A stretch of 32,604 bases of DNA. It comes from a virus. The position numbers and the translations under genes were made by a program. Shown here piece after piece: positions 1 through 32,604 of the stretch. The DNA lies in IMG/VR virus record IMGVR_UViG_3300025853_000356, positions 1 through 32,604 of that record; one strand, given 5' to 3'. The notes under the pieces were generated by a model. The model ran no database searches, had not been told where the DNA came from, and saw nothing but the letters and a program-made list of their open reading frames with translations. Each line of letters starts with the position of its first letter. Positions within the stretch are counted from its first letter, which is position 1.

Positions 1-605
1 ATGCAGCGAAGTTCACGCTTCTTCCTTCTTAAAGCGAACCGATAAACATGCTTTGGAGGGCATACGACAATTTCTACCTTTTTAGGCGCGAGGTGTTCGA
101 TCAGTTTTGAGCCACTCATGCCCCATCGGTCATAGGCTGTTTTGCTGTGAAGCCATTCCCCATCGACCACTATACGTCTAGTTCCGTGACCTTTTTCTGT
201 GCCCAAATATTCCCAGTTAGAAGCTTGGTAAATGGTCCCAACATGGCCAAAGCGGGGGTCTGCAAAACTGATAACCGCATCCAGGTCGGTGTTTTTTCTG
301 AGCCACCGCAGCGACCATCCGATGAACCTGCTTTCGCTGTTTTTGCCAGCGTTGTCCAAAAGGGCGACCCGACTGAGTTCTAAATCGCAGCCGTAAGCTC
401 TTCCAGTGTTAGGCAAACTTGGCTTCCTAAACAACATCACGCCAACCATTTGATCGTTAAACCACGCCGTAAACCAATGCTTCCCTGGAGGGCATGCGCC
501 TGAATAGTGATTTTCGCGAACAAACTTTCTGAGCTTTGGAACCTCAAAAGCGGAAGCTTTTTCAAAGGTCAGTTCGCGAGCCTGGATCGAGTTGTCCGCA
601 ACCAT
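1..605 (-). CDS. Mom-like DNA adenine modification protein (partial, 3' end off window)
   Basis: An open frame runs from the ATG at 605 to the left edge without a stop (201 codons visible). The product resembles the phage Mu Mom family, GNAT-fold enzymes that convert adenine in phage DNA to a carbamoylmethyl form and so block host restriction. Visible family-like features are HYSG at 33-36, the AWFNDQMVGVMLF strand pair at 47-59, LSRVAL at 78-83, SFADPRFGHVGTIYQASNW at 113-131, and a late KHVYRF at 185-190. Mu Mom is a little over 230 residues, so roughly 20-35 residues are probably missing. The start overlaps the upstream stop as TGATG, indicating translational coupling. The gene looks more AT-rich than its neighbours, hinting at separate acquisition. 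The family call rests on motif recognition; the activity is inferred. Confidence 0.82.
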   Translation of the reverse strand, partial: MVADNSIQARELTFEKASAFEVPKLRKFVRENHYSGACPPGKHWFTAWFNDQMVGVMLFRKPSLPNTGRAYGCDLELSRVALLDNAGKNSESRFIGWSLRWLRKNTDLDAVISFADPRFGHVGTIYQASNWEYLGTEKGHGTRRIVVDGEWLHSKTAYDRWGMSGSKLIEHLAPKKVEIVVCPPKHVYRFALRRKKRELRC

Positions 606-841
606 CAATCCATGCTCCCGAATTGGGTCACGTTATGCTCGTGGTGATCGACATCAGGACCACGACGAACGACCCGAGAACGAAGGCCAAGAGGATCCGG
701 TCGATGAGTCGGTTTGGATCCATTGATCGAGCGCTCCATCTCAGCCAGGAGCCCTAGGGTCTCAGCTACGACCCTGGTCGTGAAGCCATTTCGGTTGAGC
801 TCCCGGAGGAGCACCAGGTTCTTGCGGATCTCAGGGATCAT
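605..841 (-). CDS. hypothetical protein, 78 aa, coupled to the Mom-like gene
   Basis: This small protein has no family I recognise. The first 40 residues form a probable amphipathic helix rich in Leu, Glu and Arg (VLLRELNRNG, VAETLGLLAEMERS). The second half is Arg-, Pro- and His-rich and looks disordered. The start has a strong AGGAGG five bases upstream that overlaps the stop of the preceding gene. Its own stop overlaps the ATG of the Mom-like gene (TGATG), which argues for real translation. In Mu, Mom is encoded with a partner gene, com, a zinc-finger translational activator. This protein has no Cys motif and should not be called Com. A second frame inside its 3' half encodes a hydrophobic peptide, so the region may be dual-coding, or the tail may reflect a frameshift. 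Confidence 0.6.
   Translation of the reverse strand: MIPEIRKNLVLLRELNRNGFTTRVVAETLGLLAEMERSINGSKPTHRPDPLGLRSRVVRRGPDVDHHEHNVTQFGSMD
628..723 (-). CDS. possible nested 31-aa single-span membrane peptide
   Basis: In a different frame inside the 78-aa gene, an ATG at 723 opens a 31-codon frame. It begins MDPNRLIDRILLAFVLGS and continues with a Val- and Leu-rich stretch, then polar residues and TGA. Residues 8-26 would form one transmembrane helix. A weak GGAG lies about ten bases upstream. The frame is short and overlaps a better-supported gene, so it may be fortuitous. Alternatively, a frameshift could join the helical N-terminus of the 78-aa protein to this membrane segment. Confidence 0.3.
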   Translation of the reverse strand: MDPNRLIDRILLAFVLGSFVVVLMSITTSIT

Positions 842-849
842 CGATCCTC

Positions 850-1134
850 CTATTTTGCATTCGCGATGGCCTCGCGGGCCGCGGCAACGGTCAGCGAGTT
901 GTCAGAAAAATAACCAAGGTTTTCCAGCAGCGACACAGCGGCCTTCAGCGTCGCCAACAGATCAGGCGCTGCGGCTATCAGGCGGGCGTTGGCCTCTACG
1001 GTTCTTGGGTGCCAGTCAAGATGCGACTGTCTCATTACCTGCGGATCACAGGTGCAAATGTCGGGGACCGAATCGTTTTCAGTCTCCACTTGAGCGCCTA
1101 CGGCAAACCAGGGCCCTGGTGTGTGCTTGCTCAT
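850..1134 (-). CDS. MSKHTPGPW-type conserved phage protein, 94 aa
   Basis: The protein begins MSKHTPGPWFAVG and contains EANARLIAAAPDLLATLKAA. This pairing of an N-terminal HTPGPW motif with an ANARLIAAAPdLL helix is common in small proteins of proteobacterial phages and prophages. No biochemical function is known to me. The start at 1134 overlaps the TGA of the preceding gene (ATGA), and a longer in-frame extension to 1257 is unlikely because it would overlap most of that gene. A Cys pair (CTCD) and HLDWHP lie in the middle. It is part of the early-type operon leading to the Mom-like gene and probably has an accessory role. Confidence 0.8.
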   Translation of the reverse strand: MSKHTPGPWFAVGAQVETENDSVPDICTCDPQVMRQSHLDWHPRTVEANARLIAAAPDLLATLKAAVSLLENLGYFSDNSLTVAAAREAIANAK

Positions 1135-1307
1135 TCCCCACCCTCCCGGATCGCCGCAATGGCCTCCTCCAGATCGAGCATGAACCGAGCCGCCTGGCAG
1201 GCAGCCTCCCGGGTCGGGTAGAGCCCGCTGCGGGAGCGGTCGAAGGTGACGCGCCAAAAGACGTGCTCACCCTTGCGCTCCTCGCAGATGTTGATCGAGT
1301 CATTCAT
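1131..1307 (-). CDS. hypothetical protein, 58 aa
   Basis: A short acidic protein starting MNDSINICEERKG, with a middle VFWRVTFDRSRSGLYPTREA that reads like a small beta-hairpin followed by a helix (ACQAARFMLDLEEAIAAI). No family is recognised. The ATG at 1307 is preferred over an upstream in-frame ATG because it has an excellent AAGGAGGAGAA ribosome binding site. It overlaps the preceding 48-aa gene by 8 bases and the following gene by 4 (ATGA), so it sits inside a tightly coupled operon. The leader just before the ATG closely resembles those of the genes starting at 3353 and 3616. Confidence 0.7.
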   Translation of the reverse strand: MNDSINICEERKGEHVFWRVTFDRSRSGLYPTREAACQAARFMLDLEEAIAAIREGGE

Positions 1308-1446
1308 TGTTCTTCTCCTCCTTCTGCTTGGCCTCAAAGGCCTTGAGCCTTGCCTGGGCATCGGCTGCCCAGGCTGCGTTCTGGTCCCTACGGCGCTGAC
1401 GAGCCTGGTAGCGGCTCGTCGGGTAGGGCGGCTTTCGATAGGTCAT
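1300..1446 (-). CDS. hypothetical basic protein, 48 aa
   Basis: A 48-codon frame from ATG at 1446 to TGA at 1300. The product starts MTYRKPPYPTSRYQARQRRR and continues as a charged Ala-, Lys- and Glu-rich helix ending KEEKNNE. It is strongly basic at the N-terminus and could bind nucleic acid, but that is only composition. The ATG overlaps the stop of the zinc-finger gene (ATGA), and the frame fills what would otherwise be the only gap in this operon. Its end contains the ribosome binding site of the next gene. No family is recognised. Confidence 0.62.
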   Translation of the reverse strand: MTYRKPPYPTSRYQARQRRRDQNAAWAADAQARLKAFEAKQKEEKNNE

Positions 1447-2021
1447 GCTGCCTCCTGCTGGTCGAGGTAAGCGGCCTTGGTGGGCCGCTTCCAGAAGCCA
1501 AAGAACTCATCGTCGCGCGATGCGGTGAGGCCGGCAACGAAGGTAACGCGATCGCCCTTCTCGGCGCGGTAGATCGCGGAGGGCAGGTTGCCCCAGAGGC
1601 GGAAGCCGCGGTCGTCCTCGACCAGGGCCTTGCGCTGAGATCCGTAGGGACCTTCTTCCTCTCGCGTGGAGATGACGGTGCCGGTCACCTCGACGCGCCC
1701 CGTGGGCACGGGCGCCTTGGGGGGCTTGACGGCCTCGCGGGAAGCGCGGGCGAGGCTGTAGAGGTAGAGGGTGTAGTTGCCGCGGTTCGCGGCCTCGATG
1801 GCGCGAACCTCGCGCTCAGCGCGAACAACGGCGAGCTTGGCCTCGCGCTTGGCCTGGGCCTTGGCACGCGCCTTGGCGCGCACCTCGGGGCTGGTCTTGC
1901 GCAGCTTGTAGCCCTCGCCGTCGCAGGCGAAGCAAGGACCTTGAGCCGGCTGGCCGTTGTTGTACACCCAGCGATAGACGCCGGTCCCATTGCAGCGGTA
2001 GCAAGAATCTTTGTAAAGCAT
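1443..2021 (-). CDS. DnaJ-type zinc-finger protein with C-terminal OB-like domain, 192 aa
   Basis: The N-terminus carries two CxxCxGxG-type repeats, CYRCNGTG at 7-14 and CFACDGEG at 30-37, the signature of the DnaJ cysteine-rich zinc-binding domain. No J domain (HPD) is present. Residues 45-75 form a basic Ala/Lys/Arg helix. Residues about 105-185 are beta-rich (RVEVTGTVISTREEE, KALVEDDRGFRLWG, KGDRVTFVAGLT) and suggest an OB-like fold, which could bind single-stranded nucleic acid. This is the first gene downstream of a conserved sigma70-like promoter at 2049-2076. An AGAGGAGA ribosome binding site precedes the ATG. The zinc finger is seen directly; the OB fold and any nucleic-acid role are inference. 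Confidence 0.72.
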   Translation of the reverse strand: MLYKDSCYRCNGTGVYRWVYNNGQPAQGPCFACDGEGYKLRKTSPEVRAKARAKAQAKREAKLAVVRAEREVRAIEAANRGNYTLYLYSLARASREAVKPPKAPVPTGRVEVTGTVISTREEEGPYGSQRKALVEDDRGFRLWGNLPSAIYRAEKGDRVTFVAGLTASRDDEFFGFWKRPTKAAYLDQQEAA

Positions 2022-2040
2022 GGCGCATCTCCTCTCTAAG

Positions 2041-2076
2041 ATGTGCCCATTCTACACGTCTCCGTGTCGATGTGTA
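2041..2076 (-). promoter_or_regulatory. sigma70-like promoter P2 for the zinc-finger to Mom-like operon
   Basis: Read on the minus strand, there is a -35 TACACA (2071-2076), a 16-bp spacer, and a -10 TAGAAT (2049-2054) upstream of the gene starting at 2021. The plus-strand block ATGTGCCCAT, nine bases, CTCCGTGTCG (2041-2069) recurs with identical spacing at 3648-3676 in the other early promoter. Conservation of the spacer in two unrelated intergenic regions supports a real regulated promoter. Strength and timing are unknown. Confidence 0.6.
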
Positions 2077-2094
2077 CATCTGGAGACAAGAAAA

Positions 2095-2116
2095 AACTAC
2101 CGTTCGTCGGCGGGCT
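2095..2116 (+). repeat. 22-bp element, copy A (inverted copy B at 3705-3726)
   Basis: The plus-strand sequence containing ACCGTTCGTCGGCGGGCT matches the reverse complement of 3705-3726 at 20 of 22 positions. It lies about 18 bp upstream of the -35 of promoter P2 and overlaps the end of the 69-aa gene. It is a candidate activator or repressor site shared by the two promoters. Confidence 0.55.
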
Positions 2117-2306
2117 CCAGGGCCAGGACGTTGGTCGCCCAGGCCTCGACCTCGTCCAGGCTCTTGCCCGCAGCGTGGCTCCGGACATCGATGATCCCAT
2201 CGGCATCGGTATCCTCAAAGACCGTCCGGAAGGATCCGGACGGCAGCTGATAAATGGCGACGGCCAGGCCGTCCTCCTCGTTCACGAGCGTCGTGATCAG
2301 GTCCAT
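2097..2306 (-). CDS. hypothetical acidic protein, 69 aa
   Basis: A small acidic protein beginning MDLITTLVNEEDGLAVAIY. The segment DTDADGIID is Asp-rich and loop-like (DxDxDGxxD), reminiscent of a calcium-binding loop, but it is too short to call. The C-terminus is a probable helix (SLDEVEAWATNVLALE). A TGGAGG ribosome binding site lies seven bases before the ATG, and the start overlaps the preceding stop by 10 bases. It is the last gene of the first small-gene operon. No family is recognised. Confidence 0.65.
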   Translation of the reverse strand: MDLITTLVNEEDGLAVAIYQLPSGSFRTVFEDTDADGIIDVRSHAAGKSLDEVEAWATNVLALEPADER

Positions 2307-2740
2307 TGGCGGGCCTCCACGCTGACCAGGTCCTCGGCCATCATGCGCCCGGCGACGTGCTTAATCATGTCGCAGATCCAGTAGGCGTCGCTCTCGATCC
2401 ATTCGCCGGTCTCGCAGGACTGGTGCTCCAAGCTGGCGGTCATGCGCCACACCCCCGCGGGGCTGGTGCTGTAGCCCCGGTAGCGAGCCTTCTGGGAGCA
2501 GGCGGCGAGGTAATCCGCCGGGGTGATGCCGTCGTCCAGGAACCCGCCGGCGGGCCCGTGGGTCGGGTAGCGAGCCTCGCAGCTGGCGAGGTTCTCGGCC
2601 CCGAGGATCTTGGCGATCTGGGGCGCGTCGAGCTTCAGGCGGTCACCGCCCTTGATCATGTTCCGGAAGGTGCCGCAGTTGTCCGCGGCCCAGCGTGCGA
2701 TCATGCCGATGGTCTCGGCGTCGGTCAGGTAGCAGCTCAT
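2297..2740 (-). CDS. conserved-looking hypothetical protein, 147 aa
   Basis: The protein starts MSCYLTDAETIGMIARWAAD and has several Cys and Trp residues scattered through it, including NCGTF, ASCEARYP, EHQSCETGEW and YWICDMIKH. The layout suggests a compact alpha/beta domain rather than a zinc finger, because the Cys residues are not paired. I do not recognise a function, although small MSCYL-type proteins occur in early regions of other phages. A GGGAGAG ribosome binding site precedes the ATG. The region between this ATG and the previous stop forms a 7-bp hairpin with the stop codon in its loop. Confidence 0.72.
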   Translation of the reverse strand: MSCYLTDAETIGMIARWAADNCGTFRNMIKGGDRLKLDAPQIAKILGAENLASCEARYPTHGPAGGFLDDGITPADYLAACSQKARYRGYSTSPAGVWRMTASLEHQSCETGEWIESDAYWICDMIKHVAGRMMAEDLVSVEARQWT

Positions 2741-2752
2741 CGTTTCTCTCCC

Positions 2753-2769
2753 GGCGGCCTTAGGCCGCC
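2753..2769 (-). promoter_or_regulatory. GC-rich hairpin with a stop codon in the loop
   Basis: GGCGGCC and GGCCGCC form a perfect 7-bp stem around TTA, which on the minus strand is the TAA stop of the 197-aa gene. The next ribosome binding site follows immediately. The same arrangement occurs at 3367-3384. Confidence 0.5.
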
Positions 2770-3353
2770 TCCGTTTTTGGGGTCCAGTTATCGTGGCGTT
2801 CGCATTGGTGCTTCAGCTCCATCTCCAGGCAGCGGATCTCGTTGGCGATCTTTACGCGCTCCCGGGAGGTCTCGGCAACCATCTCGCCCAGAGTCTCGAT
2901 GCGGTCCCGCACCAGCTGGATCCATTGAGCGAGGACGTGGCGGCTCTCCTCAAAGGTCGCGCACTTGGAGCCAAAGCAGCTGTTGACGTTGAAGCCCCAG
3001 TCCAGGCGGCGGTAGCCGTGCTCAGCGATGCGACCATTGGGGGTGCGGACAGCGCGCCCACAGACCTGGCAGGTGCCGAGCTCGCTGACCGGGGGCTTAG
3101 CAGGGCCACGCGGCGTGGGCTTGACGATCGGGGTGGCCTTGATCTCGGCCCGGCGCTCGACCAGGCGCTCGATCTCGGCGCGCAGCTCGGCAGAAATGTG
3201 GCCGGCTTCCTGGACTGCGTCGAGGCGCTTGGCGCGAATCTCGTACAGGTAGAAGGGGAGCTCAAAAGCTTTCACATCGTCAGTGATGCGGCTGTACTCG
3301 CGGTTGAGAGCGTCAAGGTCTCGGTTCTGAGCGGCTTTGCTGGTGTAGGTCAT
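2760..3353 (-). CDS. zinc-ribbon protein with flanking coiled coils, 197 aa
   Basis: The central segment reads CQVCGRAVRTPNGRIAEHGYR (Cys95, Cys98, His112), followed by Cys126 in NSCFGSK and Cys131. This resembles a zinc-binding motif I know from uncharacterised bacterial and phage proteins (CxxCGR, AxHGY, then a Cys before G). Residues 10-75 and 145-185 are charged heptad-like helices, probably coiled coils, so the protein may dimerise with a zinc ribbon in the middle. The function is unknown. The ATG at 3353 has the leader TGAGGAGAAGCACA, identical to that of the next upstream gene. The C-terminal TEAA and stop form a hairpin. The zinc-binding inference is good; the role is not known. Confidence 0.75.
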   Translation of the reverse strand: MTYTSKAAQNRDLDALNREYSRITDDVKAFELPFYLYEIRAKRLDAVQEAGHISAELRAEIERLVERRAEIKATPIVKPTPRGPAKPPVSELGTCQVCGRAVRTPNGRIAEHGYRRLDWGFNVNSCFGSKCATFEESRHVLAQWIQLVRDRIETLGEMVAETSRERVKIANEIRCLEMELKHQCERHDNWTPKTEAA

Positions 3354-3366
3354 TGTGCTTCTCCTC

Positions 3367-3384
3367 AGGCGGCTTACGCCGCCT
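3367..3384 (-). promoter_or_regulatory. GC-rich hairpin with a stop codon in the loop
   Basis: AGGCGGC and GCCGCCT form a perfect 7-bp stem with a four-base loop that contains the TAA stop (3374-3376, minus strand) of the 80-aa gene. A GAGGAGAA ribosome binding site for the next gene follows directly. It has the same design as the hairpin at 2753-2769. Confidence 0.5.
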
Positions 3385-3616
3385 CCACTTCAATGCCGCG
3401 AGCATTTAATTCCCGGACAATTTCGTCAGTTTCCAAAAACAAAAAATGAATCACGTCATCGTCTTCGTATTCGCTAAAGACCCCAGCTGAAGCCACGGCG
3501 CTCGCCGTATACTTTTTGATGTCTTTAGCGTCGCAGCACACGCGAATGGCAGGGCCATCCCAAAAAGCGTCAGTTGCGTTGTCCATGATGCGCTGGAAAA
3601 AATTTTGCTTTGCCAT
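3374..3616 (-). CDS. hypothetical protein, 80 aa, first gene after promoter P1
   Basis: The protein begins MAKQNFFQRIMDNATDAFWDG and continues with an acidic C-terminal half (SEYEDDDVIHFLFLETDEIV). Two adjacent Cys residues (RVCCDAKD) are present. No family is recognised. The start at 3616 was chosen over an in-frame upstream ATG because of the GAGGAGAA ribosome binding site and because the promoter lies between the two. As the first gene of an early-type operon it may be made early in infection, but that is inferred from promoter placement only. Confidence 0.68.
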   Translation of the reverse strand: MAKQNFFQRIMDNATDAFWDGPAIRVCCDAKDIKKYTASAVASAGVFSEYEDDDVIHFLFLETDEIVRELNARGIEVEAA

Positions 3617-3647
3617 TGTGCTTCTCCTCACCCGGCCCCGTGCCGGT

Positions 3648-3683
3648 ATGTGCCCATCATACTTAGCTCCGTGTCGTTGTCCA
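3648..3683 (-). promoter_or_regulatory. sigma70-like promoter P1 for the first small-gene operon
   Basis: On the minus strand, -35 TGGACA (3678-3683), a 16-bp spacer and -10 TATGAT (3656-3661) lie about 40 bp upstream of the ATG at 3616. The plus-strand block ATGTGCCCAT, nine bases, CTCCGTGTCG (3648-3676) matches promoter P2. The -35 hexamer is embedded in a DnaA-box-like sequence (3677-3685), so DnaA or a phage protein could compete with RNA polymerase. Confidence 0.62.
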
Positions 3684-3748
3684 CACATTTGCAAAGGCAA
3701 TATCAGCCCACCGACGAACGGTCGTTTCTGTGGATAAGCCGTGGACAA
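3677..3748. other. DnaA-box cluster, possible replication origin
   Basis: This is the core of the 240-bp intergenic region 3617-3856, which holds no convincing gene. TGTGGATAA at 3729-3737 is the exact reverse complement of the consensus DnaA box TTATCCACA. TTGTCCACA at 3677-3685 (one mismatch) and CGTGGACAA at 3740-3748 (two mismatches) flank it. An AT-richer stretch (3685-3704) lies between the outer boxes. The cluster suggests an origin or a DnaA-controlled promoter. Confidence 0.4.
3705..3726 (-). repeat. 22-bp element, copy B (inverted relative to 2095-2116)
   Basis: The minus-strand sequence ACCGTTCGTCGGTGGGCT and its flanks match copy A at 20 of 22 positions. It lies about 21 bp upstream of the -35 of promoter P1 and abuts a perfect DnaA box at 3729. 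Confidence 0.55.
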
Positions 3749-3856
3749 GTAAGCATCGCCACGATGTCAACGTGGCAGCCAGCTCGAAGGGGTAGGAAAA
3801 TTACCGGGCGTCGCCGTCGTGGTTTCCGCCCGTTGCCCGGCGGTTGGCGCACCAGC

Positions 3857-4495
3857 TTAGACCCGGTCGGTCAGCCAGATGTGAAGCATCCAGCGCCGCC
3901 CGGAGCTCACCGGCTCAAAGCGATAGCTGTGGGGGAAGGCCGGCCAGATCAGCGCATGGCCAGCCGGGAGGCTCTTCAGGGAGCCGTGCTGGTGGAAGGC
4001 CACCCCGCCGCCCTCGTAGCCCGCGTTCAGGGGCACGCTCACGACCATCTCCGCCGAGCCCTGGTGGCGCCAGGCCTCCGGCGCCCCGGGCACGCTTTGC
4101 GTGATATGGGCGCTGACGACGTGCTTGCACTCCCGCTGGATCAGCGAGAACAGCACGCTCTGGAGCACGCTCTGGCTCAGGAAGAAGATCCGCTCCGCGA
4201 GCTCGGGCACCTCGTCCCGGAGCACGATCGGCGCCCGCGGGTCCTGGCGCGTCATGCCCTGGAGCTCCTCGACGATCATCGAGCACCACTGGCGCCTGAA
4301 CAAGGGGATGCGCCAGACGTTCGGGAAGACCTGCTTGGCCATGCGGAAGACTGGCGTCTTCGGCAGCTGCTCGCGCCCCTGGGCTGCCTGGAAGGCGCTG
4401 ATCAGGGGGATGGTCTCCTCCGACGCCTTGTGCAGGGCCTGGTTCAGGCACCAGGCCGAGGGCATGGAAAGCAGTGGATTCTTGATTGTGTGCAT
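3857..4495 (-). CDS. 2-oxoglutarate/Fe(II) oxygenase-like protein with H-Q-G facial motif, 212 aa
   Basis: The C-terminal half reads like the double-stranded beta-helix core of prolyl-4-hydroxylase-type oxygenases. It has VSVPLNAGYEGGGVAFH at 152-168, LPAGHALIWPAFPHSYRFEP at 176-195 with the distal metal ligand His189, and SGRRW at 198-202 with the expected 2-oxoglutarate-binding Arg. The proximal motif, normally HxD, reads His144-Gln145-Gly146 in WRHQGSAEM, so the carboxylate ligand is missing. Such a gap is known in 2OG halogenases (HxA or HxG), but also in inactive relatives. The start at 4495 is chosen because a longer frame would overlap the opposite-strand regulator gene; no good ribosome binding site is seen. 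The target is unknown. The fold call is fairly firm; activity is open. Confidence 0.72.
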   Translation of the reverse strand: MHTIKNPLLSMPSAWCLNQALHKASEETIPLISAFQAAQGREQLPKTPVFRMAKQVFPNVWRIPLFRRQWCSMIVEELQGMTRQDPRAPIVLRDEVPELAERIFFLSQSVLQSVLFSLIQRECKHVVSAHITQSVPGAPEAWRHQGSAEMVVSVPLNAGYEGGGVAFHQHGSLKSLPAGHALIWPAFPHSYRFEPVSSGRRWMLHIWLTDRV

Positions 4496-4497
4496 GG

Positions 4498-4526
4498 TTG
4501 TGAATCTTTGCACAAAACGGTAGCCT
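4498..4526. promoter_or_regulatory. inverted repeat and weak promoter between divergent genes
   Basis: TTGTG, eight bases, CACAA forms a perfect dyad at 4498-4515, and TGTGAATCTTTGCACA within it resembles a CRP-family site. On the plus strand TTGTGA (4498-4503), 17 bp, TAGCCT (4521-4526) is a weak sigma70 match for the regulator operon. The dyad touches the start of the oxygenase gene, so one protein bound here could affect both directions. Confidence 0.38.
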
Positions 4527-4554
4527 TGGCGAGTCGGAAAACACCGAGGCGCCC

Positions 4555-4716
4555 ATGGAAGCAAAAAAGACCACCCAGCGGAAGTCGCTGGCGGTTGATC
4601 AGGAGACCTACGACCTGCTGCAGGAGCTCTGCATGCAGGAGCGTCGATCGAAGGTCGACCAGCTGCGCATGCTGATCGAGCGCGAGCACGCACGCATCTT
4701 TGGAGAGAGACGATGA
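4555..4716 (+). CDS. ribbon-helix-helix (Arc/CopG-like) regulator, 53 aa
   Basis: A 53-codon plus-strand frame. The product reads RKSLAVDQETYDLL (residues 9-22), then QELCMQERRSKVDQLRMLIE. This is the beta-strand, helix, turn, helix pattern of small ribbon-helix-helix DNA-binding proteins, which act as dimers or tetramers with the strand in the major groove. A GAGG lies five bases before the ATG, and the stop overlaps the next gene as ATGA. It is one of only two plus-strand genes in the window and is divergent from the oxygenase gene. A repressor of its own promoter or of the early promoters is plausible. The fold is inferred from pattern only. Confidence 0.68.
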   Translation: MEAKKTTQRKSLAVDQETYDLLQELCMQERRSKVDQLRMLIEREHARIFGERR

Positions 4717-4964
4717 GCCTGTTTGGCAAGAAGACGCGCACCGTGCCCCAGTCCTACCAGCCCGTTCTGGAAGCCGCGGAGATCATCGAGCTCTTCTCGC
4801 GCCTGACCCTCCACCATCAAGCCGCGCTGCTGCGCCTGATCTCTCGGAACCTGGTCGTCGAGATCGATGGCGAGCAGCACATGGGCTTTGAGTTTGAGTA
4901 CGGCGTGGACGGGGCGCTGGTCGCCATGCGCCCCCTAGCGGACGATCCTGAGCCCTCAGCCTAG
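4713..4964 (+). CDS. hypothetical protein, 83 aa, second gene of the plus-strand operon
   Basis: The protein starts MSLFGKKTRTVPQSYQPVLE and has a central helix-rich segment (AAEIIELFSRLTLHHQAALL), then a beta-like C-terminal half (NLVVEIDGEQHMGFEFEYG). No family is recognised. The ATG overlaps the regulator stop by 4 bases and has GGAGAGA seven bases upstream, so the two are co-translated. Its last codons overlap the end of the convergent late operon by 9 bases inside a hairpin. It may be a partner of the regulator, but nothing in the sequence proves that. Confidence 0.7.
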   Translation: MSLFGKKTRTVPQSYQPVLEAAEIIELFSRLTLHHQAALLRLISRNLVVEIDGEQHMGFEFEYGVDGALVAMRPLADDPEPSA

Positions 4965-4974
4965 GCCCAGGATC
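4944..4974. terminator. hairpin at the junction of convergent operons
   Basis: GATCCTGAGCC (4944-4954) and GGCCCAGGATC (4964-4974) form an 11-bp stem with one mismatch and a 9-base loop. The stop codons of both convergent genes fall within it. No U-tract follows on either strand, so it may be a weak bidirectional terminator or may protect mRNA 3' ends. Confidence 0.45.
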
Positions 4975-7364
4975 CCGCCCTGCAGGCGAGCCGCGAGCTC
5001 GCGATCTTCCGGGTTCGGTAGGATGGTCGGCGACATGGCCGGGTTGAAGCCCTGGGGCATGGGGGCCATGGTCTGGGGCTGTTGCTGTAGCAGGCGTTGG
5101 ATCTCCATACCACCAGGCACGGCCTCAAGCACGGGCCCAGCCTCTGGCTGCAGGAAACGCAGTAGGGGCATTTCTGGGCCTCGCTGCTCGATCTCCTGGA
5201 GCCGCATCAGCGCCGCCTCACGCTCCGCATCCGTCATCTCGATCTCGGGCAAGAGCTCGTCTGCGGTCTTGCTCAGGGACTCGCGCATGACCGCCTGGGC
5301 GCTGCTCGATAGCAGCGGCTGGTTGATGCGCCCCACGAACTGCCGGGTGGCGTCCAGGGCGCTCTTCATCCTGCCAGCCTCGCGCAGACCCTCCTCCACC
5401 TTCGGCCCAATGTAGGGGATCGACAGTAGCCCCCGGCGGCTCAAGGCGTTGAGCATGGTGTAAGCGGTGCCCGAGGGATTGCCCTTCACCTCGGCCCACA
5501 GGGTCGGGAGGACGTTCTCGCGGAAGGACTCAATCCGGCGGATCTCCTCGGGCGAGAACAGGCGCTCGATGATCGGCTTCTGCTGCTTAAAGACCTGGTC
5601 GTAATTGTTGACGATCGCTGACCGCGTGACCTCGCCACCGCGGCCAGAAAAAGCCTTGGTCAGGATCCCGTCCTTGATTAGGGCTACCACCTCGCCGTAC
5701 TCCTCGGGCGGGAGGATCGTCTTCAGCTTGTCGAGCGCCAAGGGCACAGACTGGTTCGGGGCGAACTTGCTGTGCCCGAACAGAAGGTTCGCCACCTGCA
5801 TGGGCGTGTAGTCCCGGGAGCTCATCTGCTCCAGGATCCGGTTCGATGCCCGCTGGGCTTGATTCTTCGCCGGGCCTCTACCAACCAGCCCCATATAGTC
5901 CCGATATGCTCCAGCCGCGTTCTGCAGCTGATCAAGGACATCTTGGTCGCCAGTGATTAGTCCGCGCTCAATCCCTTCATAGATCGCATTGTCGAGCCGG
6001 TTCTTCATCTCAAGCAGCGCGCGCTGCTCCGGGGACCCTGGGCTGGCGTTGCCGACAGAAACGCTCAGGCTTTTTTGATATCCGTGAAGCGCGTCGAGCG
6101 ACTGGCTCCTGAACTTTGGGTCTCTAGAGCGCCTCTGGAGCCGTCGCAGCTGGGTCACCTCATTTCTGAGAGCCGGCATTTGCTCCAGCTGCCTTGGGGT
6201 AATCCTCATTTCAGACAGGACTTCAAGGAGATTTCCAGCGGTCACCTGCACCCCCTGGGGGGTCATGCTGGGCTGCCTGGGCGCCTCGCGCACGGCCTGG
6301 TACAGGCGGCTGGACTCTTCCTTCAACCGCCCTGCGGCGCCAGAGACGCGCTGCTGGGCCGCCTCTGCTGCCATTTGAGGGATCGACCCGTAGGACGGCT
6401 CCATGCCCGGCAGGCCGGCGCCGAACTCTTCCTGCAGGGCCATAGCGTCAGCCCGGATCTCGTCCAGCTGGCGCTCGTCGAAGCCGCGGATGATGTCCGT
6501 CCCGGCCGAGTCACCGGCGGCGTAGCGGAGCTCGTCTTCCGTGCGCAGCTGGCCCGTCACCCGAGGCGTGACGCCCTGAGGCGGCCTGGCACCGCGCTGG
6601 CCAACCGTCAGCGGGTACTTGGACGTGGAGAGCACTTCCTCGCTCATGCGCGGGAAGAGGCCGCCAGCGCGCTCAGAAACGGCCGTGGCTCCCGCCTTGA
6701 TCCCACGCAGGGCCGGGGGAATGGCGACGTCGGTGCCGACGCCGATCGCGGTGCTGGTTCCGATCTCTCCAGCCATCTCCTCAGGGGACTTGGCCTTCGC
6801 CGCCCGGGTCTCCGGGGTGACGACGGCCTCGCCGATCTCGCCGGCGGCCTCCGTAGCCGTGTAAGCGGGCACCCCGCGGGCAGCGGTCCCGGTAACGGTC
6901 TTTGCCCCGCCCACGAACTTGCTCGCCGGCAGGTACTTAGCGACCTCGCCGATGAACTGCCCGAGGTCCGTGTCGCTGATGCCCGGCTTGTTGACGTAGT
7001 AGGGGATCCCGTTCCACATCACCATGGGGTTGTTGTAGCGGTCCACGAAGGCGCCGCCAAAACGCGGATCATCGCCAAAGGTGCGCTGGATGATCTCCGC
7101 CTTACCCATGTCGTCCCGGGTCATCAGCATCTTGACGCTCGGAATTAGGCGCTCAAAGAAGCCCGCCTGGTCCCCGGCCATCTCGGTGATCTCGGGGAAC
7201 TCGGGAAACTCGACCTGGGGCGAGGCTCGATTGACGGCCTGGGCGATAGCGCTCGGGCCTTCTGCGATGCGATCAAGGATGCTCTTGTTGGGCTGCTCTG
7301 GCCCAAGCTGGCGACGCTCCCCTTGCTCTACAGGCGCCGCATCCGGCGGTAAGGTGATCGGCAT
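4956..7364 (-). CDS. large internal virion (DNA ejection) protein candidate, 802 aa
   Basis: A long Ala-, Glu- and Arg-rich protein without a signal peptide. The N-terminal 150 residues include RFGGAFVDRYNNPMVMWNG and a small hydrophobic region. The middle (about 280-480) is strongly helical, with segments such as QLEQMPALRNEVTQLRRLQ. The C-terminus is Gln- and Pro-rich (RLLQQQPQTMAPMPQGF). It is the last gene of the late operon, after the tail genes, where P22 and T7 type phages encode proteins that travel inside the capsid and enter the host with the DNA. No transglycosylase motif is evident. The start at 7364 has a GAGGGG ribosome binding site. The role is inferred from size, composition and position. 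Confidence 0.62.
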   Translation of the reverse strand: MPITLPPDAAPVEQGERRQLGPEQPNKSILDRIAEGPSAIAQAVNRASPQVEFPEFPEITEMAGDQAGFFERLIPSVKMLMTRDDMGKAEIIQRTFGDDPRFGGAFVDRYNNPMVMWNGIPYYVNKPGISDTDLGQFIGEVAKYLPASKFVGGAKTVTGTAARGVPAYTATEAAGEIGEAVVTPETRAAKAKSPEEMAGEIGTSTAIGVGTDVAIPPALRGIKAGATAVSERAGGLFPRMSEEVLSTSKYPLTVGQRGARPPQGVTPRVTGQLRTEDELRYAAGDSAGTDIIRGFDERQLDEIRADAMALQEEFGAGLPGMEPSYGSIPQMAAEAAQQRVSGAAGRLKEESSRLYQAVREAPRQPSMTPQGVQVTAGNLLEVLSEMRITPRQLEQMPALRNEVTQLRRLQRRSRDPKFRSQSLDALHGYQKSLSVSVGNASPGSPEQRALLEMKNRLDNAIYEGIERGLITGDQDVLDQLQNAAGAYRDYMGLVGRGPAKNQAQRASNRILEQMSSRDYTPMQVANLLFGHSKFAPNQSVPLALDKLKTILPPEEYGEVVALIKDGILTKAFSGRGGEVTRSAIVNNYDQVFKQQKPIIERLFSPEEIRRIESFRENVLPTLWAEVKGNPSGTAYTMLNALSRRGLLSIPYIGPKVEEGLREAGRMKSALDATRQFVGRINQPLLSSSAQAVMRESLSKTADELLPEIEMTDAEREAALMRLQEIEQRGPEMPLLRFLQPEAGPVLEAVPGGMEIQRLLQQQPQTMAPMPQGFNPAMSPTILPNPEDRELAARLQGGILGLG

Positions 7365-7376
7365 GTCTTGCCCCTC

Positions 7377-9170
7377 TTATTGTCGAGCGACCCAGCCCTT
7401 GATGATAAACGGCGTCCTGATCGGGTTGCCATCAGCGTCGACCATCAGGCCCTGGGTGTTATCAATGACGGCTCCATCTGGAAGGCTATCGTACCAAGCC
7501 TGAACTGCGGCATCGTCCTCGGGGTCGCCATCGAAGCGCTCAAAGAGCCCGGGGTCGTTCTCTTCCAGGAACCGATTCAGCTGGTCAGTGCTGGAGAACT
7601 GCCCAGAGGTCAAGGCCTCTTCCTCAAGCTGGGCCAGACGCTGGGCGTTCTCGGTCATACGCTCAAAGGCGTAGAGGCTGATGTAATTCGCCTGGGGGCG
7701 GTTGCCCAGCGTACCGACCGAGGACATCTGGATCTTCATGTCGCGGTCGGAGGTGGGACCAGAGCCCGCCACTCGCATGCGCGGGCCAAGGTAGTTCAGC
7801 ACAGCCTCAAGGCTCTCTAGGCCAACGAGCTCATTGTCATCAAGCCCAAACGCGGACACGGCCAGCTGCCTGATAGGCAACAGCGCCTCGTCAATTTTTC
7901 CGGTGCTCATCGTTGGGTCGGTGCGCAGCTGCTCCCGGGCTGCACGGGTGCGCTGCACGGTCTGCCTTGCGGACATGATATCGCTCCGGCCCTTCGCCAG
8001 GGCCTTGAGCCGCTCCTCAGCGAAGGTCGTCATAAATGGCGTACCGGCCGCGTCGGAGGACCCCATGACCACGTTGAAGACGTTGTCGCCTCGGACAAGC
8101 GGTCGCAGCTCGGTGTAAGCCCCGCCCATGATGATCGGCTTACCGACCATGGACGGGTCGCGGGCCGTAATCTGAGCCACGGCGCGCTCAAAGTTGGGAT
8201 TGTCTTCGCTCATCCCGAGGCTCTTGATCGTGGCCTCGGCGGTCGGCCGATCCTGCCAGACAGCCGTGAGGGCCGCCTCAGGGGATTTCCAGCCACCCTC
8301 GCCGCCCGTGCCTTTGATCCTCGTGCGGAGTGCGCGCGCCTCACTGTTATCTAGGAGGATGGTCTCCCCCGGCATATAGGTGCGGCCCTTGACGTTGATC
8401 CCGGCTTCGTCGGTAACGACGTACTCGCCGAGCTTGTCGTCCGGGCTATCCTTGGCTTTCAGGATCATGTAATCACGCACGAGGTCCTTCGCTGCCTGCT
8501 CGTCGGTGCGAGCGAGGTCGTAGGCCTTGAGCGCAATCTGGCGGTCCTGCTGGCGCTGCTGCTCCTCAAGTTCCTTCACTCGCTGGCTGAAGTCAGCGAA
8601 GCCAGCGCCCATGGAGCGGAAGGCCCCGGCGCGTGGGTCAGCCGCGAGCATCGCTTGGCCGATGGAGCTCGCCAGGTCGTAAATGTCCGGAGCAGGGCGC
8701 CGCTCGCCCATGATGGCCTCAAGCTGGCGCATGTATTCTTGGCGACGCTCATCCAGCGGCCTTTGGGCCTCGGCGCGAGCCTGGGAGATGAGCTCATCGT
8801 AGGCAGACATGCCGCCGGCAGGGGCAAGCCCGCCACTCATACTAGGCGCGGCCTGGGCCCGTGGAGGGGGCGTCAGCGCATCCATGAGCGGACCCATCGT
8901 CCCAGGGAGGATCTCTGCGCCAGCAGGGTCAAGCGCTGAAGGCAGGTTGAAGCCGCCCGCAGGCAGCGGGGTGCCCGGAGCCGGGGCAGCCATGGCTTGG
9001 CTGAGCGCTGGGGAGACACCCGAGGACATCTGCGGCGCGCCGCCCAGGATCGATTGCGCCGGCGTCAGCCCCAGGATTTCGGATAGCCCGGTGATCCCTC
9101 CGGTGCCAGGAGGGCCGCCGTTCGCGTACCCCCGCACCTGCTTGAACATCTGCGCTCGATTCATCGCCAT
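7377..9170 (-). CDS. internal virion protein candidate, 597 aa
   Basis: The N-terminus has MFKQVRGYANGGPPGTGG, a YxNGG element also seen in the 321-aa neighbour, then 100 Pro-, Ala- and Gly-rich residues. Residues about 125-230 are a charged helix (DERRQEYMRQLEAIMGERR, KELEEQQRQQDRQIALKAYD). The C-terminal half contains RMRVAGSGPTSDRDMKIQ and LPDGAVIDNTQGLMVDADGN, segments that resemble uncharacterised structural proteins of marine phages. It sits between two other large proteins of similar composition and is probably ejected with the DNA or packed in the capsid. The ATG directly follows the stop of the preceding gene. The function is inferred from context. Confidence 0.6.
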   Translation of the reverse strand: MAMNRAQMFKQVRGYANGGPPGTGGITGLSEILGLTPAQSILGGAPQMSSGVSPALSQAMAAPAPGTPLPAGGFNLPSALDPAGAEILPGTMGPLMDALTPPPRAQAAPSMSGGLAPAGGMSAYDELISQARAEAQRPLDERRQEYMRQLEAIMGERRPAPDIYDLASSIGQAMLAADPRAGAFRSMGAGFADFSQRVKELEEQQRQQDRQIALKAYDLARTDEQAAKDLVRDYMILKAKDSPDDKLGEYVVTDEAGINVKGRTYMPGETILLDNSEARALRTRIKGTGGEGGWKSPEAALTAVWQDRPTAEATIKSLGMSEDNPNFERAVAQITARDPSMVGKPIIMGGAYTELRPLVRGDNVFNVVMGSSDAAGTPFMTTFAEERLKALAKGRSDIMSARQTVQRTRAAREQLRTDPTMSTGKIDEALLPIRQLAVSAFGLDDNELVGLESLEAVLNYLGPRMRVAGSGPTSDRDMKIQMSSVGTLGNRPQANYISLYAFERMTENAQRLAQLEEEALTSGQFSSTDQLNRFLEENDPGLFERFDGDPEDDAAVQAWYDSLPDGAVIDNTQGLMVDADGNPIRTPFIIKGWVARQ

Positions 9171-11024
9171 TTAGATGATCCTCTGCTGAGCCCCAGTCAG
9201 GCCGCCGAACAGGTCTCCTAGCGCGCCCAGGGTCGCAAGCCCGGTGCCGATGCCTGCCTGGAGCGCGCTCGGCGCTTGCGTGAACTGGGTGTCGATCCGC
9301 GTGCCGAGGCCAGCGGGCACCATCTGCATAAAGGGCTGGAGGGCCTGGTACTGAGCCAGAGGCGCCGCCTGAGCCTGCAGGGCTGCCTGACGCTGGGCGT
9401 CGAGGATGGCCTGCTGCTGTTGCTGCTGAAGGCCGCCAGCACCGCTCAGGGCTTGGATGCCGGTGAGCTGGCCCGTCTGTGCCTGCTGACCGAGGCCGCT
9501 CAGGAAGCCGCCGTAGCCGGCGCGTGCGCCCAGCTGCTGCGCGCCTTGCTGGCCGTAGAGCCCGCCAAGGGCCTCCTGGGCGCCTGCCAGCTGGCCTGCC
9601 GTGCCGAGCGCAGCCTGACCGGCGCCCATTTGGGCCCCTGCGCCGACCTGGCCGAGGCCAAGGATCGTCTGCCCAGCGCCCGTGCCGGCCGCGTAGCGCT
9701 GCCGTGCGGCCTCGCCAAGCTGGCCAGCCAAGGCGGTCTGGGCACCCAGCTGGGCCCCGGAGAGGCCTGCAAGTTGGCTAGCCGCAGCGCGCTGCTGCTC
9801 CTGCTGGCGAGCGAACTCGCCCATGGCCCGTTGCTGGGCCTGCTGGAAGCCGCCAGAGCGCAATGCGCCGATAGCCTCCCCAAGACCCCGGCCCAGCGCC
9901 CGCTGGCGCTCAGAGGCGCCCAGGCGAGCCCTGGAGCCGAATGCGGACTCACCGCCCCGGGCGATGTCGCCGGCGCGGGCTGCGATGTCCTGTTGCGCAC
10001 CGCGCTCCAGGACGTCGGAGATGGTCTGCTGGACCACGGCCTCTTCAAAGGGGTCCATGTAAGCCTGAGTGCCCGTGCGCGGGTCGAAGGCGCCGACAGC
10101 GCCCCGCACCATGCCGGTGATGTCGCCGAGCTCTCGGCCAAAGGCGCCAGCCGCACCGCGCTGAATGCCTTCAATGCCACCGAGCTCGCCGCGGAGCTCC
10201 GTCTCGGCCCCTAGCGCACGGCGGCGGGCCTCCTCGGTGGCCCCTAGGATGTCCCCAAGGCCCGCCTCGCGCAGCTGCTGCTCCGTTGCGGCACCGCTCT
10301 GGATGTCCGCCAGGGCGCGTTGCTGGGCCTCCAGGGCACGCTGCTGGCTCGCCTCAAGGGCACCAATGCCCTGGGCATACTGCTGCTCTGCGCGCTGTAG
10401 GTAAGGCGTCTGGGCGCCTGCCACTTCTCGCGCGAGCTCAAAGGCGCGGACCTGGTCCGGGCTGAAGCCGGCGATCTCTTGCGGGATGACCCGGGCGCGG
10501 CCCTGTTCGTCAAAGAAGGTTTGTTCTGCGGCGCGCATGGCGCCTGGGATGAAACCGCCCTCGCCGCCCAACCCAAACAGCAGCTGCTGCTGGATCGGGT
10601 CCATCTTCATCTCGGTGCGACCGATCTGAGGCGAGAAGAGAAAGTCAGATGCTGGGTCGCCGCCTGGGGTCATGCCTCCTTCGTCGCGGTCGTCTACGCC
10701 GTTCTGATTGGCGTCAATAAATTCTTGAGTGCGGACCATTCCGCCGCCCTGTCGCGCGTAATACCCTTCGGGATCCGCATAGAAAGCGTTAATTTGATCG
10801 CGGCTGTTCAAGTCGTCGAACTGGCTTATTCTTTGCAGCTCAGGCGGAAGTTGCGGAAGATTAGGTGATTGCGCAACTGGACCAGTTCCAAACTGCGCAT
10901 TGTTCGCTCGCATTTGAGCGATCATGTCTTGAAAGCTTTTGCCGCCAGGCGGCATGAGCCTTGGATCACCGATCACGGCTCGCTGGTTGAGAGCTTGCAT
11001 CTGAGCGGGGGTAAGCATGCTCAC
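9171..11024 (-). CDS. Ala/Gln/Gly-rich internal virion protein candidate with EF-hand-like loop, 617 aa
   Basis: Residues 104-115 (DANQNGVDDRDE) fit an EF-hand or dockerin-type calcium loop (D, N, N-G, D, E at positions 1, 3, 5-6, 9, 12). Residues 200-560 are low-complexity Ala, Gln, Gly and Arg helices (ALEASQQRALEAQQRALADI). They include DPFEEAVVQQTISDVLERG and GGESAFGSRARLGASERQ, motifs I associate with structural proteins of marine phages. The C-terminus is hydrophobic and Gly-rich. Translation probably starts at GTG 11024, because GAGGAGG lies seven bases upstream and the ATG six bases later is too far from it. It is likely a DNA-ejection or capsid-internal protein; there is no tape-measure signature. 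Confidence 0.62.
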   Translation of the reverse strand: MSMLTPAQMQALNQRAVIGDPRLMPPGGKSFQDMIAQMRANNAQFGTGPVAQSPNLPQLPPELQRISQFDDLNSRDQINAFYADPEGYYARQGGGMVRTQEFIDANQNGVDDRDEGGMTPGGDPASDFLFSPQIGRTEMKMDPIQQQLLFGLGGEGGFIPGAMRAAEQTFFDEQGRARVIPQEIAGFSPDQVRAFELAREVAGAQTPYLQRAEQQYAQGIGALEASQQRALEAQQRALADIQSGAATEQQLREAGLGDILGATEEARRRALGAETELRGELGGIEGIQRGAAGAFGRELGDITGMVRGAVGAFDPRTGTQAYMDPFEEAVVQQTISDVLERGAQQDIAARAGDIARGGESAFGSRARLGASERQRALGRGLGEAIGALRSGGFQQAQQRAMGEFARQQEQQRAAASQLAGLSGAQLGAQTALAGQLGEAARQRYAAGTGAGQTILGLGQVGAGAQMGAGQAALGTAGQLAGAQEALGGLYGQQGAQQLGARAGYGGFLSGLGQQAQTGQLTGIQALSGAGGLQQQQQQAILDAQRQAALQAQAAPLAQYQALQPFMQMVPAGLGTRIDTQFTQAPSALQAGIGTGLATLGALGDLFGGLTGAQQRII

Positions 11025-11026
11025 GT

Positions 11027-11992
11027 TTAGTCCTCCTCAGGAGCGCCGGCGTACTCGGAGAACAATTCCATCATCCGGTACATCAAATCGGTGCCGCGAT
11101 CGCGGCTCTCTTCCCCGCCCGGGGTGAGGGTGATGATCCCGCCTTCATCAACGTCCAAATCATAAGATCCGGCCCCACGCACAGCTTGGCCAGTCATTAC
11201 GAACTCGCCGTCAGACAGCATGGCCGGGACGTCATCGCTGATCTCTGTGCCCTCGCCGTTGATGCCGCCGTTCATGCGCTCAAACTCGTCGGCGTCCATC
11301 ATCTCGCCGTCTTCGGTCTCGATCTCGATCTCGATCTTCGGGTTGCCGCCTTCGGCCAAAGCCACGATGCCGCCATTGCGGTAGCGCTGAACCATGGCTG
11401 CGGGAATCCGCCCAGCACCCGGAGTGGGGCGCTCAAGATTTGGAACCCGCTCGGAGGCAAACTCGTAAACCACAGCCTCACCGCCAGGAGGGCGGGCCCG
11501 GCCGCCAGAGAGCTCAGGCAGCGTCCCGGCGGGCAGAAGGCCAAACTCAACCGGATCCGGGGCAGGGAGGCCCATGCGGCGGCGAATCTCCGCCTCGATG
11601 TTGTAGCGCCCGGCGCCGCTTTCTTGGGTCAGCGGAATAAGGGGCACGCCGGTCTGGGTCTTGGCCTCTTCCATCGCGGCCTTGCCGAGGTAATAGGCAG
11701 GCACGCCTGCGGCCAGGAGGCTGCCAATGCCGCCGGATCCGCCCAAGAGGCCACTAAGACCGCCCCCGGCTCCGCCGCTGCCACTCGTGCCCAAGAGGTT
11801 CCCAATAAACTGACCAATTTGCTGGGTGATCGGGTTGGAGCCAGTTGTGCCCAAAACATTTCCGACGGCAGTTCCAACCTGAGTACCAATAGGATTGCTG
11901 GGGTTCGTCCCAAAAATACCCGAGGCGACGTTTCCTAGGCCACCTAGGATATTGCCGCCTAGCGTCACGATTCCTTGAAGCGGATTAGCCAT
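11027..11992 (-). CDS. modular virion protein with NGG motif and shared [11 protein letters not shown] module, 321 aa
   Basis: Residues 1-95 are Gly-rich, with a tandem repeat of about 20 residues (SNPIGTQVGTAVGNVLGTT and SNPITQQIGQFIGNLLGTS). Residues 93-142 hold a hydrophobic helix followed by LTQESGAGRYNIEAEIRRRM, which also ends the upstream 822-aa protein. The C-terminal third has RYRNGGIVALAEGG (203-216) and DDVPAMLSDGEFVMTGQAV (253-271), motifs I recall from many environmental phage structural proteins. The protein is probably a virion component. Its role is unknown. The ATG at 11992 has a GAGGG site upstream. Confidence 0.62.
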   Translation of the reverse strand: MANPLQGIVTLGGNILGGLGNVASGIFGTNPSNPIGTQVGTAVGNVLGTTGSNPITQQIGQFIGNLLGTSGSGGAGGGLSGLLGGSGGIGSLLAAGVPAYYLGKAAMEEAKTQTGVPLIPLTQESGAGRYNIEAEIRRRMGLPAPDPVEFGLLPAGTLPELSGGRARPPGGEAVVYEFASERVPNLERPTPGAGRIPAAMVQRYRNGGIVALAEGGNPKIEIEIETEDGEMMDADEFERMNGGINGEGTEISDDVPAMLSDGEFVMTGQAVRGAGSYDLDVDEGGIITLTPGGEESRDRGTDLMYRMMELFSEYAGAPEED

Positions 11993-12029
11993 TGTTCAAC
12001 CCTCAAATCCTTTGGCGCATAGTAGCAGT

Positions 12030-14498
12030 TTATCCGCCCAAGCCCATCCTTCGGCGGATCTCGCGATCAATGTTGTAGTAGCCGGTGGCCGACTCCTGCT
12101 CTAGCGGCAGGCGGCCACGGCGCTGGCCCTTTTCAGCCTCGCCGAGCAGGTAGCGGCCAAGGAGCGCTAGCCCGAACATCGGAAGCAGGGACTGGATACC
12201 TCCGGGAGTGCTAGGCTGCCCAGTGCCGGTCCCTGTACCTGTCCCGGTGCCCGTCCCTGTACCAGTCCCGGTTCCTGTACCAGTCCCGGTGCCTGTCCCA
12301 GTGCCAGTCCCGGTTCCTGTTCCCGTACCTGTTCCCGTGCCAGCTCCGGTTCCTGCTCCAGTGCCTGCGCCGGTTCCTGTCCCGGTGCCTTCTCCGGTAT
12401 CAATTTCACTGCCAGTATCAGCGCCGGCCTCGTCATCAACGATGATGATTTCTTCGCCAGTGTCTTCTCCAGTGCCGATGTCCTCGCCAGTACCAGCATC
12501 TGTGCCGGCCCCGGTATCAGTCCCAAAATCATCAGGCGTGACGATGACCACCGCGTCCTCGGGCTCGTCTTCCGCGACATCCTCCGGCTCTTCCGCAGGC
12601 TCTTCGACGGGGACAGCGTCGTTGTTACCGCCGGCATCAAATCTATCGCCAACCTTGATCCCCTCCGGAACAGTGGGGTCGTAGACAACCGCTCCGGTAG
12701 CGACGTCCGTGAATATCCCCTCACCGTCGTAGCGCCATGGGCCATTGCGCAACCAGCCGTCTTCAATGATCCGATCATTAACGACCGAATCCGCCGTATC
12801 AGTGTCGGCGTCCTCAACCCCCGCATTAGCATCTACATACTTCTCGCCGATAATGAGGTTCGGAGACGGGTTGCGGTCTCGCATTACCTTGCCGGGATCG
12901 CCCTCGGATCTGAAAATACCTTCGCCAGTATTAGGATCGACCCCCTCATAAACCCAGCCCCGGCCTGAACCAGCGTCAGGCTGCCAGTTCCCAAGATCGC
13001 TATCGCCATAATCTTGATTGGCCCTTTCTTCAGCCGCCTTGCGCTCAGCTTCTGCTTTAGCTTCAGCGGCCTCTCGCTCAGCTTTTGCCTTAGCCTCGGC
13101 ATCTCGCTTGCGCTGAGCCTCAGCTTCAGCTTCTGCCTTAGCTTTCGCTTCAGCCTCCGCCCTGGCCTTGGCTTCGGCCGCCTCGCGCTCAGCTTTGGCC
13201 TTGGCTTCTGCGTCACGCTTTCTCTTGGCCTCGGCCTCAGCATCGGCTTTAGCTTTAGCCTCGGCTTCTGCTTTAGCCTTGGCTTCAGCTTCTTGTCTCT
13301 GACGCTCGCGCTCGGCTGCAGCCCTCTCTTGGCGCTGTCGCTCGGCTTCCTCTTCTTGCTCGATTCGGTCGATCTCGTCCTGGGAGATGACCGGGGCGCC
13401 GATATCTACGCCCGGAGCCTCCGGAGCGCGAGGCGCTTCGGTTGGGATGCTGACCACGTCGATCTGGCCAGGGAGCTGCGGGGTATAGCCTGGGCGCTCG
13501 TCTCGCGCTTCCATGTATTCACGCGCCGCGTTGACGATTGGGGACCGAGCAACATCTGCTACGGTCCCGAGGACGTCTAGGACGCCACCAGCGCGGCTTG
13601 CCGTGTCAGCCACAGACGCCCCGGTGCTAGCGGTATCCGCTAGCGAGGCAATGCCCGAGGTGGTGCCTGCTTGGCCTGCTGCCTGCAATGCGCCTTGCCC
13701 AAAGCCGCCCAGGGCGCCCGTGAGCGCGCCCTTAACCGGATCCTGGCCAGTGGCGGCCGCCAGCCCAGACCCCAGGGCAGCCCCGGTTGCCGCCGATGCA
13801 AGCGCGCCGCCACCCAGAGCGCCGGCCAAGCCCGCCGCTGCGCCAGGGACAAAGGGAGCCGCAAGCCCGGCGATAGCAGCCTTGATCTCGGGACGCACGG
13901 TGTTTCGGTAAGCGACGTTCTCCGGCAGGTTCCTGAACTCAGCCAAGTCGGCGACGCTTTGCTGATATTCAGCCATGGTCTGGCCGCCTGGGCCCACGTC
14001 CGTGCTGACGCCTTGCGCATCACGGGCCGCAAGAATCATGCGATCCATGTCCGGGTCGCCGGTGAGCTCCTGCGCTGCCAGCCCCGTTGCGCCAGAAACG
14101 CTAGGTGCGGGCCGAGAGGTAGACGCGACGGTTGGCGAAGGCGCAGGGGCGGAGGAACGAGCAGAAGGGCTCTGATTAACGGCTGCTGCAATGCGAGCAG
14201 CGGTTGCAAGCTGATCCTCTATGGAATTGATAGCAGGCGCTGGGGCTTGGTTCTCGGCTGCCCTTCTTGCGGCAGCGATAGCCTCCGGTGTGAGCCTATT
14301 CACAGCGGAAGCCACCTGATTCACTAACCCTAGATTTGAAGCGCCGCCGAGGTTGATGGGAGCAAATGGTAGTCCGCCAATACCGGCAGAGCCAAGATTG
14401 ATATTAAAATTAGAAGCTCTTTGGCCAACTCCAAAAGCTGAGCTAGGACCATAGCCAAAAGATCCGCCCAGGTTGCCAATGCCGCTACCGGAAAGCAT
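12030..14498 (-). CDS. modular low-complexity virion protein with coiled coil and Gly-Thr tract, 822 aa
   Basis: Several parts are visible. Residues 1-60 are Gly- and Asn-rich. Residues 205-310 are hydrophobic and Ala/Gly-rich. Residues 373-492 form a long charged A/E/K/R helix with an internal duplication around [20 protein letters not shown] (TolA-like composition). Residues 510-625 contain two related blocks (GEGIFRSEG with [10 protein letters not shown], and [11 protein letters not shown] with GDRFDAGGN). Residues 630-700 are acidic, residues 703-760 are almost pure Gly-Thr dipeptides, and residues 770-820 end [26 protein letters not shown] lies before the ATG at 14498. The position among tail and ejection genes suggests a virion protein that spans a distance, such as a periplasm-crossing ejection protein. 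That is inference. Confidence 0.6.
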
Positions 14499-14525
14499 GT
14501 CTGTTCTCCTTTCTGGCGGCGTTCA

Positions 14526-14837
14526 TCATGGCGTCGTCACCGTCACTGAGCCGAGGCTGCTCACAATCGACACCCCGGTTGGGTAAGTTTGATGCTCGTA
14601 CAGGTTCCGCCACTGGGTGCCATCGAAAGCCTGGTGAATCATGTTCGTGGTGTTGAAGATGATCGACCCAGTCGAAAACTGTAGCGAGTCCCTCTCGTCC
14701 AGATTGTAGTGCGCCGAGAACGAAGGGTCGAATGCCCCCAGGTTGATCTCAAGCACCCGCACCAGGCGGTTAAAGGTGTCCCCTGACACGGTCTGCCCCT
14801 GTGCCAGCGGGAGCCGTGTCGGCAGCAGCTTGCTCAT
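14526..14837 (-). CDS. small conserved virion-associated protein, 103 aa
   Basis: The protein begins MSKLLPTRLPLAQGQTVSGD and continues with NRLVRVLEINLGAFDPS and a beta-rich C-terminus (SIIFNTTNMIHQAFDGTQW). I associate similar small proteins with the gp10-like tail gene in marine phages, but I cannot name a function. The ATG overlaps the stop of the gp10-like gene (ATGA), so the two are coupled and their products may be needed in matched amounts. It could be a small tail or tail-needle-associated component. Confidence 0.7.
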   Translation of the reverse strand: MSKLLPTRLPLAQGQTVSGDTFNRLVRVLEINLGAFDPSFSAHYNLDERDSLQFSTGSIIFNTTNMIHQAFDGTQWRNLYEHQTYPTGVSIVSSLGSVTVTTP

Positions 14838-16729
14838 CGGCGGCCGCTCGCCTGTATGTCGACCCTAGTCGCGCCCAGGCGCCACTTATACCCTTTCTGG
14901 TCTAGCGACGAGGCGTCGTCATCGGACTCAAAGCGCAGGGCCATCTGCCGCGCGCGCGTGCGCACGTTCTTGAATGCTGTGCTCTGCGTGATCTGGGACG
15001 TCGAGTCCGTGACCAAGGCTTCGCCCGGGTAGTTACGACGCTTCAGGACGATGTTCATGGCCGGGGTGTTCGATATCGCCGGATCCACCGTGAAGGCCAT
15101 GTCCGGGATGATCTTCCGCACGAAGGCGAACTGCTCGCCGTCGGCGATGTCGATATCGGCAGACTCGATGAAGACCCCTGTCATGGGATCGCCATCGGCG
15201 TCGAAGCCGTTCTCGTGCTCGACCAAGCAATAGTCGCCATCCATGGTCAGCGCGGCCAGGGGCAGGTCATTGATTCCGGCGTCGACCCAGGCGTAGCGGG
15301 TCAGCTTGCCGATGCTCCAGGCTTGGTCGAGGTAGTTGTAGGTGACGTAGCGGCTGATCTCGCCCGTGTCGTCCTCGATCGACGGGTAGAAGAACCAGAT
15401 CTCGTTATAGGCGCTGTTCACGCCCATAACGCACTTGAAGGCCTGGCTCAGGTCGAGGTCATTGAAGACGTACTCTTGAACCGTGCAGCGCAGGCGCTGG
15501 ACGGCGCCGTTGTAAAAAAAGAAGCCGTTCTTGGATGCAAAGAAGACCCCAGTCGGGGCATTGGCCATGGCCTTGGGGCCAATCAGGCCCGCGCCTTCGT
15601 TCACCAGGTTCACGGCGAAGGTCAGCGGGGGGCCGATGAACTGCATCGAGTAAAGGCTGGTGTCGGTCCAGATCAGGACCTCCTGCCGGCTCTTCAGGCC
15701 ACCGACGATGAAGGACCCGCTCGATAGACGCACAGAGCCCGCGCTGTTGGTCGCCGTGGGCTCAAACTGGAGCTCGTCCTCCTGGTCGGAGAAGGCCACC
15801 AGCATGGGGTCCAGGGTGCCCGTGCGGGCGCCGCCAGAGATCGGATCCGCGCCCAGCACGATGAGGTGCCGGTCGGTCTCGGAGGTGATCACCTGCAGGC
15901 CCACCGTGGGCACCAGGTTGGCGCCGGATATCTGCGAGAGCTCTTCGGCACGCACCGTCACGCCGCTGTTCTCGACCCAGCGATAAATCCCCGCTCCGCG
16001 CGGGTTCATGATCAGGTTCTCGCCGTAATTGTCATGGGTCCAGAGCCGCAGCTGGTTCACCGCGGAGATGGCCGAGGCAGAGCCAAAACCACCAGCGCCC
16101 CAAACCCCTACGCCCCAGCCAGAGCTCGACACATAGGTGTCCAGGCCCACATTGATCTGGTACTCGCCCACGACGCTCGCACCGCCGTTGCCGGTATCGG
16201 ACCCGTCTGCCGTGACCGTGGCGCCCGAGGTGTCCTTGGCGATGATCTCGTAGCTGTCGACGTCGATGATCGCCGAGATCTGATATTCCTGATTCAGGAC
16301 CGTGTCGGTAATGTTCCCGCCCAGGGTCACCGCGCCGGAGAAGGTCACGAAATCATTGACCACCGCGCCGTGGGCCGTGTCGCTCACGGTGATGGTCGAG
16401 GATCCGTTGGTGGCGGCGAAGGTCACATCGCCCGCGGCGGTGGTGCTGCGGATGGGGGTGACGTCGTAATAGGTCTGGCCCTGCTCGACGTAGTATTTCC
16501 ACGTCGTGCCGACGCCGTTGTAGCGCGTTCCGCCCAGGGAGAGCCAGGGGTGGATTGCCCTGGGGGTGCCTTCGACGCTGTCGGTGCCGAATTTTTGCCA
16601 GCCGCCGATCTTCTCCACGCGACCCTTGCGGAAGCGGACTAGGTTTCCGTCAACCCAGCCCCCTTCTGCAGCGTAGTCCGTGGACTCTTTAACGATCCCC
16701 GGTTGGAACTCCAGCTTTGACAGCGGCAT
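14834..16729 (-). CDS. P22 gp10-like tail hub / DNA stabilisation protein, 631 aa
   Basis: The N-terminus (FQPGIVKESTDYAAEGGWVDG, VRFRKGRVEKIGGW) is typical of the P22 gp10 family, which closes the tail channel and keeps packaged DNA inside the capsid. The body is beta-rich, with repeated Trp- and Gly-containing strands (LRLWTHDNYGENLIMNPRG, NEIWFFYPSIEDDTGEISRY, RYAWVDAGIND) suggesting a propeller-like fold. Residues 110-170 look like an inserted beta module (STITVSDTAHGAVVNDFV), also found in the 179-aa virion protein. Length is somewhat above P22 gp10 (about 470 residues), consistent with the insertion. The start at 16729 has no strong ribosome binding site, so translation is probably coupled to the preceding gene. 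Confidence 0.75.
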   Translation of the reverse strand: MPLSKLEFQPGIVKESTDYAAEGGWVDGNLVRFRKGRVEKIGGWQKFGTDSVEGTPRAIHPWLSLGGTRYNGVGTTWKYYVEQGQTYYDVTPIRSTTAAGDVTFAATNGSSTITVSDTAHGAVVNDFVTFSGAVTLGGNITDTVLNQEYQISAIIDVDSYEIIAKDTSGATVTADGSDTGNGGASVVGEYQINVGLDTYVSSSGWGVGVWGAGGFGSASAISAVNQLRLWTHDNYGENLIMNPRGAGIYRWVENSGVTVRAEELSQISGANLVPTVGLQVITSETDRHLIVLGADPISGGARTGTLDPMLVAFSDQEDELQFEPTATNSAGSVRLSSGSFIVGGLKSRQEVLIWTDTSLYSMQFIGPPLTFAVNLVNEGAGLIGPKAMANAPTGVFFASKNGFFFYNGAVQRLRCTVQEYVFNDLDLSQAFKCVMGVNSAYNEIWFFYPSIEDDTGEISRYVTYNYLDQAWSIGKLTRYAWVDAGINDLPLAALTMDGDYCLVEHENGFDADGDPMTGVFIESADIDIADGEQFAFVRKIIPDMAFTVDPAISNTPAMNIVLKRRNYPGEALVTDSTSQITQSTAFKNVRTRARQMALRFESDDDASSLDQKGYKWRLGATRVDIQASGRR

Positions 16730-16735
16730 GGGGCA

Positions 16736-17161
16736 TTATGCCAGCCGGATGATCGCGCCCGTCGCGGTCGGCGTCGGGAACACAATCGTGAAGTCACCCG
16801 CCGTGCTGGTCTTGTCCCCGCCAAAGTCGATCGCGGCCACCGCCTTGTCTGCAACGGTGCTGTTGTAGATCAGGCAGCCCCGGGCGGTGATCGTCGCCGT
16901 GGAGAAGGTTAGGTCTGCAAAGTCGACGACCGCCGTCGTGCCCGTTGCGAAGGGCGTGATGTTGGTCAGGTTGCCGCCGCCGGCGCTGTAATTCGTGCCC
17001 GTGGCTTCACCGGCCGTGGTGTAGGCAGTGGTCGAGGCCCCGAGCGTCGCAGAGCTCGTGTAGAGCGCCAGCTTAAACAGGTCCCCGCCGGTGGCGAAGT
17101 TGTGCGTGCCGACGAGCAGCTCTTGCTTGAAGGACGTGCAAATTGCGGAGGTGATGGCCAT
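16736..17161 (-). CDS. beta-rich virion structural protein, 141 aa
   Basis: The protein begins MAITSAICTSFKQELLVGTH and is rich in Thr, Ala and Gly with alternating strands (GDLFKLALYTSSATLGAST, VVDFADLTFSTATITARGC). Proteins with this MAIT..CTSFKQELL start are frequent in environmental phage structural operons, and I expect it to be in the virion, perhaps as a decoration or tail protein. No catalytic motif is present. A GGGAG ribosome binding site precedes the ATG, one base after the previous stop. The exact role is not known to me. Confidence 0.72.
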   Translation of the reverse strand: MAITSAICTSFKQELLVGTHNFATGGDLFKLALYTSSATLGASTTAYTTAGEATGTNYSAGGGNLTNITPFATGTTAVVDFADLTFSTATITARGCLIYNSTVADKAVAAIDFGGDKTSTAGDFTIVFPTPTATGAIIRLA

Positions 17162-17162
17162 T

Positions 17163-17453
17163 TCAAAGCTCCCGAATGATCTGCGCCAAATCGTTTATCC
17201 CGCGCGCCCTCATCTGATTGCTCAGGGTAACACGGTCTGAGCGGATGGCGCTCCGCATCTCGGCCAATATTACCGCGTAGATCCTGTCCCGGAAAGCCAA
17301 CGCCTGCTTGCGAATGTGCGGGTCCGCATTGGCAGAGATCCCGCAGATCTTCTTCGTGGCCTGCTCCGCCCAGAACTCGGGGTCGTGCCCCTTGTTCTGG
17401 GTCGTGGAGACCATGACGTTGCCCAGCTTCGGGCCTGATTGCCCCGGGATCAT
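17163..17453 (-). CDS. small helical phage protein, 96 aa
   Basis: The protein carries GPKLGNVMVSTTQNKGHDPE and EFWAEQATKKICGISANADP, then long helices (HIRKQALAFRDRIYAVILAE). The KGH-PEFWAE motif recurs in small proteins of connector regions in other marine phages. The start at 17453 overlaps the preceding stop (ATGA). A longer in-frame extension to 17549 lies wholly within the neighbouring gene and is rejected. It may assist assembly of the head-tail connector. No enzyme motif is seen. Confidence 0.68.
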   Translation of the reverse strand: MIPGQSGPKLGNVMVSTTQNKGHDPEFWAEQATKKICGISANADPHIRKQALAFRDRIYAVILAEMRSAIRSDRVTLSNQMRARGINDLAQIIREL

Positions 17454-18175
17454 CCTCGGTAGGGCTCCGGGGCCTTGGCCACCTTCACGAGCTCGATCTC
17501 GCGCTCCTGGATGACCTTGCTCAGCTGGGACCGGGGGCAGAGCACCCACTCGTCCTGGTGCGGCATGGCCACGATAGGATCTTCCAACCTATGGTAGCCA
17601 TAGAGACGCTCGGTCACGCCCACGTTGCTGTCGAGCAGGCTCGACCGCGGCGAGGCACCGATGCCGATCTTGTTCTCCAGGCACTTGGAGATCCAGAACT
17701 CGACGCAGGCCCGGCCGGCCTCGGCGAAGTGGAGGTTGTGGCTGTAGCTGAAGTCGACCCCGAACAGGTCGATGTGCGCGACCTCCTGCCAGTAGGCATA
17801 GGCCACCGCATAGGCCACGGTGTTATTTAGATATGCGCATTTGGCATAAGTGACCACCTCAGCCAGCGGATACTCCACGGCCCCTGGCACCCGCTCGTCG
17901 AGCTCGCAGGTGTAGATGGGCCCCGGATGCACCGGGAGCAGCTTGCGCATGATCTCCGTCTGGTTGCCCGCGTCCTCGGTGTCGAGATAGCGGGAGGGCG
18001 GGTCGAGCATGAAGACCCGGTCACACTGACGGTAGACCGCCAGCGCCGAGTTGATGCACCACACCTCGTCCCACTGCTTGCTGTTTTCTAGCCCGATCAC
18101 GAAGTCAATCTGGGAGGATCCCAGGGCAACGATCGCGACCTTCTTCCCCTTTAGGCCCGGATCTTTCTCCTGCAT
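17450..18175 (-). CDS. Rossmann-like protein of unknown activity in the connector operon, 241 aa
   Basis: The N-terminus KKVAIVALGSSQIDF (11-25) is a beta-strand followed by a small-residue turn, as in nucleotide-binding Rossmann folds. Later landmarks are VFMLDPPSRYLD (54-65), YLNNTVAYAVAYA (115-127), IDLFGVDFSY (135-144), an Asn-His pair and FAEAGRACVEFW (150-161), and ASPRSSLLD (174-182). The pattern recalls the MptE-like/DUF115 and sialyltransferase-like folds, where a sugar or pterin nucleotide is bound, but I cannot assign a substrate. It is translated from an ATG that overlaps the preceding stop (TGATG); a TTG one codon upstream is less likely. An enzyme placed among head-tail connector genes is unusual. 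Confidence 0.62.
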   Translation of the reverse strand: MQEKDPGLKGKKVAIVALGSSQIDFVIGLENSKQWDEVWCINSALAVYRQCDRVFMLDPPSRYLDTEDAGNQTEIMRKLLPVHPGPIYTCELDERVPGAVEYPLAEVVTYAKCAYLNNTVAYAVAYAYWQEVAHIDLFGVDFSYSHNLHFAEAGRACVEFWISKCLENKIGIGASPRSSLLDSNVGVTERLYGYHRLEDPIVAMPHQDEWVLCPRSQLSKVIQEREIELVKVAKAPEPYRG

Positions 18176-18822
18176 CAAGACACTCCAATTCTCAGCATAT
18201 CGTAGCGGTACTCGTCTCTCGTGCCGCGGCCCTCGCTGAGGTTCTTCATACGGCCGACGGCTTCCTTGAAGCGAGTCTCCATGGTTCCCACCACATCGGG
18301 CGGCTCCTTGAGGAAGATTGCAGCTTCCACCAGGGTGCCGTAGAGCAGGGCCTCCGGGTACTCGGTCGAGAGCAGGGTCGTCCCAGCATCGCCACCAGAG
18401 GTGAGCGAGGCCGGCTTGTAGAGGTAGTGCAGCTCGATCGAATAGTCAGCGTCCGGGACCGGAGCCAGCTCAAAGGCCGTGTCATCAAACTGCGAGTAAT
18501 ACTTCGGGCGCCCACGGGTAGCGGTGCCCGGCGCATACTGCTTGATGAAGCTGGGGTGCTTAAACAGCAGGTAGTGGTACTTGCTGTCGTCGATCACCGC
18601 CAGGCTAAACGGTGCAAAGAAATCCGTCGGCGTGGCCAGGAAACGATTGTTCGTCGACACGTTGGCGGTCACATTCTTGCGCTGCTCGGGGAGCTGCACA
18701 AGCTTGAAGATCCGCGCCTCCGCGTTCTGGATCATCTCATCCAGGTTGTCGTTGAACGTCGTCTCGTCGACCTGCATCCATTCCTGCACTGCGGCCTTAA
18801 GCGAGGCTAGGGTATAGCTCAT
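18175..18822 (-). CDS. phage adaptor protein (head-tail connector), 215 aa
   Basis: The protein begins MSYTLASLKAAVQEWMQVDE and has DNLDEMIQNAEARIFKLVQL, then beta segments and a C-terminal helical region (ALLYGTLVEAAIFLKEPPDV, RFKEAVGRMKNLSEGRGTRD). This matches small adaptor proteins that I know from marine phage connector operons, which join the portal to the tail. A strong GGAGGTGA ribosome binding site precedes the ATG, and the start overlaps the previous stop (ATGA). The neighbouring gp4-like and gp10-like genes support the role. Confidence 0.7.
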   Translation of the reverse strand: MSYTLASLKAAVQEWMQVDETTFNDNLDEMIQNAEARIFKLVQLPEQRKNVTANVSTNNRFLATPTDFFAPFSLAVIDDSKYHYLLFKHPSFIKQYAPGTATRGRPKYYSQFDDTAFELAPVPDADYSIELHYLYKPASLTSGGDAGTTLLSTEYPEALLYGTLVEAAIFLKEPPDVVGTMETRFKEAVGRMKNLSEGRGTRDEYRYDMLRIGVS

Positions 18823-19145
18823 GATGTGGTCACCTCCACCGCGCCGACAGTACAGGTAATTGCAAAGGTTTGCAAAATTGTGCCCAGCTTCCCATCCCCG
18901 ACGTTCGTATAGACCAGCGGGAAGGCCGTCAGGTCATTCCCGTCCGCGTTAGGATCCGGGCGCGCGTTCTTGAGCGCCTGGGGATCCGCCGGCGTAGGCT
19001 TGCGCTCCAGCTGGGGGTGCTTAGGCGACCACTGGTCGGGTCCCACGAGGAGCCCGTCCCAGGTCTTCTTCATGTCCTTCAGCCGGTAGCGGAATCCGGT
19101 GATGTCGCAGATCCCGTAGGCGTGCTTGTTGGACGCGAAGGCCAT
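18819..19145 (-). CDS. small conserved phage protein (YGICDITGFRY type), 108 aa
   Basis: The N-terminal half reads YGICDITGFRYRLKDMKKTW and LLVGPDQWSPKHPQLERKP. This is a compact, highly patterned motif that recurs in small phage proteins next to adaptor genes. The C-terminal 30 residues are beta-like and contain one Cys. The motif looks like a small domain with aromatic and basic residues and could bind another structural protein or DNA. It lies between the two adaptor genes with 4-base and 2-base spacings. The function is unknown. Confidence 0.7.
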   Translation of the reverse strand: MAFASNKHAYGICDITGFRYRLKDMKKTWDGLLVGPDQWSPKHPQLERKPTPADPQALKNARPDPNADGNDLTAFPLVYTNVGDGKLGTILQTFAITCTVGAVEVTTS

Positions 19146-19147
19146 GG

Positions 19148-19843
19148 CTAGGCGATGTTATAGCTGCGGAGGTTCGGGGCGATCCGGAAGGATGCCCGCT
19201 CCTCGTCCTGGGACATCGCCCGGGTGAACTCTTCCTCGTACAGCGCCTTGAGCAGCTGCACCTTCTCCGGGGCGCGCTTCAGGGCCATGTAGTAGGCCAG
19301 GCCGGCCGCCAGGCACGGGTAGAAGCGGAAGGGCACCTGCATGGTGTCGACGCCCGTATCGGCGTCGTCCATGCGCGTGAGCACGTTGACGTAGACCGTG
19401 TAGGTCGAGCTCTTGTCGGGCACCGGCCAGACCGTGATCGTGGGCGTGATTTGCTTGTCCAGGAAATACTGGTTCGGCTTCCCGGTCGTGCTCTTGGTCG
19501 CCATGTTGGCGTACTCGGCCCGGCTCATGCGGTTCAGCGGGAGATCCGTCGTCGTCCCGCTGACCGTCTCGCGCACGAAGCAATCCAGCACGTCGATGAC
19601 GGCCGTGGGATTCGTCGCGTCCAGGTTGTAGGCCGCCGTGCCCTGGACCATGGCGATGGTGTTCTGCTTCACCGTCCACTGGTTCAGACCACGGTTCGCC
19701 CACTCGGCGAGGAGCAGGTTCAGCGACCGACGGGCCGACTCAAGGTCGTAGCCGGTGCGGAGCTCTAGCCCGCACCGCTCAAACGCTTCCTCGATGTACT
19801 CGGCTACGTCGAGCTCAAAGTTCTTGCTGCTGCTCGTCGCCAT
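19148..19843 (-). CDS. P22 gp4-like tail accessory / connector protein, 231 aa
   Basis: The segment YDLESARRSLNLLLAEWANR followed by GLNQWTVKQNTIAMV is typical of P22 gp4-like tail accessory proteins, which bind beneath the portal and begin tail assembly. A central beta region (PTITVWPVPDKSSTYTVYVN) and a C-terminal helix pair (FYPCLAAGLAYYMALKRAPE) complete the fold. The ATG at 19843 is preferred to GTG at 19852 because GAGG is correctly spaced only for the ATG. It overlaps the previous gene by 29 bases. P22 gp4 also has muramidase activity; I see no evidence for that here. Confidence 0.72.
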   Translation of the reverse strand: MATSSSKNFELDVAEYIEEAFERCGLELRTGYDLESARRSLNLLLAEWANRGLNQWTVKQNTIAMVQGTAAYNLDATNPTAVIDVLDCFVRETVSGTTTDLPLNRMSRAEYANMATKSTTGKPNQYFLDKQITPTITVWPVPDKSSTYTVYVNVLTRMDDADTGVDTMQVPFRFYPCLAAGLAYYMALKRAPEKVQLLKALYEEEFTRAMSQDEERASFRIAPNLRSYNIA

Positions 19844-20522
19844 TGTCGTCACCCTCAGCGTACAGATTGTCGAAGACCTGGTTCACGTCGAGAGTATAGT
19901 CCAGATCTGACTTGCTGTAGTGGATATGCTGCGACGGGCGGAAATCGGGCGCACCCTCTCCCGTCTCAAACCAGGCCGGGTGCGTGACCCTGACCCGATT
20001 GTTCGGCAGGGCGACGATGTTCCCGGTCCACTTACCGGCGTCGAGCAGCTCCAGGACATGGCTCTGCTTATGCTGCGCCGGGTCGTCAGCGATCTCATTC
20101 TCGGCATAGTCCACAGTGAAGTAATACTTCGCCGGGTAGAACTTGCCGTCTATCTTCGCCAGCCAGGGGCATGGCGTGCATCGGTCCAGGACGTAAACCG
20201 CGTGGTGGTGGCTGCTGCAGTCCCAAGGCTGCGCAGCCCAGACCGGCATAGGCTCCGGCCAGTCCTCCAGCGGCGTGTCCCCAACCAGCGCCGTAATCGG
20301 CATCCGCGCCCACATCGCCCCACCGTGTACGTTCGGCTCGTCGGTGTCGTAGGTCTCAGCCCCGGTAAACAGCACCTGGAAGCTGAGGCACCTGGTCGGC
20401 ATCGTCGTTACCGCAATCGCCATCGCGTGCAAAAATTCGCCGTGATACTCCATGTGATTCTTGGTGTATTCACGGCGAACCCAGCACTTGAAATGGGGGA
20501 TGTTACTCTGAAGATACGGCAC
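19815..20522 (-). CDS. conserved virion-region protein with His/Cys cluster, 235 aa
   Basis: The protein begins MPYLQSNIPHFKCWVRREYT and has a His- and Cys-rich centre: CSSHHHAVYVL at 102-112, CTPCPW at 115-120, and DYAENEIADDPAQHKQSHV at 138-156. Those residues could bind a metal. I have seen MPYLQSNIP-type proteins in other marine phage structural operons but do not know the role. Translation starts at GTG 20522, the first possible codon after the previous stop; the first in-frame ATG is codon 24 and would remove the conserved N-terminus. The C-terminus is acidic and Gln-rich and overlaps the gp4-like gene. Confidence 0.65.
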   Translation of the reverse strand: MPYLQSNIPHFKCWVRREYTKNHMEYHGEFLHAMAIAVTTMPTRCLSFQVLFTGAETYDTDEPNVHGGAMWARMPITALVGDTPLEDWPEPMPVWAAQPWDCSSHHHAVYVLDRCTPCPWLAKIDGKFYPAKYYFTVDYAENEIADDPAQHKQSHVLELLDAGKWTGNIVALPNNRVRVTHPAWFETGEGAPDFRPSQHIHYSKSDLDYTLDVNQVFDNLYAEGDDNGDEQQQEL

Positions 20523-20524
20523 CC

Positions 20525-20938
20525 TTAGCCGTAAAGGCCGCTGTTCTTCTTGGAAGGCGGACGCATCTTGCCGGCCGGCTTCTTGTTCATGGCACCACCC
20601 TTGGCCATGCCTTTGCTCTTCATCATGGCGCCGCCCTTGGCGTAGCCCTTGCTCTTCATCTTCATGATCGAGCCTCCTTCGGCTGCAAATGTTGCTACGT
20701 TGGTGGGCTTGCCGCCCACGCCCTGCTTCTTCGATCGCTTCCGCCGGACGGCCGAGGCGATCTCCTTCTCGCTCATGCTAGCTGCCTTTGATGAAGGCAC
20801 GCACTTTGGATAGCCACGCTTTGAGTCGCTCGCAGAACTGCGGCCACACTGTTTGAAGCCACCACTCTTTTTCGGTGCTGAGATATCGACCCAGTTTTCG
20901 CCAAACCACTTGGTCAGTCCTCCCTTTCGCTTAGCCAC
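20525..20938 (-). CDS. basic protein with KGG repeats, 137 aa
   Basis: The N-terminal part reads TKWFGENWVDISAPKKSGGF, then CGRSSA, GYPKCVP and MSEKEIASAVRRKRSKKQG. This is a pattern I know from small uncharacterised proteins in phages and giant viruses. The C-terminal 50 residues contain KGYAKGGAMM and KGMAKGGAMN repeats and end in a Lys/Pro tail. The protein is very basic and could bind packaged DNA or act in capsid assembly. The start is GTG at 20938, overlapping the previous gene by 8 bases; no ATG occurs before codon 55. The function is unknown. Confidence 0.66.
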   Translation of the reverse strand: MAKRKGGLTKWFGENWVDISAPKKSGGFKQCGRSSASDSKRGYPKCVPSSKAASMSEKEIASAVRRKRSKKQGVGGKPTNVATFAAEGGSIMKMKSKGYAKGGAMMKSKGMAKGGAMNKKPAGKMRPPSKKNSGLYG

Positions 20939-21191
20939 GGGGCACCCGGGTCTGCTTGCGCTTGCTGTCCATCATGGCACCGCAGCCCCGGCCCTGGACC
21001 ATCATGGTGTTGGCGTTGATCTCCCCGCCCTTGGCCTTGCCGTTGCTGTAGGTGCCACCCATGTCCTTGTAGCGCTTCACCAGGTAGCCCGAGGCGTAGG
21101 CGCTCGGCCATACGTCGAACTTGCGCTTGGCCTCGGCCCGAGCCTTCTTGTACAAGGCTGGGTTGCGTACATTTTTCGGTACGTCGGCCAT
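20931..21191 (-). CDS. small basic phage protein (NPALYKKA type), 86 aa
   Basis: The protein has NPALYKKARAEAKRKFDVWP and SAYASGYLVKRYKDMGGTYS, a helical motif that I associate with a small domain of unknown function (possibly DUF5872) found in phages and large DNA viruses. A KAKGGEI tail resembles the KGG repeats of the next gene. It is basic. AGGAGA lies five bases before the ATG at 21191, directly after a long hairpin whose loop can pair with it. It probably acts in the virion or its assembly, but this is not shown. Confidence 0.68.
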   Translation of the reverse strand: MADVPKNVRNPALYKKARAEAKRKFDVWPSAYASGYLVKRYKDMGGTYSNGKAKGGEINANTMMVQGRGCGAMMDSKRKQTRVPRG

Positions 21192-21209
21192 AGCGCTCTC
21201 CTAAAAGAT

Positions 21210-21264
21210 GCCGCCCACCCGCCCACACCGGGCGCGGGGAGAGAGGAGACGGGCGGGGGGCGGC
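21210..21264 (-). promoter_or_regulatory. long intercistronic GC hairpin, possible attenuator
   Basis: GCCGCCCACCCGCCC (21210-21224) and GGGCGGGGGGCGGC (21251-21264) form a 14-bp stem with one bulged base and a 26-base loop. In the minus-strand transcript the stem is followed by AUCUUUU, as in an intrinsic terminator, and then by the AGGAGA ribosome binding site of the 86-aa gene. The loop contains UCUCCU (21244-21249), complementary to that site. Confidence 0.5.
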
Positions 21265-21268
21265 AAAC

Positions 21269-21553
21269 TCACCACTTCTTGCACGACCAGTAGCGTGCTG
21301 AAAATTTGTCCTTTGCGGTATCGCAGTTGTGCCGCGCCCGGAAATTGCGTCGCCTCTCAGGATTGCTTTTCTTGATCGTCATGTTCGGGTCGCCGAACCG
21401 CACCAGCTTGACCTCGTCTCCCTTCTTGGCCAGGACGGCGAACTTCTTGCTGCCGCCCGAGGTGCGCTTCGGCTTATTGTAGCCAGCGAAAGACTCACCT
21501 CGGTAGGTGAGTCTCCCGCTAGGCGTGCGACTGACGTTTTTAGTCGTCGCCAT
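21269..21553 (-). CDS. small basic conserved phage protein (FRARHNCD...ARYWSCKKW), 94 aa
   Basis: The C-terminal half reads RFGDPNMTIKKSNPERRRNF, RARHNCDTAK and ARYWSCKKW. This is a highly patterned motif that recurs in marine phage head genes, sometimes attached to larger prohead proteins. Cys77 and Cys91 with His75 may bind metal or form a disulfide. The N-terminus is Lys- and Thr-rich. The ATG overlaps the previous stop (TAATG). A role in head assembly or maturation is plausible from position, but no catalytic motif is evident. Confidence 0.7.
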   Translation of the reverse strand: MATTKNVSRTPSGRLTYRGESFAGYNKPKRTSGGSKKFAVLAKKGDEVKLVRFGDPNMTIKKSNPERRRNFRARHNCDTAKDKFSARYWSCKKW

Positions 21554-22092
21554 TATTCGTAGAAAGCGTCGGCTTCAGACAGGTTGCTCATCAGGAAATA
21601 CGTCCCGAGTTTTGTTGCAAAACCGCTGTTTGGGATGTCAAAAACGTTGGCAAAGATGTCGCTTGCCGAAACAGTTTTACACATCAACCAGCGTTTTGGT
21701 TTTGGCTGCTTCGACCCGATGTTTGCGACGTAGTTGCACGCGGGGGTGCCTGTGATCGTGTCTGAGTTCAGCATGGGGACCGTGAACGTGTTGCTCGCAG
21801 TCACGGTGATGGTGTAGTTGCCGGACGTTGCCGTACCCCCGGTCCCCGTTGCAAAGCAAATCCCAAGCACATCCCCAGTAGACAGCCCGTGGTCCGTCTT
21901 GGTGACGGTCACCGTCGTTCCTGTCTGGGCATACGTCCCGGCCACGGGGGCCGTGTCGGTATCAAAAATGGTCAGCTTCCCCTCGCTAGAGGTGCCGACT
22001 ACCGACACCACTTTCAGGCGATGTGCGCCGAGAACCGCAAAGCCCGACTCTCGGCGACTGACCTGCTTAACTTGGGCCAAACTATCCATCAT
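21553..22092 (-). CDS. beta-rich virion protein with FCCH-like module, 179 aa
   Basis: The first 40 residues have GFAVLGAHRLKVVSVVGTSS. Residues 60-106 (TVTVTKTDHGLSTGDVLGI through NYTITVTASNTFTV) form a beta module often annotated in phage proteins as E1-FCCH-like, and a related module occurs in the gp10-like protein. The C-terminal 60 residues contain KRWLMCKTVSASDIF and NSGFATKLGTYFLMS. It probably decorates the capsid or tail. GGAGGA lies eight bases before the ATG at 22092. The function is inferred from composition and location. Confidence 0.68.
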   Translation of the reverse strand: MMDSLAQVKQVSRRESGFAVLGAHRLKVVSVVGTSSEGKLTIFDTDTAPVAGTYAQTGTTVTVTKTDHGLSTGDVLGICFATGTGGTATSGNYTITVTASNTFTVPMLNSDTITGTPACNYVANIGSKQPKPKRWLMCKTVSASDIFANVFDIPNSGFATKLGTYFLMSNLSEADAFYE

Positions 22093-22119
22093 CGGCCTAA
22101 TCCTCCGTAGCTATGCACT

Positions 22120-22644
22120 TTACGGCTGGTCAGAGAAGGCCGGAGCGGTTGCGCTCGTCACCGTCCCAAAGATTTGGTAGTTGGTGTCGTCCAAACCGAG
22201 GAAGGTGATGTCGAAGGCCGCAGGGACATTGATCTGGAAGATGCTGTTGGAGTCGCCGTCCGAGCCCACAACAGACACCTCGTTGTCAGTATCGAGGAAG
22301 GTCACACCGCCGATGAAGAAGTTGGCGTCGTCCCCGGTGTCGAAGATGGCATCGAAAGACGCTGCCGCCGCGCCCGCGAAGACAAACCGATACGCAATGC
22401 CGGCAGTCGGAGCCGGGAGCGTGTAGGTGTTGTCCTGAGAGGGGGCAGGGACGAGGTTGACCCGACCACCGTTGGTTGCAGCGGCAATGGTCACGTCGCC
22501 GTCGCTGACAGAGACAGGCGTTACCTGCATGCCGGAATCGTCAAGCACAAAGCTCTCGGTGAAAGCACCGGTCGTGGCGTTCTTGGAAACAACTTTGAAG
22601 CCGTTTTCGGACCGTACCGGACCGTTGAACGTGGTATTAGCCAT
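22120..22644 (-). CDS. probable capsid decoration or fibre-like protein, 174 aa
   Basis: The protein begins MANTTFNGPVRSENGFKVVS and is beta-rich, with TNGGRVNLVPAPSQDNTYTL and PTAGIAYRFVFAGAAAASFD. These segments are typical of small outer capsid or decoration proteins encoded just after the major capsid gene in environmental phages. The start at 22644 is chosen over an upstream in-frame ATG because AGGAGA is correctly spaced. A terminator and a possible promoter separate it from the capsid gene, so its dosage may be set independently. Structural role probable, exact role unknown. Confidence 0.68.
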   Translation of the reverse strand: MANTTFNGPVRSENGFKVVSKNATTGAFTESFVLDDSGMQVTPVSVSDGDVTIAAATNGGRVNLVPAPSQDNTYTLPAPTAGIAYRFVFAGAAAASFDAIFDTGDDANFFIGGVTFLDTDNEVSVVGSDGDSNSIFQINVPAAFDITFLGLDDTNYQIFGTVTSATAPAFSDQP

Positions 22645-22701
22645 TGGGAATCTCCTGTCGTGGCTAGGGTCGAGCATTGTGCTCGTCAGGGATCAGGCCC
22701 A

Positions 22702-22707
22702 TTTATA
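22702..22707 (-). promoter_or_regulatory. possible promoter -10 downstream of the capsid terminator
   Basis: TATAAA on the minus strand, followed by TGGGC, resembles the -10 plus GGGC context of P1 (TATGAT, GGGC) and P2 (TAGAAT, GGGC). The -35 region at 17 bp is poor (TTTTTA). It lies between the terminator and the 174-aa gene, where a promoter would be useful. Confidence 0.35.
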
Positions 22708-22724
22708 CGCTTGTTCGGCGCAAA

Positions 22725-22753
22725 TAAAAAGGGCGCCCCGGAGGACGCCCTTT
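22725..22753 (-). terminator. intrinsic terminator after the major capsid gene
   Basis: In the minus-strand transcript, AAAGGGCGTCC and GGGCGCCCTTT form an 11-bp stem with one G-U pair and a four-base loop, followed by a U-rich UUUUUAUUU tail. It starts about 18 bp beyond the capsid stop codon. This is the best intrinsic terminator in the window. Confidence 0.85.
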
Positions 22754-22771
22754 CGATACGGCGGAAGGTGC

Positions 22772-23689
22772 TTACGCGCCTTCGGAGCCGTAGATGCCAC
22801 GCCAGTCGCTGAAGCCAAAAGAATAGCGCTCGCGGGCCTTGTAGCGGAGGTTCCCGGTGGAGAAGTCCGGCTCCATGGAGGTTTCCATGGCGGTGCGCTG
22901 GAACATCTTCAGGCCTTCGCCCATCTCCGTCACCGTGGTGAGGAGGAAGAAGGCATCCGGATCCGTCAGGTAGTGGTTCACGGTGTAGCCACCGGGAAGC
23001 ACGCCCGTGTTGCGGATCGCGTTGATGTCGTTGTCAGCCGTGCCGACCCGGAGCGTGGACTCCAGGATCCGGTCTGCAACGAACACCAGCTGCGGGGGAA
23101 CCACAAGCTTGGTCGCCTGCACCGAGATGGTCAGACCGCGATCGTCGGTGAAGGTGCTGATGTCGATCAGCGCGTCTTCAAGGGACGTCTCGTTGAGGTC
23201 GGCCATCGTGGTCGCACGGTTGGCAGCGGTGCCACCACCGGCCAGCGGGTGGTCGGTAGCGATCAGTGCCTTACCGTCGCCGCCAGCGAAGCTGGAGGAG
23301 AAGGCGTTGTTGAGCACGTCGGCACCCTTGACTTCCTTGGTGTTAGCCATGGAACGAGCCAGAGCCTTGACGTAGCGCTTACCGAGGGAGTCGTAGAGGT
23401 TATCCTCGACGGCCTCTTCGGTGAGGCTAAATGCCAGGGCAATGGTGTCGTGGGTGTAGCGAGCCGTGTAGCTCTCGGAGGCGTTGTCGAATTGGACGCC
23501 CTGGCCTTCGGTCTTGACGGGAGCCCCGCCAAAGCCGGTGACCAGCACTTCTTCTTCAAACGCACGCTGAGAGTCTTCGATGGCGAAGATCTGCTCGTAC
23601 TCGCGAGAGTAGGTGTCGTAGCTCATGCCAAAGAGGCTGTTGAGTCCGGGCTCTAGCTCTTTCGCGAGCTGGGCGCGTGAAATTGCCAT
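22772..23689 (-). CDS. major capsid protein, HK97 fold, 305 aa
   Basis: The protein has an N-terminal arm (MAISRAQLAKELEPGLNSLF), a beta region (TEGQGVQFDNASESYTARYT), a long spine-like helix (TEEAVEDNLYDSLGKRYVKA), and a C-terminal YSFGFSDWRGIYGSEGA. This resembles Mu gpT-like and marine-phage HK97-fold capsid proteins. It is encoded after the scaffold-like protein and two small virion-type genes, the usual position. AAGGAGG precedes the ATG and a strong terminator follows, consistent with high expression. No maturation protease gene is recognisable nearby, and the short N-terminal arm suggests no cleaved delta domain. Confidence 0.88.
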   Translation of the reverse strand: MAISRAQLAKELEPGLNSLFGMSYDTYSREYEQIFAIEDSQRAFEEEVLVTGFGGAPVKTEGQGVQFDNASESYTARYTHDTIALAFSLTEEAVEDNLYDSLGKRYVKALARSMANTKEVKGADVLNNAFSSSFAGGDGKALIATDHPLAGGGTAANRATTMADLNETSLEDALIDISTFTDDRGLTISVQATKLVVPPQLVFVADRILESTLRVGTADNDINAIRNTGVLPGGYTVNHYLTDPDAFFLLTTVTEMGEGLKMFQRTAMETSMEPDFSTGNLRYKARERYSFGFSDWRGIYGSEGA

Positions 23690-23701
23690 TGTTCAGCCTC
23701 C

Positions 23702-24289
23702 TTATGCTAAGCCGGCGGACTTCACGCCCATGATGTGGTTTTGGATCACCACAAGCACGTTCGTGTTGGCCGAGGCCACGTCGTCGTTGTCGGGATCCTG
23801 GGAGATGTCGATTGCCTTGAGGGGCAGGGTCGTGGTCGTAGCACCCGTGGTGACATCGAGCTCCAGGTTGGAGCGACCGCTCTTCACGTCGCCCGTGGTG
23901 GCGTTATCGACGATGTCGAAGTTGCCAAACAGGTCAGCGACGGGGAAAGCAGCATCGGCTTGCACTTCAAACACCACGCTCGGATCGTCGATGACGAAAG
24001 CAATGATGTCGGAAGCAGCCACGCTCCCGGGGTAGTAGTTCTTGAACACCTGCTCACCAGTCGTCGGATCCGTATACTGGCAGCCGTTAAATACGCCTAC
24101 CACGGGAACCGTGCTGGATGCAGCAGCACGCTCAATGCCACCGCCGGTAACTTGCTTGACCAGGTCGCCCTGGAAGATAGCACCAGCGAGGCTGCTTGCG
24201 ATGCGGTAACGGGATTGACCCCCAGAATAAGGGGCACCACCCATCATCCGGCTGGGACGCAAACCAAAAGCAGCGTCTTTATTTGCCAT
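23702..24289 (-). CDS. probable head decoration protein upstream of the capsid gene, 195 aa
   Basis: The protein begins MANKDAAFGLRPSRMMGGAP and is beta-rich, with QSRYRIASSLAGAIFQGDLV, VPVVGVFNGCQYTDPTTGE and NVLVVIQNHIMGVKS. This pattern (a FGLRP start, then a barrel-like GDLV/GVFNGC domain) is common in proteins located just before the capsid gene of marine phages, and I expect it to coat or stabilise the capsid. An AGGAGG ribosome binding site precedes the ATG and only 12 bases separate it from the capsid gene. The call is by context and composition. Confidence 0.7.
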   Translation of the reverse strand: MANKDAAFGLRPSRMMGGAPYSGGQSRYRIASSLAGAIFQGDLVKQVTGGGIERAAASSTVPVVGVFNGCQYTDPTTGEQVFKNYYPGSVAASDIIAFVIDDPSVVFEVQADAAFPVADLFGNFDIVDNATTGDVKSGRSNLELDVTTGATTTTLPLKAIDISQDPDNDDVASANTNVLVVIQNHIMGVKSAGLA

Positions 24290-24307
24290 TTGAATGGCCT
24301 CCTAATA

Positions 24308-24781
24308 TCAGCGTCGTCCAAAGGTAACTTGGGTATCGCGCTGGGGGTCGTACTTCACATAACGGCTGTCTCCCCGGAGCTCGCTGAACATGTTGTTGTC
24401 CAACGCCTCCCGGGCTTGGCGCGTCTTGCCCTGGTAGTAGGCGCGACGCTCCTCAACCGTTTCGATCGGTAACTTGGCCAGCAGCAGACCCTCCGTACTT
24501 ACTACGCCCTCATGGCGGCCGCTGTCCATGGTGGGGAAGGAATCGCGCCACTCGGGCGGGAGGTCGGTGCCACGCACCAGTTCCCAGCCCTCGCGCACCC
24601 GACGGGACACATTGGCCCTGTCTTCCTGCCCCAGCATGCTCTCCCGAATCCAACGGTATTCGTACCCCGGAGGGGCGGGAGGAGTTTCCAGCTTACGCAC
24701 TGGGCGCCAAGGTTGTCTGCGAGCTTGTTTAGCGTGAGTCTCGGATTCACGGCTTGCGCGGTTCGTGGTCGTGTTACTCAT
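24308..24781 (-). CDS. conserved phage protein between scaffold and capsid genes, 157 aa
   Basis: The central part reads PGYEYRWIRESMLGQEDRAN, then VSRRVREGWELVRGTDLP, followed by HEGVVSTEGLLLAKLPIETV and a charged helix (ERRAYYQGKTRQAREALDNN). Similar proteins lie beside capsid genes in marine phages. The N-terminus is basic and disordered. It could be an assembly factor or a minor head protein. Translation starts at 24781 with an AGAGG site, one base after the scaffold stop. No catalytic residues stand out. Confidence 0.68.
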   Translation of the reverse strand: MSNTTTNRASRESETHAKQARRQPWRPVRKLETPPAPPGYEYRWIRESMLGQEDRANVSRRVREGWELVRGTDLPPEWRDSFPTMDSGRHEGVVSTEGLLLAKLPIETVEERRAYYQGKTRQAREALDNNMFSELRGDSRYVKYDPQRDTQVTFGRR

Positions 24782-24782
24782 C

Positions 24783-25754
24783 TCAGCGTACCTCTCGTTG
24801 TGCGATCTTCTGCTTTTCCTTAGCCACTCGCTGGAGCCATTGCTCCTCGCTCATGTTGTGCGGCTTCAGACCGCGGAGACGTTCGATCTCAGACTTCGTA
24901 AACGTCACACCACGCTTGGTCTGTGATTTTTGCCGACCTCCTACTGAGGCGGAAGCGACTCTTTGCACAGAGGGCCGACTTTCCTGTTTCCCGGCAGCTT
25001 GGCCGCCGTCGCCGGCAGCCTTGAGCGAAGGATACGCCCGATAAACACGATTGTTCAACTCCGCATAATAATCCTCGGAGTCGGCCTCGTAGCCTTCGTT
25101 CAGAAGGTTGAAGTGGGTGAAGTACGCAAGCTGCGTAGCCGCCGAATGCTCGGGGTCCTCTTGGTTCCCGTACCAGGGGTTCTGCTGGTGCCAGGACAGG
25201 GCCTGGTCGGTCGGCTTGACCTCCTGCTGGGCCTGCCGCTGCGGCTCAGGCTGGCGGTACTGCTGGTATTGCTCCTGAGGAACCTGCTGAGCCTGCGCCT
25301 GCTGAGCACCGGCATAGCGGGCCTTGGCCGCGTTCAGCTTCTCCTTCTGGATCGCGAGCTCGGTCTTCAGCGTGTCCGCCTTGGACATGAGCTCGGCATC
25401 GCCACTGGAGACCGCCTTGCGGTAGATCTCATCGACCTGGTCCGACTTGGCCTTCAGCGACTCCTCTTCCTTCTGGAGCATGCTCTGCTGGTAGTGGACC
25501 GTCTGCTGGCGGTACTGCTGGAGCTCCTGCTCCTTCTGCATCGCCAGACGCTCCAGGTTGGCAGCGCGCTCCTCGGCTTCACGCTGTTTTGCGTTCAGCT
25601 TGTTGATCCGGCGAGAGACCTGCTTCGTGTAGCGCTCAAGCTCGTCCTCGTTGGACGCTTGGGCTTGCGGCTGGGCCTCACCCTCGGGCAGGTCTTCGGT
25701 GATCTCGATGTCGACCCGATCTTCTTCGGCTTGTTTCGCTGCGTTCTCAATCAT
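24783..25754 (-). CDS. scaffold-like coiled-coil protein, 323 aa
   Basis: The protein is acidic at the N-terminus (EEDRVDIEITEDLPEGEAQP). It then has a long heptad-type coil over about residues 35-150 (QVSRRINKLNAKQREAEERA, NLERLAMQKEQELQQYRQQ) and a Gln/Pro-rich linker around 150-190. The C-terminus is basic (RQKSQTKRGVTFTKSEIERL) and may contact the capsid protein. This layout and the position before the capsid gene are typical of scaffolding proteins, which template the procapsid and leave it. The ATG overlaps the GroES-like stop (ATGA). Confidence 0.72.
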   Translation of the reverse strand: MIENAAKQAEEDRVDIEITEDLPEGEAQPQAQASNEDELERYTKQVSRRINKLNAKQREAEERAANLERLAMQKEQELQQYRQQTVHYQQSMLQKEEESLKAKSDQVDEIYRKAVSSGDAELMSKADTLKTELAIQKEKLNAAKARYAGAQQAQAQQVPQEQYQQYRQPEPQRQAQQEVKPTDQALSWHQQNPWYGNQEDPEHSAATQLAYFTHFNLLNEGYEADSEDYYAELNNRVYRAYPSLKAAGDGGQAAGKQESRPSVQRVASASVGGRQKSQTKRGVTFTKSEIERLRGLKPHNMSEEQWLQRVAKEKQKIAQREVR

Positions 25755-26170
25755 CGGAAGCTCACTATGTCGTCTGGGTTGAGGATCGTGCCAATGACCT
25801 CGTCGTCATTGATGATGCGGACCTCGGCGCCGTCTTCAAGCTTGAAGCGGGCACCCGAGTAACGGCCGATCAGAACCCAGTCGCGCTCCTTGCACCACGG
25901 CTTGTGGCCGAACTTGGAGGTCTCCGCATAGCAGAGCGGCCCCATCTTCACCACATACGCCACCACGGTAGCGAGCCCTTCCCGGTCGAGAGTCTCCTGG
26001 GTCAGGTGGATCCCACCCTTGGTTGTGCCCTTCCCCGCATAAGGAAGAACCAGCATGCGCCACCCGGACGGGCTGGGCATGCGTTCAAGCGCGCTCTTCT
26101 CCAACAGGGTTGGATCGAGCACGCGCTCCTCGGTGCTTACATAAGCACCCTCTACACTTGGTTTACTCAC
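25751..26170 (-). CDS. GroES-like co-chaperonin (Cpn10), 139 aa
   Basis: The core matches a GroES beta-barrel. WRMLVLPYAGKGTTKGGIH (37-55) leads into the mobile loop (GGIHLTQETLDRE, 52-64) that binds GroEL. GLATVVAYVVKMGP (65-78), DWVLIGRYSGARFKLEDGAE (97-116) and VRIINDDEVIGTIL (117-130) follow. The first 35 residues are an extra N-terminal extension. Cellular GroES is about 97 residues; phage homologues such as T4 gp31 replace it in folding the major capsid protein. Its place between portal and scaffold fits that role. The start is GTG at 26170, with AAGGAGG five bases upstream and a GTGA overlap with the previous stop. Confidence 0.82.
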   Translation of the reverse strand: MSKPSVEGAYVSTEERVLDPTLLEKSALERMPSPSGWRMLVLPYAGKGTTKGGIHLTQETLDREGLATVVAYVVKMGPLCYAETSKFGHKPWCKERDWVLIGRYSGARFKLEDGAEVRIINDDEVIGTILNPDDIVSFR

Positions 26171-26355
26171 CGCGCCTCCTTCTTGAGGTAGTCCCGAATG
26201 GTCTCCTCAATGAAGTCTAACGCACGCAGCTCGCCCTGCAAATATTTGTACTGTTCCATATCTTTTAGCAAACCGTTCATGAGCGTCTCCTGGATCAGCG
26301 CCCGACGCTCACGAATGGTTCGATCGATCCGAGATTGAAGGTCGAGGTCGTCCAT
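26167..26355 (-). CDS. small helical protein, 62 aa
   Basis: The protein begins MDDLDLQSRIDRTIRERRAL and is almost entirely helical and charged, with NGLLKDMEQYKYLQGELRAL and a C-terminal DYLKKEAR. It is probably a coiled coil. The ATG at 26355 overlaps the preceding stop (TGATG); a TTG one codon earlier is possible. Its end overlaps the GroES-like start. Genes of this type between portal and scaffold are common in marine phages, but the function is unknown. Confidence 0.65.
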   Translation of the reverse strand: MDDLDLQSRIDRTIRERRALIQETLMNGLLKDMEQYKYLQGELRALDFIEETIRDYLKKEAR

Positions 26356-26582
26356 CAATCCCGTTCGTAGAAATAAAGACCCTTCGTGGCGGCGCCGGTG
26401 CCACGGGTCTTCATTCTTTTCGGTTTGACCTTAGCGGCGCCCATCACAGCGCCACCGGCCTTCATTTCCTTGGCCTTGTCCATCGCGATGGCCACGGCTT
26501 GCTTTTGCGGACGACCCTCTTTACGAAGCATCCGGATGTTCTCCGAGATCGTCTCCTGGCTGCGTCCCTTCTTCATCGGCAT
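26355..26582 (-). CDS. DUF6496-like small protein, 75 aa
   Basis: The protein reads MPMKKGRSQETISENIRMLR then KEGRPQKQAVAIAMDKAKEM. This matches a small family, probably DUF6496, whose members share an MPxKKG start and QAVAIA. The C-terminus is basic (KVKPKRMKTRGTGAATKG). AGGAGG lies six bases before the ATG at 26582, so that start is firm, although a longer frame exists upstream. It overlaps the preceding gene by 62 bases in another frame, an unusually long overlap. The function is unknown; a DNA- or capsid-associated role is possible. Confidence 0.74.
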   Translation of the reverse strand: MPMKKGRSQETISENIRMLRKEGRPQKQAVAIAMDKAKEMKAGGAVMGAAKVKPKRMKTRGTGAATKGLYFYERD

Positions 26583-26865
26583 TTTCAGCCTCCTTCTTGG
26601 GTGCCGCCTTCCGACGGCGCTTGGGTTTCGGCTTGGCCTCTTCGACCAGGGCCTCTTGTTCTGGCTCAGAAAGCACCACCGCGGGAGGCGCAGGTTCCTC
26701 CCCGGTGGCTCGGCCAAGCTTGGCCGCAATCCTGGCCTCATTCGCGGCGTCGCGATCGGCCTTGCGTTTCTCTTCGGCGGCGAACTCCAGGGCCTCCAGC
26801 TCGCGCATGACCTTCTTGCGCTTGCGGAGCTCTGCGATCGCCTCTAGGCGGTAGCTGGTGGTCAT
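26521..26865 (-). CDS. charged hypothetical protein, 114 aa
   Basis: The N-terminal 55 residues form a charged helix (AELRKRKKVMRELEALEFAA). The C-terminal half is Pro-, Glu- and Lys-rich (AKPKPKRRRKAAPKKEAENA) and ends in an acidic tail, so it looks disordered. No family is recognised. The ATG overlaps the portal stop by 3 bases. Its last 62 bases overlap the start of the DUF6496-like gene in a different frame, so the tail may have evolved within that overlap. It may be a small head-assembly factor, inferred from position only. Confidence 0.65.
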   Translation of the reverse strand: MTTSYRLEAIAELRKRKKVMRELEALEFAAEEKRKADRDAANEARIAAKLGRATGEEPAPPAVVLSEPEQEALVEEAKPKPKRRRKAAPKKEAENADEEGTQPGDDLGEHPDAS

Positions 26866-29360
26866 TGCTGTCTCCCGAACCTCTGGGCCAATTCCATCAG
26901 CTTCAGCTCGGTGTTCTGCTGGAGCCGGTCCTCGGCCATGCGAATCTTATCGTCGGCCATCTGCTTCTGGAGATCCATGCGCTGGCGCTGGATCTCGGCC
27001 TCCAGGAGCTTCTCCTGGACCCGGCGCTGCTCCTCGGCCTGGAACTCGCTTTGATCCTGCTGGAGCTCTGCCGCGCGCAGCGCGAGCTCCTGCTGGCGGA
27101 TCTGCACCAGGGGATCATCGGCGCTGCCCTGGCCAATCGATTCCATGAGCTCCGCCGTCAGCTGGGCCAGGATCGGCGAAGCCAGCTGGTCGATCAGCAT
27201 CTGCACCTGCTGCTGGAACATCTGAACCTGCTCCGGCGGCAGCTGCTGCGCGAGCATGGGCTGCTGCTGGATCTGCTGCATCACCTCAGGCGGAAGCTGC
27301 TGCTGGGCCATCTGGGCCGCCTGGAACTGCAGGTGCTGGAGCATGTGGCTGATGATCATCGCCTGCAGCTGCGGGTTTTCCTTGACAACCTGGGTCAGGA
27401 ACAGCTGCCGGTGGGCGTCGACGTGGGCAAGGTGGTTCTGGGGCTCAAAGGCCTGCGCAGGCTGACCGAGGAGCAGCCCGGAGTTCTCCAGGCCCGCATC
27501 CACCGGCATGGGCGGCTGAGGCTCCTGAGGCGGCTGCAGGAGGGTGTCGATGTCATCGACCCCCAGGGCCGCGTACATGCGCCGGTAGGCCTCATAGATC
27601 CCGCGAGGGCCATGGATCTCAGGATTAGACTGGACCAGGGTCATGAGCTCCTGGGCCATGGTGATGCGCTGGCTCTGGGAGAAGATGTTCGGGTCCGAGA
27701 CGGGGATCACATCGACCCGGCCATCGAAGTCCTGGTTCAAGATCACCTGCTGGCCGGAGCCCGTTTGGTACGGGTACTCCGGCGGCAGGTATTCGTTGAA
27801 CACCCTGGCCATCAGCTGGAACTCGATCTTCTGGCTGTAGTGCAGGCGCTTGTGGATCGCGCTCATGACCTTCGTGCCGCGCTCCAGGAGCGCCACGGTC
27901 GTGCCCACGGGCATCTGCTGGTTCATGTCCCCGACGTTCATGTCGGCGATCGAGGCAAAACGCTTGCCGCTCTCCACGAGCAGCCCGAGCAGCTGCATGA
28001 GGACGTTCGACGGCTCCTTGATCGGGAGCGGGATCAGGTTCTCCCGGAGGCTGCCGCCGGTGGTGTCGATGTCCCGGAACTCACCAGGCTGAAGCGGGTT
28101 GTCCTCGTCCCGGATCCGCATCCCACGAGCCTTGAAGCCGGCGGGCAGGTTGGCCAGGGTGCCGGCGTCGATCAGCTGGCGCAGGATCGAGGTCGCGGCC
28201 TTCGACAGGCCCCCGATCATGTGGCTCAGGCCCAGGCCGTAGAAGCCCAGGCCGGGGAGGAACTTGAACTGCACGAAGTAATTGATCTTGCGCTTCGCCG
28301 GGTCCTGCTCGCGCCAGTTGCGGCGGATGGCAAGGACCTGCTGCGAGTCCTCGTCGATGGTGACGATATAGGGCAGCTTCAGCCCCGTAGGCTCGCCATC
28401 CTCGCCGACGTCTTCAAAGCCAGGCAGGTCTAGGATCGTGTGGACCTCGTAGACCGTGCGGTCGCGCATCTCCTGGTAGGACGGGGACTGGCCCTCGATC
28501 TCGTCGATCTGCTCCTCGATCTCGTCCCGGGAGTAGTGGCCGCTGCCGCCCTTGAGCTCGATGTCGGCATAGAACCCGTTCAGCTGCAGCTTCCGAATCT
28601 CGTTCTTGCTCATGCTGAGGACGTGGGTCACGCGCTCGGCCGAGAACATGTCCGGGGCCTCGTAGGGCACGATCAGGTCCTCGGGGGCGATGAACTTGCT
28701 CACCGCGCGATTGAGCACCGTGTCGTAATACACCTTCTTGAAGGCGGACCCGGCCAGAGGCAGGTAGAACAAGAGCATGTCGAGCTCGGGGTCGAACTCC
28801 TCCATCACATTCATGATGTAGAAGTTCATGAAGTTGCCGACGCGCTCGGCCTGCTGCTCGACCTCAACCGTGCGCATGCCGACGATCTCGGTCTTCACCG
28901 GCCCCTTGGCCGGCAGGAGCTCCTTGTAGGCCTGGGCCTGGAACTGGGTCACGGCCTCGGCCAGGATCGGGTGGATCACCCCAGAGGCGCCCTCAAAGGG
29001 CTGGGAGCGGGTGTCGTCGAAGCGCATGCCCAGGTACTTCAGGCCGTCGACGTAGGTCTTCTCCCAGTCCGAGCGGGAGTCCTTGTCGGCCTTGATCGAG
29101 GACAGGACGTCCCCGGCCAGGGTCGAGAGATCCCCTGCATCAATGTAGTCGACCAGGTTCTCGTCGTGGCCGGCCTGGGGCATCTCCGGCATCGCATCGA
29201 TCTCGTCGTCGATGAGGATCCCTTCCTCCGCCACCAGGACCATGGCCGCGTCGCGCACCTGGTCCTCCCGGGACGGCTCAGGGAAGACCTCCACCTGATT
29301 GCCCGTGACCATGATGTCCGGATCGTCCTGGGTGCCGAGCTCGCGCTTTTCGATAGCCAT
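26862..29360 (-). CDS. portal protein, 832 aa
   Basis: The portal is the twelve-subunit ring at one capsid vertex through which DNA enters and leaves. The core (about 80-620) resembles portals of P22-like marine phages: SDWEKTYVDGLKYLGMRFDD, QPFEGASGVIHPILAEAVTQ, FLPGLGFYGLGLSHMIGG, and PVGTTVALLERGTKVMSAIH. Residues 640-832 are a Gln/Met-rich helical extension (MAQQQLPPEVMQQIQQQ, ELALRAAELQQDQSEFQAEE), comparable to the C-terminal barrel of P22 gp1. The length exceeds P22 gp1 (725 residues), mostly through this tail and an acidic N-terminus. The ATG overlaps the terminase stop (TGATG). Confidence 0.85.
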   Translation of the reverse strand: MAIEKRELGTQDDPDIMVTGNQVEVFPEPSREDQVRDAAMVLVAEEGILIDDEIDAMPEMPQAGHDENLVDYIDAGDLSTLAGDVLSSIKADKDSRSDWEKTYVDGLKYLGMRFDDTRSQPFEGASGVIHPILAEAVTQFQAQAYKELLPAKGPVKTEIVGMRTVEVEQQAERVGNFMNFYIMNVMEEFDPELDMLLFYLPLAGSAFKKVYYDTVLNRAVSKFIAPEDLIVPYEAPDMFSAERVTHVLSMSKNEIRKLQLNGFYADIELKGGSGHYSRDEIEEQIDEIEGQSPSYQEMRDRTVYEVHTILDLPGFEDVGEDGEPTGLKLPYIVTIDEDSQQVLAIRRNWREQDPAKRKINYFVQFKFLPGLGFYGLGLSHMIGGLSKAATSILRQLIDAGTLANLPAGFKARGMRIRDEDNPLQPGEFRDIDTTGGSLRENLIPLPIKEPSNVLMQLLGLLVESGKRFASIADMNVGDMNQQMPVGTTVALLERGTKVMSAIHKRLHYSQKIEFQLMARVFNEYLPPEYPYQTGSGQQVILNQDFDGRVDVIPVSDPNIFSQSQRITMAQELMTLVQSNPEIHGPRGIYEAYRRMYAALGVDDIDTLLQPPQEPQPPMPVDAGLENSGLLLGQPAQAFEPQNHLAHVDAHRQLFLTQVVKENPQLQAMIISHMLQHLQFQAAQMAQQQLPPEVMQQIQQQPMLAQQLPPEQVQMFQQQVQMLIDQLASPILAQLTAELMESIGQGSADDPLVQIRQQELALRAAELQQDQSEFQAEEQRRVQEKLLEAEIQRQRMDLQKQMADDKIRMAEDRLQQNTELKLMELAQRFGRQQ

Positions 29361-31858
29361 CAGTAATAAACCACCCTGTCTCGCCGTAGCGGCCGCATCT
29401 CTTCTTGATAGTCTTCGTCAAGGGTAACAAATCCGCCCTGGCGAAACCTCATCAAGGCCATGGTCGCCGAGTCGCAGAAGTCATCGTGGTCCCCGTAGGG
29501 GAACGAGGCCATCTCCTCGATGACCTCCTCGGCGAAGGTCTGCTCCGGTGCCCACACCATACCCGACTCAAAGATCGGGGCAACGCTGTTCATCCTGGCG
29601 ATCTTATCCTGCCCCCGGCTCGGCGTATACGCGGTCACCGGGATACCCATGCGCCGGAGCTCGTGGGTCAGGGGCGTGCCCGAGGCCTTGGCCTCGATGA
29701 GCACGCAGTCCGGCTCCCAGTATCGGTACTCCTCCATGGCCGCACGCTTGAGCTCCGGAAAGTCTACCCGCAGGCGCTTGGCGTCGAGGAGGATGATCTG
29801 CTCGGGCCCGTCATTTTCGGGCTGGAAGATCGCCCAGGTGGTGATCGCCGAGTAGTCGGCGGTCTCCTTCTTGCTGTAGGCCGTATCGTAGGATTGAATG
29901 ACGTAGCTGTAGGCCGGGACGTGGTCCGGCTCCCAGCGCCGCCACCACTCGCGCTTGACGATCGAGCCCTCCTCGGCGGTCGGGTTCTGCATCCACTGCG
30001 CGTTCCACTTCGCGATGGGCAGCGAGGCCTTGACCGAGAGAAGTTCTTCCTTCTTCCAGTATTCAGGCCAGAGCGGCTCCTCGCTCTCGGGCATAATGGC
30101 CGGGAACTCGACCACCTCCCACTGGTCCGCGTAGTCGTCGCCCTGCTTTTTCAGCACGCGCCCCACGAGATCCTTGGTCGACCACCGGGTCATGACGATC
30201 ACGATGATCCCGCCGGGCTGGAGACGCTGCCGGGGGCCGGAGGTGTACCACTCGTAGATGCTGTCCAGGGCCGTCGCCGAGAGCGCGTCCTGCTCCGATA
30301 CGGGGTCGTCAATCACCAGCAGGTCAGCACCGCGGCCGGTGATCGCACCGCCCACGCCCGAGTAGAAGGCCTCGCCACCGCCGTTGGTGGTCCAGCGGCC
30401 GGCGCTCTTGTTGTCGCCCTCAAGCTGCAGGCTCGGGAAGACCTCCTGGAACTCATCGCTGTCGATGATGTTCCGCACCCGGCGGCCGAACCGCACCGCG
30501 AGCTCTGCGGTGTGCGTCGCCTGGATGATCTTCAGGTTCGGGCGGCGCCCCATCATCCACGCCGGGAAGAAGGTCGAGGCAAATTCGGACTTGCTGTTCA
30601 TAGTGCAGACCAGACCCTTGCCGGCGAGGAATAGATCATCCTCGCGCTCAACCTGTACGCATTGCACGTTGCCGCGGCGTTCTAGCTTTTCGATGCGGAT
30701 AAACCGCCCATAAACAGTCGCCTTAGCGCGCTCGCGCTTGCGGGGTAACAGGCAAAGATCCGGAGCGTAGAAAGACACCTTGTAGGTCGGCCCATAGGAT
30801 CGATCGCCAATCTTGGCCTCAGAAATTTGCACCGTATTTCTGACGCCCAGGGACCAGAGGAGCTCCCTGAACTGGTCGATCAGCGCCCGGTCCTTCTGGG
30901 CAAAGAAGCACTGCCCGGCCTTCGACACATTCCCGTCAGAGTCCATCAGGCCGCGCACAAGATCCTTTCGCTGCTCAATGCTGGCGACCATGTAATCTGC
31001 CGGGACGTGCTTGTTCCCAAGCACGCCAATATCCCGCAGCTTCACTTTCAAGTTCAGGATGCCAAAAGAGAAGCGCGTAGACTGGTCGGTGGTCTCGTAG
31101 CCGCGGCGAGCAAACTCTGCTCGATAGAAGCCTGCGTCGTCATCATGCGCGGTGATAATGGCTTGATGCTTTGAACCGTCGCCCAGCCAAAGCCCGAGCA
31201 CATAAGGATCCACCAGGAGATCACGCTCAGGGAGCTCCACGGCCTCTGTGTCGGGAATCATGGCGGCCCTAGGGTTCGCCACTGCTCCAGGGCGGATCTC
31301 CAGCGTGCCGCTGCTGTGGCGGCGCAAGAAGGACCCCTGATCGCGCTGCCAGAGCTCTTCTGTCGTGTACTCCTTGAACTTCTTGTGCTTGCGGTCCAGG
31401 CGCACCCACCAGCGATGCTTTGCGTCAGTGATGACCGAGGCGCCGTCGTTGGTCGTCACGCGGTAGAGCTCAACGTCTTCGTAGACCGGAGATTTGCCCG
31501 TGACGCGAGTGGGCTGGCCGTCTGGTCCAAAGACATAGTCCCCGGTTTCGACCTCGGCCATGGTCTTCCAGCCATCGGTGGTCAGCACCGGGGTATCAGT
31601 CTCAAGGCAATGCCTCGGTGGCAAACAGACAATCAGGCGCTTCAGCTTGCCGGCGGCGATGCGGTCGAACTTCTCGGCGATGATCCGGTGGTGGCGGCCC
31701 TCGATGAAGTCAGGCCACTGGGTCTTCACGAAGGACAGGAAATTCTTCTGCGCGCTCTCCTGCTTCTCAAGCGCGTCGTAGCGCTTGAGCAGGGCCATGG
31801 CCTCCGCCTTTTCACTGTCGGAGAGTAGGTCGAAATCCTTGATCGCTAGGCTAGACAT
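29360..31858 (-). CDS. terL: terminase large subunit containing an intein, 832 aa precursor
   Basis: TerL is the packaging ATPase and nuclease. The extein residues are 1-83 and 422-832 (494 after splicing, a usual TerL length). Joining them gives CLPPRH+SKSEF, the Walker A region. Walker B is LLVIDDPV (513-520), and an ATPase coupling motif lies near MTRWS (556-560). The C-terminal RNase H-like nuclease shows SYDTAYSKKETADYSAITT (656-674, Asp658), VLIEAKASG (719-727, Glu722) and GDHDDFCDSATMAL (789-802). Residues 84-421 are the intein, described separately. The unspliced form cannot have a working P-loop, so packaging depends on protein splicing. The gene starts inside the lysozyme 3' end (13-base overlap), placing lysis and packaging genes in one transcript. 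No small terminase subunit is seen in this window. Confidence 0.88.
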   Translation of the reverse strand: MSSLAIKDFDLLSDSEKAEAMALLKRYDALEKQESAQKNFLSFVKTQWPDFIEGRHHRIIAEKFDRIAAGKLKRLIVCLPPRHCLETDTPVLTTDGWKTMAEVETGDYVFGPDGQPTRVTGKSPVYEDVELYRVTTNDGASVITDAKHRWWVRLDRKHKKFKEYTTEELWQRDQGSFLRRHSSGTLEIRPGAVANPRAAMIPDTEAVELPERDLLVDPYVLGLWLGDGSKHQAIITAHDDDAGFYRAEFARRGYETTDQSTRFSFGILNLKVKLRDIGVLGNKHVPADYMVASIEQRKDLVRGLMDSDGNVSKAGQCFFAQKDRALIDQFRELLWSLGVRNTVQISEAKIGDRSYGPTYKVSFYAPDLCLLPRKRERAKATVYGRFIRIEKLERRGNVQCVQVEREDDLFLAGKGLVCTMNSKSEFASTFFPAWMMGRRPNLKIIQATHTAELAVRFGRRVRNIIDSDEFQEVFPSLQLEGDNKSAGRWTTNGGGEAFYSGVGGAITGRGADLLVIDDPVSEQDALSATALDSIYEWYTSGPRQRLQPGGIIVIVMTRWSTKDLVGRVLKKQGDDYADQWEVVEFPAIMPESEEPLWPEYWKKEELLSVKASLPIAKWNAQWMQNPTAEEGSIVKREWWRRWEPDHVPAYSYVIQSYDTAYSKKETADYSAITTWAIFQPENDGPEQIILLDAKRLRVDFPELKRAAMEEYRYWEPDCVLIEAKASGTPLTHELRRMGIPVTAYTPSRGQDKIARMNSVAPIFESGMVWAPEQTFAEEVIEEMASFPYGDHDDFCDSATMALMRFRQGGFVTLDEDYQEEMRPLRRDRVVYY
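30596..31609 (-). mobile_element. LAGLIDADG-type intein in the terminase P-loop, 338 aa
   Basis: The in-frame insertion starts with Cys (residue 84 of the precursor: CLETDTPVLTTDGWKTMAEV) and ends LFLAGKGLVCTMN before Ser+1. Splicing blocks are visible: the N-block with Cys1, a TxxH B-block (TDAKHRW, 144-150), an F-block (EREDDLFLAGKGLV), and terminal Asn421. The homing endonuclease domain has two DOD motifs, YVLGLWLGDGSK (219-230) and LVRGLMDSDGNV (300-311). The penultimate residue, usually His, is Met, which in other inteins can slow or alter the Asn cyclisation step. Insertion exactly in the Walker A loop is a typical conserved-site target. Confidence 0.9.
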
Positions 31859-32295
31859 TTCCGCCAGTCCTCTCCCAGGAACAGCAAAGCCTCAGCTTCG
31901 CGCCTGCGGACAAGACCGGGGAGCTCCTTGCCGCCGGCCTTGGTCCACCGGAGGATCTGGGCCGGCACGTCGTCGAAATCTCCCTCGTTCAGGCGCTTCA
32001 GGAGCGTGCTTTCCTTGAGGTTCCCCGGCCCCAGGTTGAAGGTCCATGCCACGATGGCGTCGAACTGGTGCTGCGTGAGCTCAGGCTCGACAAACTGGAG
32101 CACATAATGCTCAAACTCCTCCAGGTCCGCCTCCAGGAGCCGGTCGGCGTCCTCCTGCTCGATCTCATCGCCCTCGTCAACGTCGGCGGTGTGGCCGTAG
32201 CCGATGGTCAGCACCCCGGCCGGGCACCAGTAGGCCTTGAGCTCGCAGCCCTCAAAGTGCTTGATCAGCTCCAGGCCTTCTGGTCCGGTCTTCAT
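31846..32295 (-). CDS. phage lysozyme / endolysin, GH24 family, 149 aa
   Basis: The enzyme hydrolyses the MurNAc-GlcNAc bond of peptidoglycan at the end of infection. The N-terminal catalytic region reads IKHFEGCELKAYWCPAGVLT (11-30) then IGYGHT. Glu15, Cys24 and Thr30 match the T4 triad Glu11-Asp20-Thr26, with Cys in place of Asp as in many lambdoid R-type lysozymes. QHQFDAIVAWTFNLGPGNLK is the typical C-terminal lobe motif. The start at 32295 (AGGAC upstream) is preferred over 32394, whose 33-residue extension would lie within the holin gene. There is no signal peptide or SAR segment, so it needs a holin. Confidence 0.85.
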   Translation of the reverse strand: MKTGPEGLELIKHFEGCELKAYWCPAGVLTIGYGHTADVDEGDEIEQEDADRLLEADLEEFEHYVLQFVEPELTQHQFDAIVAWTFNLGPGNLKESTLLKRLNEGDFDDVPAQILRWTKAGGKELPGLVRRREAEALLFLGEDWRKCLA

Positions 32296-32299
32296 GGGC

Positions 32300-32604
32300 T
32301 CAGTCCTGCTTCTGGCTGGCGCCAAAATAGAAGGAAACGATCGCGCTAACCACACCGCCAAGGTAGCCCAGAACGAGGTTGATGACCGCCTCACTGTTCG
32401 CCTCCGGTGGCAGGAAGGTCACGCTGAAAATGTATCCGCCAAAGAATAGGATGCAGGCCAGGGCGATGACCTTCGGGGTCCAGTCGCCTTTATGGGTCTC
32501 GCGGGCGTGCTGAATATCCTTGGTCTCAAGCTCAAAGACATCCACGTCCAGCTCTTTCATGCGTGCTTGGAAGTTCAGCTCTGCCTTCTTGATCTCCGCA
32601 AGTT
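32300..32604 (-). CDS. holin-like membrane protein (partial, N-terminus off window)
   Basis: Holins make the inner-membrane lesion that releases the endolysin. The frame is open to the window edge. The first ATG (32560) has no ribosome binding site and 14 in-frame codons precede it (LAEIKKAELNFQAR), so the true start is probably outside the window. An amphipathic charged helix leads into KGDWTPK, then two hydrophobic segments (VIALACILFFGGYIFSVTFL and INLVLGYLGGVVSAIVSFYF) joined by a short polar turn, and a short charged tail. This resembles phage holins encoded next to lysozyme. It lies 4 bases upstream of the lysozyme gene. Two or three membrane segments are possible. Confidence 0.7.
   Translation of the reverse strand, partial: LAEIKKAELNFQARMKELDVDVFELETKDIQHARETHKGDWTPKVIALACILFFGGYIFSVTFLPPEANSEAVINLVLGYLGGVVSAIVSFYFGASQKQD

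Follow-up and report, generated by a model that had tools for sequence, protein, structure and literature searches.

A virus genome fragment carries, within the P-loop of its large terminase subunit (TerL), what we consider with a probability of roughly 0.7 to be a mobile LAGLIDADG intein of the class 3 family, which splices with Arg66 in place of the missing penultimate His and spreads into empty alleles. The window, that is, the whole stretch of DNA analysed, comprises 32,604 nucleotides (IMG/VR record IMGVR_UViG_3300025853_000356). Inteins in the TerL P-loop and inteins lacking the penultimate His are already known; new here are the apparently separate insertion register PPRH/[ST]KSE (the slash marks the insertion point), an active site that mixes Cys1 with the WCT triad, and the paired change of a non-His residue at G6 with Arg at B11.

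An in-frame intein in the P-loop of TerL

The interrupted gene and its parts are arranged as follows:

29360..31858 (-): terL gene, encoding an 832-aa precursor (494-aa extein plus 338-aa intein)
31610..31858 (-): N-extein, 83 aa, ending in VCLPPRH, as delimited by empty-site alleles
30596..31609 (-): intein, 338 aa, class 3 family with an additional Cys1, precursor residues 84-421
29360..30595 (-): C-extein, beginning with Ser+1-Lys-Ser (the remainder of Walker A) and containing Walker B (LLVIDDP) and the RNase H-like nuclease

The host protein has both the ATPase and the RNase H-like nuclease of a large terminase subunit, and matches Terminase_6C (Pfam), TIGR01630 (NCBIfam) and PHROG 38 (terminase large subunit). 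Its gene lies in an ordinary phage head module, with an endolysin upstream and the portal and major head genes downstream. At the edge of the window (3-608, minus strand), an open reading frame matches PHROG 1384, a Mom-like DNA modification protein.

The insert is in frame, and its removal restores the conserved host motif PPRHSKSEF, as expected of an intein. A preliminary description, made from the DNA letters without database searches, had placed it at exactly these coordinates, where 338 residues split LPPRH/SKSEF. The intein-free alleles that it proposed to look for are prevalent: among the best 80 TerL matches, all 79 other close relatives have an empty site, which reads PPRHSKSE in 61 and PPRHTKSE in 18. 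Because the intein splits the P-loop, the precursor should not bind ATP and an ATPase-competent TerL should need splicing, a point on which the preliminary description agrees with the argument made for other TerL inteins (Kelley et al., 2016; PMC5050341).

The mycobacteriophage inteins TerL1-a and TerL1-b likewise lie in the Walker A loop of TerL (Kelley et al., 2016; PMC5050341), but at different positions. TerL1-a is inserted between the Walker A Lys and Ser/Thr and TerL1-b, as read from Redno2, one residue later, whereas the window site, PPRH/SKS, is two residues upstream of site a and coincides with neither. The window site also has Ser or Thr where Gly is usual, and the Redno2 intein is only about 35% identical to the window intein. 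Inteins from several uncultured phages (L105/L287, L367/L117, L307/L447 and L368) share both the family and the insertion site of the window intein, and PPRH/[ST]KSE is apparently a populated, separate insertion register for TerL inteins in uncultured phages.

A class 3 signature with an additional Cys1

The residues that would take part in splicing include the following:

31607..31609 (-): Cys1 codon; position 1 is C, A, R, P or K among same-site relatives
31415..31417 (-): His65 (block B position 10), the invariant catalytic His in the family alignment
31412..31414 (-): Arg66 (block B position 11), proposed substitute for the absent penultimate His
31409..31411 (-): Trp67 (B12), W of the WCT triad
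30659..30661 (-): Cys317 (F4), C of the WCT triad, presumed first nucleophile
30602..30604 (-): Thr336 (G5), T of the WCT triad

Trp67, Cys317 and Thr336 make up the class 3 triad around His65 and, together with Asn338 and Ser+1, complete the set of class 3 residues. The triad is nearly invariant across the family (W in 261, C in 266 and T in 267 of 270 inteins), and the nearest inteins in cultured phages have the same Trp B12, Cys F4 and Thr G5 around the block B His, most of them beginning with Ala, Asp, Leu, Pro or another non-nucleophile. The second helper His, in block F, is absent from the window intein, which has Asp instead, and from many relatives. When the family profile was compared with solved structures, the class 3 DnaB inteins 6bs8 and 6rix came out on top (E about 1e-37), with 6riy also among the best PDB matches; these matches and the same-site kin without a position-1 nucleophile group the insert with class 3 inteins. 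An AlphaFold model (pLDDT 94.2) predicts an endonuclease inserted into a HINT domain; its nearest structural match is PI-SceI, followed by class 3 DnaB inteins. Msm DnaBi1 (6bs8) and Mch DnaB1 (6rix), the solved inteins nearest in sequence, have the WCT triad and the DxxH form of block B in common with the window intein, but differ in beginning with Ala1, in keeping the penultimate His and in having a linker in place of the endonuclease.

Strict class 3 inteins have no Cys or Ser at position 1, yet Cys1 is present in the window intein and in those of L002 and L105. Judged by its residues, the window intein is class 3-like with an extra Cys1 and, because the strict definition excludes Cys1, lies outside strict membership. 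The class 3 definition was reportedly widened by Tori and Perler in 2011. In the remaining same-site TerL inteins of uncultured phages, position 1 is occupied by Ala, Arg, Pro or Lys, and Cys is confined to the window, L002 and the sister pair L105/L287; because position 1 varies in this way, Cys1 is probably optional. Since the insert bears a class 3 signature, which the preliminary description had missed, Cys317, and not Cys1, probably acts as the first nucleophile. A class 1 mechanism, in which Cys1 would be the first nucleophile and Cys317 would merely assist, would fit the Cys1 of these few inteins, but we regard it as unlikely: the other same-site relatives retain the WCT triad with A, R, P or K at position 1, and block B reads DxxH, as in the class 3 DnaBi1, instead of TxxH.

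Met replaces the penultimate His

Two further residues define the C-terminal end of the intein:

30599..30601 (-): Met337 (G6), ATG codon, at a position usually occupied by His
30596..30598 (-): Asn338 (G7), presumed cyclising C-terminal Asn, from the family alignment

The junction reads V-C-T-M-N/S, in agreement with the Cys-Thr-Met-Asn end reported earlier, and the canonical penultimate His of block G is therefore absent. This His is found in 252 of 270 related inteins; the others have Met, Cys, Leu, Gly, Ala, Arg or Ser, with Met in 5 of the 270 rows. A diverged allele and further independent contigs rule out a sequencing error at the Met codon, raised at the outset as a possible objection. 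Compared position by position, ATG shares no base with either His codon. The diverged allele, on the independent contig L002, holds a same-site insert that also ends in CTMN, with ATG at the same place; its intein is 89% identical to that of the window in amino acids and 81% in nucleotides, as against 99.4% and 94% for the extein. Contigs L082-L084, from other metagenomes, carry copies of the intein that are 99-100% identical and retain the ATG. At about 4173-4185 of L084, shortly past the intein, 35 codons of TerL are duplicated in tandem and in frame compared with the window; the duplication is either an artefact of assembly or real.

The codon at this place is ATG in the window, L002, L117 and L367 lineages, CTT in L368, CTG in L307 and TTG in L447. 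This series suggests that the change may have run from His (CAY) through Leu (CTY) and Leu (CTG) to Met (ATG). A scan of prokaryotic genomes with the intein returned a sole match, of 27 residues, in Arthrobacter gandavensis (L086), and a profile search of that genome found nothing.

Arg at B11 accompanies the loss of His

The preliminary description took the missing His to mean that splicing may be slow or conditional. Precedents run counter to this reading. About 5% of functional inteins lack the penultimate His, and restoring it helps some and impairs others (PMC4031507). For example, a phage RDF intein with Gly at the penultimate position splices to completion and is slowed by the mutation G316H (PMC5050341), and the class 3 AceL NrdHF intein, also without the His, splices within minutes and is abolished by G145H (PMC7891396). 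In AceL NrdHF, Arg69 at B11 adjoins the C-terminal scissile carbonyl and assists splicing (PMC7891396); in Ssp DnaE, Arg B:11 has been proposed to assist Asn cyclisation (PMC4031507).

The window intein carries Arg at B11 as AceL NrdHF does (His65-Arg66-Trp67). The two also have in common the lack of His at G6 and F13, the Arg beside the B10 His and a phage-like source, although AceL NrdHF is split, lacks an endonuclease, and has Gly at G6, Met rather than Trp at B12, and Ala1. Ssp DnaE similarly combines the absent His with Arg B:11, but is a split class 1 intein of a host DnaE. At the PPRH/[ST]KSE site, B11 is Arg in 6 of 6 inteins without the His and in 0 of 27 with it, all 27 of which have Leu. 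The His-less G6 and Arg B11 of the window recur in the L367/L117, L307/L447 and L368 inteins (the L117 sequence does not cover B11), unlike L105, where G6 is His and B11 is Leu; the residues at position 1 and at G6 vary among same-site inteins.

A more general association between B11 and G6 was first noticed post hoc. In an initial set of 201 inteins, a charged B11 occurred in 9 of 10 units lacking the His, against 46 of 160 that have it (70% clusters; p=0.00018), and in a wider set in 12 of 14 against 58 of 206 (70% clustering; p=2.7e-5). With 50% clusters, the association was moderate for charged residues (p=0.012) and weak for Arg/Lys (p=0.1). Before a second scan, we committed to an expectation for relatives of L117 (Met) and L307 (Leu): newly found members lacking the His should carry a charged residue at B11, with Arg or Lys favoured. 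All three new full-length Met- or Leu-type inteins at this site, L367 (Met), L447 and L368 (both Leu), have Arg at B11; two new His-less inteins at other sites have Glu in one case and Leu in the other. B11 is Glu, Asp, Ala or Leu in several His-less inteins. A tree that unites the His-less inteins in one clade is compatible with the data (p-AU 0.35), and a single event may underlie the pairing at this site. If true, the pairing would provide a sequence rule for His-less inteins in place of presumed slowness. A separate class 3-type group (L113, L126, L199 and L379) has a penultimate Cys together with Asp or Glu at B11.

On the reading that we favour, the intein would be translated within TerL, and its HINT fold would harbour the endonuclease as an insertion. 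With His65 and Thr336 activating it, Cys317 would then most likely attack the His83-Cys1 bond by the class 3 route, after which the N-extein would be transferred to Ser+1, Asn338 would cyclise and an acyl shift would re-form PPRHSKS. Because B11 adjoins the C-terminal junction in a homologous class 3 structure, Arg66 could do the work of the penultimate His, and its loss need not slow splicing.

These precedents and the Arg66 pairing weaken slow splicing as the default reading, and bear on two related proposals about packaging. First, Asn cyclisation without the penultimate His could be slow or dependent on conditions, such that splicing times the onset of packaging, as the preliminary description had suggested. 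Met at G6 is rare (5/270 rows), the insert does interrupt Walker A, splicing of the class 3 Msm DnaBi1 is slow and is prevented by oxidation (PMC6195587), and the active-site cysteines C1 and C317, together with C335, could form disulfides. Yet nothing that we found would make a delay long or regulated, and the regulatory cysteine of DnaBi1 is replaced by Leu here (position 48). In addition, even the other Met lineage lacks Cys1 (L367 has Lys), and near relatives without any intein indicate that timing is not needed for packaging. Because class 3 inteins can be redox-sensitive (PMC6195587), a conditional splicing step is possible, but a timing role is improbable. Second, and somewhat less probable again, the mixed active site (Cys1 plus Cys317, with His replaced by Met and Arg66) could make excision depend on redox state or on a branched intermediate and delay ATPase-competent TerL until late infection, in which case a selfish element would double as a packaging timer. 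A competent selfish element seems more likely than a packaging timer.

Probable homing and purifying selection

The endonuclease inserted in the HINT domain is marked by two motifs:

31175..31201 (-): DOD motif 1, VLGLWLGDG, intein residues about 137-145
30932..30961 (-): DOD motif 2, LVRGLMDSDG, intein residues about 217-226

Both motifs, from which a homing endonuclease had been deduced earlier, are intact and keep their acidic residues: D144 and D223/D225 are conserved across the family, the insert matches Pfam LAGLIDADG_3, and the model matches PI-SceI and I-DmoI. We predict that the endonuclease is active and would carry the intein into empty PPRH[ST]KSE alleles. Among the mycobacteriophage TerL inteins, those tested, including TerL1-b, spliced readily, and TerL1-b and TerL1-c cut the DNA of an intein-free relative (PMC5050341).

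Between the window and L002, dS is 1.14 in the intein, compared with 0.31 in the N-extein, 0.28 in the C-extein, 0.22 in the portal gene and 0.14 in the lysozyme gene, so that the intein has diverged at synonymous sites about four times as much as its flanks. Because divergence jumps at the intein boundaries, as expected of a homing element selected to splice and cut, the pattern points to a separate acquisition or replacement of the intein. The dN/dS ratio for the same pair is 0.065 in the intein, 0.063 in its endonuclease part and 0.016 in the C-terminal splicing block, and the intein is under purifying selection. Selection, divergence and the empty sites of relatives would all fit a splicing-competent homing element.

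Inactive class 3 inteins are known (Arth_1007; PMC3196547), and the loss of His could instead mark a splicing defect in a decaying intein, tolerated via coinfection with intein-free phages. We consider decay very unlikely: these dN/dS values were obtained at dS >1, the catalytic residues are all intact, and TerL is essential, with an extein conserved between the window and L002. An internal start at the Met337 ATG, yielding a free C-terminal TerL fragment (MNSKSEF...), would suit the four ATG lineages and an AAGGG 13 nt upstream, but is extremely improbable, with poor spacing, no convincing ribosome-binding site seen, and CTG in L307 and TTG in L447 at the same place, and the CTT of L368 rules it out as a general feature.

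Other inserts in related TerL genes

Related TerL genes contain additional inserts. The TerL frames of L107, L112, L115 and L116 have a second insert downstream of the P-loop intein, with intein-like ends (...VM/C...HN/TRW), and some TerL precursors must therefore splice twice. In L117 (3-2270), beside the Met-type P-loop intein, a further insert starts in the nuclease active-site motif (GDHDDF/CFVQDT), and the contig ends within it. Finally, the related TerLs of L114, L118 and L124 are interrupted in the Walker B region (IDDPH/.../SEQ), rather than in the P-loop, by an intein of class 3 type.
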